Shown piece by piece: positions 1 through 64,000 of a stretch of 64,000 nucleotides of DNA; the first letter of the stretch is position 1; the number at the start of each line of letters is the position of its first letter. The position numbers and the translations under genes were made by a program. Source of the DNA: Brumimicrobium glaciale (GTDB lineage Bacteria > Bacteroidota > Bacteroidia > Flavobacteriales_D > Crocinitomicaceae); assembly GCF_004152935.1 (NCBI RefSeq), contig NZ_SETE01000006.1:62001-126000 (forward strand), in the 5' to 3' direction. Below the pieces are notes generated by a model. It searched no databases. It saw only the letters and a list, made by a program, of their open reading frames with translations, and was not told where the DNA came from.

Positions 1-207
1 ACAGCGAAAATAGAGCATGAAGCAACAACTTCAAAAATTGGTGAAGACCAAATCTTCTATTGTCAGCAGAGAGGAATTAATGAGGAAAAGGCAATTGGGC
101 TAATTGTGAACGGATACTGTAAAGAAGTATTGAACAATATGCCAATGGAATTTGCTGTTGAAGCTCAAAAACTATTGGAAATTTCATTAGAAAATTCAGT
201 AGGATAA
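1..207 (+). CDS. sufB: Fe-S cluster assembly scaffold protein SufB (C-terminal part)
   Basis: Open from the window edge in frame 1 and ending in TAA at 207, so only the last 68 residues are present. The peptide contains [20 protein letters not shown] and [14 protein letters not shown], which is the typical end of SufB. SufB and SufD form, with the ATPase SufC, the cytosolic SufBCD scaffold that builds Fe-S clusters. The next gene is sufC, 39 bases downstream, in the usual sufB-sufC-sufD order. The residue pattern and the context agree well. Confidence 0.93.
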
Positions 208-246
208 TACAATTAGTAAAAACGTTTAATTAGAAAATTACAGTAT

Positions 247-1002
247 ATGTTAACAATAAAAAATCTTCAAGCTTCAGTAGAAGACGGAGCAGAAATATTA
301 AAAGGATTAAACCTTGAGGTTAAAGCAGGAGAAGTTCATGCGATTATGGGGCCAAACGGTTCAGGGAAATCAACTTTAGCTTCAGTTTTAACGGGTAGAA
401 ACGGTTATGAAGTAACTGGAGGTTCTGTAGATTTTGATGGAGTTGATTTATTAGATCTTGATCCAGAAGACAGAGCCAAAGAAGGTTTGTTCTTGGCGTT
501 TCAATATCCTGTTGAAATTCCTGGCGTATCGAATGTTAACTTCTTGCGTACTGCAATGAATGAAATTCGTGAATACCGCAAAGAAGATAGACTTTCAGCA
601 AAAGATTTCTTAGCAAAAGTAAAAGTTGCAGGTAATCTTGTTGAATTAAGCGATAAACTTTCTGGAAGATCAGTTAATGTTGATTTCTCAGGAGGAGAAA
701 AGAAAAGAAATGAGATCTTCCAAATGGCGATGCTTGAACCAAAGTTAGCTATCCTTGATGAAACAGATTCAGGATTGGATATCGATGCTTTGCGTATTGT
801 TTCTGAAGGTGTAAATAAATTACGTACGAAAGACAATGCAATCATTTTGATTACGCATTACCAAAGATTATTAGAATATATCAAGCCAGACTTTGTTCAC
901 GTTTTAAGTGATGGAAAAATCATTAAAACAGGAGGTGCAGAATTAGCCTTAGAATTAGAAGAAAAAGGTTACGATTGGATTAATGAAGAAATTGCTCAAT
1001 AA
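247..1002 (+). CDS. sufC: Fe-S cluster assembly ATPase SufC
   Basis: 251 aa, the normal length for SufC. It is an ABC-type ATPase that powers the SufBCD scaffold. Visible motifs are Walker A GPNGSGKST (residues 35-43), the SufC-type signature FSGGEKKRNE (about 147-156), Walker B LAILDETDSGLD (about 168-179) and the switch histidine in ITHYQR (about 204). No membrane segments are present, as expected for a soluble ATPase. It lies between sufB and sufD with 2 bases to sufD, so co-translation is likely. The identification is secure. Confidence 0.97.
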   Translation: MLTIKNLQASVEDGAEILKGLNLEVKAGEVHAIMGPNGSGKSTLASVLTGRNGYEVTGGSVDFDGVDLLDLDPEDRAKEGLFLAFQYPVEIPGVSNVNFLRTAMNEIREYRKEDRLSAKDFLAKVKVAGNLVELSDKLSGRSVNVDFSGGEKKRNEIFQMAMLEPKLAILDETDSGLDIDALRIVSEGVNKLRTKDNAIILITHYQRLLEYIKPDFVHVLSDGKIIKTGGAELALELEEKGYDWINEEIAQ

Positions 1003-1004
1003 TT

Positions 1005-2261
1005 ATGGAGGTAGTTGTAGATAATAAAGTACTAGCGTTTGTTGCTGATTTTAAGAAACCGGAAACGATTTCTGATGTTAGAAAACAAGCAATGGATGCT
1101 TTAAGTGGGATGGATTTCCCTACGACACGGGTAGAAGAATGGAAGTACACACGTGTAGCGAAATACGTAAAGAAAAAATATAAGCAAGTTCAAGCTTCAG
1201 CAAATGTTGGAGAATATACAATTGCTGATTTGAATGCACATCAATTGGTATTCGTAAACGGATATTATGATGAAAGTTTATCGACAATTTTAGAGGACGA
1301 CGCTGTTTCAATTCATAAAATTGATGATTTGAATGAAGAATATTACGCTGATATCGTAGATGGTACTTCAGAAAATGTTTTTTCATTGATCAATAAAGCA
1401 TATCAAACTGGAGGTGTTTTTATTCAAATTAAAAAGAATAAGAAAGCAAATCACCCAATTCATTTGATGCATATTTTGGATGGAGAAGAAGTGATTGCTA
1501 ATGCACGTCATTTCATTCAATCAGAAACAGGATCTAAGGCTGAAGTTGTAGCGACATATCATTCAAAAAACTCTGAAAATAGTTTTACGAATATTGTGCT
1601 TGAAGGTCATATTGAAGCCAATGCAAGTTTGACAATCAATAAATTTCAAACAGAAGCAAAGAATGTTTTACATATTTCTAATGAATTATTTATTCAGGAC
1701 GAATCAAGTAATTTCTTAATCAATACGATTACAACTGGAGCTCTTTTAACGAGAAACGGATTAGATGTAATTGTTGAAGGAGAAAACTGTCATACAGAAA
1801 TGAATGGCGCTTATCTTGGAACAGAAAAACAACATATCGATAACCATACGATTATTGACCAGTTATATTCTCATTGTACTTCAAGTGAAGCATACAAAGG
1901 AGTGATGGATGATAAATCTGTTGGAGTATTCAACGGAAAAGTTATCGTTCGTCAAGACGCTCAAAAAATTGCAGCTTATCAGTCCAACAAAAACATCTTG
2001 CTTTCAAAAACAGCAAGTGTGAATTCAAAACCAGAATTAGAAATTTATGCAGATGACGTTCGTTGTTCGCATGGTTCTACCATTGGTGAATTGGATGAAG
2101 AAGCGATGTTCTACTTGCAATCACGTGGTATTTCTGCGGCAAGTGCAAGACAATTGCTAATTGCAGCATTTATTGGTGACATCTTGGATAAAGTTCAGAA
2201 CGAAGCGCTAAGAGCAAACATTGATAAGTTGTTTTTAGAAGATTTTGGTTGGAAGTTTTAA
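1005..2261 (+). CDS. sufD: Fe-S cluster assembly protein SufD
   Basis: 418 aa. SufD is the SufB paralogue that completes the SufBC2D scaffold. The C-terminal beta-helix half carries the recognisable SufD signature region RQDAQKIAAYQSNKNILLS, then CSHGSTIGELDEEAMFYLQS (about residues 350-375) and SARQLLIAAFIGDILDKV. The N-terminal part contains TTRVEEWKYTRV, also usual in SufD. It starts 2 bases after the sufC stop. The next gene is a superoxide dismutase on its own promoter, not the cysteine desulfurase sufS that often follows in related genomes. Confidence 0.96.
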   Translation: MEVVVDNKVLAFVADFKKPETISDVRKQAMDALSGMDFPTTRVEEWKYTRVAKYVKKKYKQVQASANVGEYTIADLNAHQLVFVNGYYDESLSTILEDDAVSIHKIDDLNEEYYADIVDGTSENVFSLINKAYQTGGVFIQIKKNKKANHPIHLMHILDGEEVIANARHFIQSETGSKAEVVATYHSKNSENSFTNIVLEGHIEANASLTINKFQTEAKNVLHISNELFIQDESSNFLINTITTGALLTRNGLDVIVEGENCHTEMNGAYLGTEKQHIDNHTIIDQLYSHCTSSEAYKGVMDDKSVGVFNGKVIVRQDAQKIAAYQSNKNILLSKTASVNSKPELEIYADDVRCSHGSTIGELDEEAMFYLQSRGISAASARQLLIAAFIGDILDKVQNEALRANIDKLFLEDFGWKF

Positions 2262-2353
2262 TCCATCCATTCGAATTTGAGCAATTAATTGAAATTGTAA
2301 CAAGATTTAGGATTTTTTAAATCTCTTGACTGTACAAGCTGACTTTAATTCTT

Positions 2354-2361
2354 TATATTTG
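2354..2361 (+). promoter_or_regulatory. Possible -7 box of sodA promoter
   Basis: TATATTTG fits the Bacteroidetes -7 consensus TAnnTTTG. A TTGAC lies at 2326-2330, but the spacer is 25 bases, slightly longer than the usual 17-23. The start codon is 36 bases downstream. Position and motif fit a separate promoter for the superoxide dismutase. Confidence 0.5.
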
Positions 2362-2396
2362 AGTAAACAGATTTATTAACTTAAAAACACAAAACA

Positions 2397-2996
2397 ATGG
2401 CATTTGAATTACCAAAATTACCTTACGCATTTGATGCATTAGAACCAAATATTGACGCTAAGACAATGGAAATCCACCATGGTAAACACCACCAAGGATA
2501 TACAAACAACCTTAACGCTGCAATTGCAGGAACTGATTTAGAAGGTAAATCAATCGAAGAGATATTAGTTAAAGGAAAAGATAAGCCAGCAGTTAGAAAT
2601 AACGGTGGTGGATTCTATAATCATAACTTGTTCTGGACAGTAATGTCTCCAAACGGAGGAGGAAATCCAACAGGTGATATTAAAGGAGCAATTGATTCTG
2701 CTTTTGGTTCATTCGAATCATTTAAAGATGAATTTGCTAAAGCTGCAGCAACAAGATTCGGTTCTGGTTGGGCATGGCTTTGTGTAAAAGATGGAAAGTT
2801 AGAAGTATGTTCTACACCAAATCAAGACAATCCAGTAATGGGAGAAGGATGTGGAGGAACTCCAGTTCTTGCACTTGACGTTTGGGAGCACGCATACTAC
2901 TTGAACTACCAAAACAGAAGACCAGATTATATCAATGCATTCTTTAATGTAATTAACTGGGACGAAGTAAACAAAAGATTCAACGCAGCGAAATAA
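2397..2996 (+). CDS. sodA: Superoxide dismutase, Mn/Fe family
   Basis: 199 aa. Converts superoxide to oxygen and hydrogen peroxide in the cytosol. The metal ligands are visible: His in [12 protein letters not shown], His in [11 protein letters not shown], and Asp and His in [15 protein letters not shown] near the C-terminus. The glutamine that contacts the active site comes from the C-terminal domain (STPNQDNP) and not from the N-terminal helix, which favours the Mn or cambialistic type over classical Fe-SOD. Start ATG is preceded by an A-rich leader typical of this phylum. It may be functionally linked to the preceding suf genes through oxidative stress. Confidence 0.95.
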
Positions 2997-3000
2997 TTTA

Positions 3001-3056
3001 GGTTTTTTGGTTTGTAGGATTGCCCTAATAGGGCATCCTAAAAAAAACCAAAAACA
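3001..3056 (+). repeat. Long imperfect inverted repeat downstream of sodA
   Basis: The arms TAGGATTGCCCT and AGGGCATCCTA form a strong stem, and the arms continue outwards as TTTTTTGGTTTG against AAAAAAAACCAAAAA. It begins 5 bases after the sod stop codon. There is no T-run after the stem on either strand, so it may be an RNA-stabilising hairpin or part of a palindromic repeat and not an intrinsic terminator. Confidence 0.55.
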
Positions 3057-3064
3057 TAATACTA

Positions 3065-3107
3065 AAATCCTCAATAGACTTTTCTATTGGGGATTTTTCT
3101 TTGCTTT
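3065..3107 (+). terminator. Intrinsic terminator after sodA
   Basis: AATCCTCAATAGA, loop CTTT, then TCTATTGGGGATT, followed by TTTCTTT. A stem of about 13 bp with a T-rich tail, on the correct strand for sodA. Confidence 0.75.
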
Positions 3108-3120
3108 ATTTCTTCCTCTT

Positions 3121-3155
3121 CACCTAAATTGCACTTGTGCAATTTTCAAGCGCAT
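3121..3155. repeat. 35-base direct repeat, copy 1
   Basis: The 35 bases from CACCTAAATTGCAC to AAGCGCAT are repeated exactly at 3253-3287. Each copy contains the small palindrome TTGCACTTGTGCAA. The copies start 132 bases apart and lie between stacked hairpins. Confidence 0.85.
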
Positions 3156-3163
3156 TGGATGTG

Positions 3164-3197
3164 CTAAGTTGGCTGGGTGGAGTCGAAGCCAACTTAG
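3164..3197. repeat. Palindromic element with GGCTGGGTGGAGTCGAAGCC core
   Basis: CTAAGTTGGCT pairs with AGCCAACTTAG around a loop containing TGGAGTCGA. From memory, the core resembles a dispersed repeat seen in Bacteroidetes genomes. The outer arms extend the stem beyond the core. Confidence 0.55.
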
Positions 3198-3201
3198 TTA
3201 A

Positions 3202-3236
3202 AAGGCTCAATAGGAATTCCTGTTGAGCCTTTTTCT
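3202..3236 (+). terminator. Terminator-like hairpin
   Basis: AAGGCTCAA ... TTGAGCCTT followed by TTTTCTTTTC. A 9-bp stem with a T-rich tail on the + strand. It is the second terminator-shaped structure after sodA. Confidence 0.6.
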
Positions 3237-3252
3237 TTTCTTTTTTCTTGTT

Positions 3253-3287
3253 CACCTAAATTGCACTTGTGCAATTTTCAAGCGCAT
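3253..3287. repeat. 35-base direct repeat, copy 2
   Basis: Identical to 3121-3155. It runs directly into the palindrome at 3293-3311. Confidence 0.85.
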
Positions 3288-3292
3288 GGTAC

Positions 3293-3311
3293 GGACGGTT
3301 TGCAACCGTCC
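3293..3311. repeat. GGACG palindrome, copy 1
   Basis: GGACGGTT, loop TGC, AACCGTCC. It is preceded by TGGTAC, as is the related copy at 29817-29836. Compared with that copy the stem changes G-C to A-T on both sides. Confidence 0.7.
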
Positions 3312-3336
3312 ACATGACTAGCGCGTCCATAAATCC

Positions 3337-3370
3337 AAAAACCCCAGCAGATGTATCTGCTGGGGTTTTT
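3337..3370. terminator. Bidirectional terminator between sodA and the marC-like gene
   Basis: AAAAACCCCAGCAGAT, loop GT, ATCTGCTGGGGTTTTT. A perfect 16-bp stem with A/T arms that give a T-run on both strands. It suits the convergent pair sodA (+) and the MarC gene (-). Confidence 0.85.
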
Positions 3371-3454
3371 GTTCGTATAACCTATAACTAACTACTAAAA
3401 AAAACTTTTTTACTCTTCCAATCCTGAGCATTCAGAATGAGAAATCAACCTCAC

Positions 3455-4051
3455 CTATTGAAACAACTGCGTCACATTCGAAGCGAACAATTTCACTGCA
3501 ATTGCCAATAATATAATACCAAATACTTTCTTTAAAATTGCAACTCCTCCAGGACCAAGTAGTCTCTCGATTCTTCTGGTCAACTTCAATGTGACAAAAA
3601 CAATAATCATATTGATTAATATGGCAATAAAGATATTGATCATTTCATATTCTGCACGCAGGGAGATCAATGTTGTCATAGAACCAGCACCAGCGATGAT
3701 TGGAAATGCCAAAGGAACAATTCCTACACTTTTACCTTTAATTGGAGTTTCCTTAAATAACTCAATACCCATGATCATTTCTAATGCCATTGCGAAAAGA
3801 ATAAATGCACCGGCAACAGCAAATGATTCTACGTTCACTCCGAAAAGCATAAGAATACTTTCTCCAGTAATTAAAAATGCAATCATGATTACCAAAGAAA
3901 CCAGTGTAATACGATTTGCATGAATATCTCCAGAAGTTTCTTTAATTTTAATGATGATCGGAATTGAGCCGATTATATCAATAACCGCGAACAAAACCAT
4001 CGTTGCTTTAAATATCTCTGTGAAATTAAATGCTGCGAAAAACTCGTTCAT
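3455..4051 (-). CDS. MarC family (UPF0056) integral membrane protein
   Basis: 198 aa from the ATG at 4051. An upstream TTG two codons earlier would also be in frame but is less likely. The protein is almost entirely hydrophobic, with about six membrane segments. It contains typical MarC-family patches: LFAVIDIIGSIPIII near the N-terminus, PLAFPIIAGAGSMTTLISL (about residues 116-134) and a final helix GIILLAIAVKLFASNV. MarC proteins were once linked to multiple antibiotic resistance, but the family's transport substrate is not established. A promoter of the phylum type lies just upstream, so it is probably transcribed alone. Confidence 0.88.
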   Translation of the reverse strand: MNEFFAAFNFTEIFKATMVLFAVIDIIGSIPIIIKIKETSGDIHANRITLVSLVIMIAFLITGESILMLFGVNVESFAVAGAFILFAMALEMIMGIELFKETPIKGKSVGIVPLAFPIIAGAGSMTTLISLRAEYEMINIFIAILINMIIVFVTLKLTRRIERLLGPGGVAILKKVFGIILLAIAVKLFASNVTQLFQ

Positions 4052-4090
4052 AATCAATCGTTTTTATTGTATTTTCCCTTAAAAAGTGTG

Positions 4091-4119
4091 CAAAGATAAT
4101 GGCTTTTTATGGCATACAA
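4091..4119 (-). promoter_or_regulatory. Promoter of the marC-like gene
   Basis: On the - strand, TTG (complement of 4117-4119), 18-base spacer, then TATCTTTG (complement of 4091-4098). This matches TTG-N17-23-TAnnTTTG. The start ATG is about 40 bases downstream of the -7 box. Confidence 0.7.
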
Positions 4120-4265
4120 TAAGATTTGTATTTAATTATGAAATATATTCTTGGATGTGTTTTGAAACACCCAATAGGCTTGATGTTAATCGAATAATAG
4201 TGTTTTAAGATCAGGACTTAAAATCGCATGGTCTTGTTTTATTATAAAAATATTGGCTATTCAAC

Positions 4266-4559
4266 TTACTCCTCATAAAACCTCAATCGATTGCGCAACT
4301 CTAAAACTTCTTCTTTCAATTGTAATTCTTTCTGTAGTAAATTAAATACTACATCTATTCCTTCGATATTTACATTGAGTTCATGGTGCAAACGAATCAT
4401 TTTTTCTAAATCGCCAATTCTCGTTTCATGAATGAATTCGTCATCTTCAAGTTGTTCAATTTCTATCAAACCAACATTGTCTAATTCCTTAATGAAAGAG
4501 ACTTCAACTTTATAATGAATACAAAGCGTTTTAATCAATATATAATTTTGCTTTTCCAT
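4266..4559 (-). CDS. CbpM-like chaperone modulator
   Basis: 97 aa. It lies 1 base downstream of the CbpA/DnaJ-type gene in the same direction, which is the arrangement of cbpA-cbpM. The sequence fits the MerR_2/CbpM type: an N-terminal helix-turn-helix-like part (ILIKTLCIHYKVEVSFIKEL), LEKMIRLHHELNVNIEGIDV in the middle, and a C-terminal coiled coil (LLQKELQLKEEVLELRNRL). CbpM proteins bind the J-domain of CbpA and inhibit its co-chaperone and DNA-binding activities. The role here is inferred from the family and the gene pair. Confidence 0.8.
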   Translation of the reverse strand: MEKQNYILIKTLCIHYKVEVSFIKELDNVGLIEIEQLEDDEFIHETRIGDLEKMIRLHHELNVNIEGIDVVFNLLQKELQLKEEVLELRNRLRFYEE

Positions 4560-4560
4560 C

Positions 4561-5457
4561 TTATCTTAATTTTTGAAGTTCTTTAAATAAGTCTTTTTCT
4601 TTATCACTCAATTTTGTTGGAATTTCGATTTGATAAGTAACAATTAAGTCTCCAAATTTTCCTTCTTTCTTATATATCGGAAATCCTTTTCCTTTCAATT
4701 TAACCTTTGTGTCATTTGCTGTTTCAGGAGCGATTTTTAGTTTTACTTTTCCATCAAATGTATCTACAGTGATTTCTCCACCTAAAAGTGCGGTATATAA
4801 ATCAAGGCTTACTGTCGCATACAAGTTTTCTTTATCTCTCTTAAAAGATGTGTTGTTTAAAATGCTGAACCTAATGAGTAAATCTCCATTTGGACCGCCA
4901 CTTGCACCTTTTGCACCTTTTCCTTTGATCCTAATGACTTGACCATTTTCAATTCCAGCTGGAATAGTTAATCTTATTTTTGAGCCATTAACAGTCAGGA
5001 CTTGTTTGTGTGATTCATAAACATCTTTTAGATTCAATTCTAAATCAGCATTAAAATCTTGACCTTTAAATTGAGCTGAACTTTGTCGAGAAGAACCTCT
5101 AGCACCTCCAAACATAGATTCAAAAAAGTCCGAGAAATCTCCTTCTGAAAAACCTTGCTGAGCACCACCTTGTTGTCCTTGATATTGTCTTTGTGAAGAT
5201 TGCTGCTGTCTGGCTTTTTCATATTCTTCGCCATGCATCCAGTCTTTACCATATTTATCGTACTTCTTACGATTCTCAGGATGACTCAATACTTCATTTG
5301 CTTCATTGATTTCCTTGAATTTCTTTTCAGCATCTTTATTATCAGGATTCAAATCAGGATGATATTTTCTTGCCAACTTACGATAGGCTTTCTTAATTTC
5401 CTTTTCGTTGGCTCCTTTATTTACGCCTAAAACTTTATAATAATCTACAAATTCCAT
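4561..5457 (-). CDS. cbpA: CbpA-type DnaJ co-chaperone (no zinc finger)
   Basis: 298 aa. J-domain at residues 4-70 with the Hsp70-activating HPD motif at 33-35 ([11 protein letters not shown]). Next is a Q/G/S-rich linker (about 75-125), then two DnaJ C-terminal substrate-binding folds (about 125-290) with [17 protein letters not shown]. The Cys-rich zinc-finger of DnaJ is absent, so this is a class II J-protein of the CbpA type. It stimulates DnaK ATPase and binds unfolded clients, and CbpA also binds curved DNA in E. coli. It is co-transcribed with the cbpM-like gene. Confidence 0.92.
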
Positions 5458-5963
5458 TTATAGTATTTTTAATAGGATGTTCATTTAATTGATAATTACA
5501 CTCCAGTATAATATCCTAAGTTAAGGTTTTAAAAGAGAATAAAAATAGATTTTCTAGTTAAATTGTTACTTCGATAGGAGATGTTGGTAAGTTTTTGATT
5601 CAAAATAATTTATGGGCTAAACAGTTGATTGTCGATGTATTTATTCGTTTCGTAAAAAGTTGAGAATATGCTCCCGATAAGCCATCGGGATTAGTGCATC
5701 TAGCTTTAGCTTCTAAAAAGTTTATGTCAATCAATAGATATTAGACAAAATGTCAAAAGTCAAAAGTCTAACATCTAATGTCTAACATCTAACATCTAAA
5801 TATTTTATTCTCATTTGAACCTATAGTACTTTCAGCCCATAGTGGTTCAGTTATGATTTTTTAAGAAATGCTTTAATTTTTTTTAACATCACATTCTTTT
5901 ATTGAATTGGCTTTGTCCTTACCTTAGTATCAACAAACAATTATTAATTTAAAACAAACAGAC
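5458..5963. other. Intergenic region with short repeats
   Basis: 506 bases without a convincing gene. It contains a small hairpin TCCCGATAAGCCATCGGGA near 5673-5691. It also contains a ladder of TCTAACATCTAA-like repeats at about 5741-5802, partly complementary to an upstream TTAGAC. A -7-like TACCTTAG is at 5920-5927, about 36 bases before the CsbD-like gene. Nothing else could be supported. Confidence 0.5.
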
Positions 5964-6155
5964 ATGAGCTCAACAGAAGACAAAATTAAAGGAAATTGGA
6001 ATGAATTAAAAGGTAAAGTGAAGCAGAAATATGCTAACCTTACTGATGACGATTTAAAATACCAAGAAGGGAAAGAAGACGAACTTCTAGGTAGACTTCA
6101 GAAGAAAACTGGGGAAGCGAAAGACACAATCAAAAAATATATTGATGAACTGTAG
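5964..6155 (+). CDS. CsbD family stress-response protein
   Basis: 63 aa, very hydrophilic and charged. The N-terminal half KIKGNWNELKGKVKQKYANL and the D/E-rich GKEDELLGRLQKKTGEAKD are the hallmark of the CsbD family of general-stress proteins. Members are abundant small proteins of unknown biochemical function, often induced by sigma factors or desiccation. It is a single-gene unit with its own terminator at 6179-6209. Confidence 0.9.
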   Translation: MSSTEDKIKGNWNELKGKVKQKYANLTDDDLKYQEGKEDELLGRLQKKTGEAKDTIKKYIDEL

Positions 6156-6178
6156 TTTTTCGATTTAATAAAAAGATT

Positions 6179-6209
6179 AAAGGTGAACAGAAGAGTTCAC
6201 CTTTTTTTT
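6179..6209 (+). terminator. Intrinsic terminator of the csbD-like gene
   Basis: AAAGGTGAAC, loop AGAA, GTTCACCTTT with a run of eight T. Classic rho-independent shape. Confidence 0.88.
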
Positions 6210-6384
6210 GTGATTAAAGCTTATTTCTAAAATAAATTGGGCAGTAAATTTATTGGTCGATCCTCATTTAGGAATACAATAATGATGGTCTTAAAAGTCT
6301 GTTAATTCCTATGATGTTTCCACTTTAAAACAACTTAAGCGTAATTTTGTGGATTGAAATTAATAACCAATAATATAAAATGAT

Positions 6385-7764
6385 ATGAAAAAAACATTAC
6401 TTTTTTTAAGTTTTTTAATGATTGCAACGGGTAGTATTTTTGCTCAACCAACTACTTCTTGGGATGATAATGCAGATGTGCTTTGGTACAATGCCCAAGC
6501 TTCAGATTTCACACTAACGACTGAAGCTGAATTAGCTGGTTTGTCAGTTTTAGTAGCTGGCGGAAATGATTTCTTAGGATCTACCATCTCTATTGATGGA
6601 GCTATGGATTTAAGCACTCACCTTTGGTCACCGATTGGTGTAGATGCTACAAATCCTTTTTCTGGAACTTTTGATGGAAATAATCACCCTATCAACGGAG
6701 TTTATGTTGATTTGCCAACAACTTCAATGGTTGGTTTCTTCGGTCGTGCTATTAATGCAACGATTTTGAATGTGAAATTGGAAAATCCTACAATTAAAGG
6801 AGACGACAGTGTTGGTTCATTGGCTGGAAATGTTTGGCAAAATGGAATTATTGATAATTGTCACTCAACTGGGGTAATTATTGAAGCAACTGGAGATAAT
6901 GTTGGTGGATTAGTTGGAGATCTAGTTGAAAATGGATCAATATTTCAATCATCCGCTCAAGGTTCTGTAACTGGTGGTAGCCAAGTTGGTGGATTGTTAG
7001 GTTCGCCTTACAACAACAATACAATTTCAAAATCTTTTGCTACTGGAACTGTTCATGCAAATCACTTAGCTGGTGGTTTAGTTGGAGCCTCTGTAATTGG
7101 TTTCCCAGGAACACTTGAAAATGTATTTGACAATTGCTATTCACGTTCAAACGTAACCGTTGTAAATGGTTATGCTGGTGGATTTGTAGGTAGTGCAGCT
7201 GCTTTGTTGTCAATCAATAACTCTTATTCAACAGGAACTGCAATTGGACCTGAATATGATGGTGGATTTGTTGGCGGAGGAGGAAATTTCCAAACAGCTA
7301 ACAATTACTGGGATACTGAATCTTCACAACATGCAAACGCTGTTGGTGATTGGCAAGGCGCTCCAGGTACGCCTGATATTACTGCTAAAACAACAACAGA
7401 AATGAAAACAGCAGCAATGGTTTCTCTTTTGAATGCTGGTGACGTAAACGGACCATGGAAGATGGATGCTAACATAAATGACGGTTATCCTTCATTTGAA
7501 CAAGGGACTTCTTCTGTAACTCAATTCAGTAAGTCAAATGTTTCAATGAATGTTTATCCAAACCTATTTAACGGAAAGATAAACATCGATGCAGATGCAG
7601 ACTTGAATAGCTATGTTATTTATGAAATTTCAGGAAAAGTAATCCAAGAAGGAACTTTAAAAGGAAAACAAACAACAATAAATACGCAATCAATTAATTC
7701 TGGTATTTATTTATTGATGGTAAATACATCAGAAGGAATGATTTCAAAGAAAATTGTGAAGTAA
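6385..7764 (+). CDS. T9SS-exported GLUG-repeat protein
   Basis: 459 aa. Signal peptide at residues 1-20 ending in FAQ. The middle (about 110-330) holds repeated GGLVG-type units (VGSLAGNV, VGGLVGDL, VGGLLGSP, AGGLVGAS, AGGFVGSA, DGGFVGGG) separated by NNCYSxG-like turns. This is the GLUG motif pattern that folds as a beta-helix. The last 70 residues form a type A T9SS sorting domain (VSMNVYPNLFNGKINI ... GIYLLMVNTSEGMISKKIVK), so the protein is predicted to be secreted or anchored at the cell surface. The substrate or binding partner is unknown. The usual YPNP turn reads YPNL here. Confidence 0.85.
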   Translation: MKKTLLFLSFLMIATGSIFAQPTTSWDDNADVLWYNAQASDFTLTTEAELAGLSVLVAGGNDFLGSTISIDGAMDLSTHLWSPIGVDATNPFSGTFDGNNHPINGVYVDLPTTSMVGFFGRAINATILNVKLENPTIKGDDSVGSLAGNVWQNGIIDNCHSTGVIIEATGDNVGGLVGDLVENGSIFQSSAQGSVTGGSQVGGLLGSPYNNNTISKSFATGTVHANHLAGGLVGASVIGFPGTLENVFDNCYSRSNVTVVNGYAGGFVGSAAALLSINNSYSTGTAIGPEYDGGFVGGGGNFQTANNYWDTESSQHANAVGDWQGAPGTPDITAKTTTEMKTAAMVSLLNAGDVNGPWKMDANINDGYPSFEQGTSSVTQFSKSNVSMNVYPNLFNGKINIDADADLNSYVIYEISGKVIQEGTLKGKQTTINTQSINSGIYLLMVNTSEGMISKKIVK

Positions 7765-7786
7765 TATCCATAACCAATTTAGATTT

Positions 7787-7817
7787 AAAAGGGTTCTTCA
7801 ATCGAAGAACCCTTTTT
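7787..7817 (+). terminator. Intrinsic terminator after the GLUG-repeat gene
   Basis: AAAAGGGTTCTTC, loop AATC, GAAGAACCCTTTT plus T. A 13-bp stem, 22 bases after the stop codon. Confidence 0.88.
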
Positions 7818-8075
7818 TAATGTCCTATTTTTATGTTTTCGATGTGGTTAAGCATCAAGTATTTTTTAGAGTAACTGATTATTAAATTGATGGAGTTGCA
7901 ATAATACTTCGGAACTTATAATTACAGATGAATAGGAGAAAAACTATGGATTCATCTAGAATTGCCATTCGCTAGCTGAAATTGTATGTTCGTCCTTGTA
8001 GAGTAGACGCTTGATAAGTAACTAAAAATGGGGAAATTCAATTGCTACCTTTGTAGAAACTAAAAACAATTATTT

Positions 8076-8576
8076 ATGAAAAACTTGTTATTACTTGCTT
8101 TAAGCAGTTTATTATTTACTTCATGTTATCACAGAATTGGTGACTTAACTTTGGTGTCTAATCAGAATTATGATTCTAGTGAGGAATATGTTATGATTGC
8201 ACAAAATGTTGAAGGAAAAGCAAAATCAAAAAAAGGCGATCCTTTAGAAACTGCTATTGACAATGTGGTAATAGAAAACAATGGTAACCATTTGAGGAAT
8301 GCTAAAATATTTGTAAAGAAAAACGGACAAGTTATTAAGGTTGTTGGTGATGTTTATGGTGATAAAAGATACCTTGTAGATGTGGTTACTAGCGTAGTGA
8401 AAGATGTTAAGCTTGAAATAGGTGATACTGTTAGTTTTAAAAGTCATGGACGAATATTGGAAGGCAAAATATTAGGTCTTAATTCAGAAGCGGCAATAGT
8501 TGAGTTTACAAACTCTATGAAAAAGACCGTCAAAAAGGAAATTAAGTTTGCTGATTTGACCAAATTAGGAAAGTAG
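8076..8576 (+). CDS. Lipoprotein of unknown function
   Basis: 166 aa. The N-terminus MKNLLLLALSSLLFTSC is a clear lipoprotein signal with the lipobox cysteine at residue 17. The mature part begins YHRIGDLTLVSNQNYDSSEEYVMI. This resembles the start of small Bacteroidetes lipoproteins of the TRL type, but I cannot assign a family firmly. The C-terminal half (about 115-150) reads IGDTVSFKSHGRILEGKILG, compatible with a small beta-barrel. It is monocistronic, with a -7-like TACCTTTG at 8046-8053 and a hairpin after the stop. Confidence 0.75.
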   Translation: MKNLLLLALSSLLFTSCYHRIGDLTLVSNQNYDSSEEYVMIAQNVEGKAKSKKGDPLETAIDNVVIENNGNHLRNAKIFVKKNGQVIKVVGDVYGDKRYLVDVVTSVVKDVKLEIGDTVSFKSHGRILEGKILGLNSEAAIVEFTNSMKKTVKKEIKFADLTKLGK

Positions 8577-8588
8577 CGTCTCCGAGTA

Positions 8589-8632
8589 ACCCTCATACAG
8601 TTGCCCTATACTCTTGTATGGGGCTTTTTCTT
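8589..8632 (+). terminator. Probable terminator after the lipoprotein gene
   Basis: CCCTCATAC ... GTATGGGG followed by CTTTTTCTTTTT. The stem has a mismatch and an internal loop with CCCTATAC, so it is weaker than its neighbours. Confidence 0.6.
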
Positions 8633-8740
8633 TTTAGTTCTACCCTGTTTTTAGTGAAGAATTATTTTTCGTATTGATTTTGAAGGCATTTTCCGATAAA
8701 AGTGATGCATTAATTTGATTTACTGGCGCATATTAAAACA

Positions 8741-8783
8741 AAAAAAAATCCAGTAATCTGATGAACAGTTTACTGGATTTTTC
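8741..8783 (-). terminator. Terminator of tRNA-Phe
   Basis: On the - strand AAAAATCCAGTAAA ... TTACTGGATTTTTTTTTG. A 12-bp stem with nine T, directly beyond the CCA end of the tRNA. Confidence 0.88.
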
Positions 8784-8859
8784 TGGTGGTGATGGAGGGA
8801 ATCGAACCCCCGACACAAGGATTTTCAGTCCTTTGCTCTACCAACTGAGCTACATCACC
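8784..8859 (-). tRNA. tRNA-Phe (GAA)
   Basis: 76 nt including an encoded CCA. Read on the - strand it begins GGTGATGTAGCTCAGTTGG (acceptor and D-arm). It continues with the anticodon stem-loop GGACTGAAAATCC, which places GAA in the loop, and the T-arm GGGGGTTCGATTCCC, and ends CATCACCACCA. The acceptor stem GGTGATG/CATCACC pairs fully. The anticodon GAA reads UUU and UUC (Phe). A -7-like TATCTTTG lies upstream on the - strand at 8897-8904. Confidence 0.97.
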
Positions 8860-8896
8860 ATTGTTTTTACAAACAAGTTATTTGATTAGGTGGGTG

Positions 8897-8904
8897 CAAA
8901 GATA
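8897..8904 (-). promoter_or_regulatory. Possible -7 box for tRNA-Phe
   Basis: Complement reads TATCTTTG, matching TAnnTTTG, about 38 bases upstream of the mature tRNA 5' end. No clear -33 TTG was seen at the right distance. Confidence 0.45.
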
Positions 8905-8960
8905 TAAACTAATTTTATTCCGATGTCATCATTTTGAATTATTTTTTCAAAATCTTCTAT

Positions 8961-8968
8961 TAACTTTG
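8961..8968 (+). promoter_or_regulatory. Possible -7 box of the coaX operon
   Basis: TAACTTTG matches TAnnTTTG. TTTG occurs at 8933-8936 with a 24-base spacer. The box ends only 4 bases before the GTG start, which would make the transcript almost leaderless. Confidence 0.5.
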
Positions 8969-8972
8969 TAAT

Positions 8973-9707
8973 GTGAAGGAAGAAAAGGAAAAATACTGTG
9001 TGGTTGATGCGGGGAATACACGTGTCAAAGTTGTTGATTTTGAGAATGGTGATGTAATCAGTCAAACCTCTTTTTCTATCAATGACAAGGAAAAAATAAA
9101 ATCAATTATTTTTTTGAAAAAAGATACAATTAGCATTTTATCTTCGGTTTTAGAGGAGAAACAGCGTGATTGGATAGTGGAAATACTGAAACCAAATGTT
9201 GTTTTGAGTAATAAAACACCATTACCCATTAAACTTGACTCTTATAAAACTCCTGAAACGTTAGGGGCGGATAGAATAGCAAATGCCGTTGCAGCAAATC
9301 ATTATTCAAAAACACCAAGCAGTTTGGTTATCGATATAGGAACTTGCATTAAGTTTGACTTTGTACACAACGGAAACTTTAAAGGAGGATCAATTTCGCC
9401 AGGCTATGCTATGCGATTAAAAGCGATGCATGAATTTACAGGCGCTTTACCCATGCTAGATTTAGAAGATAATTCTCCATTAGTTGGAGATTCTACAAAA
9501 TATGCGATGCTATCTGGCGTTATTAATGGAATTCACGCAGAGATAGAAGGTTTTATCAATCAATATACTCAACAATATCAACCATTAACAATTTTTTTGA
9601 CAGGTGGTGACCTCAAAAGATTTGATAAGGAATTAAAAAATAGCATCTTTGCGGATTGTAATTTGACCGTTAAAGGTTTGTATTTAATACTAAAGCACAA
9701 TGTTTAG
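8973..9707 (+). CDS. coaX: Type III pantothenate kinase
   Basis: 244 aa from a GTG start, since no ATG is available upstream of the first motif. CoaX phosphorylates pantothenate, the first step of CoA synthesis. The ASKHA-fold motifs are present: the phosphate-binding DAGNTRVK (residues 12-19), the substrate motif TPETLGADRIANAVAA (about 90-105), VIDIGTCIKFDF (about 118-129) and GGSISPGYAMRLKAMHEFT. It is the first gene of an envelope operon and overlaps the next gene by 8 bases. Placement of coaX ahead of outer-membrane genes is, from memory, common in this phylum. Confidence 0.94.
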   Translation: MKEEKEKYCVVDAGNTRVKVVDFENGDVISQTSFSINDKEKIKSIIFLKKDTISILSSVLEEKQRDWIVEILKPNVVLSNKTPLPIKLDSYKTPETLGADRIANAVAANHYSKTPSSLVIDIGTCIKFDFVHNGNFKGGSISPGYAMRLKAMHEFTGALPMLDLEDNSPLVGDSTKYAMLSGVINGIHAEIEGFINQYTQQYQPLTIFLTGGDLKRFDKELKNSIFADCNLTVKGLYLILKHNV

Positions 9708-11052
9708 AAGTTTATTAGTTGCACTATTTATCGTTATAAGTGGAAATGCACTAGTACAAATTAACACCAATAGTCCTTACTCTTCAAGAGGACTTGGAGA
9801 TGTTGGTTTCTACGGTAATGCTTATATCTCGGCGTTAGGAGGGGCAGCAACGGCTTTAACAGATTCTAGTCAAACGAATTTGTTTAACCCATCTACCTAT
9901 TCGCTAACAGCAAAACAATTGCCTCTTTTCTCTATGGGGATAACTCATTTTGAAAAACGTTTTACCAATAACGGCATGGAATCAAGTGGACGTTATTCTG
10001 GAATCACGCACATGGCTTTAGTTATTCCTTTTGCAAATAGATTGGGGATTGCTGCAGGATTAAAGCCTTTAAGTAGAAGAGGATATGAAATTAATGACCA
10101 CGAAGTTGTAGGCGGAGACAGTATTTTCTATGATTACACTGGAGATGGTGATATTCAAGAATTCTTGTTGGGGTTTTCAGCAAACCTTATAGATGCTAGA
10201 AAACAAAGCCTTTCAGTTGGTGTTAACGGTAAATATTATTTTGGTAAACTAAATAATATGCGCCGAACTTTTACAAAAAGCAATCTAATTGAGTCAGGTG
10301 GAATGGATATTCAATCGCTACGGGCTAACGATTTCGGAGTTGAGTTTGGATTGAATTATGATTTCCGTCCTACTTTAACACATAGTTTTCGCGTTGCAGG
10401 AGTTTTTCGTCCTAGCAAAGCAATGAACTTTGAGAAATCACAAACACGTATTCAATTCTCAAATTACCTTAACAAAGGAATTTATGATACTTTGATCAAA
10501 ACAGGTGATGTGAGTGGAGATGTTTTTCTTCCTGCAAAAACAAGTTTCGGATTGACTTATACCTTTACACCTCAAAACGACTCTTCATCTAGAAGTTCTA
10601 AACTTCCTTCATTAATGGTGACAATGGAATATTCGATGGAAAATTGGTCAGATTATAAAGAAACATTTAATTCTTTAGCCCAAACTGGACAATATGTAAA
10701 TTCAAATTCTTTCCGTGTTGGAGTTGAATTTGTTCGTCACAGAATTTCAGCTGACCGCTCTGCATACATCAACGTTTTTGATAAATTGAGATACAGGGTA
10801 GGAGCTTATAGTGTAAACACACCTTACGAAGTAAATGGAGAGCAATTAGTTGATCAAGGATTTACTGCTGGAATAGGTTTTCCAATTATAATGAATAGAG
10901 CAACTTCAACTTTGAACATATCAGGAAGTTACGGTGCGATGGGTCGAAATGGTGGTCCAACAGTAGTGAAAGATAGCTATTACGGATTTAATCTCGGCAT
11001 AAATATTGCTCCCGGGTATGACAGGTGGTTTAGAAAATACAAACTTGATTAA
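9700..11052 (+). CDS. Outer-membrane beta-barrel protein (OmpP1/FadL-like)
   Basis: 450 aa with an N-terminal signal peptide (MFRSLLVALFIVISGNALVQ). The mature start NSPYSSRGLGDVGFYGNAY, then ALGGAATALTDSSQTNLFNPSTYS, resembles the FadL/OmpP1 pattern of Bacteroidetes barrels, which take up hydrophobic compounds. The rest alternates aromatic and polar residues as expected for beta-strands and ends in FRKYKLD. The ATG overlaps the coaX stop (ATGTTTAG), a sign of translational coupling. The exact ligand is unknown. Confidence 0.78.
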   Translation: MFRSLLVALFIVISGNALVQINTNSPYSSRGLGDVGFYGNAYISALGGAATALTDSSQTNLFNPSTYSLTAKQLPLFSMGITHFEKRFTNNGMESSGRYSGITHMALVIPFANRLGIAAGLKPLSRRGYEINDHEVVGGDSIFYDYTGDGDIQEFLLGFSANLIDARKQSLSVGVNGKYYFGKLNNMRRTFTKSNLIESGGMDIQSLRANDFGVEFGLNYDFRPTLTHSFRVAGVFRPSKAMNFEKSQTRIQFSNYLNKGIYDTLIKTGDVSGDVFLPAKTSFGLTYTFTPQNDSSSRSSKLPSLMVTMEYSMENWSDYKETFNSLAQTGQYVNSNSFRVGVEFVRHRISADRSAYINVFDKLRYRVGAYSVNTPYEVNGEQLVDQGFTAGIGFPIIMNRATSTLNISGSYGAMGRNGGPTVVKDSYYGFNLGINIAPGYDRWFRKYKLD

Positions 11053-11063
11053 TATATATAAAA

Positions 11064-12341
11064 ATGAAAATAGGAAAATTAATTTTAGGAGCTCTGTTTA
11101 CTTTGAGTTTTGGGCTTGTTAACTATGCACAAGAAGGAGGTAATGAGCCGGACGAGTGTACAAGATACAAAGCAATTGCTGGGAATGCATACAAAGCAAA
11201 GGAATACGAGAAAGTAACAAGATCATACGTTAGAGCGCAGAAAGAATGTGGTACTTTAGAAATGATTTTCTACAACCCTTTTATTTATTCTGTTCAAAAA
11301 TCTATGAATGATGCAACTAACGATACAACGAAAGCTGCGTATTTAGATACTTTAATCATGGTTTATGAGTCAGCACAAGAAACGCACGGGATGCAAAAAG
11401 ACTGGCAAGCTTATCTTGGGTATTACTATATGATGCAAGGTACACCAGGAAACATGAAGAAAGCTGATGCTGCTTACCAAATAGGAATTCACCATGAAGC
11501 TGAAAAAGTAAACAAAGGATTTTTACAACAATATTATGTAAACCTTTATAACCTTTGGGTACAAGAGCAAGACGAAAAAGAGAAAGCGAAGTATAAGAAG
11601 AGAATTATTACTGAGTATTTCAAATTGTCTGATTACGCAAACAAAGGTGAAATGGGTGCTGAAATAATTGATTTCGTTTCTGTTTACATGAATAGAGCAG
11701 TCACTGATTGTGAGTCTATCTTACCTGAGATTACTAGCTTTATGAAAGAATTGCCACAAGAAATTGAAGCAAAGAAATCTACAGTAAAGAACTTTATGGC
11801 CTTACTTGAAAAGCAAGAATGTACAAAAAGTAAAGTTTACGCACAGTTAGTAGATACGATCATTGCAATTGATCCTTCAGTTGATGCAGTTTTAGCAAAA
11901 GCGAAATTGCAAATTAGCCAAGGAAATACAAGTGGAGCAATAACTACATTTAGAAATGCTTTAGGTATGGCTGAAAATGCAAATCAGAAAAGTGATATTG
12001 AATTTGAAATAGCAAGTGCGTATTTCCGTACTAACAATTATAATTCTGCTTATACTGCAGGTTTAGCAATTACTGGGAAAAACTCAGGAAAAGGATATGA
12101 AATAGCTGCTCAAAGTGTGAGTGCAACTTCAAATGATTGTGGAGTTTCTACTTTCGATCGTAAAGCGAATTATTACTACGCTGTTGAATTAGCAGAGAAG
12201 TCTGGAAACGGAGCTTTAATTGCTGCTATGAAAAGCAAATGTCCTTCTAAAAGTGATATCTTTAACGAAGATAAAGCAGAAGGCGAAACTGTAGAGTTAA
12301 GCTGTTGGGGGAACAGAACCTTTACAATAAAAACATACTAA
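11064..12341 (+). CDS. Periplasmic TPR-repeat protein
   Basis: 425 aa. Signal peptide MKIGKLILGALFTLSFGLVNYAQ (1-23). The mature protein is mostly helical with degenerate tetratricopeptide repeats, for example YKAIAGNAYKAKEYEKVTRS near the N-terminus and AKLQISQGNTSGAITTFRNA and FEIASAYFRTNNYNSAYTAG near the C-terminus. Several cysteines are present, including one close to the C-terminal end. It lies between an outer-membrane barrel and lptC, so a role as a protein-protein scaffold in envelope biogenesis is plausible, but no specific function can be read from the sequence. Confidence 0.8.
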   Translation: MKIGKLILGALFTLSFGLVNYAQEGGNEPDECTRYKAIAGNAYKAKEYEKVTRSYVRAQKECGTLEMIFYNPFIYSVQKSMNDATNDTTKAAYLDTLIMVYESAQETHGMQKDWQAYLGYYYMMQGTPGNMKKADAAYQIGIHHEAEKVNKGFLQQYYVNLYNLWVQEQDEKEKAKYKKRIITEYFKLSDYANKGEMGAEIIDFVSVYMNRAVTDCESILPEITSFMKELPQEIEAKKSTVKNFMALLEKQECTKSKVYAQLVDTIIAIDPSVDAVLAKAKLQISQGNTSGAITTFRNALGMAENANQKSDIEFEIASAYFRTNNYNSAYTAGLAITGKNSGKGYEIAAQSVSATSNDCGVSTFDRKANYYYAVELAEKSGNGALIAAMKSKCPSKSDIFNEDKAEGETVELSCWGNRTFTIKTY

Positions 12342-12345
12342 AACA

Positions 12346-12903
12346 TTGAGCAACATAACGCGCAATATAATTTTGATTCCTGTCATGATCTTCATGACGG
12401 GAATCTTTTTTTCATGTGTAAACGATTTGGATAAGGTGAAGAAGATTACCACACATCCAGAGAATCCTGACGAAACAGCTGAAATGTTGCACGTTATTAT
12501 TACAGATTCAGGATATGCACAAATTGAAATTTTCGCCACTATTGCTGAAACTTATGCTGCTCCACAAAACGTTAGAAAGTTTAAAGATGGTTTGAAAGTG
12601 AATTTCTACAAAGATGATGGAACAATTGGTTCTGTATTAACTTCTTTATTTGGTGAAATTGATGATGAAACCGGAAACATTACTGTTCGTGACAGTGTGA
12701 AACTGGTTAACTTAGAACAACAGAAAATATTAGAAACTGAAGTGTTGTACTTTAATAAAAAAGGAGATTCTATTCATACCAAAAAACCTGTTGTGATTAC
12801 TTCACCAGATATGATTTTAACAGGAATTGGTGCGTGGACAACACCTTTATTCGATACCGCACAATTTTATAAGCCAACGGCAAAAATATTTATTAAAGAT
12901 TAG
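12346..12903 (+). CDS. lptC: LPS export lipoprotein LptC
   Basis: 185 aa from a TTG start at 12346. The first in-frame ATG would leave only ten residues before the lipobox and no positive charge. With TTG, MSNITRNIILIPVMIFMTGIFFSC is a good lipoprotein signal with Cys24. The mature part contains the LptC-like beta-jellyroll core: MLHVIITDSGYAQIEIFATI, FKDGLKVNFYKDDG, then EIDDETGNITVRDSVKLVN and VVITSPDMILTGIG. LptC links the inner-membrane LPS transporter LptBFG to the LptA bridge. A terminator-shaped hairpin lies inside the signal-peptide codons (12375-12412). Confidence 0.86.
   Translation: MSNITRNIILIPVMIFMTGIFFSCVNDLDKVKKITTHPENPDETAEMLHVIITDSGYAQIEIFATIAETYAAPQNVRKFKDGLKVNFYKDDGTIGSVLTSLFGEIDDETGNITVRDSVKLVNLEQQKILETEVLYFNKKGDSIHTKKPVVITSPDMILTGIGAWTTPLFDTAQFYKPTAKIFIKD
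12375..12412 (+). terminator. Terminator-shaped hairpin inside the lptC reading frame
   Basis: GATTCCTGTCATGA, loop TCT, TCATGACGGGAATC, then seven T. A 14-bp stem with one G-T wobble. It starts 34 bases after the stop of the TPR gene and covers codons 10-20 of lptC. It has the form of an intrinsic terminator or attenuator, although lptC and the small gene downstream must be transcribed through it unless they have another promoter. Confidence 0.6.
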
Positions 12904-12906
12904 AAG

Positions 12907-13131
12907 ATGGGAACGTACAATAAAGTAATGCAGATGTTTTGGTTGGTTGTTGGTGTTGTAACCATTATTGCTGTAACATTTTTAGGATTCAGAGATGGAT
13001 TTGAAAGATGGTCTTCCTACTATATTTTTGGTTTTTTCGCAATTCTTTTGTACTTCGTTCGTCGTTATATGATGAAAAGAATGGAGAAACACCAGCAGTT
13101 TTTGAATGAGAAAAACAAAGGAAAGAGATAA
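12907..13131 (+). CDS. Small two-helix membrane protein
   Basis: 74 aa. Two hydrophobic segments (about residues 9-27 FWLVVGVVTIIAVTFLGF and 37-52 YYIFGFFAILLYFVRRY) are followed by a basic tail RRYMMKRMEKHQQF ending NKGKR. It starts 3 bases after the lptC stop and is surely part of the same operon. No named family is recognised. Its conserved position behind lptC would suggest an envelope role, but that is inference. Confidence 0.75.
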   Translation: MGTYNKVMQMFWLVVGVVTIIAVTFLGFRDGFERWSSYYIFGFFAILLYFVRRYMMKRMEKHQQFLNEKNKGKR

Positions 13132-13504
13132 TTACGAATTGAAAATTATGAATTCGTGGAGGTTTGGAATGTACTACTCTCACGATTTTCATTGCGATGG
13201 TTGGCACAAAGGGAGAATTAATCAGTAGTGAGTGTGAGTAGGGAGTCTTAAGGCAAAAATATAATGTTTTGGTTTCAGACCTTTATTGGTGCTTTTATTT
13301 AGGGGGAAATAGTTTTTCTTTAGAACCAAAATTAGGACAAAGACTAATTCATACCGATTATCCGTATAACTGTCTTTTTAATTGTCGTTTATTCCTTTAA
13401 GCCTTTTTCTTTTGTTGCTTCATTCAATTCCACTTATATTTGACAAGTATTTGTATAAATAATCTTTGCTTACTTACTTTCATTCAATACTATGAATAAA
13501 CTTC
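13132..13504. other. Intergenic region holding the DUF5686 gene promoter
   Basis: 373 bases. No supported gene. The only clear signal is the promoter at 13411-13442. The first 130 bases may be the 3' untranslated part of the lptC operon. No good terminator hairpin was found. Confidence 0.5.
13411..13442 (+). promoter_or_regulatory. Promoter of the DUF5686 gene
   Basis: TTTG (13411-13414), 20-base spacer, TATATTTG (13435-13442). This is a full match to the Bacteroidetes TTG / TAnnTTTG promoter. It predicts a leader of about 55 bases. Confidence 0.72.
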
Positions 13505-16006
13505 ATGTTTAAATTCCTCCAATACTTTGTTCTTACTGCGTGTTTCCTTTTTGGAAGCAATGCCTTTGGACAATATGTTTTAAAAGGAAAAGTACTTGAT
13601 GAAAGTAATCTTGGAATTCCGTATGCCGATGTCTATGTGAAGAACAATGCTGATTTACGCACCAGGGCAGATATTGAGGGGAATTATCTAATGCGCCTTG
13701 AAGTGGGAGAGTATTACATGGTTTTTTCAGCTTTGGGCTATGAAACCAGGGAACATTACATGATTGTTCGTGAGACTGAAAACATTCAAAACATTCAGCT
13801 TTTTCCAATAAAAATAAAAGATCTCGAAGAATATGATTTTTCTGTGAAAAGAAGGAATGTTGGTCGCGATATAGTGTTGCGAACAGTTGAAAAGAAAAAC
13901 CAATTCGATTACAATCAATTTCCTTACACAAGTGATGTTTATATTCGAGCGAAAGATGAAAGAACACTCACTTCGAAAGGAGAAGACACCAGCGAAAAAG
14001 ATCAAGAAAAACAAGAAGAAGATGCCCGATTCGATGATGTCGAAGAAATGAAAAGGAAGAAAATGCAGCAACTCAATAACCTTAATATGGTAGAAGTTGA
14101 GATGCAAAGAAGTTATGCTCCTCCCAATAAAATTAAGGAAATTAGAACAGGTTATGAAAAGAGAGGAAATGATAGAAATCTGTATTTTACCACCACAGCC
14201 AAGTCAAATTTTAATTTCTTTCAAAACACTTTATACCTCGATGATTTAAGTAAGTCGCCAATCCAATCTCCTATCTCTACCGCTGGAATCTTGTCCTATA
14301 AATATCAACTCGTTGAGAAAATTGAACGAGAATCTTTACCAACCCTGAATAAAATTCAAATTTCATCCCGAAGTAGTTCTATTTCTACATTAGAAGGATT
14401 TATCTATATCCAAGACAGCACGTGGTTGGTTGAGAAAATTGACTTCACCATTGTTAAAGGAAATCTCTATATCTATGATAATTTTTCCATTGTCCAAGAT
14501 TTTGAAATTTTAGGAGATACAATGTGTGTATTGAAAAACCAATACATGAATTACAATGTAGAATATCGAAAAGAAAAATTTGTAGGAAGTACAGTTGTCA
14601 ATTATAAAAACTACGATTTTAAACCAGATTTTGAAAAAGGATTCTTTGGAAATGAATTGGCTGTAACAACCCAACAGGCCTACGAAAGAGATTCTAGTTA
14701 TTGGTCAAGCACACGATTAACGCCCTTAACATTAGAAGAGCAAAAATTTATTCAGCAAAGAGACAGTATTGAAAACTTATTTTCTAAATCTACTTACTTA
14801 GATTCTGTCGATTCGGTTTTCAATAAAGTGACCTTTTGGAAAGTGGCTTGGTTTGGAATTGATCATAGAAATAGAGTAAAGAAAACGCAATGGACAATTA
14901 GTTCTGTGGCTGCAATGGTAAGACCAATTTATATTGCAGGACCAAGAGTAGGGCCAGATTTTGATTTCTTTAAAAAGTGGGATAATGAGAAAACAGTGGA
15001 TGTATATATGCGTGCAGATGTTGGGCTTTTGAATGGTGACGTTAAAGGATATGCCAACATCAAATATCTATACAATCCGTTCAAACAATCACGAATCGGA
15101 ATTAATTTCACGCACAATTATGATTTAATTCGCTCTTTTGATGCCATAACGCAAGTATTTCTCCGTGATAACTTTATAGAACGTACTTCGACTACATTAT
15201 ATCATGATTTCGAAATTTTCAATGGATTGTATTTAGAATCGAATTTCACCTATATAAATCGCCGTCCTTTACCAGATGATACTAAATTTATTCGATGGTT
15301 CGACAAAGCATTAGAGAATACTGAACCACCAAAGTTCAATGCCTATAATGCGTTAATTGCTGATTTTACACTGCGTTATACTCCATTTCAAAAGTACATG
15401 AGAGAACCCAACCGAAAAGTGATTTTGGGTTCGAAATGGCCAACAATTTATGCCTATTATGAGAAAGGTGTTCCAAGTTTAATAGGAAGCGAAGTCAATC
15501 ATGATTATATCCGTTTTGGATTAATGCAAACTTTCAAAGTTTTAACTTTAGGAACTTCAAAATATCACATTACCTCAGGGAAATTCTTGAATCAAAAAAT
15601 TCTGCGTCCGGAAGACATGAAATATCACCGCCGAGCAGATCCTATTTGGTTCTCCAATCCGATGTATTCTTATCAAGATTTAGACTCTACTTTACCCACT
15701 ATGGATTGGTATTTTGAATCGCATTATATTCATCACTTTAATGGTGCATTGATCAACAAAATTCCATTCATGAAGAAAACAAGAATCTCAACCGTTGTTG
15801 GAGGAGGTTATCTTTGGGTTCCAGAACACAAATGGACACATTATGAAATGTTTGGTGGATTAGAACGCGTATTCAAATTTTCCCGAAGAAGATTGAGAAT
15901 CGGAGTTTATGCTGCATTCTCAGACGGAAATCAAATCAAACCGAGAAGTACATTTAAAATTAGTTTCGCCATTCTGGATGAACGAAGTATGAAGTTTTCT
16001 TTTTAG
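13505..16006 (+). CDS. DUF5686/CarboxypepD_reg-like outer-membrane protein
   Basis: 833 aa. Signal peptide (1-22, ending AFG). A CarboxypepD_reg-like beta-sandwich follows (about 24-110: VLKGKVLDESNLGIPYADVY, IEGNYLMRLEVGEY, SALGYETREHY). Then comes the segment RDIVLRTVEKKNQFDYNQFP, characteristic of the DUF5686 family. A Glu/Lys-rich stretch lies at about 150-190. The long C-terminal part, from about 380, is rich in aromatic strands and ends with FSF, as in outer-membrane beta-barrels. Function in the family is not established. It is transcribed alone from the promoter at 13411. Confidence 0.84.
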   Translation: MFKFLQYFVLTACFLFGSNAFGQYVLKGKVLDESNLGIPYADVYVKNNADLRTRADIEGNYLMRLEVGEYYMVFSALGYETREHYMIVRETENIQNIQLFPIKIKDLEEYDFSVKRRNVGRDIVLRTVEKKNQFDYNQFPYTSDVYIRAKDERTLTSKGEDTSEKDQEKQEEDARFDDVEEMKRKKMQQLNNLNMVEVEMQRSYAPPNKIKEIRTGYEKRGNDRNLYFTTTAKSNFNFFQNTLYLDDLSKSPIQSPISTAGILSYKYQLVEKIERESLPTLNKIQISSRSSSISTLEGFIYIQDSTWLVEKIDFTIVKGNLYIYDNFSIVQDFEILGDTMCVLKNQYMNYNVEYRKEKFVGSTVVNYKNYDFKPDFEKGFFGNELAVTTQQAYERDSSYWSSTRLTPLTLEEQKFIQQRDSIENLFSKSTYLDSVDSVFNKVTFWKVAWFGIDHRNRVKKTQWTISSVAAMVRPIYIAGPRVGPDFDFFKKWDNEKTVDVYMRADVGLLNGDVKGYANIKYLYNPFKQSRIGINFTHNYDLIRSFDAITQVFLRDNFIERTSTTLYHDFEIFNGLYLESNFTYINRRPLPDDTKFIRWFDKALENTEPPKFNAYNALIADFTLRYTPFQKYMREPNRKVILGSKWPTIYAYYEKGVPSLIGSEVNHDYIRFGLMQTFKVLTLGTSKYHITSGKFLNQKILRPEDMKYHRRADPIWFSNPMYSYQDLDSTLPTMDWYFESHYIHHFNGALINKIPFMKKTRISTVVGGGYLWVPEHKWTHYEMFGGLERVFKFSRRRLRIGVYAAFSDGNQIKPRSTFKISFAILDERSMKFSF

Positions 16007-16023
16007 AATTCATCATAATATTT

Positions 16024-16177
16024 AGGGCGTGCCCCTGTTTATTCTTTCCCCAATGAATTTGGAAAGAATAAACAGCGTCAGGCTATCCACTGTATCTTTT
16101 TATTACCGCGAGTTTTTACTCGTGGCAATAAAAAGGATGCCGTTGCTATCCTTCACGCAAGAGGGGATTAGGATTTA
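16024..16177. repeat. Composite palindromic repeat, GGGCGTGCCC type
   Basis: A scaffold of conserved blocks (GGGCGTGCCCC, GCGTCAGGCTATCCACTG and GGATGCCGTTGCTATCCTTC ending ACGC) encloses two hairpins. The first is a perfect 15-bp stem, CTGTTTATTCTTTCC with GGAAAGAATAAACAG (16035-16075). The second pairs CTTTTTATTACCGCGAGT with ACTCGTGGCAATAAAAAG (16096-16135). From memory, this scaffold resembles a dispersed repeat of Bacteroidetes genomes. Confidence 0.6.
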
Positions 16178-16211
16178 AAATGAAATTAGGTAATTTTTTC
16201 GGATAAGTTCT

Positions 16212-16219
16212 TATTTTTG
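16212..16219 (+). promoter_or_regulatory. -7 box upstream of the 16244 gene
   Basis: TATTTTTG matches TAnnTTTG, with the ATG 25 bases downstream. It overlaps a TTG at 16217 that could otherwise be taken as an upstream start, so it supports the later ATG. Confidence 0.45.
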
Positions 16220-16243
16220 AAGTCACTAAAAAACCGATTTCTT

Positions 16244-17458
16244 ATGAATAAAACAATTATTGCATCTGTAATGATGCTGAGTATAGGATTATTTGCCTTT
16301 GCTCAAGACCTAACTCCGAACTCTGTAAAGCTGAAAGTAAAAAGCTCAAATGGACTTTTCCAATATAGTTACTTACCTGTGTATCCTGAATATTCAGAGT
16401 ACGAGGATTATTCTGTGACTTTGAAAGACGTAGATGGAAAAGAGTACACCACAAGAACAAATATTGGGGAAAAGCGTGATGTGCCTTTCTCAATGTACTA
16501 TCTCGAAAATCTAACTCATGTCGTTTCTGACGGAGATTTTCATATCAATATAACTAGACTAGATACACGTATTGAGAAGCTCACTAAAAAAGAGTATTCT
16601 TCAGGTGGAGATAATGCAACTAAACGTTTTGGCTATACCATAGAGCATAAAGATAAATACGCAATTTCAATAATTGATGCTAAAGGCGATAAAGGAGTGA
16701 TCTATGATACAACGCTAACGATTTTAGGCAAATCTGTATTTCCTAAAGATTATAGCGAAAAAATACATTTTAGTAATGCGGGCTTAGCTTTGAAAGGCTT
16801 AGATCAATTTATTTATAACTCACCCACGAAGGATGTCAATATTAAAAAAACCAGCAATGTGATTAAAAAGCATAATTCGGGTAAAAGACAATCCCCGCAA
16901 TTTGCTAAAAAGACTTTGTACATATTAATTAATGGTGGAGTAAAAAACAAACTTAGGGGGACAATTTCGCAAGGATGGTATCTCAAAAGAATTGATGTTT
17001 TTGAAGTGAAAACCAAGGAAAAAGCCTACGAAGAAATTAACGAGGCTGCCAGTCTTGTTAATGAAGCGATTAAAATAATGAAGCAGAATTATAAAGATGA
17101 GGTTGTAACCAATTTTCACGATGAAAAAGTTTTCTTAATGATGGACCAAGCTTATATGATGCTTGAAAAATATAGAGACGAGAAGTACATTAATGCACTA
17201 ACGGAAGATGTTCAAGATTTGTTTGAGATAGGAATGAACATAAACATCTTTTTCACTGCAATTGCTACGAGTAGATTCGATGAGGCCAATAATATCTTAA
17301 AAGATATAAAGGCATTTATGGAGGGAGTTTCAGATACGAGCTTGAAACGTACTGAACTTAGGGATGTAAATCATTCTATTGATGTTATGGTTTTTATTCT
17401 TGAAAGAGAAGAAAGGTTGTTTGAAAAACATAAAGACATATATAACTTCTATAAATAG
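16244..17458 (+). CDS. Exported protein of unknown function
   Basis: 404 aa from the ATG at 16244. An in-frame TTG at 16217 lies in the predicted promoter. Signal peptide MNKTIIASVMMLSIGLFAFAQ. The mature part has no family I recognise: an N-terminal beta-rich region (about 25-200) with YSEYEDYSVTLKDVDGKEYT, a Lys/Asn-rich middle, and a helical C-terminal part (about 265-400) with INEAASLVNEAIKIMKQNYK and NILKDIKAFMEGV. It is followed by a terminator shared with the convergent gene. A periplasmic or surface location is likely. Confidence 0.7.
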   Translation: MNKTIIASVMMLSIGLFAFAQDLTPNSVKLKVKSSNGLFQYSYLPVYPEYSEYEDYSVTLKDVDGKEYTTRTNIGEKRDVPFSMYYLENLTHVVSDGDFHINITRLDTRIEKLTKKEYSSGGDNATKRFGYTIEHKDKYAISIIDAKGDKGVIYDTTLTILGKSVFPKDYSEKIHFSNAGLALKGLDQFIYNSPTKDVNIKKTSNVIKKHNSGKRQSPQFAKKTLYILINGGVKNKLRGTISQGWYLKRIDVFEVKTKEKAYEEINEAASLVNEAIKIMKQNYKDEVVTNFHDEKVFLMMDQAYMMLEKYRDEKYINALTEDVQDLFEIGMNINIFFTAIATSRFDEANNILKDIKAFMEGVSDTSLKRTELRDVNHSIDVMVFILEREERLFEKHKDIYNFYK

Positions 17459-17481
17459 AGGGTTTTATTATTGATTTTAAG

Positions 17482-17513
17482 AGGATAGAACTTAAGAGTT
17501 CTATCCTTTTTAA
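17482..17513. terminator. Terminator between convergent genes
   Basis: AGGATAGAACT, loop TAAG, AGTTCTATCCT followed by TTTTTAAGTTTTT on the + strand. It serves the 16244 gene, and the A-rich upstream side gives a weaker T-run for the opposite strand. Confidence 0.82.
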
Positions 17514-17517
17514 GTTT

Positions 17518-18015
17518 TTACGAATAAGCAAGTTCATCTATATGAATATCCCATTCTTTTAGTGCCTTCATGAAGTAGAGTTCTAAATCTTCAAAGTCAT
17601 CTTTGTAGTCGTATCTATAAACAGATAAGGCAATTATTAAAGTGGATTTTTTCAAGTTAGCGCTTTCTAATTGTGATTTAATCAAGGCAATAAAAGAGTC
17701 ATTTAAAATTCTTTCTGGAGCATTCTGAAAAATATGAATCAAAGTTCGTCCAATTGCAATCTCAATATTTCTTTTCTGTCTTTTGGAATAATTCCCTTTC
17801 TCTATTTCGAAATCGGCACAATTCATTACTTTAATTATCGTATCGAAATTTTTATGAAAATCTTTTTCTCTGATTTCTGGTTGGTCAATGTTTGAAGCGT
17901 CTGTTTTATTAATGTGTTTAAATAAAGAAATCACTTCTCTTTCCGTGTAATTACAATCATTTTGACTAAGGCCAATAGAACTGGAAATGAGGAAAATCGC
18001 AAGTAACAATCTCAT
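17518..18015 (-). CDS. Exported small protein of unknown function
   Basis: 165 aa from ATG at 18015. An upstream TTG at 18039 is in frame but gives a poor signal. Signal peptide MRLLLAIFLISSSIGLSQ. The mature protein is helical and charged (SLFKHINKTDASNIDQPEIR, NIEIAIGRTLIHIFQNAP, LIIALSVYRYDYKDD). The Asp/Glu-rich end HIDELAYS is unremarkable. It is the last gene of a - strand cluster that starts with the S9 fusion protein. No function can be assigned. Confidence 0.65.
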   Translation of the reverse strand: MRLLLAIFLISSSIGLSQNDCNYTEREVISLFKHINKTDASNIDQPEIREKDFHKNFDTIIKVMNCADFEIEKGNYSKRQKRNIEIAIGRTLIHIFQNAPERILNDSFIALIKSQLESANLKKSTLIIALSVYRYDYKDDFEDLELYFMKALKEWDIHIDELAYS

Positions 18016-18050
18016 AAGTATTATTTTAATATTGAACAAGATAATATGTT

Positions 18051-18806
18051 TTAGTCATTTTCCACCACCTCAACCAAGTCAAATTCTATTCGAACTCCGC
18101 TTTTAAATTTATAATGCATTTTAATAAAACCGTATTCCATGCAGAAAAGTGCTTCAAGGGTTGAAGAGTAAAAATCAACCTCTTCTAAAACATACTTCTT
18201 TTTTGAAATTAAATCGGATGAAACTTTAACTTGATAAATAGTTATTGAGTCTCCTAAAAATTTATCATTTCCAATACTTTCATATATGTATTCCTGTTTG
18301 AAATATCCTTTCCCATAAACCTTTTGGTTGGTAACAGATAGCGTATCATTTTTATTTTCTAATGCAGAATAAACAAATATCGGGTGAGCTGCATTAAATA
18401 ACATGCTATACTGATTCTGTCTAGGTGGATGCATATAAAAATACCCATTTCGTTTACTTACCAAACCGCCAGATGTTGATTTTTGGACTAACCGAAATTC
18501 TCCATGCTTTTTAAAATAATCTTCATTCATTTCCTGATAAATGGCATTTGGATCAATGTAGTTTTTATATCCTTTTATATCAGTTTCGTATATATAAATC
18601 AAAGATTTTTGTTTCCAAGGTTGAAAAATCCATCTTTTATCAGGAATCCTAATTATCAATGTTTCATTCGTAATCGTATCTCCAATACTGTCAATATACA
18701 AAGCATTATAAATGTAATCTCGCTTGGTTTCGAAGTATTTGAAATTTTGCGAAAAAGCAGTAAATATTGTCAGGATAAATCCTAACCCGATTATGAATTT
18801 TGTCAT
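18051..18806 (-). CDS. Exported HPPR-motif protein
   Basis: 251 aa. Signal peptide MTKFIIGLGFILTIFTAFSQ. The mature protein shows YFYMHPPRQNQYSM around residues 130-145, then strands ending VDFYSSTLEALFCMEYGFIK. The neighbouring lipoprotein (18834-19565) has the same order of landmarks: HPPR, then a V-x-F strand, then GF-x-KM-x-Y. I regard the two as remote paralogues. No known domain is recognised. It lies 27 bases downstream of that neighbour and is probably co-transcribed with it. Confidence 0.68.
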   Translation of the reverse strand: MTKFIIGLGFILTIFTAFSQNFKYFETKRDYIYNALYIDSIGDTITNETLIIRIPDKRWIFQPWKQKSLIYIYETDIKGYKNYIDPNAIYQEMNEDYFKKHGEFRLVQKSTSGGLVSKRNGYFYMHPPRQNQYSMLFNAAHPIFVYSALENKNDTLSVTNQKVYGKGYFKQEYIYESIGNDKFLGDSITIYQVKVSSDLISKKKYVLEEVDFYSSTLEALFCMEYGFIKMHYKFKSGVRIEFDLVEVVEND

Positions 18807-18833
18807 TTATATTTTTAATTTTTATTCTACCCT

Positions 18834-19565
18834 CTATTTCTCCATCATCAAAACAACAGAAGTTTCATCAGTAAAAAAATATGCCATTTTGGTAAACCCT
18901 AACTTTGAATTAAACTCAAACTCTACATTACAAATCTTATTCTCGCTGATTTCTTTTCCCCAATTAGAACTTCCGCTGATTTTAGCTACAAAAGACGAAT
19001 CAGCATTGTAAATAACATCCTCAATAATAAGTTCTCTGAATACCTCATTCATATTGTGCTCGCCATATCCAGCAACAATATTGTTTATTGTACTCCATTT
19101 ATACCCTTTTATAACGGGTAAATTAATTTCTGGAAATGGTGCTATTTCTAATTTTGTAAGGGTGTAAGATCGTGGTGGATGTAAATGGAATTCAGCTGTG
19201 TTTTCATGAGCACTCGTTATGTCCCATTTGTAGAATTTAACTGTATCGACAAAAAGCTTCTTCTCTTCTTCCGTTAAAAATGCTTCACTATAATAGTGTT
19301 TGTATTTTATTTTCGTTCCGAAACTGTAGTTTCCTGGAATCACTTTTAAAGCTAAATCGAAATTGAGCGTTCTGTCCTTGTCTTTCTGAACAACCTTGTA
19401 TGAAAATTCTTTTCCAGTAATAAGAATGATGTTATCGTCGTTGTATTTTGACTTTACATCAGTTCTGTTTTCAGTATTAAGTCTTTTAGCATGATTCTTT
19501 CTGATTGGTGCGCAGGAAGTGGCAGTTAGAACTATGACGAGTAAAGCGATGAGGTTATATTTCAT
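18834..19565 (-). CDS. HPPR-motif lipoprotein
   Basis: 243 aa from ATG at 19565. The open frame extends to 19727, but the extra 54 residues overlap the S9 fusion gene and lack a signal. From 19565 the start MKYNLIALLVIVLTATSC is a clean lipoprotein signal (Cys18). Landmarks are FHLHPPRSYTLTKLE followed by FPEINLPVIKGYKW, and near the end VEFEFNSKLGFTKMAYFF. These line up with the next gene downstream. Function unknown. It is likely attached to the outer membrane and acts with the S9 fusion protein encoded just upstream. Confidence 0.7.
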   Translation of the reverse strand: MKYNLIALLVIVLTATSCAPIRKNHAKRLNTENRTDVKSKYNDDNIILITGKEFSYKVVQKDKDRTLNFDLALKVIPGNYSFGTKIKYKHYYSEAFLTEEEKKLFVDTVKFYKWDITSAHENTAEFHLHPPRSYTLTKLEIAPFPEINLPVIKGYKWSTINNIVAGYGEHNMNEVFRELIIEDVIYNADSSFVAKISGSSNWGKEISENKICNVEFEFNSKLGFTKMAYFFTDETSVVLMMEK

Positions 19566-19716
19566 AATTATGATTTGTCTGTTTTGAAGTAAATATTTTG
19601 CTAATTTATTTATATAATTGACTGTTGTTTGGTGGGTTTGGTTTTTTTGTGATTTTAGGAATAGGTGTTTTTCGGGTTTTGCTAGACTATTTATAACTCC
19701 CCAATCCTCAGTGCCT

Positions 19717-22700
19717 TCAAAACTCATTCATTATAAACCGCACAATATTCTGCTGCTTTCTAATTTCATCCATCATTGAACCACCTTTGTGGCCAGAATT
19801 CATTTCTAAATTCATTAGAATTATTGAATTAGATGAATTGTTCTCACGATATGCAGCTGCGCTTTTTACGATTTGCCAATATGGAATTTGATCATCATGA
19901 AAACCTCCTAAAAACAGCATGTTTGGATAGTTTTGTTTTCCGATATTCTGATAAGGAGAATAAGACTTGATGTTTTTGTACGCTTCTATTTCTGCAGGAT
20001 TTCCCCATTCATTATATTCTACTTCTGTTAAAACATTTGAAGCATCACTCATCATAATTAGTGGATCTAAAAATGGTCGGTCAAAAATTAGCGTCCCGAA
20101 GAGTTCTGGATGATTATTTGCTACAAATCCCATGATTAAACCTCCCGCGCTGGCACCAATTCCTATCATTTGATTTCTCTCTGCATTGTATTTCGATTTT
20201 AGAAACTCAGCGCAAGCCACATAATCTGTAAAAGTATTTCTTTTTTGCAGTTCTTTTCCTTGCTTGTGCCAAGGATAGCCCAATTCTCCGCCACCTCTCA
20301 CATAAGCGAAAGCCACAACATATCCCATTTTTGCAAAAGTCTGATCAAAGTCGTCAATACTTGGTTCTGTTGGGTAGCCATAAGCTCCATAAGATTTCAA
20401 AATAATTCCCTTGATGCTGTCTTTATGAACGGTTGGATTTGATAAAACCATCAAAGTGATTTCTGTTCCATCTTCAGCTTTTACTTTAAACATTTCCAGT
20501 TGTGGAGTTTCACTTCTAAAAACAACATGATGCAATAATTTTAAACTTTTGTTAGCCAAATCAACTTCATACTCTTTGAATGGCAGAAGGGGAGACGTTA
20601 TAATTGTTTTAATTATGTCCTCTTCATAAATCGTTTCAGAAATTCCAACTTGTTGAATTGAATCATTCATAAAGTAATGACTAACTTCTTTTGTAGTTTT
20701 ATTAATTGCTGTAATTGAATATTTATTCAACCAATATTCAGTAAAAATCAGGAAGTTTTTGGTGAGTTCGGCATCTCCAATGTTCCGCTTTGTGGTATAA
20801 ATTGGTTTAGATTTTTTAGCTGTATTATTTTCATAGATTTCACTTGCTCCATTTGGAAGATTGAGAATCACATAAGATTCACCGTTATTATCAGTAACGA
20901 AATTTACGTATTGACCTTCAATTGATTCTCTAATCAATTTTGGAGTTGGAAAAGCCCTTTGTTTCGATAGAATTTGAATTTTATTATCAGATAAGCCAAA
21001 CGATTCAACGATAATGCTTTGTGCTGATTTATCTTCCGAAATTTGTAAGATATACCAATGATTGTCTTCTTGATAAATCAATGAATCAATTCCAGAATTT
21101 ATGTTTCGAATGCGAATTTGATAACTTCTTAATCGGTCGTTTTGCTTTGCATAAATTATGGTTGAGTCACTAAACCAATAAAAGCCATCTGTGGAATCAA
21201 TTTTCGCTAATGTTTCTTGTCCTTTGGCATCGAAAATTTGAGTAGCTTGTGAATAACCTCCTTTTTCGGAATAGGCTACACCCAATAATTCTTTGTTGCT
21301 AAATTTAATATCTTCAAGCACAAAGTTGGTTTTTCCTTCTGCTAATTTGGCTACGTTTAGCAAAGTATCTTCTTTCAGATATCCGGTTTTCTTCATCATT
21401 AATAAACCCAAATCGTAATCTGTGAAGAACCTGTATTCAACCCCGTTATTTTCGAAGTAATCCTTTTTATTCTCTTGTTGAACTATCGTTGAATCTTCAT
21501 AAATTTCATTGTATAAAGTATTGTTTATATAATTATAACGTCGATTGTATTTCTTGTCAATTTTATTGAGAACACTCTCCGAATACTTGTTTTCTAATTC
21601 AATATAGTTTTCCACTAGCGAGTCAGATTTATTCTCTAACCAGCTGTAATTATCCCAAAGCGTATCCTTGTGCATGATTTTAAAAGAAGTTTCAATTTTA
21701 GCAATTGGTTTTTCAAAATCCTGAATCGTTTGATTTACCAAATTATATTGTTCTTCTAAAGAAACCGTTTTTTCAAATTCAATTTTTATGTCTTTTGCTA
21801 GCGGAATATAAGTTGATGACAGCTCAATATTTCTCCATTGTTCTGGATTATAAGTTGGTGAAAACTGATAAATATGAAAAGACTTGGTTAAGTAACTCAA
21901 ACTGTCTTCAGGGAAATCTTTTTTTATGTGAGCGAAATTATCCAGCTTCAAATATCTATGACATTCATATTCGCTTATTTCCTTCAAGTTGTCATAGTAG
22001 GAATGCTCCCTGGCTTGATATGTTTCAACGAAATCTAAAATGTACTTTTCTTCAAATTCAGTATATTTAACTTTCACTCGAATATCTTTTGGTGGGCCCA
22101 TTAAAGGTGAAAAACCGGAGTATCTCGAGTAATCTATCTTTTCTACAAATTCATATTCAAAATTTAAAACAGTAAAGTTTCCACCTGAAATGAAGACAGT
22201 ACCAACGTAATATGCCGAATTAGTTTCATCACCATAATTTGAATTGTATCTTATTTCTTCATCACTCTTAGGATGAAACTTTATAACATAGCATCTTTTA
22301 CCATCAATCATTATTTGACCGTAGTTAATATAAGTGTATTCTTGGATTAATTTAGGGTCTAGAAAATCTCTTTTGTATTTTACTTTGTCTAGAGCAATAA
22401 GGTCGAAGTGGGCACCAACAGGAGAGATAAATTTTTCATATTTACTTTTATCTAAGGAACTCCTAGTTGATACGATTTTTACTTCGTCCTTCTTTGGATG
22501 TATGTAACTAGGGAAATAGACCAAATGTTTAAATACTGACATCTTTCTAAGATTCCAAGGTAAATAATCTTTATCATAGTAAAACCTCATGCCTTTTCTA
22601 GCAATATAGTTTTGAGGATATTTCGCGTAATTCATTTCAAAAATTGCCTCATTCATTAAGATCCATTCTTTGTCTTCTTTCATGATTTCACGATAGAATC

Positions 22701-23130
22701 CTTTCATAAAAGTGCTCTCTCTTTGATAATTCTTGTCGATATTTTTAATCGCCATTTTTACTATTTCCTCTGCTTCATAATTTTTCAACGCTTGAACAGT
22801 TACTTCTTCAAACTCGGTAACTTTTTCAGTTAAAACTATTTTTAACGGTTTTGTCAGAGACTTAGAATTTATTGATTTTCTATAAGTTTCATAGCCAATT
22901 AAAGAAATAATAATGACTTCATTAATTGATTTATCCGAAATTCTAATCTTGAATTCTCCATTTAAGTTGGTACGAGTCCGTTGTTTTTCGTTTTGTAATT
23001 GTACCATAGCAAACGGCACAGGTTCGCCATTCGTTGAATAAACTTTCCCAATAATATCTTGTCCAAAAAGTGAATTAAGGAATGTAATTTGAAATAGAAA
23101 ACTGAGAAAGAATATTTTGCTTGATTTCAT
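19717..23130 (-). CDS. CarboxypepD_reg-like / S9 prolyl oligopeptidase fusion
   Basis: 1137 aa. Signal peptide 1-23. CarboxypepD_reg-like sandwich about 25-100 (DIIGKVYSTNGEPVPFAMVQ, SLIGYETYRKS). The next part (about 115-460) begins EIVKMAIKNIDKNYQ, MKGFYREI and resembles exported Bacteroidetes proteins of unknown function. From about 485 (KDTLWDNYSWLENKSD) the protein is an S9A peptidase: a propeller to about 870, then an alpha/beta hydrolase domain with YVRGGGELGYPWHKQGK. The catalytic triad is complete: Ser994 in GASAGG, Asp1079 in GFHDDQIPYW, His1114 in NSGHKGG. Closest family by motif is oligopeptidase B. It is about 450 residues longer than usual because of the N-terminal half. Confidence 0.88.
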   Translation of the reverse strand: MKSSKIFFLSFLFQITFLNSLFGQDIIGKVYSTNGEPVPFAMVQLQNEKQRTRTNLNGEFKIRISDKSINEVIIISLIGYETYRKSINSKSLTKPLKIVLTEKVTEFEEVTVQALKNYEAEEIVKMAIKNIDKNYQRESTFMKGFYREIMKEDKEWILMNEAIFEMNYAKYPQNYIARKGMRFYYDKDYLPWNLRKMSVFKHLVYFPSYIHPKKDEVKIVSTRSSLDKSKYEKFISPVGAHFDLIALDKVKYKRDFLDPKLIQEYTYINYGQIMIDGKRCYVIKFHPKSDEEIRYNSNYGDETNSAYYVGTVFISGGNFTVLNFEYEFVEKIDYSRYSGFSPLMGPPKDIRVKVKYTEFEEKYILDFVETYQAREHSYYDNLKEISEYECHRYLKLDNFAHIKKDFPEDSLSYLTKSFHIYQFSPTYNPEQWRNIELSSTYIPLAKDIKIEFEKTVSLEEQYNLVNQTIQDFEKPIAKIETSFKIMHKDTLWDNYSWLENKSDSLVENYIELENKYSESVLNKIDKKYNRRYNYINNTLYNEIYEDSTIVQQENKKDYFENNGVEYRFFTDYDLGLLMMKKTGYLKEDTLLNVAKLAEGKTNFVLEDIKFSNKELLGVAYSEKGGYSQATQIFDAKGQETLAKIDSTDGFYWFSDSTIIYAKQNDRLRSYQIRIRNINSGIDSLIYQEDNHWYILQISEDKSAQSIIVESFGLSDNKIQILSKQRAFPTPKLIRESIEGQYVNFVTDNNGESYVILNLPNGASEIYENNTAKKSKPIYTTKRNIGDAELTKNFLIFTEYWLNKYSITAINKTTKEVSHYFMNDSIQQVGISETIYEEDIIKTIITSPLLPFKEYEVDLANKSLKLLHHVVFRSETPQLEMFKVKAEDGTEITLMVLSNPTVHKDSIKGIILKSYGAYGYPTEPSIDDFDQTFAKMGYVVAFAYVRGGGELGYPWHKQGKELQKRNTFTDYVACAEFLKSKYNAERNQMIGIGASAGGLIMGFVANNHPELFGTLIFDRPFLDPLIMMSDASNVLTEVEYNEWGNPAEIEAYKNIKSYSPYQNIGKQNYPNMLFLGGFHDDQIPYWQIVKSAAAYRENNSSNSIILMNLEMNSGHKGGSMMDEIRKQQNIVRFIMNEF

Positions 23131-23587
23131 AGTTGGGTTACAAATAAACGAGTTCTCTAATATAAGTGAGTTATGGGATTTAGTTACTGGATTTTGGAGA
23201 TTTAAAAATTATTGTTTTACAAATGGAGGTGCGTTTCAAATTGTACTGGATATTATATTTTCACTAAAAAATGGTTGTGATTTTATTGGAATTCGAATTC
23301 CATTTCCCCGCATTGTAGAGACGCACAGCAGTGTGTCTCTACAATACGGGGAAACGATTCCATGATTAAAAATAGACCAGTCCAACGAAATTTAATAACG
23401 GTTCTAAACGCTAAAAAAAAACGAATCCCACAAAAAATATTCAGTTTACCCTTTTACAATTAGAGTCAGAAATGATTTTTTTCTATGGAATTTTTTTTAC
23501 TATAAATGCGAACTGTCCGAAAATAGCGGACATTTGAAATATTCTTTTAATTTTTAATGTTCTGATTTTCAACACCAATAACAAAAT
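23131..23587. other. Intergenic region with flank-paired palindrome
   Basis: 457 bases. Holds the palindrome at 23303-23354, a sequence block (about 23353-23440) related to a block near 24.73-24.89 kb, and a small hairpin TGTCCG/CGGACA at 23514-23532. No gene supported. Confidence 0.6.
23303..23354. repeat. GTAGAGAC palindrome, copy A
   Basis: The core GTAGAGACGCAC ... GTGTCTCTAC (23315-23342) is flanked by TTTCCCCGCATT on the left and AATACGGGGAAA on the right. The flanks pair with each other with one mismatch. The core is shared with copies B and C; the flanks are not. Confidence 0.85.
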
Positions 23588-24562
23588 CTATCTCCCAAGC
23601 TTCTCCATAAAATCACAATACTCCTCAGTTGAAACCTTCAAATATCTAGGATTTCCATACAGCAAACTCACATCACTAAAGAAAAGATGATTTCTAAGCT
23701 TGTTAATTTCCTCTTCCGAAAATAAATGATGAATTGGCGGCAAAATAGTCGCTTGTCTTTCTGAATCTCTCAGGCCACCATAGCCAACGAAAATATTGGA
23801 ATAATAAGTGTCATTGCACAGTCTAGATTCTAGATTTTGTCGTGCAGCGATTTTTTGATTTACAGAATCAATGGTAAAAATATATCCATCATACAATGCA
23901 CTTCTTTCTATTATGCTTCCAAAAACATCTCGGTGAATTAAACCTTTTTTTGTTAAGCTGTAAATTTTATCCTGAACTGATTCTAGGTTTTTCCATCCGG
24001 AATGAATCATCAAAATACCAATCATTTCAGAACTGTAGTAGTTAGTTTCAAATCGATTAAAGAGATGAGGTTTCTTGACCATCCATTTTTTAAGTTTTAC
24101 TCCTGTAATACTATCTGCTTTAGAGATATCCCCGTTCTTTTTAGATCGTGAGCGTTGATCTCTTATCATAGCGAAATGAACAGGTAAAGCACTTTTTTTC
24201 TTTTTTAGCTTATTTTTTCTGTAGATTTTCTTTAATTTTCTTTTCGAATAAGGAACATTATATTGTTCTAATGAATATTTTAAATCTCTATACAATAGGC
24301 CATTGCTGAATCCTGATTTTATTAAATAGAAATTCAATTTATTATGGAGTACGTAATTGTTTAAGATTGCTTTATCATAGTCATTTGGAAAACCACTGTA
24401 TGAATTAAGTCCTTCTTGATAATAGTAATCACCCTTAACATAATCTTCATTGGCGATAAAGTATTTAGCGGAATCTATTAGTTGATAATAACGTGTGTAA
24501 TCTTGGGCAAACGAAGTTTGATATATGAGAAATAAGGAGAAAATAAAAATGTTATGTTTCAT
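23588..24562 (-). CDS. Exported protein of unknown function
   Basis: 324 aa. Signal peptide MKHNIFIFSLFLIYQTSFAQ. Helical mature part (LIDSAKYFIANEDYVKGDYY, with one TPR-like pair), a very basic stretch KRKLKKIYRKNKLKKKK around residues 108-124, and later IFVGYGGLRDSERQATILPP and LLYGNPRYLKVSTEEYCDFM. I do not recognise the family. It is bounded on both sides by homologous intergenic repeat modules (23.3 and 24.7 kb). Probably periplasmic. Confidence 0.68.
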   Translation of the reverse strand: MKHNIFIFSLFLIYQTSFAQDYTRYYQLIDSAKYFIANEDYVKGDYYYQEGLNSYSGFPNDYDKAILNNYVLHNKLNFYLIKSGFSNGLLYRDLKYSLEQYNVPYSKRKLKKIYRKNKLKKKKSALPVHFAMIRDQRSRSKKNGDISKADSITGVKLKKWMVKKPHLFNRFETNYYSSEMIGILMIHSGWKNLESVQDKIYSLTKKGLIHRDVFGSIIERSALYDGYIFTIDSVNQKIAARQNLESRLCNDTYYSNIFVGYGGLRDSERQATILPPIHHLFSEEEINKLRNHLFFSDVSLLYGNPRYLKVSTEEYCDFMEKLGR

Positions 24563-24682
24563 AAATGAGCCTTGCTAAAATTGGTTGTTCATTATAATTA
24601 AAAACTCTTATTTGGTTACTTTTTTTTGTTGAAAATAAATTGAATCGGTTTCAAATTATAACCGTTTGGATATATTAATTCG

Positions 24683-24738
24683 GTTTTGTTGGTAATGTAG
24701 AGACGCACGGCCGTGCGTCTCTACATTACCAACAAAAC
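24683..24738. repeat. GTAGAGAC palindrome, copy B (perfect 56-base inverted repeat)
   Basis: Core GTAGAGACGCACGG / CCGTGCGTCTCTAC (24697-24724), extended without mismatch by the locus-specific arms GTTTTGTTGGTAAT and ATTACCAACAAAAC. Total 2 x 28 bases with no loop. Confidence 0.92.
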
Positions 24739-24793
24739 GGTTTCCACAATGAACAAAACGATTTCCACGATAAACAAAACCGTTATCGCGTTG
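24731..24793. repeat. Three tandem 21-base repeats
   Basis: AACAAAACGGTTTCCACAAT then G, AACAAAACGATTTCCACGAT then A, and a diverged AACAAAACCGTTATCGCGTT then G. The first unit overlaps the right arm of palindrome B. A single related unit follows palindrome A (GGGGAAACGATTCCATGAT). Confidence 0.75.
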
Positions 24794-24940
24794 AAAAATT
24801 TTTAATCACAACAAACAACATATTTAACCCAAATAGAATCACGGTTCTAACGTTTACAATTTTTAATCCCACAAAAGAATCCATACCACATAAACCACAT
24901 CCAAAATTAGTCAAACCCATTTCATCTCAAACCAATACCC

Positions 24941-24970
24941 AAAAAAAAAAGGAACGCCTTTTGGCATTCC
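24941..24970 (-). terminator. Terminator downstream of sucA-odhB
   Basis: On the - strand GGAATGCC, loop AAAA, GGCGTTCC then at least ten T. It lies 140 bases after the odhB stop. Confidence 0.8.
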
Positions 24971-25109
24971 TTTTCATTAAATATATTCTAAATCCTGATT
25001 TTGTGGAGTAGAATTTTTGTTAGCAAGGCGCTAGTTGTTTCTTTACAACTGTAAGTTGACTTTTGTCAATGTCAGTTTAAAAAACATCTAGCAACGCCGA
25101 TAACGGAAA

Positions 25110-26381
25110 TTATAATCCCAACAAAATTTCGTATGGATCTTTCCCTCCAAATATCATTCTCTCCGGATTCTCCAACATCTCTTTAACTTTCACCAAGAAA
25201 CTTACAGATTCCTTACCATCGATAATTCTATGGTCATAAGAAAGTGCTAAATACATCATTGGACGAATTTCAACTTTTCCATCAATTGCAACTGGACGCT
25301 CAATAATGTTGTGCATTCCAAGAATCGCAGATTGTGGTGGGTTGATAATTGGTGTCGACATCATCGAACCAAATACACCTCCGTTGGTGATTGTAAATGT
25401 ACCACCAGTCATTTCGTCTGGAGTGATTTTACCGTCACGTGCTTTAATTGCTAATCTTTTGATTTCAGCTTCTATTTCAGCTAAAGTCATTTGCTCTGCG
25501 TTACGCACAACAGGAACCATTAATCCTTTTGGAGAAGAAACTGCAATTCCGATATCTGCATAATCGTGCAAGATCATGTCTTTACCGTCGATTTGTGCAT
25601 TCACAGATGGGAATAAGTTTAACGCTTCCGTTACCGCCTTAGTAAAGAAAGACATAAACCCTAAATTCACTTCATGGTGATCAGCAAATGCTTTTTTGTA
25701 TTTCGTTCTCAAGTCCATGATTGGCTTCATGTCCACCTCGTTGAAAGTCGTTAACATTGCTGTTTCGCTTTTTACAGCTACTAAACGCTCTGCAACCTTA
25801 CGACGCAACATTGACATTTTCTGTGGTGTCTTGTTACGCGTTCCACCCCAACCAGAAGTAGATTCAGCATCAAAACCAGCAGCCATTGCATCAACAACAT
25901 CTTGTTTAGTTATGCGACCATCTTTTCCAGTTCCAGAAACTTGTTTAGAAGAAACATTGTTCTCCTTCATTATTTTTGAAGCAGCAGGAGAAGAAGTTCC
26001 TTTAGCGTAAGAATCTTTCGACTCTGCAACAGGTGTTTCTTTCTTTTCCTCTTTCTTCTCTTCTTTTTTGTCTTCTTTTACCTCTTTCGCAGGCGCTTCT
26101 TTTTTATCTTCATTTGGAGTTTCCTTTTTTGCAGGAGCTTCAGCAGAAGTATCAATTAAACATACTACTTGTCCAACAGCAACAGTTTCACCTTCTTCAG
26201 CCTTTAGGGTGATTATCCCTGCCGCTTCAGCTGGTAATTCTAAAGTCGCTTTGTCAGAATCAACTTCTGCAATAGTCTGATCTTTTTCAACGTAATCTCC
26301 ATCTGCAACAAGCCACTCAGCGATCTCAACTTCTGAAATCGATTCTCCTGGGCTTGGTACTTTCATTTCTAGCATTGCCAT
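25110..26381 (-). CDS. odhB: 2-oxoglutarate dehydrogenase E2 (dihydrolipoyl succinyltransferase)
   Basis: 423 aa. Transfers succinyl groups to CoA in the TCA cycle. It has a lipoyl domain (1-78) with the lipoylated Lys in [11 protein letters not shown] (about residue 44), then a Lys/Glu/Ala-rich flexible linker. An E3-binding domain follows (about 130-165: [31 protein letters not shown]). The catalytic domain to the end carries [19 protein letters not shown] with the active-site His (about 394). The linker is long and repetitive ([14 protein letters not shown]). It follows sucA by 15 bases and shares its transcript. Confidence 0.96.
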
Positions 26382-26396
26382 CTGTTCTCTATAATT

Positions 26397-29120
26397 TTAT
26401 TTAGCAGCTACTGCCGCGTATTCAAATAAGGTATCGTATAATCTTTTTAATCTTCTCAAATGGATTTCTTTTGCTCCAGCTGCTGGTGCTGCAGAAGCTA
26501 AACGTGAAACGCATTTTAAGTCAATATGTCGCAAATTCATTGCCATGAAAACCCATGCTCCCATATTTTCTGGTTCCTCTTGTCCCCAAATAATATTTTT
26601 AGCATTTTTATATTTTGCTAAAACTTCATCGATTTGTTTTTTAGGCAAAGGATAGAGTTGCTCAACACGAACGAAAGCCATGTCTTCAATTCCGCGTTCT
26701 TCTGCTTCTGCAATAAAGTCGTAATAAACTTTACCAGAACACAACACAACGTTTGTTGCAGTTTCATGAATGTTTCTTGGATCGTCATACACTTCTTTGA
26801 AGCTTCCTGACGCCAAATCTTCCAATGTAGAAACAGCTTTCGGGTAACGCAACAACATTTTCGGTGAAAACACAATTAAAGGTTTTCTGAAATTACGCTT
26901 CAATTGTCTACGCAATGCATGGTAATTATTTGCAGGCGTTGTCGGGTTGATCAATTGCATGTTCAAATCTCCACAACTTTGTAAATAACGTTCCATTCTC
27001 GCTGAAGAATGTTCTGCTCCCTGACCTTCATAGCCATGAGGCAATAACATCACCAATCCTGTTTGCACATTCCATTTATCTTCCCCAGCTGAAATAAACT
27101 GGTCAATAATAATTTGTGCACCATTCATGAAATCTCCAAATTGCGCTTCCCAAACCGTTAAACCATTTGGTTGTGCAATTGAATATCCATATTCATATCC
27201 TAAAACTCCATACTCAGAAAGTAGAGAGTTATAAATTGTCATTTCTGCTTGGTCTTTTTCTAAATGATTAAGCGTAATAATCTCCTCTTCTTCGTCTTCA
27301 GTTTTAACCACTGCATGACGGTGAGAGAAAGTTCCACGTTCAACATCTTGACCAGAAACACGAACAGGATGACCTTCTACCAATAAAGTTGCATAGGCTA
27401 ACATTTCTGCCATTCCCCAATCCAATTTATCGTTTTCAATCATTTTTAATCGGTCTTTAAACAGCTTTAAAACCTTTCTGAAAATCTGTTTTCCATCTGG
27501 TAATGTTGCTATTTTCTTCCCGAGTACGATTAATTTATCCTTTGGAAATTTTGTATCGATGATTTTATCGAAATCTTCTTCCTCAGCATAATCAAAGTCT
27601 TTCCAAATTTCGTCCAAGAAGTTAGTAACGACTACCTTGTCTTCATTTTTTGAAGTTTCAAATTTAGAATCTAACTTACTTTCTAACTCCTCTTTCATAG
27701 ATTCATCGAAAGCTTCATCAATTATACCTTCCTTAATCAATTGAGACTTATAAATCTCTCTTGGATTTGGATGATTTGCGATTTTTTCATACAATTTTGG
27801 CTGCGTGAACTTAGGCTCATCACCTTCGTTATGACCATATTTCCTGTATGAAAGTAAATCTATAAATATATCTTTATTAAATTTCTGTCTGTATTCTAAA
27901 GCAATGATAAAAGTTTGAGCTACTGCTTCAACATCGTCACCATTTACGTGGAATACTGGACTTAATGTTGTTTTTGCAATATCTGTACAATAAGTACTTG
28001 AACGACCATCTTTATAATTCGTCGTAAAACCAACTTGGTTATTTACAACAATATGAATTGTACCTCCGGTTTTGTAACCATCCAATTCAGACATTTGAAT
28101 TACTTCATAAACTACTCCTTGAGCAGCAATTGCAGCATCTCCATGAATGATAATTGGAACAATTTCGTTTTCTGATTTTAAATAATCATCGATTTTCGCT
28201 CTTGTGATTCCTTCTACAACTGGACCAACTGCTTCTAAGTGAGAAGGGTTTGGAGCCAATGTTAATTGAAGATTTTTATCTCCAATCTCTATGCTTCTAG
28301 TTAATCCTAAGTGATATTTAACATCACCATCAAAAGTATCGTCATCATCGAATTCTTTCCCTTCGATTTCTCCGAAAAGTTCTGTAAGGTCTTTATCAAA
28401 GATATTCACTAATGTGTTCAAACGACCTCTGTGTGCCATTCCAACAACAAATTCTTTAATGTTAAGATCTGCTCCACGACGAACCATTTGATCCAATCCA
28501 GAAATCAATGACTCACCACCTTCAATAGAAAAACGTTTTTGACCAACGTATTTTTTCTGTAAAAACTGTTCGAAAAGCGTTGCTTCACTTAGTTTTCTGA
28601 AAATAGCTTTTTTGTCATCACTTGTGAATTTAGGACGGTTGTCTAACTCCAATTCATCCAAAAACCATTGCCTACGCTTTGGATTTCTGATGTAATGGAA
28701 TTCTAAACCAATACTCTCACAGTATGCACTTTCCATGTGAGCCACAATGTCTTTCAATGTCGCTGGACCTAAGCCAATGCGGCTTCCAGCTTGAAAAACT
28801 GTGTTTAAATCACTTTCTGAAAGTTCGAAGTTTTCAATAGAAAGATTCGGCGCATAATGTCTCCTTTCTCTCACAGGATTAGTGTGAGTGAATAGGTGGC
28901 CTCTTCTGCGATAACCTTCTATTAGATTTATTACTTTAAATTCTTTCTGGAAATTCTCTGGAACTTCGCCACTATCTTCATAGTTGGTTTGTCCAAATTC
29001 GAATCCTTCGAAAAATTTTCTCCACCCTTCGTCTACACTGCTTGGGTCGTTTTTGTACGTGTTGTACAAGTCGTCAATTGCATTAACGTCGGCGTTACCT
29101 ATATATGATACTTTGTCCAT
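26397..29120 (-). CDS. sucA: 2-oxoglutarate dehydrogenase E1
   Basis: 907 aa starting at ATG 29120 (MDKVSYIGNADVNAIDDLYN). This matches the usual short N-terminus followed by DEGWRKFFEGFEFG. ATG 29135 and TTG 29150 are in frame, but a -7 box covers the TTG. Thiamine-diphosphate-dependent decarboxylation of 2-oxoglutarate. Landmarks: GMAHRGRLNTLVNI, IHGDAAIAAQGVVYE and the metal-binding region NNQVGFTTNYKDGRSS. Further on are SYRKYGHNEGDEPKFTQP, SGQDVERGTFSHRH and LPHGYEGQGAEHSSAR. Forms the complex with odhB; E3 is not in this window. Confidence 0.96.
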   Translation of the reverse strand: MDKVSYIGNADVNAIDDLYNTYKNDPSSVDEGWRKFFEGFEFGQTNYEDSGEVPENFQKEFKVINLIEGYRRRGHLFTHTNPVRERRHYAPNLSIENFELSESDLNTVFQAGSRIGLGPATLKDIVAHMESAYCESIGLEFHYIRNPKRRQWFLDELELDNRPKFTSDDKKAIFRKLSEATLFEQFLQKKYVGQKRFSIEGGESLISGLDQMVRRGADLNIKEFVVGMAHRGRLNTLVNIFDKDLTELFGEIEGKEFDDDDTFDGDVKYHLGLTRSIEIGDKNLQLTLAPNPSHLEAVGPVVEGITRAKIDDYLKSENEIVPIIIHGDAAIAAQGVVYEVIQMSELDGYKTGGTIHIVVNNQVGFTTNYKDGRSSTYCTDIAKTTLSPVFHVNGDDVEAVAQTFIIALEYRQKFNKDIFIDLLSYRKYGHNEGDEPKFTQPKLYEKIANHPNPREIYKSQLIKEGIIDEAFDESMKEELESKLDSKFETSKNEDKVVVTNFLDEIWKDFDYAEEEDFDKIIDTKFPKDKLIVLGKKIATLPDGKQIFRKVLKLFKDRLKMIENDKLDWGMAEMLAYATLLVEGHPVRVSGQDVERGTFSHRHAVVKTEDEEEEIITLNHLEKDQAEMTIYNSLLSEYGVLGYEYGYSIAQPNGLTVWEAQFGDFMNGAQIIIDQFISAGEDKWNVQTGLVMLLPHGYEGQGAEHSSARMERYLQSCGDLNMQLINPTTPANNYHALRRQLKRNFRKPLIVFSPKMLLRYPKAVSTLEDLASGSFKEVYDDPRNIHETATNVVLCSGKVYYDFIAEAEERGIEDMAFVRVEQLYPLPKKQIDEVLAKYKNAKNIIWGQEEPENMGAWVFMAMNLRHIDLKCVSRLASAAPAAGAKEIHLRRLKRLYDTLFEYAAVAAK

Positions 29121-29147
29121 GTCATTTTTTAACATTATCCGGATTAG

Positions 29148-29155
29148 CAAATTTA
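29148..29155 (-). promoter_or_regulatory. -7 box of the sucA-odhB operon
   Basis: Complement reads TAAATTTG, fitting TAnnTTTG, 28 bases before the sucA ATG at 29120. No -33 TTG at ideal spacing was found. Confidence 0.45.
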
Positions 29156-29218
29156 CAATATTATTAGACTTTAAACAGTAAAATCATCGAAATTGTTCAA
29201 TTTATCGATGATTAGAAA

Positions 29219-29641
29219 TTATAATAAACCCATTTTATACTGCCTTCTAAAATTCACTTTTTGAGCTGTACGCATTAAAAGCATTTTTGATAATTCAGCA
29301 ACAGGATTCTCATTTTCGCTGAAGACCGCTTTCACTTTACCTTCTGGTAAGTCAGTGACATACAAAAGTTGATCTATACGATTTGGAGAAGATCTCATAA
29401 TGAGTTCAATTTCATCAGATAATCTATTTCTAAAAGATTCAAATGATATCAATTCTTCTTCCTTAAATTCGATTAGGACTCCAACCTTAGCGAATTCTTT
29501 GCTTAATTGTGAAAACACCTCTGTTGCAAAATCGTTTTCGATGAACGCTTCTATTAATTCTGAATTCTCTACTTTCTTTAAGTCTTTCATCCTTAATTTT
29601 TTAGTCTTTCGTTTGAATTTTTCACTAAATGAATCATTCAT
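29219..29641 (-). CDS. Conserved-looking protein of unknown function
   Basis: 140 aa, no signal peptide and no membrane segment. A basic N-terminus (EKFKRKTKKLRMKDLKKVEN) is followed by alternating helix and strand. Near the end are RIDQLLYVTDLPEGKVKAVF and a helix ENPVAELSKMLLMRTAQKVN, ending RRQYKMGLL. I do not recognise a family. It lies about 100 bases upstream of sucA in the same direction, but the sucA promoter separates them. Codon use looks like the neighbours, so it is likely real. Confidence 0.68.
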   Translation of the reverse strand: MNDSFSEKFKRKTKKLRMKDLKKVENSELIEAFIENDFATEVFSQLSKEFAKVGVLIEFKEEELISFESFRNRLSDEIELIMRSSPNRIDQLLYVTDLPEGKVKAVFSENENPVAELSKMLLMRTAQKVNFRRQYKMGLL

Positions 29642-29816
29642 CTAATGTACCAATAAGAAACGTTTATTGTGAAATATTTTGAGAAAATGTATTTGGTGGA
29701 TTTGTATTTTTTCAATTTAGATTTTGTTTTAATAATGGAGAAGGGACGATTTACAAAGCATGCCAACGTTTATGTTTTTCCGATTTGCATTTATGAATGA
29801 TTTTCACGCGTGGTAC

Positions 29817-29836
29817 GGACGATTTGCAAATCGTCC
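29817..29836. repeat. GGACG palindrome, copy 2
   Basis: GGACGATTTGCAAATCGTCC, a perfect 20-base palindrome. It is preceded by TGGTAC as in copy 1 (3293-3311). Confidence 0.85.
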
Positions 29837-29935
29837 CTGCGTTATGCTCATCGAAAAATGTTTAACCATTTGATTTCTTCAATCATTGGATTTTTTGATT
29901 TTTAAATTTTCACGAATTGCATTTTCGAATGATTT

Positions 29936-29955
29936 GGGCGATTTGCCAATCGCCC
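29936..29955. repeat. GGACG-type palindrome, copy 3 (GGGCG variant)
   Basis: GGGCGATT, loop TGCC, AATCGCCC. Relative to copy 2 the A-T stem pair has become G-C on both sides. Confidence 0.8.
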
Positions 29956-30029
29956 CTACATCCATCGAAAAATGATTATTCCATTTAAATAATTCGTATT
30001 TCGTAATTTCATCATTCGTAATTGACTAT

Positions 30030-33000
30030 TTACCGAATCAAATTCACGCTCCCAACAATCTCCGCATTCTCATCATCCCTCAAAATCTTATAACTAATTT
30101 TCCAAACATAAACGCCCTCTGGGGCGAAAATCACATTGCTCGAACCATAACTCCCATCCCAACCATAATATGCATCATTACTTTCAAAAATCATTTCTCC
30201 CCAACGATTAAAAATTTCTAATTTATAATCCAACGGATCAAATCCTGTTGTGAAAATTGGTCTAAATGTTTCGTTGAATTTATTTCCATCTGGCGTAAAT
30301 GTATTTGGAATAAAATAAACCAATTCTTCAAAAAACGGCAAATCTAAATTGAATGTATCTTTACAACCCAAATTGCTCGTTGCGATTAATTCTAGATCAA
30401 AAATTGCTTTTTCTTTGATAGAATTTACTGAATATTCATGCGTTGGATTGATTTCATTTGAGAAACTTTCATCACCAAAATCCCATTCGTAATTCGTTGC
30501 TCCAGTAGATTCGTTTATGAAATCTACTTTGTTGTAAATGTTGGTAATTTCTTCTGGATTTACCTTGAAATCAGCAATTGGATAATCGTCTATGCAAATG
30601 TAATCTGAAACGGTGAAATCGTCGATGCAGCCATTTGTTAATTCAACTTGCAGCGTAACATCGAAACAACCTGCATCTTTGAAAATGTAATTTACGTTGC
30701 ATCCTGAAACTTGATCTACACCATTAATAGTATAAAGACACTGATTTCCAATGCCCGACGAAGTACTTATTAAATTGATTTCTTGAGGCGAGCAACCAAC
30801 AGTTTGGTTTGCTGTAAACGAAATATCTGGTGAAATGATTACTTCAACATCAACTTGATCTGTGTTTACGCAGCCAAAAACAGACGTTCCAACAACGATG
30901 TAAGTTGTAAGTCCCAAACTTGGCGTAAATGGAACATTATCAATTACGCCATTATCCCATAAATAAGTATCTGCTCCGCTTCCAGAAAGTGTAGTTTCAT
31001 CGCCATCACAAACTGTGTAGTCTGGACCAGCATCTACATTTGGCAAAGGATTTATCGTTACTTGAACTTGATCCGTTGTAAAACAATTCACTCTTTCTGC
31101 AGTAACAGTATAAGTTGATATTCCAACAGGTGGAGAGAAAATGAAACCATCAATTACTCCATTATTCCAAGAAATATTTGCGTTTTCAGGATTAAACGCT
31201 GTTAATGTAATTAAATCATTTTCACATGCTGCAATGTCAATTCCAGCGTTTACAATTGGTGGAATTGGATCAGTCAGCGTTATCGTGATGTTTTCGTTTG
31301 TGCTGCACGTTAAACATGTTCCTTCGATAATTGTAAAATCAGTATAATTTCCTTGCACAAGTCCCGTGATTGTAAATTCTCCAACGGCATCAGTCGTAAT
31401 TGAAAATGGAGTTCCGCTGTCATAAGTTAATTCATAATTGAAATTAGGCGCCAATCCTGAAATTGTAATTGTTCCCTCATTTCCATCGCAGGTTGTTGGA
31501 TTTGTGCTTGACACAGTAAAAACTGGATTAAACAATTCAATTTTTATAATTTGCGAAACATTTATCGTGTTTCCACAATCATCCGCAATGCTGTAAATTC
31601 GTGTGATTTCTTCGCCATTACACGTATTTCCGTCGGAATTATCTGAAACAAATGCGACCGTTGGGTTTGCAGTGCAGTTGTCTGCTTCGTTAGTTACCAC
31701 TGCAATATCTGGAAGTGGAACATCAGCCAAACAAGCTACAAAAATCGTATCAGGATTACTCGCTGTTGGCAAAATATCGTCGTTAATTGTAATTGTTTGA
31801 ATAACATCAATATTATTTCCGCATTTATCTTCAATGTTGTAAGTTCTTGTAATACTTTCTGGACAAGTATTTCCATCAGAAACATCGCTTACGTGCGTCA
31901 CAATAGGAATTGCAGAACAATTGTCGGCTTCGTCAGTTATTGATAAAACATCCACAATCGGAACATCACCAATACATTGAACTGTTGTGTCGTTCGGTGG
32001 TGTTGCTGTTGGGAGGATAATTTCGCTGATTACAATTTGCTGGGTACAACTTAGAGATACCCCACAAGTATCTGCAATTTGATAAGTTCTTGTAATGGTT
32101 TCTGGACAAATAATTCCATCAGAAACTTCGCTCAACAAAGTAAAAGAAGCAGAATCAATTACTCCTCCAACTGGAATTGTTGCAGAACCTCCAGCGGAAA
32201 TAAATGCATTAAAATCAGCATAAGGCGCTTGTTCTGAAATTTCGCACAAAGCTGTTAAATCTCCCGGACAAGTTATTCCTGTTATCGCCGGAGAAACTGT
32301 GATACTCATTTGATCTGAAGAAAAACAGTTTACTCTTTCAGCGGTAATGGTGTAAAAAGTTGTTCCCACTGGTTGAATAAATCCAACTCCATCAGTAATT
32401 CCGTTATTCCAAGTAATGTTGGCATTTTCAGGATTAATTGCATTTAAAATGATGGTTTCACCTTCGCAATATTGTTCATCTGGACCAGCATTAATAATGG
32501 CAGCAGTTGGGTCATTTATGTTAATTGAAACATTTTCTGTTGTGGTGCAGGCTGAACAATCAGCATCTGAAACCGTGTAGTTTGTGTAAGAGCCCGCTGG
32601 AAGTCCTGTTATTACGTAATTTCCTGCTGCGTTTGTTGTGATAGCATTTGTTACTCCAAAATCATAACTCATTTCATAATTTGTATTTGGCGATAATCCT
32701 GAAAGTGTTATTTCTCCATCCGTTCCATTACAAGAATTTGTTCCTTGTCCTGAAACAGTGAAATTGGGCGTGTAAGAATCTACAAGAATCGTATGATTCA
32801 CATTTATGCTATTTCCACAATCGTCAGTAACGCTGTAAATCCTCGTAATGATTTCTCCGTTACATGAATTTCCGTCAGTACTTTCTGAAACAAAAGCAAC
32901 AATTGGAATTGCAGTGCAATTGTCTGCTTCGTCTGAAACTACAGAAATATCAACCGCAGGAACATCAGTTAAACATTGAACTGTCGTTGTGACGGGATTA

Positions 33001-35780
33001 CTTGCAGTTGGGTTTATATCATCGTTAATTGTAATGGTTTGAATAAGGTTAATATTATTTCCACAGTCATCAGCAATATTGTAAGTTCTTGTGATGATTT
33101 CTGGACAAGTATTTCCATCTGAAACTTCTCCAACAAAAGTAACCGCGGGAATTGCTGTACAGTTATCTGCTTCATCAGTTATTAAATTAATATTGGCCGG
33201 CGGAAGATCCCCAATACATTGAATTGTTAAGTCTGCAGGCGCAGTTCCTGTTGGATTTATGTCATCATTAATTGTAATGGTTTGGGTAACATCAATATTA
33301 TTTCCACAGTCATCAGCAATATTATAAGTTCTGGTAATGATTTCTGGACAAGTATTTCCATCTGAAACATCGCCAACAAAAGAAACAACTGGATTAACTG
33401 TACAATTATCAGCTGCGTTGGTAATTGACGTAATATCTGCAGCAGGGAAATCACCAATACATTGAATTGTAGCATCAGCAGGTGCTGTTCCAGTCGGAGG
33501 AATATTATCATTGATTGTAATTGTTTGAGTTACATCAATATTATTTCCACAATCATCGGCAATATTGTAAGTTCTTGTAATTATTTCTGGACAAGTATTC
33601 CCATCCGAAACATCACTAACAAAAGAAACTATTGGATTTACTGTGTTATTATCAGCTTCATCGGTAATTAGAGCAATATTTGCAGGAGGAAGATTACCTA
33701 TGCATTGAATAGTAATATTAGTTGGTGCTGAACCAGTTGGGTCAATATTGTCAGCTATATTGAAAATTTGCGAACAAGTTTCATTTACACCGCAACCATC
33801 TGTTACTTGGTATGTTCTCGTTATTGTTTCTTGACAACCATTCACCGTTGTAACATCACTTAAGAAAGTGAAAGAATTTATCACTGCAGCAGTTCCAAAT
33901 CCAAAAGATATTGTTCCCCCTCCAGAAATAAAGGCGTTAAAATTGGCGAAAGGGGGAGGCAATAGACTAGAGCCACTAAGACTTGTTGCCGGTGGACAAT
34001 TTAAAACAGTAGAGGAAACACCAATAGTTATGTTAAACGAATTTTGAACTTCACAAGATAGGCCTGTTGAGAAGCTATCATAAATATACATTAAGGTTGA
34101 AGCTGTAATTGCATCACCCGCATTAAATTGAGTTCCTGTTCCATTAATTCCCGTGTAATATGCTTGATTTCCGCTTAAACTAGAACCTGTAATCACAGGA
34201 AGGATATAGGGTACACATTGTGTAATATCAGGTAATGCATCAATACTGAGTGATTGGACATTTATGCAATATGTTGTATCATAGACACAACCAAAATTAT
34301 CTGTTGCTTCATAAGTATAACAGGCGTTTCCACTTGTAGCTGGCACAACAGTAATAGGATTTGTTCCAGAAATTATTGTTGGATCTGGCTGCCAGCTTTC
34401 GGAAATAATGGTTGGTGTAAAGGTTGTGGAAGGAGGAATAATCGATGGGTCAAAATCAATAGACCAATCAAAAAAGTGTCCATTGTCAATAGTTGTGTTA
34501 TCGGTAATTGTGAAGGTCCATAGTCCATTTAAATCACAACCGACCAGTGCACTCATTGGATTGTCTGATTCGTATACACCCGAAGGCAGAATTGAAGTTC
34601 CATTAGTATTACTAGCCCAAGTTCCACCTGTTGCATTGGGAGTCCAGCAGTAGTTAAACCCAATTCCTTGAGGGTATCCTGGGGCATAAGTAACACCTAA
34701 ATTACTCGTACTTCCACCAAGAAATTCTTTCAAAATAACACTCTGTCCGGAGGGACATTCAATTCCAATTTCTAAATCACCAATTGTTGAATGATTCATA
34801 TTCACGCAAATTGAACCTAGTTCACTAATATTTGTGAACGTTTGACCAGTAATAAAGCATTCTAAATTTACTGAGTTGACAATCGATTGGCCATTCCCGC
34901 CATTTATAAAGATTGGGGAGAAGTTAGGCTGAACACATGATTTGTCAAAGGTTACAGGAGAAACCACTCCGTTTAAAGTAGCTTGATCACCCAAGCAAAT
35001 TGAATTTGGGGTTCCAACAGTACCGCTAAAATCTGGAGTTGTTGAAACATGTATTTCTTGTGTAAAGGGAGCATCATTGGCACAACCTGTTAAATCTTCA
35101 ATTTCGAGATCAACAAAAAATACTCCTTCATTGCTAAAAGTATGTGATGCGATTTTACCAACTGGATTACTTCCGTCCTGAGTGTTCCAAGTAAAGATTG
35201 ATGTAGCATCAGACTGTGCATAACTGTTGTTGTTTTGAGGATATGTTCCACTTCCATTAAAGTTTACAGTATTTCCTTGACAAATTCGAATAATTCCATC
35301 AGGGTCTGGACTTGGCGAGAAAGTAGCATTGGCTATAATTTGCTGACAGGAATTGACACAACCAATTGTCGCTGCCCAGCCTTGTTGCGGTGCAATAGGG
35401 TTTGATATAAATACAAATGTAAGACATCCAGAAATATTTGTTGAAGAGGCCACGATAAAATTAGGTGCAGTTGCACCTCCGTATATTCCAATTACGGGGG
35501 CAGATGTGCTATTTCCATCATATATTGTTAGATTATCCCAAATAATAAAATCTATATCAAAAAATGTAAAATCAACAGTAGCTGAACTTCCATTACCGGG
35601 ACATATTGTAAAAGTAATATTTTCATTATTGGAATAATCTCCGGTAGGACCGCCAGAATCATAGAATGTTCCTGTGCAAGTAGTAACTGTTGCCCCATTA
35701 GTCATAATGAAATTTTGAGAATGAGATCTATTGATTCCAAAAATTATTACAAAAAGAAGTATAGAAAAAAAGGTTTTCAT
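30030..35780 (-). CDS. Giant HYR-like repeat adhesin with gliding-type C-terminal domain
   Basis: 1916 aa. Signal peptide MKTFFSILLFVIIFGINRSHS. A CUB-like segment follows (about 28-140: FYDSGGPTGDYSNNENITFT). Next are PKD-like and P-domain-like segments (about 280-450: MNHSTIGDLEIGIECPSG, LNGLWTFTITDNTTIDNGHF). The middle has six tandem units of about 77 residues (QCIGDLPPANI, DEADNCT, SDGNTCPEIITRTYNIADDCG) in blocks of four and two. Each block is followed by an SprB-like and an Ig-like unit. A PKD domain (YEWDFGDESFSN) precedes the CHU_C tail (FIPNTFTPDGNKFNETFRP, FNRWGEMIFES), a T9SS type B signal. Predicted cell-surface adhesin. Confidence 0.88.
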   Translation of the reverse strand: MKTFFSILLFVIIFGINRSHSQNFIMTNGATVTTCTGTFYDSGGPTGDYSNNENITFTICPGNGSSATVDFTFFDIDFIIWDNLTIYDGNSTSAPVIGIYGGATAPNFIVASSTNISGCLTFVFISNPIAPQQGWAATIGCVNSCQQIIANATFSPSPDPDGIIRICQGNTVNFNGSGTYPQNNNSYAQSDATSIFTWNTQDGSNPVGKIASHTFSNEGVFFVDLEIEDLTGCANDAPFTQEIHVSTTPDFSGTVGTPNSICLGDQATLNGVVSPVTFDKSCVQPNFSPIFINGGNGQSIVNSVNLECFITGQTFTNISELGSICVNMNHSTIGDLEIGIECPSGQSVILKEFLGGSTSNLGVTYAPGYPQGIGFNYCWTPNATGGTWASNTNGTSILPSGVYESDNPMSALVGCDLNGLWTFTITDNTTIDNGHFFDWSIDFDPSIIPPSTTFTPTIISESWQPDPTIISGTNPITVVPATSGNACYTYEATDNFGCVYDTTYCINVQSLSIDALPDITQCVPYILPVITGSSLSGNQAYYTGINGTGTQFNAGDAITASTLMYIYDSFSTGLSCEVQNSFNITIGVSSTVLNCPPATSLSGSSLLPPPFANFNAFISGGGTISFGFGTAAVINSFTFLSDVTTVNGCQETITRTYQVTDGCGVNETCSQIFNIADNIDPTGSAPTNITIQCIGNLPPANIALITDEADNNTVNPIVSFVSDVSDGNTCPEIITRTYNIADDCGNNIDVTQTITINDNIPPTGTAPADATIQCIGDFPAADITSITNAADNCTVNPVVSFVGDVSDGNTCPEIITRTYNIADDCGNNIDVTQTITINDDINPTGTAPADLTIQCIGDLPPANINLITDEADNCTAIPAVTFVGEVSDGNTCPEIITRTYNIADDCGNNINLIQTITINDDINPTASNPVTTTVQCLTDVPAVDISVVSDEADNCTAIPIVAFVSESTDGNSCNGEIITRIYSVTDDCGNSINVNHTILVDSYTPNFTVSGQGTNSCNGTDGEITLSGLSPNTNYEMSYDFGVTNAITTNAAGNYVITGLPAGSYTNYTVSDADCSACTTTENVSININDPTAAIINAGPDEQYCEGETIILNAINPENANITWNNGITDGVGFIQPVGTTFYTITAERVNCFSSDQMSITVSPAITGITCPGDLTALCEISEQAPYADFNAFISAGGSATIPVGGVIDSASFTLLSEVSDGIICPETITRTYQIADTCGVSLSCTQQIVISEIILPTATPPNDTTVQCIGDVPIVDVLSITDEADNCSAIPIVTHVSDVSDGNTCPESITRTYNIEDKCGNNIDVIQTITINDDILPTASNPDTIFVACLADVPLPDIAVVTNEADNCTANPTVAFVSDNSDGNTCNGEEITRIYSIADDCGNTINVSQIIKIELFNPVFTVSSTNPTTCDGNEGTITISGLAPNFNYELTYDSGTPFSITTDAVGEFTITGLVQGNYTDFTIIEGTCLTCSTNENITITLTDPIPPIVNAGIDIAACENDLITLTAFNPENANISWNNGVIDGFIFSPPVGISTYTVTAERVNCFTTDQVQVTINPLPNVDAGPDYTVCDGDETTLSGSGADTYLWDNGVIDNVPFTPSLGLTTYIVVGTSVFGCVNTDQVDVEVIISPDISFTANQTVGCSPQEINLISTSSGIGNQCLYTINGVDQVSGCNVNYIFKDAGCFDVTLQVELTNGCIDDFTVSDYICIDDYPIADFKVNPEEITNIYNKVDFINESTGATNYEWDFGDESFSNEINPTHEYSVNSIKEKAIFDLELIATSNLGCKDTFNLDLPFFEELVYFIPNTFTPDGNKFNETFRPIFTTGFDPLDYKLEIFNRWGEMIFESNDAYYGWDGSYGSSNVIFAPEGVYVWKISYKILRDDENAEIVGSVNLIR
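31500..33780 (-). repeat. Intragenic tandem repeats of the adhesin gene
   Basis: Six coding repeats of about 230 bases, each encoding ITRTYNIADDCGNNI-like and QCIGDxP-like segments. Two blocks (four units at about 32770-33740 and two at about 31520-32000) are separated by SprB/Ig-like modules. Units 1-3 of the larger block are very similar at DNA level (ATCATTAATTGTAATGGTTT recurs), which would allow unequal recombination. Confidence 0.8.
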
Positions 35781-36014
35781 AAACTAAAATTAAAATATTT
35801 ATTTGAAAAACAGTTATTTATCTTTGTTTATAAACGCTTAGTGTCCAAAATACAACATAGGAAATCTGATTGATGAGTTTGAATTAATTCAAACTGAACG
35901 CTAATAATTAAACTTCATTAGTTTTAGATTATGGTGATATTTAAACTGCTGCAACTATATCCCAGAAGCAGAATCTTTTTGATTTCTATGCTTTAGATTT
36001 TTGCCATCGTCGCC

Positions 36015-36091
36015 TTCGACAGGATCAGTCACCGCACTCAACGGATTACTATCTGGAAATGAAGATTTCGTTGGTGACTGAGTCCGTCGAA
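36015..36091. repeat. Inverted repeat with TTCGACAGGATCAGTCACC arms
   Basis: TTCGACAGGATCAGTCACC (36015-36033) pairs with GGTGACTGAGTCCGTCGAA (36073-36091) at 17 of 19 positions. The inner bases CAACG and CGTTG extend the pairing after a gap. From memory, the outer arms resemble a dispersed Bacteroidetes repeat. Confidence 0.6.
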
Positions 36092-36118
36092 ATCACTGCA
36101 GGTGAATAAATCCACGAT

Positions 36119-36150
36119 TATCCAATCCAATCCAATCTAATCCAATCCAA
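36119..36150. repeat. ATCCA short tandem repeat
   Basis: TATCCAATCCAATCCAATCT followed by AATCCAATCCAA: about six five-base units with one T substitution. Intergenic, 140 bases upstream of the aspartate kinase start. Confidence 0.75.
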
Positions 36151-36288
36151 ACCCAACAAAAAATCCGCGATTTTCCGCGCTGCTTGCATCCGTGTCATCC
36201 GCGTTCCATTACAGCGCAACCCAAATCTCACTCAAATTACATAAACCTTAATTTAAAAACATTAAATTCGCAATGAAAATCTGGGAGA

Positions 36289-37587
36289 ATGAAAGTGTTT
36301 AAATTTGGTGGTGCTTCAGTGAAAACAGCAAGTGCAGTGAAGAATGTAAAATCGATTTTAGATCAGTATAAAAACGACGATTTATTTGTTGTGGTTTCCG
36401 CAATGGGGAAAACTACAAATGCAATGGAAGGAATTGTAAAAGCACTTTACGAAAAAAACACCGATGATTTTTGTGCTCTAGTAGAAGACAGAAAAGATTT
36501 CCACTTAGATATCATGAATGGACTTTTCGATGATAATTCTCACCTGATTTTCGATGAAGTAGAAGAGATTTTTACAGAGTTAATTGCTCAAAAAGACGAA
36601 CGCTTAGTTGAAAACTACAATTATCAATACGATCAAATTGTTTCGCTAGGAGAGGTGCTTTCAACCAAAATTATCGCAGCGTATTTAACTCTTTATGAAA
36701 ATGATGCGTGTTGGAAAGATGCAAGAACTTTCATCAGAACAAACAATGCCTACAGAAAAGCTGAAGTGGATTGGGAGAGAACCCAAAAACTTATGGATTC
36801 TGAATTGAAATCTAAAAAATGTAGAATTTCTGTTACTCAGGGTTTCATTGGACACACCAAAGAAGGATTCACCACAACTTTAGGAAGAGAAGGATCAGAT
36901 TTTACTGCTGGAATTATCGCTTATTGCACCAACGCAGAAAGTGTAACGATTTGGAAAGACGTTCCTGGAATGTTGAACGCTGATCCAAAATGGTTCGAAA
37001 ACACAGTAAAACTGGATAAAATTTCATTTCGAGAAGCAATTGAATTGGCGTATTATGGCGCCTCTGTTATTCACCCAAAAACAATAAAACCGCTTCAAAA
37101 TAAGAATATACCTTTATATATAAAATCATTTTTGGATCCTGAAGCGTCTGGAACCATTATCCAAACTTCAACAGAAAATGATGATTTGGTTCCCTCTTTT
37201 ATATTTAAAGTAGACCAAGTATTGCTTTCCATTACACCCAAGGATTTTTCGTTTGTAGTTGAAGAAAATTTGAGCGATATTTTTAAAAAGCTAGCCTTAT
37301 CGGGCGGACATATTAACGTAATGCAAAATTCTGCCGTAAGTTTTTCTGTGTGTTTGGACATCAACAAAGATGAATTGAATCATCTAGTAGAAATGTTGAG
37401 CGATGAATACGAAGTGCGCTACAACGATAATTTGGAATTGGTAACGATTCGTCATTATGATCAGCACACGATTGATAGAGTAACGAAGAATCGAGAGATT
37501 TTGATGGAGCAGAAGACGAGACAAACGGTTAGGATTGTGATGCGGAATATGGGAGTGGAAGTCGAAGGTGACGCAGATATACGCTGA
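36289..37587 (+). CDS. lysC: Aspartate kinase
   Basis: 432 aa. Phosphorylates aspartate, the first step to lysine, threonine, methionine and diaminopimelate. Kinase motifs are visible: KFGGASVKTASAVKN (residues 4-18), VVVSAMGKTTNAMEGIV, VTQGFIGHTKEGFTTTLGRE with GSDFTA, and WKDVPGMLNADPKWFENT. The region from about 310 has the ACT-like regulatory fold (LSITPKDFSFVVEENLSDIF, ALSGGHINVMQNSAVSFSVC). It is not fused to homoserine dehydrogenase. The last codons run into a GCAGA-type repeat, so the final residues GDADIR may be a late addition. A purine-rich CTGGGAGA precedes the ATG. Confidence 0.93.
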   Translation: MKVFKFGGASVKTASAVKNVKSILDQYKNDDLFVVVSAMGKTTNAMEGIVKALYEKNTDDFCALVEDRKDFHLDIMNGLFDDNSHLIFDEVEEIFTELIAQKDERLVENYNYQYDQIVSLGEVLSTKIIAAYLTLYENDACWKDARTFIRTNNAYRKAEVDWERTQKLMDSELKSKKCRISVTQGFIGHTKEGFTTTLGREGSDFTAGIIAYCTNAESVTIWKDVPGMLNADPKWFENTVKLDKISFREAIELAYYGASVIHPKTIKPLQNKNIPLYIKSFLDPEASGTIIQTSTENDDLVPSFIFKVDQVLLSITPKDFSFVVEENLSDIFKKLALSGGHINVMQNSAVSFSVCLDINKDELNHLVEMLSDEYEVRYNDNLELVTIRHYDQHTIDRVTKNREILMEQKTRQTVRIVMRNMGVEVEGDADIR

Positions 37588-37620
37588 GTTTTCGCAAAGT
37601 TTCGCAGAGAAAGAAAAGTA
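37567..37620. repeat. CGCAGA-type repeat block overlapping the lysC 3' end
   Basis: GACGCAGATATACGCTGAG then TTTTCGCAAAGTTTCGCAGAG. Similar TCGCAGATT/CTGCG blocks occur at 47019-47050, 47185-47222 and 49357-49384. Confidence 0.5.
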
Positions 37621-37665
37621 GGATTATGCCGGGATTCGCAAGAGTCTCGCCTCACCACTCACTAC

Positions 37666-38637
37666 TCAAATCTCTCTTATTACTGCTGATAAGCCCTGCA
37701 ATTTGAAAAACTCCAACACCTTATCAGCCAATACATCACTCAATTTAAAATAACTTTCAACAGTCCAACCTCCAACATGTGGAGAAAATAAAACCTTATC
37801 AGAAGCTAAAAGTGCATTGAACTCAAGATTCTCATCTCCAGAGATTGTTTTTTCAAACGAAGCACTTTCATATTCTAAAACATCTAAACAAGCTCCTTTT
37901 ATTTTTCCTAAGTTTAGTCCTTTGAGTAGGGCAGAAGTGCTTACAATTTTTCCTCTAGCTAAATTGATGACATAAATTGGATTAACAAAAGTATTGAAGA
38001 AGGCCTCATCCGCCAAGAACATTGTTTCTTCGTTTTGTGGAATGTGAAATGAAATTACATCTGCTTCCATAAAGATACTTTCCATGGTTGCCGCTTGTGC
38101 ATATTGATTTCCGTAATCTTTTTTGTATTTATCGTAAGCCAAAACTTTCACATCAAATCCAGCTAGTTTCTTGGCGAATGCTCCACCGTTATTTCCGTAA
38201 CCGATAATTCCAACAGTTTTTCCATCGAGTTCAATTCCACGATTTCCTTCTCTGTCCCAAATTCCCTGACGAACTTCCTTATCTCCTTTTTTTAGATTAT
38301 TGAATAAAGAAAGTAACATTCCTAAAGCATGTTCACCAACAGCATTTCTATTTCCTTCCGGCGCATTAAAACATTGGATGTTGTGTTTTTCGGTGTAATC
38401 TAAATCGATGTTTTCCATTCCCGCTCCACTTCTTGCAATGAATTTTAATTGCGTTCCGTGTTTCAAAAAATCTTTATTCATCGGAAAACGTGAACGAATC
38501 ACAACACCATCCATTTTTGGGATTTCTGAAATGCATTTTTCACGCGTCCAAGATGTTCCATCAATACATTTGAATCCTTTTTCTGTTAAACGTTCTTCTA
38601 AAATTGGGTGAACTGTGTCTATGAATAGTACTTGCAT
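37666..38637 (-). CDS. D-2-hydroxyacid dehydrogenase (phosphoglycerate dehydrogenase-like)
   Basis: 323 aa. NAD-dependent dehydrogenase. Nucleotide-binding motif VGIIGYGNNGGAFAKKL (about 142-158). The catalytic residues are present: Arg228 in NLARGK, Glu255 in LDVLEYE and His287 in SPHVGGWT. The N-terminal region has FIARSGAGMENIDLDY, as in SerA-type enzymes. It is short (no ACT domain), so it may act as 3-phosphoglycerate dehydrogenase for serine synthesis or on another 2-hydroxyacid. I leave the symbol open because SerA-like proteins of this length can vary in substrate. Confidence 0.85.
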   Translation of the reverse strand: MQVLFIDTVHPILEERLTEKGFKCIDGTSWTREKCISEIPKMDGVVIRSRFPMNKDFLKHGTQLKFIARSGAGMENIDLDYTEKHNIQCFNAPEGNRNAVGEHALGMLLSLFNNLKKGDKEVRQGIWDREGNRGIELDGKTVGIIGYGNNGGAFAKKLAGFDVKVLAYDKYKKDYGNQYAQAATMESIFMEADVISFHIPQNEETMFLADEAFFNTFVNPIYVINLARGKIVSTSALLKGLNLGKIKGACLDVLEYESASFEKTISGDENLEFNALLASDKVLFSPHVGGWTVESYFKLSDVLADKVLEFFKLQGLSAVIREI

Positions 38638-38794
38638 GATGATGTTTTATTGTTCTTTTTTCGCTTCAAAAAAGAAGGTTGTTTTGCCCGAAATTTAATG
38701 ATTTATATTCAATTTTAGAGCTTCACTTAATGAAAAGTCAGTTGGTGTTTTTAGGTTAGAAAATCTATTGGATTATTTATTTCTGAAACAAAAA

Positions 38795-38826
38795 AAAGTT
38801 GGCCAGAATTTCTTCCGACCAACTTT
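38795..38826 (-). terminator. Terminator of the collagen-like operon
   Basis: On the - strand AAAGTTGGTCGG ... CTGGCCAACTTT followed by a T-run (complement of 38788-38794). It lies 35 bases after the stop of the collagen-like gene. Confidence 0.82.
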
Positions 38827-38861
38827 AATTCAAATATGATATTAATTTGAGTTATTTCTAT

Positions 38862-41800
38862 TTATTTTTTCTCATTATAGAAAATACCTTTACTTGCTGG
38901 TTGGTCATAAAGTCCAGGCATAAAATACTTTCCTTTTTGACTGTCTTTTTTATCCAATTCAACTTCACGATTTTGCGGATGCTTTTGCAAGAATTTGTCA
39001 TTTCTTTCTGCGTAAACTGTCCAAGATACTTTCAACCCTGATGTTCCTCCAGCGATAACGAAAACACCGTTGTTTAACTCTTCTTTAATATAAAGTTGAG
39101 CATATCCACCAACAGGAGTTAAGTTGTAGCTTGGGTTTTTATTAATCGCTTCATAGTAGTCAGGCATTGTGATAATCGCTTCACCATTTGCGTCAAAAAC
39201 AGCGTTTCCTCTGTAAATATTTAACACTTCATTTGATTCTGTAGAGAAGTGACGTAACACTTTGTTTTCAGGATCTGTTGGGTGATCTATTTGGAAAGTT
39301 TTTGTTCCAGATGCACCAAGGTTTCCATTTGCGAAAACACCGAATGTATTAGGATCTGCGCCTAAATCATGATCTTGACCAACTACACCATTGTCTCCAA
39401 TACCTAAAAGTCCTTGACCACCAACAGTTCTTAGGTTTTCACCATAAATAGCTGCATCAGAACTGCTTCCAGTACTTGCTTGGCCATGGATAGCATAAGC
39501 TGCTCCAGTTGTTTTTCCAGCTATTGCAGATCCAGTTGCAGCTGTTGAATTTGTAGTTACTTCAAATGCTCCAGCGTCTGCGGTAATAATTCTACCACTT
39601 CCCGCTCCGCCAAAATCATAAGCTTGGTCTAAAGTTCCAACTGGAGGTAGTGTAACAGTGTTACCACCTGTGATTGTTAAATTATTTCCAGTCACAGATA
39701 AAGTCTGTGCATCGGGTCCAGCTATTCCTTGTTGTCCCATAGGTCCTTGAATTCCTTGTGGTCCTTGTGATCCATTAGATCCCGAAGGTCCTTGTGGTCC
39801 TGTCATTCCTGTTGCTCCAATAGGTCCAGAGGTACCTTGAGATCCTTGTGGTCCCTGAACACCTTGTGGTCCCATATTTCCTTGAGGACCTTGTGGGCCT
39901 TGGGGTCCAGTAGCGCCAGTTGCACCATCGTTTCCATTAACACCAGGCATTCCTTGAGCACCTGTATTTCCTGTTAAACCGATTGGTCCTTGTATTCCTT
40001 GTGATCCAGTAGTACCGTTATTTCCATCTTGAGCAACTATCTGCCAAGCAGTATTGTTCCAAACATAAGAAATTCCGTTTGTGCTGTTATAATATCCGTC
40101 ATTTAGTGCTGGATTGTTAGGAGCAGTTGCAAGAGTACCAATCCAGTTGATGCTGATTCCATTTGTGCCGTTTATTCCATTTGTGCCATTGATTCCTGGA
40201 GTTCCTTGGGCACCAGTATTTCCTGTTAAACCGATTGGCCCTTGAGGTCCTTGTGCACCAGTTGCTCCTGTTGCACCGTCGTTTCCGTCAGCGCCATCAA
40301 ATCCTGGTATTCCTTGCGCGCCAGTATTTCCTGTTAATCCAATTGGTCCTTGCGGTCCTTGTGAACCAGTTGCTCCTGTTGCACCGTCGTTTCCATCAGC
40401 ACCTGGTATTCCTTGAGCACCCGTATTTCCTGTTAAACCGATTGGTCCTTGCGGTCCTTGTGAACCAGTTGCGCCTGTTGCGCCGTCATTTCCATCAGCT
40501 CCTGGTATTCCTTGAGCACCAGTATTTCCTGTTAAACCAATTTGTCCTTGCGGTCCTTGTGAACCAGTTGCGCCTGTTGCACCGTCATTACCATCAGCAC
40601 CCGGTATTCCTTGCGCGCCAGTGTTTCCTGTTAAACCGATTGGTCCTTGCGGTCCTTGCGAACCAGTTGCTCCTGTTGCACCATCGTTTCCGTCTTGCGC
40701 AATTATTTGCCAAGCAGTATTGTTCCAAACATAAGAGACTCCGTTTGTGCTGTTATAATATCCGTCATTTAAAGCAGGATTAGTAGGAGCGGTTATAAAA
40801 CCACCAAGCCAATTTATTCCAACTCCATTTGTTCCATCAATTCCATTTGTACCATTTGTCCCCGAATTTCCTTGTGCACCAGTGTTTCCTGTTAAACCAA
40901 TTGGTCCTTGCGGTCCTTGTGAACCAGTTGCACCAGTTGCTCCGTCGTTTCCGTTTGTACCATTTGTTCCCGGATTTCCTTGCGCACCAGTATTTCCTGT
41001 TAATCCAATCTGTCCTTGAGGTCCTTGTGAACCCGTCGCACCAGTAGCACCGTCGTTTCCATCTTGCGCAATTATTTGCCAGGCAGTTCCGTTCCACACA
41101 TAAGAAACTCCGTTTGTGCTGTTATAATATCCGTCATTTAAAGCAGGATTAGTAGGAGCGGTTATAAAACCACCAAGCCAATTGATTCCAACTCCATTTA
41201 TTCCATTTGTTCCATTTATTCCATCAATTCCATTTGTACCATTTGTACCATTTGTTCCCGGATTTCCTTGTGCACCAGTGTTTCCTGTTAATCCAATTGT
41301 TCCTTGAGGTCCTTGTGAACCAGTCGCACCAGTTGCTCCGTCGTTTCCGTCTTGAGCAATTATTTGCCAAGCAGTATTGTTCCAAACGTAAGAAACCCCG
41401 TTTGTGCTGTTATAATATCCGTCATTCAAAGCAGGGTTAGCAGGAGCAGTTATAAAACCACCTAGCCAATTGATTCCAACACCATTTGTTCCGTTTGTAC
41501 CATTTGTTCCCGGATTTCCTTGCGCACCAGTATTTCCTGTTAATCCAATCTGTCCTTGAGGTCCTTGTGAACCAGTTGCACCAGTAGCACCGTCATTTCC
41601 ATCTTGAGCAATTATTTGCCAGGCAGTATTGTTCCAAACATAAGAGACTCCGTTTGTGCTGTTATAATATCCGTCATTCAAAGCAGGGTTAGCAGGAGCA
41701 GTTATAAAACCACCTAGCCAATTGATTCCAACACCATTTGTTCCGTTTGTACCATTTGTTCCCGGATTTCCTTGTGCACCAGTGTTTCCTGTTAATCCAA

Positions 41801-43211
41801 TTTGTCCTTGGGGTCCTTGTGAACCAGTTGCGCCAGTTGCGCCGTCATTTCCGTTCGTACCATTTGTTCCCGGATTTCCTTGCGCACCAGTGTTTCCTGT
41901 TAATCCAATTTGTCCTTGGGGTCCTTGTGGTCCTGTAGCACCAGTTGCACCGTCGTTTCCGTCAGCGCCATCAATTCCTGGTATTCCTTGAGCACCAGTA
42001 TTTCCTGTTAAACCAATTTGTCCTTGAGGTCCTTGTGCGCCAGTTGCTCCTGTTGCACCATTATTTCCATTTGTACCATTTATACCGGGAATTCCTTGCG
42101 AACCTGTGTTTCCTGTTAAACCAATTGGCCCTTGATTTCCTTGAGGTCCAGTAGCGCCTGTAGCGCCGTCATTTCCGTCTGTACCATCAACACCAGCAAT
42201 TCCTTGCGAACCTGTGTTTCCTGTTAAACCAATTGGTCCTTGAATCCCCTGTGGTCCAGTATTACCAGTAGCACCATCGTTTCCATCTTGAGCAACTATT
42301 TGCCAAGCAGTTCCATTCCACACATAGGAAATTCCATTTGTGCTGTTATAATATCCATCATTCAATGTTGGGGTAGCGGGAGCAGTTGTAAAACCACCAA
42401 GCCAGTTGATGCTTACTCCATTTGTACCATTAACACCCGGAGTTCCTTGAGAGCCTGTGTTTCCTGTTAAACCGATTTGACCTTGAACTCCTTGAGGTCC
42501 AGTAGCACCAGTCGCCCCATCGTTTCCATCTTGAGCAACTATTTGCCAAGCTGTTCCATTCCACACATAGGAAATTCCATTTGTGCTGTTATAATATCCG
42601 TTATTGAATGCAGGATTAGCAGGGGCAGTTGTAAGATCACCAAGCCAGTTGATGCTTATTCCATCTAAACCGTCAACCCCATCTTCACCACCTGTAGGTA
42701 CTGTGTAGGTTTCACCATTTTCTAAATTAAATGTAATAGAAGCTCCTTCATTATTAATTATTTCCTTTACACCATTACCAGCTTTTTCAGAATATAAAGC
42801 ATAAGGAACACTCCATATTTGTTGGGTTCCCATAGTATTGTAATTCCCACTAATATCAAGATCTACTTTTAAGAAATGTAGTCCAGTATTCCAATCAATA
42901 GAAGGGAAGTCAGCAGCACTTAGTTGAAAACCGTTTCCAATAATTAGATTAAATAATCCATTCTCATCAGTATCCGTGGTGTGTTCTTCACTGTAAATTA
43001 CATTTCCGTTGGCTTGATCTTTAACAATCGTAAATCGTACCTTGATGGTTTGATTTGCTAGAGGAAGAGAAGATATATCTGATCCAGGAACCTCTATACT
43101 TGTTGTGTTATAAGCAACTGCTTGATAATTCACCCCTTGTGGTGGGGCTTGTGCAAGCGTCATTGTGGCAAATAAAAACGCTGTTAGTCCTGTTAATATT
43201 AATTTTTTCAT
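38862..43211 (-). CDS. Collagen-like repeat protein with interspersed W-rich modules
   Basis: 1449 aa. Signal peptide MKKLILTGLTAFLFATMTLAQ. The N-terminal domain (about 22-160: GVNYQAVAYNTTS, IKVRFTIVKDQANG, GLHFLKVDLDISGNYNTMG) is frequent in exported Bacteroidetes proteins. From about 175 to 1170 Gly-X-Y tracts (GNDGATGATGPQGPQGQIGL-type) alternate with seven copies of a module of about 45 residues (GINWLGGFITAPANPALNDG followed by YYNSTNG and SYVWN). The end (about 1180-1449) has a tail-fibre-like part ending GIFYNEKK. Predicted surface fibre built of triple helices. It is the last gene of a three-gene operon. No T9SS tail is obvious. Confidence 0.9.
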   Translation of the reverse strand: MKKLILTGLTAFLFATMTLAQAPPQGVNYQAVAYNTTSIEVPGSDISSLPLANQTIKVRFTIVKDQANGNVIYSEEHTTDTDENGLFNLIIGNGFQLSAADFPSIDWNTGLHFLKVDLDISGNYNTMGTQQIWSVPYALYSEKAGNGVKEIINNEGASITFNLENGETYTVPTGGEDGVDGLDGISINWLGDLTTAPANPAFNNGYYNSTNGISYVWNGTAWQIVAQDGNDGATGATGPQGVQGQIGLTGNTGSQGTPGVNGTNGVSINWLGGFTTAPATPTLNDGYYNSTNGISYVWNGTAWQIVAQDGNDGATGNTGPQGIQGPIGLTGNTGSQGIAGVDGTDGNDGATGATGPQGNQGPIGLTGNTGSQGIPGINGTNGNNGATGATGAQGPQGQIGLTGNTGAQGIPGIDGADGNDGATGATGPQGPQGQIGLTGNTGAQGNPGTNGTNGNDGATGATGSQGPQGQIGLTGNTGAQGNPGTNGTNGTNGVGINWLGGFITAPANPALNDGYYNSTNGVSYVWNNTAWQIIAQDGNDGATGATGSQGPQGQIGLTGNTGAQGNPGTNGTNGTNGVGINWLGGFITAPANPALNDGYYNSTNGVSYVWNNTAWQIIAQDGNDGATGATGSQGPQGTIGLTGNTGAQGNPGTNGTNGTNGIDGINGTNGINGVGINWLGGFITAPTNPALNDGYYNSTNGVSYVWNGTAWQIIAQDGNDGATGATGSQGPQGQIGLTGNTGAQGNPGTNGTNGNDGATGATGSQGPQGPIGLTGNTGAQGNSGTNGTNGIDGTNGVGINWLGGFITAPTNPALNDGYYNSTNGVSYVWNNTAWQIIAQDGNDGATGATGSQGPQGPIGLTGNTGAQGIPGADGNDGATGATGSQGPQGQIGLTGNTGAQGIPGADGNDGATGATGSQGPQGPIGLTGNTGAQGIPGADGNDGATGATGSQGPQGPIGLTGNTGAQGIPGFDGADGNDGATGATGAQGPQGPIGLTGNTGAQGTPGINGTNGINGTNGISINWIGTLATAPNNPALNDGYYNSTNGISYVWNNTAWQIVAQDGNNGTTGSQGIQGPIGLTGNTGAQGMPGVNGNDGATGATGPQGPQGPQGNMGPQGVQGPQGSQGTSGPIGATGMTGPQGPSGSNGSQGPQGIQGPMGQQGIAGPDAQTLSVTGNNLTITGGNTVTLPPVGTLDQAYDFGGAGSGRIITADAGAFEVTTNSTAATGSAIAGKTTGAAYAIHGQASTGSSSDAAIYGENLRTVGGQGLLGIGDNGVVGQDHDLGADPNTFGVFANGNLGASGTKTFQIDHPTDPENKVLRHFSTESNEVLNIYRGNAVFDANGEAIITMPDYYEAINKNPSYNLTPVGGYAQLYIKEELNNGVFVIAGGTSGLKVSWTVYAERNDKFLQKHPQNREVELDKKDSQKGKYFMPGLYDQPASKGIFYNEKK
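39700..42680 (-). repeat. Intragenic repeats of the collagen-like gene
   Basis: About 3 kb of nested repeats. 54-base-scale units encode GNDGATGATGxQGPQGxIGLTGNTGAQG. Longer units also contain the INWLG module (seven copies, about 40050-42660). Several copies are nearly identical in DNA (for example TTGTGCTGTTATAATATCCG recurs at each module), so copy number is probably unstable. These repeats also create the many spurious antisense open frames here. Confidence 0.88.
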
Positions 43212-43222
43212 AGTAATAAATA

Positions 43223-43846
43223 TTATAGTGAAATTCCTAGGCTCAGCATTACACCGTGGTATAGATTTCTAGTTTTTTGATTATTTGCATCATTTTCAAT
43301 ATGGTTTAGTCCTATCCCGTAACGGTATTCAAGTCCAATATATAAGGTGCTTGAAATTTTTACCGTACCATTTAATATTCCCATTCCACTAAATTCATAT
43401 GGAATCATTGAAGCTTCTTCTTTAATGTCTAAACGGACGTTTCCGTATTCCTGTTCACCATTTAGCATATATCCAACACCAAAAGCAATTCCTGACTGAA
43501 GTTTGAAGTCTTCGATATCGATAATGGAATACAGATAACCAATATTGAAATTCATATAATTCATTTTCCAATTCATCTGATTTCCATTGAATATTGTTTT
43601 TGCTCCAGCTTGACGGAATATAGCCTCAAGTCGAATATTGTGACGTCCATTTTCTAAGGCACCATTTATTCCAAATGCATTTAACATTACATATTTTAAT
43701 GTCTCATCTTTTTGATTTTCAGAATTTTTGAAAGTAAAAGTGCTAAATTGCTTTCCTCCGATTAAATTAACAGTGTACATGTTGAAGTCTTGAGCTATAG
43801 CTGTATAGCTTAGAAGGAAGGCGAAAATTATGAATAGTTTTCTCAT
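43223..43846 (-). CDS. Small outer-membrane beta-barrel protein
   Basis: 207 aa. Signal peptide MRKLFIIFAFLLSYTAIAQ. The rest shows amphipathic strands ending in aromatic residues (NWKMNYMNFNIGYLYSI, LQSGIAFGVGYMLNG, TLYIGLEYRYGIGLNHI) and closes with GVMLSLGISL. This pattern fits an eight-strand outer-membrane barrel. It lies between a T9SS-tail protein and the collagen-like protein with only 3 and 11 bases between genes. It could anchor or export the collagen-like fibre, which is an inference from the operon. Confidence 0.78.
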   Translation of the reverse strand: MRKLFIIFAFLLSYTAIAQDFNMYTVNLIGGKQFSTFTFKNSENQKDETLKYVMLNAFGINGALENGRHNIRLEAIFRQAGAKTIFNGNQMNWKMNYMNFNIGYLYSIIDIEDFKLQSGIAFGVGYMLNGEQEYGNVRLDIKEEASMIPYEFSGMGILNGTVKISSTLYIGLEYRYGIGLNHIENDANNQKTRNLYHGVMLSLGISL

Positions 43847-43849
43847 AAG

Positions 43850-44332
43850 TTAAAGTATAATTATTTTTGTTGTTCCAGTTTTACCTATTGAATCCTTTAG
43901 TTGAAGAATGTAACTTCCTGCAGGGAGATTGAAGTTAAATAGATGTGTTCCTGCAGTTGAAAGTTTGTTTTCAGAATAGATTCGACCCTGATTATCAAAT
44001 AATCGGTATTTTATCTCGCCATAAATTCGTTCATCAAATTGAATAGAAAAAGATCCGTGGTTTGGATTTGGATACAAAATGAATTGCAAGCCTTTTTTGT
44101 CGTGAATAAGGTGGTTATTGGTTTGCTGAAACCCTTGACGTAACTCAATGGATAGCTCTGTAGAGTTGAAAACAGAATAGTTACTCGACTGTCCAGCAGT
44201 TTGAGTTAATCTAATTCCATTCTTCTGAACCGAGTTCCCAAAGGAGTTTAAGCTACTTCGGGCAATGCTTTGAGCGTAAGATGTTGATGCAAAGCAGAAT
44301 ATTGTTATTAATGATAGTAGTTTAAATCCCAT
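43850..44332 (-). CDS. Short T9SS type A sorting-domain protein
   Basis: 160 aa. Signal peptide MGFKLLSLITIFCFASTSYAQ, a short mature part of about 60 residues (NGIRLTQTAGQSSNYSVFNS, ELRQGFQQ) and a type A T9SS tail of about 75 residues (FILYPNPNHGSFSIQFDERI ... LPAGSYILQLKDSIGKTGTT, KIIIL). The tail is nearly half the protein, so the cargo part is very small. The TAGQSS...LRQGFQQ pattern recurs in Bacteroidetes T9SS proteins that sit next to collagen-like genes, as far as I recall. First gene of the operon. Confidence 0.85.
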   Translation of the reverse strand: MGFKLLSLITIFCFASTSYAQSIARSSLNSFGNSVQKNGIRLTQTAGQSSNYSVFNSTELSIELRQGFQQTNNHLIHDKKGLQFILYPNPNHGSFSIQFDERIYGEIKYRLFDNQGRIYSENKLSTAGTHLFNFNLPAGSYILQLKDSIGKTGTTKIIIL

Positions 44333-44457
44333 GGTAGTAATATTGTAGACTAAAGTATGAATTTTTTCTAAAATGGAACAATAAAAAAACAGTAGGTTTT
44401 AAAATACTTAACTACCCTGTGAATATAGGTAAGTGAAGTGTGTTTTGTTAATTCTTG

Positions 44458-46275
44458 TTAACTAGGTAATTGCTCTTTACTGTTGAAATGATTTAGCAAT
44501 ATTTTAGCTTTTGAGTTTCCAATAATGGCTGTTAATTCTTTTTCACTCGCCGCTTTAATTTTTGAAACAGTCTTAAAATGTTTCATTAAATCTTCTTGGG
44601 TTTTGTCTCCTATTCCTTTAATTTGAATAAGCTCAGAAACCAATGCTCCTTTACTGCGGCGATTTCTGTGGTGTTCAATTCCGAATCTGTGCGCTTCGTT
44701 TCGCATGTGCTGAATCACTTTTAGACTCTCACTTTTCTTGTCAATATACAGAGGGATGTTATCTCCTGGGAAAAATATTTCTTCTAGTCTTTTCGCAATT
44801 CCTACAATTGGAATTTTTCCACGCAAACCTAGTTTTTCAAGAGCATCTAATCCTGCACTTAATTGACCTTTTCCACCATCCACAATTACAAGTTGCGGTA
44901 AATCTTGACCTTCTTCAACCATTCTTTTGTATCGGCGATAAAGTGCTTCACGCATGGATTCATAATCATCTGGACCTTCAACGGTTTTGATGTTGAAATG
45001 ACGATAATCTTTTTTGCTTGGTCTTCCATTTCGAAAAACTACACATGCCGAAACTGGATTCGTTCCTTGAATATTTGAGTTATCAAAGCATTCCATGTGA
45101 ACAGGCAATTCTTTCAATCTAAAATCAGATTGTATCGTTTTAAGTAGTCTTTCAACCTTTATTTCTGGGTTTTTAAGTGCTTCTTGTTTCTTTTGCTGTA
45201 ACTTGAAATATTTTGCATTTCGCTGAGAAAGATCCAACAAATGTTTTTTATCTCCTCGTTGCGGAGTGAAAAATGTTAATCCATCCAATTTGAAATCCTC
45301 TGCATTTTCAATCAATATTTCTGTCGACTGACTATGGAATTTCTCACGCATATCTAACAACGCGAAAATCAATATTTCTTCGTCTGTCTCATCTAATTTC
45401 GTCTTGACTTCAACCGTAAAACCATTAATGATTGTTCCATTATTAATTACCAAGTAATTGACGAAAGCTTTGTTCTCCGATCTTTCTATGGTAATCACAT
45501 CTACTTGATGAATGGTAGGAGAAACAACGGTAGATTTCGCTCTGTATTTTTCTAATGCTAGAATTTTCTGTTTCGTTTCTTGGGCCTCCTCAAAAGCAAA
45601 TCGCTCAGCTGAATCTTGCATTTTGTCTTTCAACATGCGGATAACAGAAGAAATATTTCCTTTTACAATGTGTTCGATTTGATCAATATATTCATTGTAA
45701 TCGGATTCTTTTTCCTTTCCAACGCAAGGAGCTTTACAATTTCCGATATGATATTCTAAACAAACTTTATATTTTCCATCATCGATTTTGCTTTGACTTA
45801 AATCATAATTGCAATTGCGCAAAGGATAAAGTTCACGCATCAATTCCAATAAAGTATTCACCACATAAACCGAAGGATAAGGTCCAAAATATTTAGAACC
45901 ATCTTTAATTACTCTTCGCGTAGTAAAAACCCTTGGAAATCGTTCGTTTTTGATACAAATCCAAGGATAAGTTTTGTCGTCTTTAAGTGCAATATTGTAC
46001 TTGGGTAAATACTTTTTTATGAGGTTGTTTTCCAATAACAAAGCATCCGTTTCGTTATCCACAACAATGTAATGCATGTCGTGAATCTTACGAACTAAAA
46101 TTCTTGTTTTGGCTGTGTCGTGATTTTTAGTAAAATATGAATTCACCCTTTTTTTAAGGTTCTTCGCTTTCCCAATATAAATGATTTTTCCAGTATCATC
46201 AAAATACTGATATACACCAGGCTTTTCTGGTAATGTTTTAATCTTCTCGTTGAGTTTGTTTAACCTTTCTGACAC
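44458..46275 (-). CDS. uvrC: UvrABC excinuclease subunit C
   Basis: 605 aa, the normal size. Makes both incisions in nucleotide excision repair. GIY-YIG domain at about 14-95 (KPGVYQYFDDTGKIIYIGKA, KNLKKRVNSYF). Cys-rich part CLEYHIGNCKAPCVGKEKES. UVR motif around 205-240. RNase H-like C-terminal nuclease with HMECFDNSNIQGTNPVSACV and QLVIVDGGKGQLSAG, then a helix-hairpin-helix (LIQIKGIGDKTQEDLMKHFK). All expected parts are present. It is transcribed alone. Confidence 0.97.
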   Translation of the reverse strand: MSERLNKLNEKIKTLPEKPGVYQYFDDTGKIIYIGKAKNLKKRVNSYFTKNHDTAKTRILVRKIHDMHYIVVDNETDALLLENNLIKKYLPKYNIALKDDKTYPWICIKNERFPRVFTTRRVIKDGSKYFGPYPSVYVVNTLLELMRELYPLRNCNYDLSQSKIDDGKYKVCLEYHIGNCKAPCVGKEKESDYNEYIDQIEHIVKGNISSVIRMLKDKMQDSAERFAFEEAQETKQKILALEKYRAKSTVVSPTIHQVDVITIERSENKAFVNYLVINNGTIINGFTVEVKTKLDETDEEILIFALLDMREKFHSQSTEILIENAEDFKLDGLTFFTPQRGDKKHLLDLSQRNAKYFKLQQKKQEALKNPEIKVERLLKTIQSDFRLKELPVHMECFDNSNIQGTNPVSACVVFRNGRPSKKDYRHFNIKTVEGPDDYESMREALYRRYKRMVEEGQDLPQLVIVDGGKGQLSAGLDALEKLGLRGKIPIVGIAKRLEEIFFPGDNIPLYIDKKSESLKVIQHMRNEAHRFGIEHHRNRRSKGALVSELIQIKGIGDKTQEDLMKHFKTVSKIKAASEKELTAIIGNSKAKILLNHFNSKEQLPS

Positions 46276-46343
46276 TTTGTAAAGATATTGATTATATGAG
46301 AATGGGTTGTGAATTAGATTGGGACATTTTTAATTTTTTGGTA

Positions 46344-46393
46344 TTTGAACTATTGTAGAGACCCACGGCCGTGCGTCTCTACAATAGTTCAAA
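46344..46393. repeat. GTAGAGAC palindrome, copy C
   Basis: Core GTAGAGACCCACGG / CCGTGCGTCTCTAC (46355-46382) with locus-specific arms TTTGAACTATT and AATAGTTCAAA that pair exactly. One mismatch in the core. It lies between the starts and stops of co-directional genes. Confidence 0.9.
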
Positions 46394-46399
46394 TTTTCG

Positions 46400-46909
46400 T
46401 TAGTTTTTCTTTCTTTTATATACCGGTACCGTAGAACAAGGCTCACCATACATTATACTTTTCGAAACTGGCTGTAAGTGTTTTACCAATTCAGACATCG
46501 CAAAAGCAGGATGCGCAACATCAGAACAACCTTTAATAATTAATCTTCCATCGGTATATTCTTCCAAATCTAACTTTGAGATATTTTGAAGTATTAATTG
46601 CTTCTCCACTTCAGATTTATCACCAACAAAAGCAGTAACGCCATGTTCTTGAAGTTTTGAAATTACCAACATAAAAGCCCAAGTTGGAATAATTGCATCA
46701 GCAGAGCAAAAAACACCAATCATCTTTCCTTCGTATTGATTCCAATCATTTTCCTTGACAAATTCACGAAAGTCTTTTTCTTTCAAAGCCAAGCCTTGCC
46801 ATAAATTTTCTTTCAAGTCGATAGTTTCGATAGTTTCTTTTGGCTTGAAACTCGCTAAATCAAGCTGTATCAAACCACTTTGCTGAATCTTATTTACAAT
46901 CTCTGCCAT
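46400..46909 (-). CDS. DUF2480 family protein
   Basis: 169 aa from ATG 46909 (MAEIVNKIQQSGLIQLDLAS). A longer frame to 46984 adds an unrelated hydrophobic stretch and is not preferred. The body has the DUF2480 pattern: KEKDFREFVKENDWNQYEGK, GVFCSADAIIPTWAFML, GCSDVAHPAFAMSELVKHLQ and PCSTVPVYKRKKN at the end. It is cytosolic by composition. The family is widespread in Bacteroidetes and its function is unknown. The conserved Cys and His residues (GCSDVAHP, CSADAIIP) could bind a metal, which is speculation. Confidence 0.88.
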   Translation of the reverse strand: MAEIVNKIQQSGLIQLDLASFKPKETIETIDLKENLWQGLALKEKDFREFVKENDWNQYEGKMIGVFCSADAIIPTWAFMLVISKLQEHGVTAFVGDKSEVEKQLILQNISKLDLEEYTDGRLIIKGCSDVAHPAFAMSELVKHLQPVSKSIMYGEPCSTVPVYKRKKN

Positions 46910-47305
46910 TTTATTTTTGTTATCTGTGCTTTCTGTGAATATAGACAAAATTAGGAGAAGTTTGTTTAAAAGAGAGTGAATCACATGGTAAGTTTTAGGA
47001 GTTAGAAAAGTTGTTTGTCTCCCGCAGATTTTCGCAGATTCCGCAGATCATTTTTTTGGTAGGGTTGGCAGGGCTGGTAGGTTTCCCGCAGAATTTCTTG
47101 TATAAATTATTCTTTTCTTGCTGGCTATCAGCACTCTTCTCACTAAACCTCTTTTTCTTCTTCTTCTACTTCTTTCTTTTTCCCTGCGAATCTCTGCACC
47201 TCTGCGTATCTCCGCGTAACTTTTCTATACCACCGGCATTCCTCTCTCCTAAAACTTTAAACCCTTTATCTTCCTTTCTTTAATTTAAATTGTGATTTTT
47301 GTATC
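46910..47305. other. Intergenic region rich in GCAGATT-type repeats
   Basis: 396 bases between divergent DUF2480 and menA genes. Two repeat-like blocks: 47019-47050 (CGCAGATTTTCGCAGATTCC, GCAGATC) and 47185-47222 (CTGCGAATCTCTGCACCTCT, GCGTATCTCCGCGTAAC). Between them is a pyrimidine-rich stretch (47140-47183: TCTTCTTCTTCTACTTC). No gene is supported; open frames here are short and compositionally odd. Confidence 0.55.
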
Positions 47306-48202
47306 ATGGAAATAAAAAGTTGGATTCACGCAGCTCGATTAAGAACTTTGCCGCTGTCACTTTCTGGAATTATAGTAGGGAGTTTTGTTGCATACAAACA
47401 GGGCTTTTGGGATACGCGTATTTTTACTTTGGCTATATTAACTACCTTATTCCTTCAAATACTTTCCAACTTCGCCAACGATTTAGGGGATAGCTATAAA
47501 GGAGCAGACAATGAAGGACGTGTTGGACCAATGCGAGCAATTCAATCAGGAAAAATAACACAAAAAGGAATGATAATCGGCTCGGTTATAATGTCGTTAC
47601 TTTCCTTGGTAACCGCAATTCCATTGATCATTATTGGTACAACAGAAATGCCATCTTCCGTACTTTGGGTTTATGTTGTACTGGCATTATTGAGCGTTCT
47701 CGCTGCTATCACTTACACGGTAGGTAAAAAAGCTTACGGCTACAGCGGAATGGGTGATGTGATGGTTTTCATCTTTTTCGGATTGGTTAGCGTGCTAGGA
47801 GTTTACACTTTATTTGCTAAAGATTTCGACTGGAGTTTACTCGGATTAGCTTACGGAATAGGGTTCTTAAGCATAGCCGTTTTGAATTTAAACAACATGC
47901 GAGATCACGAAAACGATAAATTGGTTAATAAAAGAACCATCGTTGTTGCCATGGGATTCGAGAAAGCAAAAATCTATCAAACGACATTAATTATAGGTTC
48001 ATTTGTTGGAATTTTGACCTTTATATTGGTCAATCAATGGTGGTTAAGTTTAATCGCTTTATTGCCTTATATTATTCTCATAAAACACCTGACTAAAGTT
48101 TGGAAAACAAACATTCCTCAAACACTAGATCCTGAATTAAAGAAAGTGGCCTTATCTACTTTTGCGATTTCTATTCTCTTTTTAATTTCCACAGTAATAT
48201 GA
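47306..48202 (+). CDS. menA: 1,4-dihydroxy-2-naphthoate polyprenyltransferase
   Basis: 298 aa integral membrane protein with about eight to nine helices (for example LSGIIVGSFVAYKQGF, VIMSLLSLVTAIPLIIIG, YVVLALLSVLAAITYTVG). It attaches the prenyl chain to DHNA in menaquinone synthesis. The UbiA-family Asp-rich motif is FANDLGDSYKGADNEGRVGP (about 55-75), and a second one is LNNMRDHENDKLVNKRTIVV (about 195-215). It overlaps menC by 4 bases (ATGA), so the two are translationally coupled. Confidence 0.95.
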   Translation: MEIKSWIHAARLRTLPLSLSGIIVGSFVAYKQGFWDTRIFTLAILTTLFLQILSNFANDLGDSYKGADNEGRVGPMRAIQSGKITQKGMIIGSVIMSLLSLVTAIPLIIIGTTEMPSSVLWVYVVLALLSVLAAITYTVGKKAYGYSGMGDVMVFIFFGLVSVLGVYTLFAKDFDWSLLGLAYGIGFLSIAVLNLNNMRDHENDKLVNKRTIVVAMGFEKAKIYQTTLIIGSFVGILTFILVNQWWLSLIALLPYIILIKHLTKVWKTNIPQTLDPELKKVALSTFAISILFLISTVI

Positions 48203-49236
48203 GTTTAAAAGCCAGTTTTGAAAAAAAAGTATTTGAATTTAAACGTCCAAGCGGAACAAGCAGAGGAGTTTTAACCAAAAAAAAAGCATGGTTCATTACT
48301 GTTTGGAATCAAGATAATCCTGATGTCAAAGGAGTAGGAGAGTGCAGCATTATCCCTGGACTTTCACCAGATTATGAAAACGATGAAGCTTACGAGAAAG
48401 TCATAAAAGCTGTCGCAGAAGATGCCGATAGTTTCTCATTAAATATTGAAGAACTCAAAGATTTTCCATCTATCTACTTCGGATTAGAAATGGCGCTCTT
48501 AGATTTAAAAAACGGAGGAAAAGGAATCTATTTCGACACACCTTTCACCCAAGGAAAACAAGCGTTGCCAATCAACGGATTAATTTGGATGGGAGATGAG
48601 GAGTTTATGCAATCTCAAATCACCCAAAAACTAGAAGAAGGATTCTCCTGCATCAAAATGAAAATTGGAGCAATAGATTTCGAAAAAGAATTAGAAATTC
48701 TAGCTGGAATCCGAAAACAAGTATCTGCAAAAGAAATAACATTAAGAGTCGATGCCAACGGAGCATTCACCCCAGAAGATGCACCAGGAAAACTAGAAAG
48801 ATTAAACAAATTTGAATTACATTCAATAGAACAACCAATAAAACAAGGTCAGGTAGAAGAAATGCAAAAACTCTGCGCTAAAAACATTCTACCAATAGCA
48901 TTAGATGAAGAATTAATAGGAATGAATGATTTAGAAGAAAAAAAACAGCTCCTAGACAAAGTCCAACCTCAATACATAATCCTAAAACCAAGCCTAATAG
49001 GAGGGTTCAAAGGATCAAAAGAATGGATCAAACTAGCCGAAGAAAGAAATATTCCATGGTGGATAACTAGCGCCCTAGAATCAAATGTAGGACTAGATGC
49101 AATTGCACAATTCACCAGCACATATAAAATAACTCTACCCCAAGGACTAGGAACCGGAGCACTTTACACCAACAACACACCAAGCCCATTAAAAGTAGAA
49201 AACGGAGAACTAAGAAGAGGTCGGAGGCGAGAGTGA
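48199..49236 (+). CDS. menC: o-Succinylbenzoate synthase
   Basis: 345 aa enolase-superfamily enzyme of menaquinone synthesis. The active-site set is complete: KMKIG (Lys153 and Lys155), VDANG (Asp185), EQP (Glu211), LDEEL (Asp236) and ILKPSLIGG (Lys263). It starts inside the menA stop. Two oddities: from about 48.8 kb the codons become A- and C-rich (many CTA, ATA, CCA), and the C-terminus ends in a basic tail ELRRGRRRE encoded by a polypurine stretch, probably an extension of the usual end after TNNTPSPLKVENG. Confidence 0.94.
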   Translation: MSLKASFEKKVFEFKRPSGTSRGVLTKKKAWFITVWNQDNPDVKGVGECSIIPGLSPDYENDEAYEKVIKAVAEDADSFSLNIEELKDFPSIYFGLEMALLDLKNGGKGIYFDTPFTQGKQALPINGLIWMGDEEFMQSQITQKLEEGFSCIKMKIGAIDFEKELEILAGIRKQVSAKEITLRVDANGAFTPEDAPGKLERLNKFELHSIEQPIKQGQVEEMQKLCAKNILPIALDEELIGMNDLEEKKQLLDKVQPQYIILKPSLIGGFKGSKEWIKLAEERNIPWWITSALESNVGLDAIAQFTSTYKITLPQGLGTGALYTNNTPSPLKVENGELRRGRRRE

Positions 49237-49404
49237 GAGTAAGGAAGAGGAAGAGAAAGAGAGCGAAGGATTCAACAATACAGAAACAATTTATTCAACT
49301 AACCAACTAACCCAAACCAACCCAAACCAACATCCCCCCCCCCAAAAAAAAATAAAAATCTGCGAAATCCGCGAAAATCTGCGTGAACCCAGAGCCACAG
49401 GCTC
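49237..49404. other. Convergent gap with polypurine, poly-C and GCAGATT-type repeat
   Basis: A purine-only run (about 49241-49263), ACCCAAACCA direct repeats (about 49309-49330), ten C then nine A (49334-49352), and an AATCTGCGAAATCCGCG block (49357-49384). No terminator hairpin was found for either menC or the M28 gene. Confidence 0.6.
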
Positions 49405-50796
49405 CTAATAATACCTATCCAACAACCACAACAGCCCACTCAAACTCCCAGCCCCCAATTCCAACTCCCTCTTATTCACATTCTCAAAAACATCATTCGC
49501 ATTATGATGAAAATCAAAATAACGCTGACTATCCGGAACAAAACCAATCAAACCAATCCCTTCAAATTCATTCTTCAACGGCCCAATATCAACCCCACCA
49601 TATCCAAATTCAAAATGATGAATCAAATAAGGCTTAAACAACTTCTCAAACGAACGAATCAAATCCAAATGCTTTTGTTTTCCATCAACAGAAAATCCAC
49701 GAGGCGAAAAACCACCACGATCACTTTCAATTGCCAAAATATGATGCTCTCCACTCGCTTTTACCTTCTTGGCATAAGTTTTTCCACCCATGTTTCCATT
49801 TTCCTCATTCATAAAGAAAACAACACGTAAAGTATTTTTAGGCTTATAATTTAACTCTTTTAAAATCCTTAACGCCTCCATCGAATGAACAATTCCAGCA
49901 CCATCATCATGTGCGCCTTCGCCAATATCCCATGAATCCAAATGTCCACCAATTGTGATAATATTATTCGGATTTTCTGATCCTTTCAATTCTGCAATCA
50001 CATTATGAGATTTTTTATCAGGTAAAACTTTGCAATCCATTTCAAAATAAAAAGTCAATTTACCTTTACTTTCATTTAATAGATTCTCTAAAGCAGTTGC
50101 ATCATTTGTGGATAAAGCCGCCGCAGGAATCTTCTTCAAGCCCTCTTCATACTGCATCGTTCCCGTGTGTGGATGATCATGTTCGCTTAAACTCAAAGAT
50201 CTGATGATAACAGCTTTTGCACCTAATTTTGCCGCATCAATTGCACCTAAACCTCTAATTGGATAACAAGCTCCATAAGCACTAAAAGTGGTAATCATTT
50301 TTTGATCCATCGGTTGAGAAATAAAGACGATTTTTCCTTCTACATCCTTTTTATTGGCTTTCAATAATGCGTCTCTATTTTTAAACATTACTATTTCACC
50401 TTCCATGATTCCATTTGTTGGAACAGATCCACCCAAAGCAAGAATATTAACTTTCGTGATTTTACCATCCTTAGACTGATAATAACCATTTTCCTTCGTT
50501 CCTCGCTCCCAATGTGGAACCATAACTTCTTGAAAATATACGGTATCAAAATCATATTTTTTCAGTCGGTGATATCCCCATTGAACAGCCATTTCTGCAC
50601 TTACAGAGCCAGAAAGTCTTGCGCCAATGTCTTTACATAAACTGCGTAAATCTTCATAAGCATGACCATTTTCTAATGCTTCTGAATAAATCTTGCGCAG
50701 CATAACGCTATCTTCCGCATGATTATTTTCTTGCGCATTGTGAACTGTGAAAAAACTCAAAGTTATAAATAAAGTAAGGACTATTTTGAATTGCAT
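49405..50796 (-). CDS. M28 family metallopeptidase (carboxypeptidase Q-like)
   Basis: 463 aa. Signal peptide MQFKIVLTLFITLSFFTVHNA. A PA-like insert (about 120-250) precedes the zinc peptidase core. All metal ligands are visible: His285 in GGHLDSWD, Asp297 in GAHDDGAG, Glu331/332 in NEENG, Asp359 in ESDRGGF and His430/431 in FDFHHNANDVF. Predicted di-zinc exopeptidase of the periplasm or cell surface, feeding on peptides. The 3' quarter is A/C-rich on the + strand like the facing menC end. It is monocistronic. Confidence 0.92.
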   Translation of the reverse strand: MQFKIVLTLFITLSFFTVHNAQENNHAEDSVMLRKIYSEALENGHAYEDLRSLCKDIGARLSGSVSAEMAVQWGYHRLKKYDFDTVYFQEVMVPHWERGTKENGYYQSKDGKITKVNILALGGSVPTNGIMEGEIVMFKNRDALLKANKKDVEGKIVFISQPMDQKMITTFSAYGACYPIRGLGAIDAAKLGAKAVIIRSLSLSEHDHPHTGTMQYEEGLKKIPAAALSTNDATALENLLNESKGKLTFYFEMDCKVLPDKKSHNVIAELKGSENPNNIITIGGHLDSWDIGEGAHDDGAGIVHSMEALRILKELNYKPKNTLRVVFFMNEENGNMGGKTYAKKVKASGEHHILAIESDRGGFSPRGFSVDGKQKHLDLIRSFEKLFKPYLIHHFEFGYGGVDIGPLKNEFEGIGLIGFVPDSQRYFDFHHNANDVFENVNKRELELGAGSLSGLLWLLDRYY

Positions 50797-50968
50797 TTTA
50801 TGTGTTTTTTAGATGCTGAAATTAACAATAAAAAATACAAGGTCGTTTGTCTGATCAATGTGTAAATAACGTTTTTCTAACTAATTATTTTTTAATACAT
50901 TCGTTATTAAATACTTGTGCTCTTTTTGGTTTTCTATTCGGTTATAGTATCTTGTTAATCGAATCCTT

Positions 50969-50997
50969 TTGATTTCATGCAGATTCACTTAACTTTG
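50969..50997 (+). promoter_or_regulatory. Promoter of the 51021 membrane protein gene
   Basis: TTG (50969-50971), 18-base spacer, TAACTTTG (50990-50997). Full match to the phylum consensus, with a leader of about 18 bases before the GTG. Confidence 0.75.
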
Positions 50998-51020
50998 TAA
51001 CGTAATTAAATTCTAGAATT

Positions 51021-51395
51021 GTGAAGAATAAATTGAATAAAGGACTGCATTATTTATTATTGGTTGTGCTTATGGCCTCAGCATTATATGTGTTTGTTTA
51101 TTACATGTTAGCAGATGAAATTCTTGATTTACGTACTTTGCCAACAGGATTTTTAATTGCTGTAATTGTTTACATTTTAGCTCAGTTGATCAAACGTTTT
51201 CTTCAAAAGAAAATGCCTTGGTACAACTGGTTATATTACCTAGGGTTAATTGCAGTTATTGTTCCGCTACCACTTTTTTCAGTGCAAGGAAATTGGGTTT
51301 TTTCTGTAACAAGATGGGGCTCTTTGTTTTTACTCATTCCACCTCTAATTGAGTTTTTAATTTTGGTTAAATCTAAACCCTCTGTGATAAGATAA
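51021..51395 (+). CDS. Small integral membrane protein
   Basis: 124 aa from a GTG start placed 24 bases after a good -7 box. Four hydrophobic segments: LLLVVLMASALYVFVYYML, GFLIAVIVYILAQLI, WLYYLGLIAVIVPLPLF and WGSLFLLIPPLIEFLILV. No conserved domain is recognised. Basic residues after helix 2 (KRFLQKKMPWYN) suggest the topology. Transcribed alone. Confidence 0.72.
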   Translation: MKNKLNKGLHYLLLVVLMASALYVFVYYMLADEILDLRTLPTGFLIAVIVYILAQLIKRFLQKKMPWYNWLYYLGLIAVIVPLPLFSVQGNWVFSVTRWGSLFLLIPPLIEFLILVKSKPSVIR

Positions 51396-51652
51396 ACTTA
51401 TTTTCACCTACTATTTTCTATAATTACTTAAGAATTTCCTTTGTTGAATTGGACTGATTCTCGGCTTGATTTATAACGTGAACAGGGTTATTAAAACACA
51501 TTTTCGTTATATAAACTGTTGTACAAATCTATACATAAAAGTGTACAGAACGAAGAAAAAGTATAGTTGGTCGAATTTATTCGTATTATCATAGTTTTTG
51601 ATGCGGTTAAATTTTAGTAATTTCTTACATTGCCGCTTATTCTGAACTATTT

Positions 51653-52915
51653 ATGGTTGACGGACTCTTAAAAAATATGAAAAAAAAGGCTTTAGTGAAT
51701 CAAGTAAACTTGTCACTACTTATAGACGTAATTCATAAATTTAGTCAGGATATTATATCTGCGAAAACAGAAGAAGAAGTATTTAAGATACTTGCGAATG
51801 AAGTATCCCAACAGATGGATTTTTTAGATTGTGTTATTTATAAAGTAGACAATCACAAAAATATACTTAGACAAGTTGCGGCATACGGACCTTCAAAAAT
51901 TACCAATTCAGGATTCGAAAACCCATTAGAATTGAAATTTGGTCAAGGTCATGCTGGAAAAGTCGCTCAAACCGGACAAACTCTTTTAGTTGATGATGTT
52001 ACAACAAGTAAGGATTATTTTCTTGATGTTGTTCAAGCGGGTTCTGAGCTAATTGTGCCTGTAAAGATTGACAATGTTGTATATGCTGTCATAACAAGTG
52101 AACATCCTGATAAATATTTTTATAAAGAAAATCATAAAAAATTACTCGAAGTTATCACTTCCATAGCCGTTGGTGCATTGGTTAAAATTCATGAAGCCGA
52201 GGAGTTAGGAATGGTTAAAGAAAAACTTGAAGTTGTTTTAGAGAGGAAAAGTTCTGATTTAGACATGGCTATTGAAACTTTATCAACTCAATATTCCAAG
52301 CTTAAATATCAACATGATAAACAAGAATCTTTATTTCAGGAGGTTCACCATCGTGTAACTAATAATCTTCAAATTATTTCAAGTATACTTCGTTTGTACA
52401 TGAATCAAGATGATCCAAAATCGATAAATTCGCTTCAAGAAGTACATAATAGAGTACAAGCAATGGCTCTTATTTATCAAAACATCTATAAATCTATGGA
52501 GGTGAATATGGTAAATATCAACTCTTATCTTTATGATTTGATTAATTATCTAAAAAGTTCATCTTCTGGTAAAACGGTTTTCATCGAAGTAGATGTTGAA
52601 TTTGATCATTTCGGGTTAGACGTATTAGTGCCCTTAGGACTTTATATCACCGAAGTATATTATTATTGGTTAAAACAACTTGGTGAAACAAATGAAATTA
52701 ATCTTCGAATAAAATTATTAAAAGATAAAGGTGATTTCTCTTTCTGTTTTATAATTGAAGATGATGAAGCCAAACCATTTAAAGAGAAATTAGATTTAAT
52801 GGAAGCAGAGGATGTTAGTTCAACTCTAATATCAGCATTAATTGAACAATTAGAAGGGAAGTTTACACAAGGTTTTCAAGATGGAAACTTCATGAGGCTT
52901 AGGTTTAATGCATAA
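51653..52915 (+). CDS. GAF and HisKA_2 protein with degenerate ATPase domain
   Basis: 420 aa, cytosolic. GAF domain about 30-180 (GFENPLELKFGQGHAGKVAQ, ELIVPVKIDNVVYAVITSEH). Coiled coil about 185-225. HisKA_2-type box FQEVHHRVTNNLQIISSILR (about 228-247) with the His pair 232/233. Beyond it the ATPase part is clearly broken. The N-box region reads VPLGLYITEVYYYWLKQLG instead of a motif with Asn and His. The DNG-type G1 box is EDDEAKP, and no G2 loop is seen. It is probably a phosphate-relay or dimerisation partner, or a signalling pseudokinase, and not an active kinase. Confidence 0.8.
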   Translation: MVDGLLKNMKKKALVNQVNLSLLIDVIHKFSQDIISAKTEEEVFKILANEVSQQMDFLDCVIYKVDNHKNILRQVAAYGPSKITNSGFENPLELKFGQGHAGKVAQTGQTLLVDDVTTSKDYFLDVVQAGSELIVPVKIDNVVYAVITSEHPDKYFYKENHKKLLEVITSIAVGALVKIHEAEELGMVKEKLEVVLERKSSDLDMAIETLSTQYSKLKYQHDKQESLFQEVHHRVTNNLQIISSILRLYMNQDDPKSINSLQEVHNRVQAMALIYQNIYKSMEVNMVNINSYLYDLINYLKSSSSGKTVFIEVDVEFDHFGLDVLVPLGLYITEVYYYWLKQLGETNEINLRIKLLKDKGDFSFCFIIEDDEAKPFKEKLDLMEAEDVSSTLISALIEQLEGKFTQGFQDGNFMRLRFNA

Positions 52916-53076
52916 CAATTAGCAGATAAATTAAATCAGCTGATTTTCTATTTCCTTTTTCTCAACATATGTTTTATAGAAGTATTTTAATCGCCTTTTC
53001 ATAAAAACCCTACAATTGTAACTTCGATCAGTGGTTATCTCAATTGGTAAAACCATTTTCCTTTTCCTTTTTTTTA

Positions 53077-53106
53077 TTTGTTCATATTCTAAAAAGTTTA
53101 ATTTTG
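53077..53106 (+). promoter_or_regulatory. Promoter of the acyltransferase gene
   Basis: TTTG (53077-53080), 18-base spacer, TAATTTTG (53099-53106). The ATG is 30 bases downstream of the -7 box. Confidence 0.75.
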
Positions 53107-53135
53107 CAACTCATTTTACTGTTAAATAATAAACT

Positions 53136-54458
53136 ATGAGGGTACTGTACTTTCTAATGAGTTACATTTTGAAAATCACCATTTGGGTTTATTATCCAAG
53201 GTTTAAAAATGTCAACAAACCAAAAAAACGATTTTCAAGAACAATATTCATGAGTAATCATGCTGCTTCATTTATGGACCCTTTAACTATCGTGGGGAGT
53301 CAACCACCCATTATATTTTTCATGACAAGATCTGATATTTTCAAGCCTTATCTAAAACCAATACTTTGGGCTTCGCATATGTTGCCCATCTATAGAAAGC
53401 TTGATGGTGAGGATACTAAAAAGAAAAATGAAGAGGTTTTTATAAAATGTGCTAAGATTTTAAGAGGTGGCCGTAGTTTGATTGTTTTTGCCGAAGGCTT
53501 TACGGATAATGAGTTTATACGCCGTTTAAAACCTATTAAAAAAGGGGCGGTAAGAATTGGCTTTTTATCTCTAGAAAAAATCAATTGGAAGAAGAAAATT
53601 TACCTTCAAGCTACAGGAGCAAACTATTCTGATCCTAATAAATTAGGAAGTGATTGTGTTGTCTCAAATGGAGATCCCGTTTGTTTAAACGATTACAGAA
53701 AAGCTTATGAGAAGGATCCTAATAAAACTATTTTAGATTTAACATTGCGCATGGAAGTAGAAATGCGCAATCAAATTACTGATGTTAGGAATGAGAAAAT
53801 GGCGCCATTTCATGAGAATATAATGCGCATTACGAGAAAAGGAATGAATGCTGTAGATTCAGATTTTAGAATTCCGTTATTAGAAAGATGGGAATACTCT
53901 AAAAATCTTGCGAATTGGTTCAATGAACAACATGTAGAGAAAAACGAAATGCTCTTGGCGCTAAAAAAACGATTAGAAAATTATTTTTTATCCCAGAAAC
54001 AAGAGAATATTGAAGAAACTCCATTATATAATGTGCTCTCAAATAATAGAAGAGAAGGAAGAGATCGTTTGTTTTTGATAACCATTTTTCCTTTCATGCT
54101 ATTAGGAATGATTCACTGTTTTCTTCCTTACTATTATATTAAATCATTCGTAGAAAAATCGTTCAAGAGAAAAGTGTTTTGGAGTAGCGTGAAAATGCTG
54201 CTTGGCTTAGTTGCAATTGCTTTGTTTAATGTTCCGATAATTATTTTAATAGTAATGTCGTTTCAAATCCCTACTGTAATAGGTGTTCTTTATTTCGTTA
54301 CTGTCTTGCCTATTTGTGGGTTGTTGGCTTACCGGTGGTTTGAAGTAAACAAGAAGCATAAGAAAATGAAAGTCTTGTCAAAAATGAATGTTTCTGAACT
54401 TGGTTTAGAAAGAAGCCGTATTCATGACGAAATTATAAGATTGATTCCCGTTGCTTAA
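53136..54458 (+). CDS. PlsC-family acyltransferase
   Basis: 440 aa. The acyltransferase core is at the N-terminus: FMSNHAASFMDPL (about 38-50), a catalytic H-x5-D form seen in some Bacteroidetes members (classical is H-x4-D), then LPIYRK and VFAEGFTDN in place of FPEG. A long helical middle (about 200-310) and two to three C-terminal membrane segments follow (FLITIFPFMLLGMIHCFLPY, MLLGLVAIALFNVPIIILIV). Predicted to acylate a lysophospholipid or glycerol phosphate at the inner membrane. Exact substrate unknown. Confidence 0.82.
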   Translation: MRVLYFLMSYILKITIWVYYPRFKNVNKPKKRFSRTIFMSNHAASFMDPLTIVGSQPPIIFFMTRSDIFKPYLKPILWASHMLPIYRKLDGEDTKKKNEEVFIKCAKILRGGRSLIVFAEGFTDNEFIRRLKPIKKGAVRIGFLSLEKINWKKKIYLQATGANYSDPNKLGSDCVVSNGDPVCLNDYRKAYEKDPNKTILDLTLRMEVEMRNQITDVRNEKMAPFHENIMRITRKGMNAVDSDFRIPLLERWEYSKNLANWFNEQHVEKNEMLLALKKRLENYFLSQKQENIEETPLYNVLSNNRREGRDRLFLITIFPFMLLGMIHCFLPYYYIKSFVEKSFKRKVFWSSVKMLLGLVAIALFNVPIIILIVMSFQIPTVIGVLYFVTVLPICGLLAYRWFEVNKKHKKMKVLSKMNVSELGLERSRIHDEIIRLIPVA

Positions 54459-54877
54459 TAGGAGTAGAGGGGTGAGTGTAGCCTGCCAAATGAAGTCAAA
54501 TTTTTAATAAACTATTGCATTTTACCACTATTTTAATGGAGACATTAAATAATTCAGCCAATCAAAATATTTAGTTGTTTTATGGGTTTGAATCTTTGTA
54601 ATGAATATACTTAGGTCCATCCTTAGGGCATGTCGTCCTCTTGGTCCTAGAGTTATAGGTACCTAAATAACAGTAGTTTTTGTGGTATTATTGAAAATGG
54701 TTTGAAATTTATTTTGACTTGAAACAAGTTCACTCGTTCTATCGATTAGTTTATCTCGATTTGAAAAACAAATATTTAATTCTAATATCTTCCATTAAAC
54801 AATGGTCGAACTAACTATGATAACCAATAAGGTAATAGTATTTGTGCTTCCAAGAATTTCTGTTTTGCAAAAATAGA
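54459..54877. other. Intergenic region without recognised features
   Basis: 419 bases between convergent genes (acyltransferase + and PAP2 -). AT-rich, with no open frame of interest and no clear terminator. A short less AT-rich patch (TCCATCCTTAGGGCATGTCG at about 54616) was seen but not explained. A small RNA cannot be excluded. Confidence 0.4.
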
Positions 54878-55462
54878 TTATACAGTCTTTAAAATCGTCT
54901 TTCTATATATCCAATGGAACAATAACGCAATTCCTGATCCCCATAATGCTCCGCCTATTATATCCGTAGGATAATGAACGCCAAGATACATTCTGCTGTA
55001 ACAAACGATTAACGCCCAGAATAATAATATAGGAGTAATGAATTTTATTTTAGGTTTCAATTGCTGAATAAACATTACGGCAATTACAAATGAATTTGTT
55101 GCATGACCAGATATAAATCCATATTGACCGCCTTTGTAAAATTCACTAGGTTTCATTTCATAGAAGCGCAGTTTTTCTCCCAACGTTAAATGATGCGAAG
55201 GTCGATAACGCATAAAAGTGTGCTTAAAACCAAAATTAGCTGTAAAATCAGCAAGTCCGACCGCCGCGAAGCCAAATACAGTAAACCACAAAGCATGTTT
55301 TAGTGAGTATTTCAAATAAACAAGAACGAAAAGTAGAAGGTAAAAAGGAAACCAAATGAATTTATCACTAATCCACCACATTAACCAATCTAAAAAAGGA
55401 GAATGTGTACTGTTAATACTTATAAGTATTGTTTGCTCAATTTCCTTTAACCATTCAATCAT
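54878..55462 (-). CDS. PAP2 family phosphatase
   Basis: 194 aa membrane protein with about five helices. The three PAP2 motifs are present: KHTFMRYRP (K-x6-RP, about 80-88), ISGHATNS (about 116-123) and [12 protein letters not shown] (S-R-x5-H-x3-D, about 156-167). Members hydrolyse phosphatidic acid or undecaprenyl pyrophosphate. With a gene order next to obg, undecaprenyl-phosphate recycling or lipid A processing are both possible. It overlaps the end of obg by 8 bases. Confidence 0.9.
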
Positions 55463-56447
55463 GATCCAATGTATTCCAAATTAAATCTTTTAATTCATTC
55501 AGGTTTTGTCTTGCAACTGAAGAAATAAATATTGTTTTTAAATCAGGAAGTTGTTTTTTAATTTCTTCCATTAATTCTTCATCCAACATGTCTGATTTTG
55601 AAATAGCTAAAATTCTTTCTTTATCTAATAATTGTGGATTATATTGTCTTAGTTCATTCGATAATATTTCATATTCCTTAGCGATATCATCACTGTCTGC
55701 TGGAACAAGAAATAACAATAGAGAATTACGTTCAATGTGTCTCAAGAATCTTAATCCTAGACCTTTCCCTTCGTGAGCACCTTCGATAATTCCTGGGATA
55801 TCCGCCATTACAAATGAGCGATTTCCACGGTAATCAACAATTCCTAAATTAGGTCGAAGTGTTGTAAATGGATAGTTAGCAATTTCTGGTTTTGCAGCAG
55901 AAAGAACAGAAAGTAAAGTACTTTTTCCAGCATTAGGGAAACCTACAAGACCAACGTCTGCAAGCACCTTTAATTCTAAAATTGTCCAGCCTTCTACTTC
56001 GTCTTCTCCTGGTTGTGCATAGTCAGGAGATCTATTGGTAGAACTTTTGAAATGCGTGTTTCCACGTCCACCTTTACCCCCTTTTCTTACAATTTCTTCT
56101 TGTCCATGTTCATCAATTTCAAAAAGAATTTCGTTGGTTTCCGAATCTCTAACGATAGTACCAACTGGCACATCAATATAAGCATCGTCTCCCTCTCCTC
56201 CAGTTCTTTGTTGACCTCCACCACCTTTACCGTGATCGGCTTTGGTGTGCTTCTGAAATTTCAGGTGCAGTAAGGTCCACATTTGTTTGTTTCCTCGAAT
56301 GATAACATGCCCACCGCGACCACCATCACCACCATCAGGACCTCCTTTTGGGATGTGACGTTCTCTTCTCATGTGACGAGAACCTGCACCTCCTTTTCCT
56401 GAGCGGCAAAATATTTTTACGTAATCTACAAAGTTATCTGAGGCCAT
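55455..56447 (-). CDS. obg: GTPase Obg
   Basis: 330 aa. Obg fold about 1-158, rich in Gly ([34 protein letters not shown]). G domain with G1 GFPNAGKST (169-177), G3 [16 protein letters not shown] (about 216-231) and G4-like AISKSDML. It binds the 50S ribosomal subunit and is essential for ribosome assembly. No long C-terminal extension. It follows adk by 4 bases in what looks like a hpt-adk-obg-PAP2 operon. Confidence 0.96.
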
Positions 56448-56451
56448 TCAA

Positions 56452-57030
56452 TTAATCTTTAAGGGATTCTATTGTTTTTATAATTTCATTCGTAATCTCG
56501 TCAATTCCACCTAATCCATTGATTTTATGAAATTTATTTTGCTTACTATAGAAAACCTTTACAGGTGCAGTTTCATTATTATAAACTGAAATTCTATTTG
56601 CAATAATTTCTGGGTTGGCGTCGTCTGTTCGACCAGAATCGATTGCTCTTTTACGCAATCTTTCTTTTAATTCGTTTTCTGGAACTTCCAATGCAATCAT
56701 TCCAGCGATTCTTTCTCCTTTATCTGCTAAAAATGCATCTAAAGCTTCTGCTTGTGGCTTAGTTCTTGGGAAGCCATCAAAAATAAAACCTTTTGGGCTT
56801 ACATGTTTGTTGACTTCAGACTTTAGCATGTTGATCGTTACTTCATCAGGAACCAATTGTCCTTTGTCAATATATGATTTAGCTAATGTTCCTAATTCTG
56901 TTTTATTTCCAATATTAAATCTGAAAATATCGCCTGTTGAAAGGTGAATTAATCCGTATTTACTAATAATATTTGCTGACTGTGTACCCTTTCCAGCTCC
57001 TGGAGGTCCAAATAATACTAAATTTAACAT
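56452..57030 (-). CDS. adk: Adenylate kinase
   Basis: 192 aa. Interconverts ATP + AMP and 2 ADP. The P-loop is GPPGAGKGTQS (residues 8-18). The NMP-binding part includes HLSTGDIFRFNI and VPDEVTINML, and FIFDGFPRTKPQAEAL is also typical. The LID is short and lacks the four-Cys zinc site, as in most members of this length (RLRKRAIDSGRTDDANPEII). It follows hpt by 7 bases. Confidence 0.96.
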   Translation of the reverse strand: MLNLVLFGPPGAGKGTQSANIISKYGLIHLSTGDIFRFNIGNKTELGTLAKSYIDKGQLVPDEVTINMLKSEVNKHVSPKGFIFDGFPRTKPQAEALDAFLADKGERIAGMIALEVPENELKERLRKRAIDSGRTDDANPEIIANRISVYNNETAPVKVFYSKQNKFHKINGLGGIDEITNEIIKTIESLKD

Positions 57031-57037
57031 ATTGTCT

Positions 57038-57565
57038 TTATTCTTTTATCTGATAAATGTCTCTTGTATTCCTGCCTAACTCTAAATAGTCTAAACCATA
57101 TCCAACAATAAATTTGTTTGGAATCTCTAAACCAACATATTTTGGAGGGTATTTCCCCTTAAATGCATCGGGCTTATATAAAAGTGTAGCAACCTCAACT
57201 GATTTAGGCGAGTTGTGGTCTATCATCGAATATAATTTACTTAAAGTAAGTCCTGAATCTACTATATCCTCTAAAATAACCACGTGTTTGTCTTTGATGT
57301 CTGTGGTCAATCCAATTAATTCATGAACTTTCCCAGTACTTGAAGTGCCTTTATAAGACGTCACTTTAACAAATGATATTTCACATTCTAAATTAATGTC
57401 CTTCATAAGGTCAGCAGCAAACATAAATGCACCATTTAAAACACCCACGAAAATTATCTCCTCGCCTTTGTAATCAGTGTTTATTCGCGCTGCTACTTTT
57501 TGTATAGACTTTTGAATTTCATTTTCAGAAATGTATAGTTCGAACTTCTTATCTTTTATTTGCAC
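57038..57565 (-). CDS. hpt: Hypoxanthine phosphoribosyltransferase
   Basis: Purine-salvage enzyme making IMP or GMP from the base and PRPP. The PRPP-binding signature is VVILEDIVDSGLTLSKL (about 98-114 of the longer form), preceded by GVLNGAFMFAADL and SFVKVTSYKGTSSTG. The frame opens at GTG 57589 (183 aa), but that codon sits within or beside the -7 box TATCTTTG. I prefer GTG 57565 (175 aa: V-QIKDKKFELYISENEIQ), with AGAAAAG upstream. First gene of the hpt-adk-obg run and divergent from purK. Confidence 0.9.
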   Translation of the reverse strand: MQIKDKKFELYISENEIQKSIQKVAARINTDYKGEEIIFVGVLNGAFMFAADLMKDINLECEISFVKVTSYKGTSSTGKVHELIGLTTDIKDKHVVILEDIVDSGLTLSKLYSMIDHNSPKSVEVATLLYKPDAFKGKYPPKYVGLEIPNKFIVGYGLDYLELGRNTRDIYQIKE

Positions 57566-57588
57566 CTTTTCTAAATTTGTACTTTCCA

Positions 57589-57596
57589 CAAAGATA
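57589..57596 (-). promoter_or_regulatory. -7 box of the hpt operon
   Basis: Complement reads TATCTTTG, a match to TAnnTTTG. It touches the first possible GTG of hpt at 57589, so transcription probably starts inside the annotated longer frame. Confidence 0.5.
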
Positions 57597-57697
57597 ATAT
57601 TTTTAAAACATTTTTATTGTTCCTAAAGTTTTTTATGAAACAAGTATTATTCTCCAAAAGGCTTCTGTATCTTCGCATTGATTTTGAAAACTAGATT

Positions 57698-58849
57698 ATG
57701 ATGAAAAAACAGTGGTACGGAGAAGCATTTAAATTAGGTGTTTTAGGTGGTGGTCAGCTAGGTAGAATGATGATTCAATCAGCGATGGACTATGATGTTC
57801 ATATCTATGCAATGGATTCTTCAAAGTCAGCGCCATGTGGGACTTTGGCCTATGAATTTACTGAAGGGAACATCCAATCTTATGCAGATGTTATGGCTTT
57901 TGGGAAAGATAAAGATGTGCTAACAGTAGAAATTGAACACATTAATGTTGAAGCGCTCGAAGATTTAGAAAAACAAGGCGTTAAAGTTTTTCCTCAATCA
58001 CGCGTTTTAAAATTAATTCAAGATAAAGGACTGCAAAAAGATTTTTATAAAGAAAATGGAATTCCAACAGCTCCTTATCATCTAATCAATGATAAATCAG
58101 AATTAAAAAATTACACCAATCGTTTACCTTTCATTCAAAAAATGAGAAAAGGTGGCTATGACGGTAAAGGTGTGACTTCAATAAAATCTATTTCTGATTT
58201 TGAAAATGCTTTTGATGTTCCTTCATTAATAGAAGAAAAAATAAATTTCACAAAGGAACTATCTGTTTTAGTTGCTAGAAATGAAAGTGGAGAGGTGAAA
58301 ACTTTTCCAGTTGTAGAATGTGAATTCAGTGAAGAATTAAATTTAGTTGAATTTCTTTTTAGTCCAGCGAATATTTTACCGGAAATTGAAAATAAAGCAA
58401 CTGAATTAGCAAAAGATGTTATCGAAAAACTCGATATGGTAGGACTTTTAGCTGTAGAATTGTTCTTGACTGAAGAAGGACTTTTATTGGTGAATGAAGT
58501 AGCGCCTAGGACTCACAATAGCGGTCATCATACTATTGAATGTAATTATGTTTCTCAATTTGAACAACATCTGCGTGCTATTTTGGGACTTCCATTGGGA
58601 GATACAGCAATCAAAACAGCTGGTGTTATGATTAATTTACTGGGAGATGAAAATCATGAAGGTCCTGCCAAGTATGAAGGTATGGAAGAACTCATGAAAA
58701 TGCAAGGAGTTTATGTCCATTTATATGGTAAACCTACAACAAAGCCCAATCGTAAAATGGGGCATGTTACAATCACAGGAAAAGATATTGAGGAGACAAA
58801 AGTAAAAGCGCGAAATGTTCAAAACTCAATCAAAGTTGTAACGTTTTAG
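57698..58849 (+). CDS. purK: N5-carboxyaminoimidazole ribonucleotide synthase
   Basis: 383 aa ATP-grasp enzyme of purine synthesis: AIR + bicarbonate + ATP give N5-CAIR. Landmarks are LGVLGGGQLGRMMIQSAMDY (residues 12-31), TVEIEHINVEALEDLEKQGV, RKGGYDGKGV in the ATP site, ELSVLVARNESGEVKTFPVV and VNEVAPRTHNSGHHTIEC with the metal ligands. The last part FGKPT-like (LYGKPTTKPNRKMGHVTIT) is usual for PurK. It is divergent from hpt, so salvage and synthesis genes share an upstream region of about 110-130 bases. Confidence 0.96.
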   Translation: MMKKQWYGEAFKLGVLGGGQLGRMMIQSAMDYDVHIYAMDSSKSAPCGTLAYEFTEGNIQSYADVMAFGKDKDVLTVEIEHINVEALEDLEKQGVKVFPQSRVLKLIQDKGLQKDFYKENGIPTAPYHLINDKSELKNYTNRLPFIQKMRKGGYDGKGVTSIKSISDFENAFDVPSLIEEKINFTKELSVLVARNESGEVKTFPVVECEFSEELNLVEFLFSPANILPEIENKATELAKDVIEKLDMVGLLAVELFLTEEGLLLVNEVAPRTHNSGHHTIECNYVSQFEQHLRAILGLPLGDTAIKTAGVMINLLGDENHEGPAKYEGMEELMKMQGVYVHLYGKPTTKPNRKMGHVTITGKDIEETKVKARNVQNSIKVVTF

Positions 58850-58910
58850 GTAATTATATCACTTTTCACAGTATTTTTAGTAGATTTAGGAGTTCGACTC
58901 TTTAAAGTGT

Positions 58911-61900
58911 ATGAAACTACAAAGATTGTTGCTTCTTATATTTGTAATTGCTACCAGTTCGTTTGTATCTGTAGCTCAGTTATACACGTTTAAAAACTTC
59001 AATTATGAGGAAGGACTAAACCTAATCTCAATTCTCACAGTTGAAGAGTCTGATGATGGCTATTTGTGGTTTGGAACAGATGGTGCTGGTTTGATCCGGT
59101 ATGATGGACAAGCATTTGATTATTTAGAAGATATCCAAGGTCGGAATAACCGACATGTAAATGATATTTTCTTTCATGAAAATAGAATCTTGTTTTCGAC
59201 ATTGTACAGAGGAGTATTCTCATTAGAAAATAATTCCATAAATCGACTTTCTTATATTGCGCGCTTAGGAAAATGTCATGCTATATTTCAACACAATAAC
59301 ATTCAAATTGTTCTTCAGAATAGCGGATTAAGGACTTTTAAAGATAGTTCATTGGTTCGAGAGAAATTATTCTCTCCTGTGATTCCAGATTTGCAATACT
59401 ACGGAAGTTGTAGGTTAGATGAAAAATTATTGATTTTTACCTCAGGTTTAAATTATTGGGTAAAAGAAGGTGGTATTCAGGAAATGCATGATTGGCTTGG
59501 AGTGAGTAAAGATCAATTAAAAGATTTTGTAGTTGGCTATGAAGCCACTGATAGTTTACTTTTGATTGATAAGTATTTGACAAAAATATTATCCGTTCCT
59601 TTAAAAAAAGGAGCTACAGTAAATTTAGATATAACGAATATCTCTGAGCCACTACTTTTGGCTGGTGAAGAAATAGTAAAATGGGATAAAAGAAAAGAGA
59701 TAATTGCTTTTATAACAAATAAAGGACGAATTGTAACTTATGATATCAACACTTCTCAATTCCACCTAATAGAGAATAATTCTAAACTTCAAATAGTTAA
59801 ACCTACCAATATTTTAATTGATAGAAATAATGATATATGGGTAACGACTTCCTCAAGTGGTGCTTATCGAGTTTCTCTTGAGCCATTCACCAAACTTAGC
59901 AGTAACAAGTTATTCGCTCAACCAGAAATTTCTTTTATTGGTAAAACATTGAACAATGATTTTATAATCACAGTAAATGGAAAAGGAACTTTTATTGGCA
60001 AAGGTCCTGTTGAAACTGATTTTGTTGAAAATGCAGACATCTATTTAACTTCTAAAGATTATATAGGAGACACACTTTTAGTATCAACTAACAAAGGTGT
60101 TTACCAAATAAGAGACAAGAAACTAGAATTATATCCACCTCTTAATTTTCTAAAAGAGGAAAGAGTAAGCTTGATAAAGAATGCCTTTGGATATCTGTGG
60201 TTTTCTGTTATTAGTCAAGGACTTTTTAGGAAGGATTTAATATCAGGGAAAGTGGACAGTTTTACTACTGCTCCAGCCTATTACTATAATGGAATTATAA
60301 ATAAGGATTCTACAGCACTGTATTTTGGTACCAACTTTGGCGTAATGAAATACGACCATGCAAAAGAACAACTGCTTCCTGTTCAAAGCAAAGTTAATGG
60401 GAAGACTATGGGTGCTTATGTAGGGAATTCAATAATGGACTCCTACGGAACAATTTGGTTTAGCTTTGATGAAGGTTTAATGGGGATAACAGCAGAAAAA
60501 AAGTTTGTAGCCATTACTGAAGAGCAGTTTTTACCTTCTCTACTTATTTATACTCTTAACTCCGACAAGTTTGGTCACCTTATCATCGGAAGTAATAAAG
60601 GAATAACAGTTATAAATGTCGATAAAAACGGAAAAGCCCTTTCGAGCAAAACATACAATAAGGAGAGTGGATTTTATGGACACGAAACCCACATGCGATC
60701 CTCTTTTCAATCTGCAGATGGCTCTATTCTTTTAGGAACTCTTGGCGGAGCAGTTTTAGTTCGGCCTGAATATCTTGACAGAAGGAGTAGGTTGAGTAAA
60801 CCAATTATTCACTCTCTGAAAAATAAAAACATTGAGAACTTAATTGACAATAAGAATCCAGTTACAATAAATACGGAGGATAATAACTTATTAATAGAGT
60901 TTGAGAGTGTAAATACCAAATCTACTTTTGTTACGTACAGTTACAAATTAGAAGGAGCCGATGAAGAAGAGTGGGTAAATTGGTCCAATTGGTCTCCAAA
61001 GCAAGAAGCTATTTTTAATAACCTTAAAGCGGGTAGCTACATTCTGAAAGTGAAATCTTCTATTGATGGAGCAAATGAAAGTGAAGAAAGTACGATCAGT
61101 TTTGACGTTATTATTCCATTTTACAAAAACAAATGGTTCATTATAGGTGTAATCAGCATAATTGTACTGATCAATATTAGTTTTTTAGACAGTACAAAAA
61201 ATTTCAATCGTGAAAATATTATCATTTCAAGAGATGTTGTGGCAAATAAGTCAACCGCTAAAAGTTTATTGGCTTTTGGTGCTGTTGCAAATACGTTAGG
61301 TCATTTATTTGCACCTCGTGTAGATGATAGTTTACAACTTCATGATTTCAGTGCAATCGTCACTGGTGCTTTGTTAATGATGCTGTTTTTAGTCGTCACT
61401 TTTGTGAAAAGTAGCTCACGGAAAGCGGGGACTTATCTTGTTATAGGGTTTCTTATTTTATTAGCTTACAATTTGATGTTTACCTATATCTCGGATATCC
61501 ATCCATTTTATTTCACATCTGCATTGTTAGTCACTTTTGTTGCTCCTTATACATTGAGAAGACTGCGTTCTGCGGTAGTTGTGAGCCTGGCCATGGGAGC
61601 AGCTTCTGTTGCCATAATTTTTTTAGTTGAAGATGCAAAATTCAATCAATATCTATTTCTTATGGGAATTGCCATTGCCTGTTTCTTGATGATTTTTAAA
61701 ACATATATGCGTAATAATTCCCTTGAACAATTGATTTTCGCCTCTGGAATAGTGAATAAAGGAAATGCGCTAGTAGTTGCTTTTGATAAGAATGGGAAAA
61801 TATCATTTGTTAGTGAAAATATGGAATCACTTCTTGGTGTTGATGAAACGCTGAAAGGAGAGAGTATTCTACTTTTAAATGAATATCAGCCTTCCTATAA

Positions 61901-63236
61901 TGAAATGCATAATTTTAGTGATGATCATTTAATAAGTGAGTTCAAAGAAGGCGCAATATTCGTTACTCCTTTAATTACAGAAAAAGATGAGGTTGTTTAC
62001 TATCAATGGTCTTGTAAAAAGTTTTCAGAAGAACTGCGTATTATTTTAGGTCAAGATGTTACTGAAAAAATAAACCTAGAAAACTACTATGAACTTATTG
62101 TAAAAAACGCAGATGATTTAATTTTCCAAACTGATACCAATGGAAATTTCACTTTTGTAAATGAGAAATGCTGTGAAGTTTTTGAAAGATCAAAAAGTGA
62201 ATTATTAGACCTTTCAATCTTGAATGTTGTAGAACCAGCCTATCAAAAAAGAGTAAGATACTTTATTGATGCTACTTTGAAAGAACGCCAAAAAGGAAAA
62301 TATAAAGAGTTTCCTATTCTAACTCCAAATGGAGAAACTAAATGGTTGGGACAAAATCTATCAACTATGACCACTCCAGGTGCGGAAAATGTTGTTAAAG
62401 GATTTTTGGGATTGGCGCGAGACATAACCAGTAAAAAGAAAGCAAACTCATTAATCAAGGAGCAGAATAAAGCCATAATGGATTCGATTAATTATGCGCG
62501 TAGAATTCAATTCAATATGCTGCCCCGTTCCTCTGAATTCGCTGATTCATTTGATGAGCATTTTATATTATATAGACCAAAAGACATCGTTTCAGGAGAT
62601 TTTTTCTGGCTTAAAGAAATAGGCGATAAAACAATTCTAATTCTTTCAGATTGCACAGGTCATGGAGTTCCTGGCTCATTTATGACGCTTTTAGGAATCA
62701 ATATTTTAAAACAAATAGTTGAAGAAGCTAAAATTATTGATCCTGGTGAAATTTTAAATCAACTCGATGAACATTTGTCTGAATTACTTCCAAGAGATGG
62801 TCAAAATCGAATCCAAGATGGGATGGAAGTAGTCGTTTGTTCGTTCGATAAAAATAGCGAAAAAGTAGAATACGCTTTAGCGGGAGGTCGATTCTTGATA
62901 AAAGACAACAAAGAAGGAACGATGAAAGTGGTTAAAGGTCAAATTAAGCATATTGGTGATGAGCCAGTAATAAATGATTTCATCTACGATACAGAAAGTG
63001 TTACGCTCAATGAAAATCAAATTCTGTATCTCTTTACTGATGGATTCCCAGATCAATTTGGAGGAACGAAAAATAAAAAGATAACAATCAAGAAATTCCT
63101 TGCCTTGATTGATGCGATTTCGTATCAACCTATGAACGAACAAAACTCCATTCTTCAAGAATATCACAAAGAGTGGATGGGTGATTTTGAACAAACAGAT
63201 GACATGACCGTAATTGGTGTACGTGGTAGAAAATGA
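58911..63236 (+). CDS. Propeller receptor with PAS domains and SpoIIE phosphatase
   Basis: 1441 aa. Signal peptide 1-23 (ending SVAQ). Periplasmic two-component-regulator propeller about 25-610 (DDGYLWFGTDGAGLIRYDGQ and later GYLWFS, GTIWFS units). Y_Y_Y domain about 640-735 (YSYKLEGADEEEWVNWSNW). About six membrane helices about 740-940 (FIIGVISIIVLINISFL ... FLMGIAIACFLMIFKTYM). Two PAS domains about 945-1175 (YYELIVKNADDLIFQTDTNG). SpoIIE-type PP2C phosphatase 1195-1441 with RPKDIVSGDFFWL, SDCTGHGVPGSFM and DDMTVIGVRGRK. It probably senses an external ligand and dephosphorylates a partner such as an anti-sigma antagonist. No partner gene is adjacent. Confidence 0.88.
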   Translation: MKLQRLLLLIFVIATSSFVSVAQLYTFKNFNYEEGLNLISILTVEESDDGYLWFGTDGAGLIRYDGQAFDYLEDIQGRNNRHVNDIFFHENRILFSTLYRGVFSLENNSINRLSYIARLGKCHAIFQHNNIQIVLQNSGLRTFKDSSLVREKLFSPVIPDLQYYGSCRLDEKLLIFTSGLNYWVKEGGIQEMHDWLGVSKDQLKDFVVGYEATDSLLLIDKYLTKILSVPLKKGATVNLDITNISEPLLLAGEEIVKWDKRKEIIAFITNKGRIVTYDINTSQFHLIENNSKLQIVKPTNILIDRNNDIWVTTSSSGAYRVSLEPFTKLSSNKLFAQPEISFIGKTLNNDFIITVNGKGTFIGKGPVETDFVENADIYLTSKDYIGDTLLVSTNKGVYQIRDKKLELYPPLNFLKEERVSLIKNAFGYLWFSVISQGLFRKDLISGKVDSFTTAPAYYYNGIINKDSTALYFGTNFGVMKYDHAKEQLLPVQSKVNGKTMGAYVGNSIMDSYGTIWFSFDEGLMGITAEKKFVAITEEQFLPSLLIYTLNSDKFGHLIIGSNKGITVINVDKNGKALSSKTYNKESGFYGHETHMRSSFQSADGSILLGTLGGAVLVRPEYLDRRSRLSKPIIHSLKNKNIENLIDNKNPVTINTEDNNLLIEFESVNTKSTFVTYSYKLEGADEEEWVNWSNWSPKQEAIFNNLKAGSYILKVKSSIDGANESEESTISFDVIIPFYKNKWFIIGVISIIVLINISFLDSTKNFNRENIIISRDVVANKSTAKSLLAFGAVANTLGHLFAPRVDDSLQLHDFSAIVTGALLMMLFLVVTFVKSSSRKAGTYLVIGFLILLAYNLMFTYISDIHPFYFTSALLVTFVAPYTLRRLRSAVVVSLAMGAASVAIIFLVEDAKFNQYLFLMGIAIACFLMIFKTYMRNNSLEQLIFASGIVNKGNALVVAFDKNGKISFVSENMESLLGVDETLKGESILLLNEYQPSYNEMHNFSDDHLISEFKEGAIFVTPLITEKDEVVYYQWSCKKFSEELRIILGQDVTEKINLENYYELIVKNADDLIFQTDTNGNFTFVNEKCCEVFERSKSELLDLSILNVVEPAYQKRVRYFIDATLKERQKGKYKEFPILTPNGETKWLGQNLSTMTTPGAENVVKGFLGLARDITSKKKANSLIKEQNKAIMDSINYARRIQFNMLPRSSEFADSFDEHFILYRPKDIVSGDFFWLKEIGDKTILILSDCTGHGVPGSFMTLLGINILKQIVEEAKIIDPGEILNQLDEHLSELLPRDGQNRIQDGMEVVVCSFDKNSEKVEYALAGGRFLIKDNKEGTMKVVKGQIKHIGDEPVINDFIYDTESVTLNENQILYLFTDGFPDQFGGTKNKKITIKKFLALIDAISYQPMNEQNSILQEYHKEWMGDFEQTDDMTVIGVRGRK

Positions 63237-63313
63237 TATTTTTCTTCCTTTTAATTTGGTGATTACTCTAAATTTTCACTAACTTAATTTAGTAACCAAT
63301 AAATCACCAAATC

Positions 63314-64000
63314 ATGCAAGAAGAATATTTGCATTATCTCTGGCGTATGAAACGCCTAAATTTCAACCAATTAAAACTCACTAACGGAGCACCAGTAAGC
63401 GTTCATGAAGTCGGATGGTATAATCTCGATGCTGGACCAGATTTTTTCAATGGAACAGTTTCTATCGATGGAATTAAATGGTCTGGTAATATCGAATTAC
63501 ATATAAAATCCTCAGATTGGTATGCACACAAACACCATTTAGATGAGGCTTATAATAATGTTGTTTTACATGTTGTGTTCGAACATGACAAGGAAGTATT
63601 TGTTAAAGGAATCCAACTGCCAACTATTGAACTCAAAAATCAAATTGATTTAGCACACTTAAGAAATTATGAGAAAATCATTTCAAATTCTTATAAAGTT
63701 CCTTGTTCAAATGTGGTAATGGATTATAAATTGTCCTTACTTCAGCAAATAGATGTTTCCTTTCTTCACCGCATAGAAAGAAAAGGAATTGAGCTTTTGG
63801 ATTTAGTGAAAATTGAGCAACGAGATAAATATTCGATTTTATTGGCAGCCATTTTACAAGCCACTGGCGGGAGAGTGAATAAATTACCAATGCAAGAATT
63901 GGCGAGTATTTTACCTTATAAGTTAATTGCAAAAGAACAATGGGACAAAACCCGATTAGAAGCACTGGTTTTTGGCTCTGCAGGCTTCCTAAATGATGAA
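63314..64000 (+). CDS. DUF2851 family protein (truncated by the window end)
   Basis: Open from ATG 63314 to the window edge, 229 residues visible. It begins MQEEYLHYLWRMKRLNFNQL and contains the family pattern VGWYNLDAGPDFFNGTVSID, WSGNIELHIKSSDWYAHKHH and LDEAYNNVVLHVVFEHDKEV. Later come FLHRIERKGIEL and a helical stretch. This is DUF2851, a Bacteroidetes/Chlorobi family of unknown function and about 420 residues. The pattern is strong; the rest lies outside the window. Confidence 0.9.
   Translation, partial: MQEEYLHYLWRMKRLNFNQLKLTNGAPVSVHEVGWYNLDAGPDFFNGTVSIDGIKWSGNIELHIKSSDWYAHKHHLDEAYNNVVLHVVFEHDKEVFVKGIQLPTIELKNQIDLAHLRNYEKIISNSYKVPCSNVVMDYKLSLLQQIDVSFLHRIERKGIELLDLVKIEQRDKYSILLAAILQATGGRVNKLPMQELASILPYKLIAKEQWDKTRLEALVFGSAGFLNDE

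Follow-up and report, generated by a model that had tools for sequence, protein, structure and literature searches.

The window analysed in this study, that is, the whole 64-kb stretch G000:C6:62001-126000 of a 4.27-Mb genome (G000, the host genome), contained three copies of a 28-bp palindrome, GTAGAGAC-N12-GTCTCTAC. No occurrence of this core is expected in the shuffled window (0 expected), and the three copies ranked as the first three entries among the inverted repeats of the window. The cores were enclosed by outer arms of 12, 14, and 12 nt in copies 1, 2, and 3, respectively, and the gene downstream of the copy 3 core is presumably uvrC-like. The features are as follows:

23303..23314, unstranded: left arm of copy 1, 11 of 12 positions paired with 23343-23354
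23315..23342, unstranded: core of copy 1, a double-foot REP, GTAGAGAC-N12-GTCTCTAC
23343..23354, unstranded: right arm of copy 1
24683..24696, unstranded: left arm of copy 2, paired at 14 of 14 positions
24697..24724, unstranded: core of copy 2, a perfect palindrome
24725..24738, unstranded: right arm of copy 2, continuing into a short tandem repeat
24731..24798, plus strand: three spaced direct repeats of 21 bp, starting within the right arm of copy 2
46343..46354, unstranded: left arm of copy 3, wholly unlike the G003 and G004 arms of this copy
46355..46382, unstranded: core of copy 3, upstream of the uvrC-like gene; the same place is occupied in G003 and G004
46383..46394, unstranded: right arm of copy 3

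A sequence-only reading of this DNA had reported three copies with a common 28-base core, which we located in the window sequence, and had stated that their flanking arms always pair. Pairing was indeed complete in copies 2 (14/14) and 3 (12/12), but copy 1 paired at 11 of 12 positions, with a single C/A mismatch, four positions out from the core, that had gone unmentioned. As a control, flank pairs 28 bp apart at 63,600 other window positions gave a perfect run of at most 8, which occurred twice. The remark that no T-run follows the copies was borne out by eye; the stem followed by a T-run of an intrinsic terminator was absent from the window copies, and across the armed copies of the host's bacterial family the left arms are T-rich, the reverse of terminator polarity. 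No alignable core-less sites for copies 1 and 2 were found in the other genomes of the genus, where the intergenic region downstream of the sucB-like gene had diverged or rearranged too far (judged by eye for 5 of 9), and G003 had an old, decayed core copy near the region of copies 1 and 2. A search of plasmid records for polymorphic copies gave 5 records, one of them spanning most of the query, and yielded nothing usable.

Other repeats were also observed in the window. The 3' end of the sucB-like gene (about 24977-25115) carried an unrelated dispersed repeat, with relatives of about 100 bp at several places in G000, G002, G003, G004, and G010. A protein of 1449 aa with long collagen-like GXY repeats was encoded at 38862-43211 (minus strand), and a further repeat protein of 1916 aa at 30030-35780. 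Degenerate half-cores in the repeats at 24731..24798 were a by-eye reading and were set aside, as such units generally lacked statistical support.

The 28-bp core belongs to the double-foot REPs (GTAG…CTAC), a kind already known for RAYT (TnpA_REP) subclass 2.4. REPs of this subclass are described as abundant in Cyanobacteria and Bacteroidetes and as lying both within the RAYT gene and on its flanks (PMC6006769). Like these elements, the present core carries 5' GTAG and the reverse complement CTAC at its ends, and its copies flank RAYT genes, some lying in frame within them; unlike them, it has locus-specific outer arms, which the description of the subclass 2.4 REP in PMC6006769 does not mention. 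Nine exact core copies were identified in G000, and a looser pattern, GTAGNGNC-N11-13-GNCNCTAC, identified 27 cores with the feet GT[AG]G 5' and C[TC]AC 3' of the hairpin, compared with 0 for the reversed pattern.

A RAYT-like gene at G000:C6:255617-256141 had an exact copy on one side and a decayed copy (TTAGAGAC..) on the other, the arrangement of a REPtron, and the same gene had two flanking copies in G003 and one adjoining copy in G004. This gene matched NF047646 weakly and in two pieces. A second RAYT (G000 C2:435010) was adjoined by a GTAGGGGC copy of the TTTG type; its protein scored below the cut-off for NF047646 (54.6 of 80 bits) and above that for Y1_Tnp. RAYT-family matches were present in all 26 genomes with copies in f1, the bacterial family of the host genome, and exceeded the curated cut-off in 7. 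The search for a RAYT gene advised by the sequence-only reading thus yielded RAYT genes linked to cores, and the core is therefore probably mobile. An open RAYT-like frame ran through the core in 5 of 5 chosen copies, all from other f1 genomes, the core lying between HuH and Y motifs whose positions were read by eye (motifs partly from PMC6006769). These in-gene copies (L015, L020, L026, L055, and L064) have the REP in frame inside RAYT genes, and low-complexity coding repeats surround it in L015, L020, L026, and L064. An open frame ran through the core of ten f1 copies, which lie mostly in RAYT genes, and 3 of the ten were armed, as coding constraint predicts.

Arms were not confined to the window. 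The sequence-only reading had named non-complementary flanks at most copies in the genome as the observation that would count against it; instead, 20 of the 27 G000 cores were armed (arm score at least 6), 2 scored 5, and 5 scored 0 to 2. Eight of the nine exact copies had a perfect run of at least 8, the ninth being window copy 1. The five bare copies were all of the GTAGGGAC type, with the centre TTTG|CAAA or near it. At least one exact core copy occurred in 26 of 240 genomes in f1. After copies with fewer than 30 bases on one side or with identical 40 flanking bases were dropped for the comparison with copies elsewhere, 66 non-redundant exact copies remained in f1, of which 47 scored at least 6, 39 at least 8, and 14 from 0 to 2. 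When flanks were exchanged between f1 loci, scores of at least 6 and at least 8 were obtained in only 1.8% and 0.9%, respectively, which upholds the earlier claim of arm complementarity. Arm length in f1 had a median of 12 and a range of 6-19, and the left arms of armed copies were 50% T. Eight of 11 decayed copies examined also lay in a clear palindrome.

Orthologous copies, picked among the fetched loci and then aligned between species, revealed how arms change. One site (L024/L057/L062) was shared by three species with flanks 1-13% diverged. The copy in G034 was near-bare, with a 2-nt arm. G025 had the same left flank as G034, a new right arm mirroring the left, and an inserted half-core, with 6 of 6 changed arm positions on the right; G029 had the same right flank as G034 and a new left arm mirroring the right, with 4 of 4 changed positions on the left. 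The most parsimonious reading is that the copy was near-bare at first and gained its arm on the right in one of these sister species and on the left in the other. At L184/L171, the core was bare in G000 and carried a paired arm of 8 nt in G004; even in G000 the three outermost pairs were complementary, which a return point requires. Because 3 of 8 arm positions differed on both sides, the direction of this change is not clean, and arm loss in G000 is possible. Bareness as a sign of youth was given up, since the bare G000 copy is common to G004. At the uvrC-like site (window copy 3), the same place was occupied in three species; the arms of G000 were wholly different, and G003 and G004 shared arms and had three paired differences in the core.

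Paired changes were counted in eight orthologous pairs in which both species had arms and these shared one register; the three pairs in which one copy was bare or near-bare were treated separately. In five pairs (L008/L160, L185/L173, L136/L167, L141/L181, and L001/L011), the compared arm positions differed solely by paired changes, and in three (L019/L065, L033/L034, and uvrC-like G003/G004) the compared arm was identical. Altogether, 15 of 70 arm pairs had changed on both sides and 0 on one, compared with 1.4 two-sided and 21.8 one-sided changes expected from the flanks under independent mutation, an expectation inflated by the poorly aligned flanks of L001/L011 and left flanks of L136/L167 and L033/L034. 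In the cores of the same pairs, 5 of 112 had changed on both sides, 2 on one, and 1 otherwise. Excluded from the count were uvrC-like G000 and L104/L046/L043, whose arms were entirely different, L017/L053 and L021/L058, whose arms differed without a common register, L022/L068 (no differences close to the core), L069 (the third copy in the L019 set), the paralogues L027/L073 and L014/L049/L050, and L003/L157 (different elements). The same copy being bare or armed, together with 15 two-sided and 0 one-sided changes, indicates that the arms were probably written in place, and more than once, after insertion. In this comparison of species, inverted repeats became more perfect in place as one arm was copied onto the other, as in quasipalindrome template-switch mutation.

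Near-exact extra half-cores were identified beside the arms at L181 (three 21-bp units), L057 (inserted), and L053 (repeated). Degenerate half-cores with at most 2 mismatches were found at 6 of 94 arm ends (mean 1.7, maximum 4, for 20 shuffled motifs), and with at most 3 mismatches at 17 of 94 (mean 12.4, maximum 18, for shuffled motifs). Degenerate half-cores outside the arms, barely above shuffled motifs, were therefore rejected as a general rule.

Judging from the alignments, the most likely origin of the arms is quasipalindrome conversion, in which hairpin-primed template switching starts from the REP core in place after insertion; we assign this a probability of about 0.8. The core would land as a double-foot REP, probably mobilised by RAYT, and its strong hairpin would cause the polymerase to switch template after landing. 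The nascent strand would fold on the core and copy its own earlier flank as a reverse complement over about 6 to 19 nt, and the polymerase would then rejoin the true template, with the former sequence replaced or displaced. A single event would give a perfect arm, and later events would mirror fresh mutations or replace entire arms. A hop of the polymerase back into the core could give an extra half-core, and repeated hops between flank and core might account for the extra units at L181, L057, and L053. The polarity of single copying events was assigned by parsimony. Copying may take place at the replication fork, although a version based on repair or primed by RAYT would look the same in these comparisons. 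Hairpin-primed template switching had been one of the mechanisms proposed in the sequence-only reading, and it gains support from the bare and armed orthologues and from paired double changes at occupied sites. It does not, however, predict the narrow arm length or the T-rich left arms. In a broader form, which we regard as doubtful, one family strongly rewrites the flanks of strong palindromes into mirror images, so that mobile hairpins would grow in place after insertion and draw neighbouring DNA into concerted evolution, possibly driven by RAYT nicking resident REPs and priming the copying.

Selection on an RNA or DNA hairpin (for mRNA stability, termination, or a protein site) could also keep the arms paired, with ordinary mutations compensated singly, and it would be consistent with the joint change of the two sides and with the location of 55 of the 66 f1 copies outside open frames. 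However, selection predicts one-sided intermediates and mostly transitions, whereas no one-sided change was seen in 70 arm pairs despite flanks differing by 6 to 52%, and 10 of the 15 paired changes were transversion pairs, which cannot pass through G-U, the other 5 being transitions. Outright replacement of the arms at the uvrC-like site and the restriction of arm changes to a single side, seen in both L057 and L062, also argue against it, and the lack of terminator polarity argues against a role in termination. We thus consider selection an unlikely source of the arms, although it may help to retain them.

Alternatively, the arms might be made at insertion, if RAYT left the hairpin foot with a 3' end that was extended on the flank before rejoining. 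The arms do begin at the foot, all 26 f1 genomes with copies have RAYT-family matches (7 over the curated cut-off), and copies flank or adjoin the RAYT-like gene in G000, G003, and G004. Insertion-made arms predict arms on the bare and foreign copies as well, and the lack of arms on these copies counts against this explanation. The same copy was bare in one species and armed in another, arms kept changing later, and 5 of 5 G000 GTAGGGAC copies with the centre TTTG|CAAA or near it were bare. Paired changes also occurred within the core (5/112) and in a repeat without a GTAG foot. The same core pattern elsewhere scored below 6 in 137 of 142 copies among the matches listed. Transposition itself as the maker of the arms, the other mechanism offered in the sequence-only reading, is accordingly disfavoured by the bare G000 copies (5 of 27 scoring 0 to 2), one of which is armed in G004, and by these copies elsewhere, and we regard it as highly improbable. 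A RAYT nick may nevertheless start later rounds of copying in place.

The copies outside f1 were drawn from 118 matching stretches among the matches listed and 3 loci from a search within the same order. Among the matches listed, 5 of 142 copies with the same core pattern scored at least 6 and 131 of 142 scored 0 to 2, compared with 47 of 66 armed in f1 (Fisher p 2e-25, with related copies taken as independent in these tests and orthologous copies otherwise counted apart); the arms are thus not a general property of REPs. The five armed copies outside f1, among the matches listed, were from Adonisia, Mediterranea, a Bacteroidia isolate, a Spirochaetes MAG, and Crenothrix. For 80 of the 118 loci, grouped from record titles, 2 of 50 copies were armed in Bacteroidota, 1 of 22 in Cyanobacteria, and 0 of 11 in others. 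In other families of the same order, copies were found in three genomes, and three of the four copies were examined, all bare. Copy age was ruled out as a confounder because the contrast persists at equal decay of the inner core: with one to three inner-core mismatches, 14 of 17 copies were armed in f1 vs 2 of 48 elsewhere, among the matches listed. It also persists among the matches listed for copies with no open frame through them (43/55 in f1 vs 5/111 elsewhere), so that coding constraint was rejected as its cause. Copies with an open frame through them were armed in 3 of 10 cases in f1 vs 0 of 28 elsewhere, and those too close to a sequence end for a frame call in 1 of 1 vs 0 of 3, again among the matches listed. 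Coding constraint may lie behind some of the bare f1 copies.

Something in f1 thus appears to make flank copying frequent. SbcD exceeded the cut-off in 4 of 14 f1 genomes (G000, G003, G004, and G019) vs 5 of 11 elsewhere, in a search covering 25 of 26 genomes or loci (L266 left out). Since SbcD exceeds the cut-off in G000, SbcCD loss was rejected as the cause in the host genome, though SbcD loss may contribute in certain other f1 genomes. XseA was found in 11 of 11 f1 genomes, including the host genome, and in 9 of 13 others, and loss of ExoVII was rejected as the cause.

Finally, it is hardly credible that the REP inserts into the middle of palindromes already present, whether other hairpins or old REPs, with arms older than itself, for although L150 and L032 look nested by eye, with old half-cores in mirror positions outside the arm, only four zero-loop palindromes without a recognised repeat core, all imperfect (L133, L330, L334, and L343), were present in 864 kb sampled, the terminator-like palindromes in the sampled stretches have loops and a polarity opposite to REP arms, and the near-bare state of an occupied site at L024/L057/L062 contradicts this as a general explanation.

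Mirrored changes were also observed in another palindrome. A dispersed repeat of more than 100 bp with a palindrome of about 60 bp (CGACCTAATTGCA|TGCAATTAGGTCG) was identified at 21 places in G000 (e.g., L309-L329) and was not found in G003 or G004 with the pattern used. It has no GTAG foot and is unrelated to the REP core. In 18 copies compared with the consensus, 14 differences were mirrored (6 distinct) and 5 were unmirrored; L314 and L325 were left out of this count for register-shifting indels, and the raw count over 20 copies (L319 left out beforehand) was 15 paired, 15 single, and 1 other. The 5 unmirrored variants indicate that mirroring is not immediate. Mirrored rewriting is thus probably not confined to REPs, and other hairpin families in the sampled stretches also had a few copies with differing yet paired arms.

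In addition, REP-like palindromes of the form CTACCACGAG..CTCGCGGTAG and relatives, with differing paired outer arms, were noted at L040, L041, L343 13379, and L348 8963, those at L040 and L041 adjoining RAYT genes (C2:90797 and C6:389253). Minisatellites lay directly beside REP cores in the right flank of L009 and at about 2090-2280 of L153 (17 bp, AACAAAACGATCATTCC; ATGTTGGGTGGTGG). Perfect arms of 19-21 nt on hairpins tipped by GC-GNA-GC, which forms a very stable DNA mini-hairpin, were seen at L120 10029, L123 4064, L129 14370, L134 16588, and L333 2187; these arms mostly differ between loci, with L333 repeating L123. Among GC-NNN-GC seeds, 4 of 58 GNA seeds were armed vs 0 of 304 others in a first sample, and 1 of 27 vs 0 of 309 in a second, in which the one armed seed repeats an arm of the first. 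GNA triloops as arm seeds were set aside as a weak candidate, the second sample adding just one repeated arm.

The REP itself and template switching are already known. The quasipalindrome template-switch mechanism is presented as established in E. coli (PMC7202029), and template switching has been proposed to create and maintain hairpins (PMC8794818). As in the quasipalindrome mutations treated in PMC7202029, copying of the nascent strand makes a hairpin-forming repeat more perfect; those mutations improve an imperfect repeat that already exists, whereas here new arms would form on a near-bare core, at many loci in one family. The RNA hairpins in PMC8794818 are similar in that one event gives a perfect stem or several compensatory changes, but the account there concerns rRNA genes, and here the repeats are intergenic and have no known function. 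In the small inverted triplications described in PMC13334657, fold-back priming and a second switch give inverted and direct copies, comparable to the extra half-cores; that description deals with yeast and cancer genomes, in which, unlike here, no repeat core acts as a seed. In the open-licence PMC literature on RAYT or REP with template switching, compensatory change, or quasipalindromes, as far as its accessible content goes, no arms of this kind were found reported. What appears to be new is the proposed role of REPs in seeding arm growth, along with the sharp restriction of the arms by lineage.

The arms change together over evolution, and most copies own a locus-specific pair. If the proposed mechanism is true, REPs are seen shaping the surrounding DNA after landing. 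The copies would provide a natural record of bacterial hairpin-templated mutation at many loci, in both directions, and with states before and after, and would offer an account of how perfect palindromes of 50-64 bp arise and stay perfect without selection. They also warn that covariation in an intergenic hairpin does not, by itself, prove a functional RNA. The contrast between the family and other bacteria (47/66 vs 5/142, among the matches listed) makes the cause searchable by genetics.
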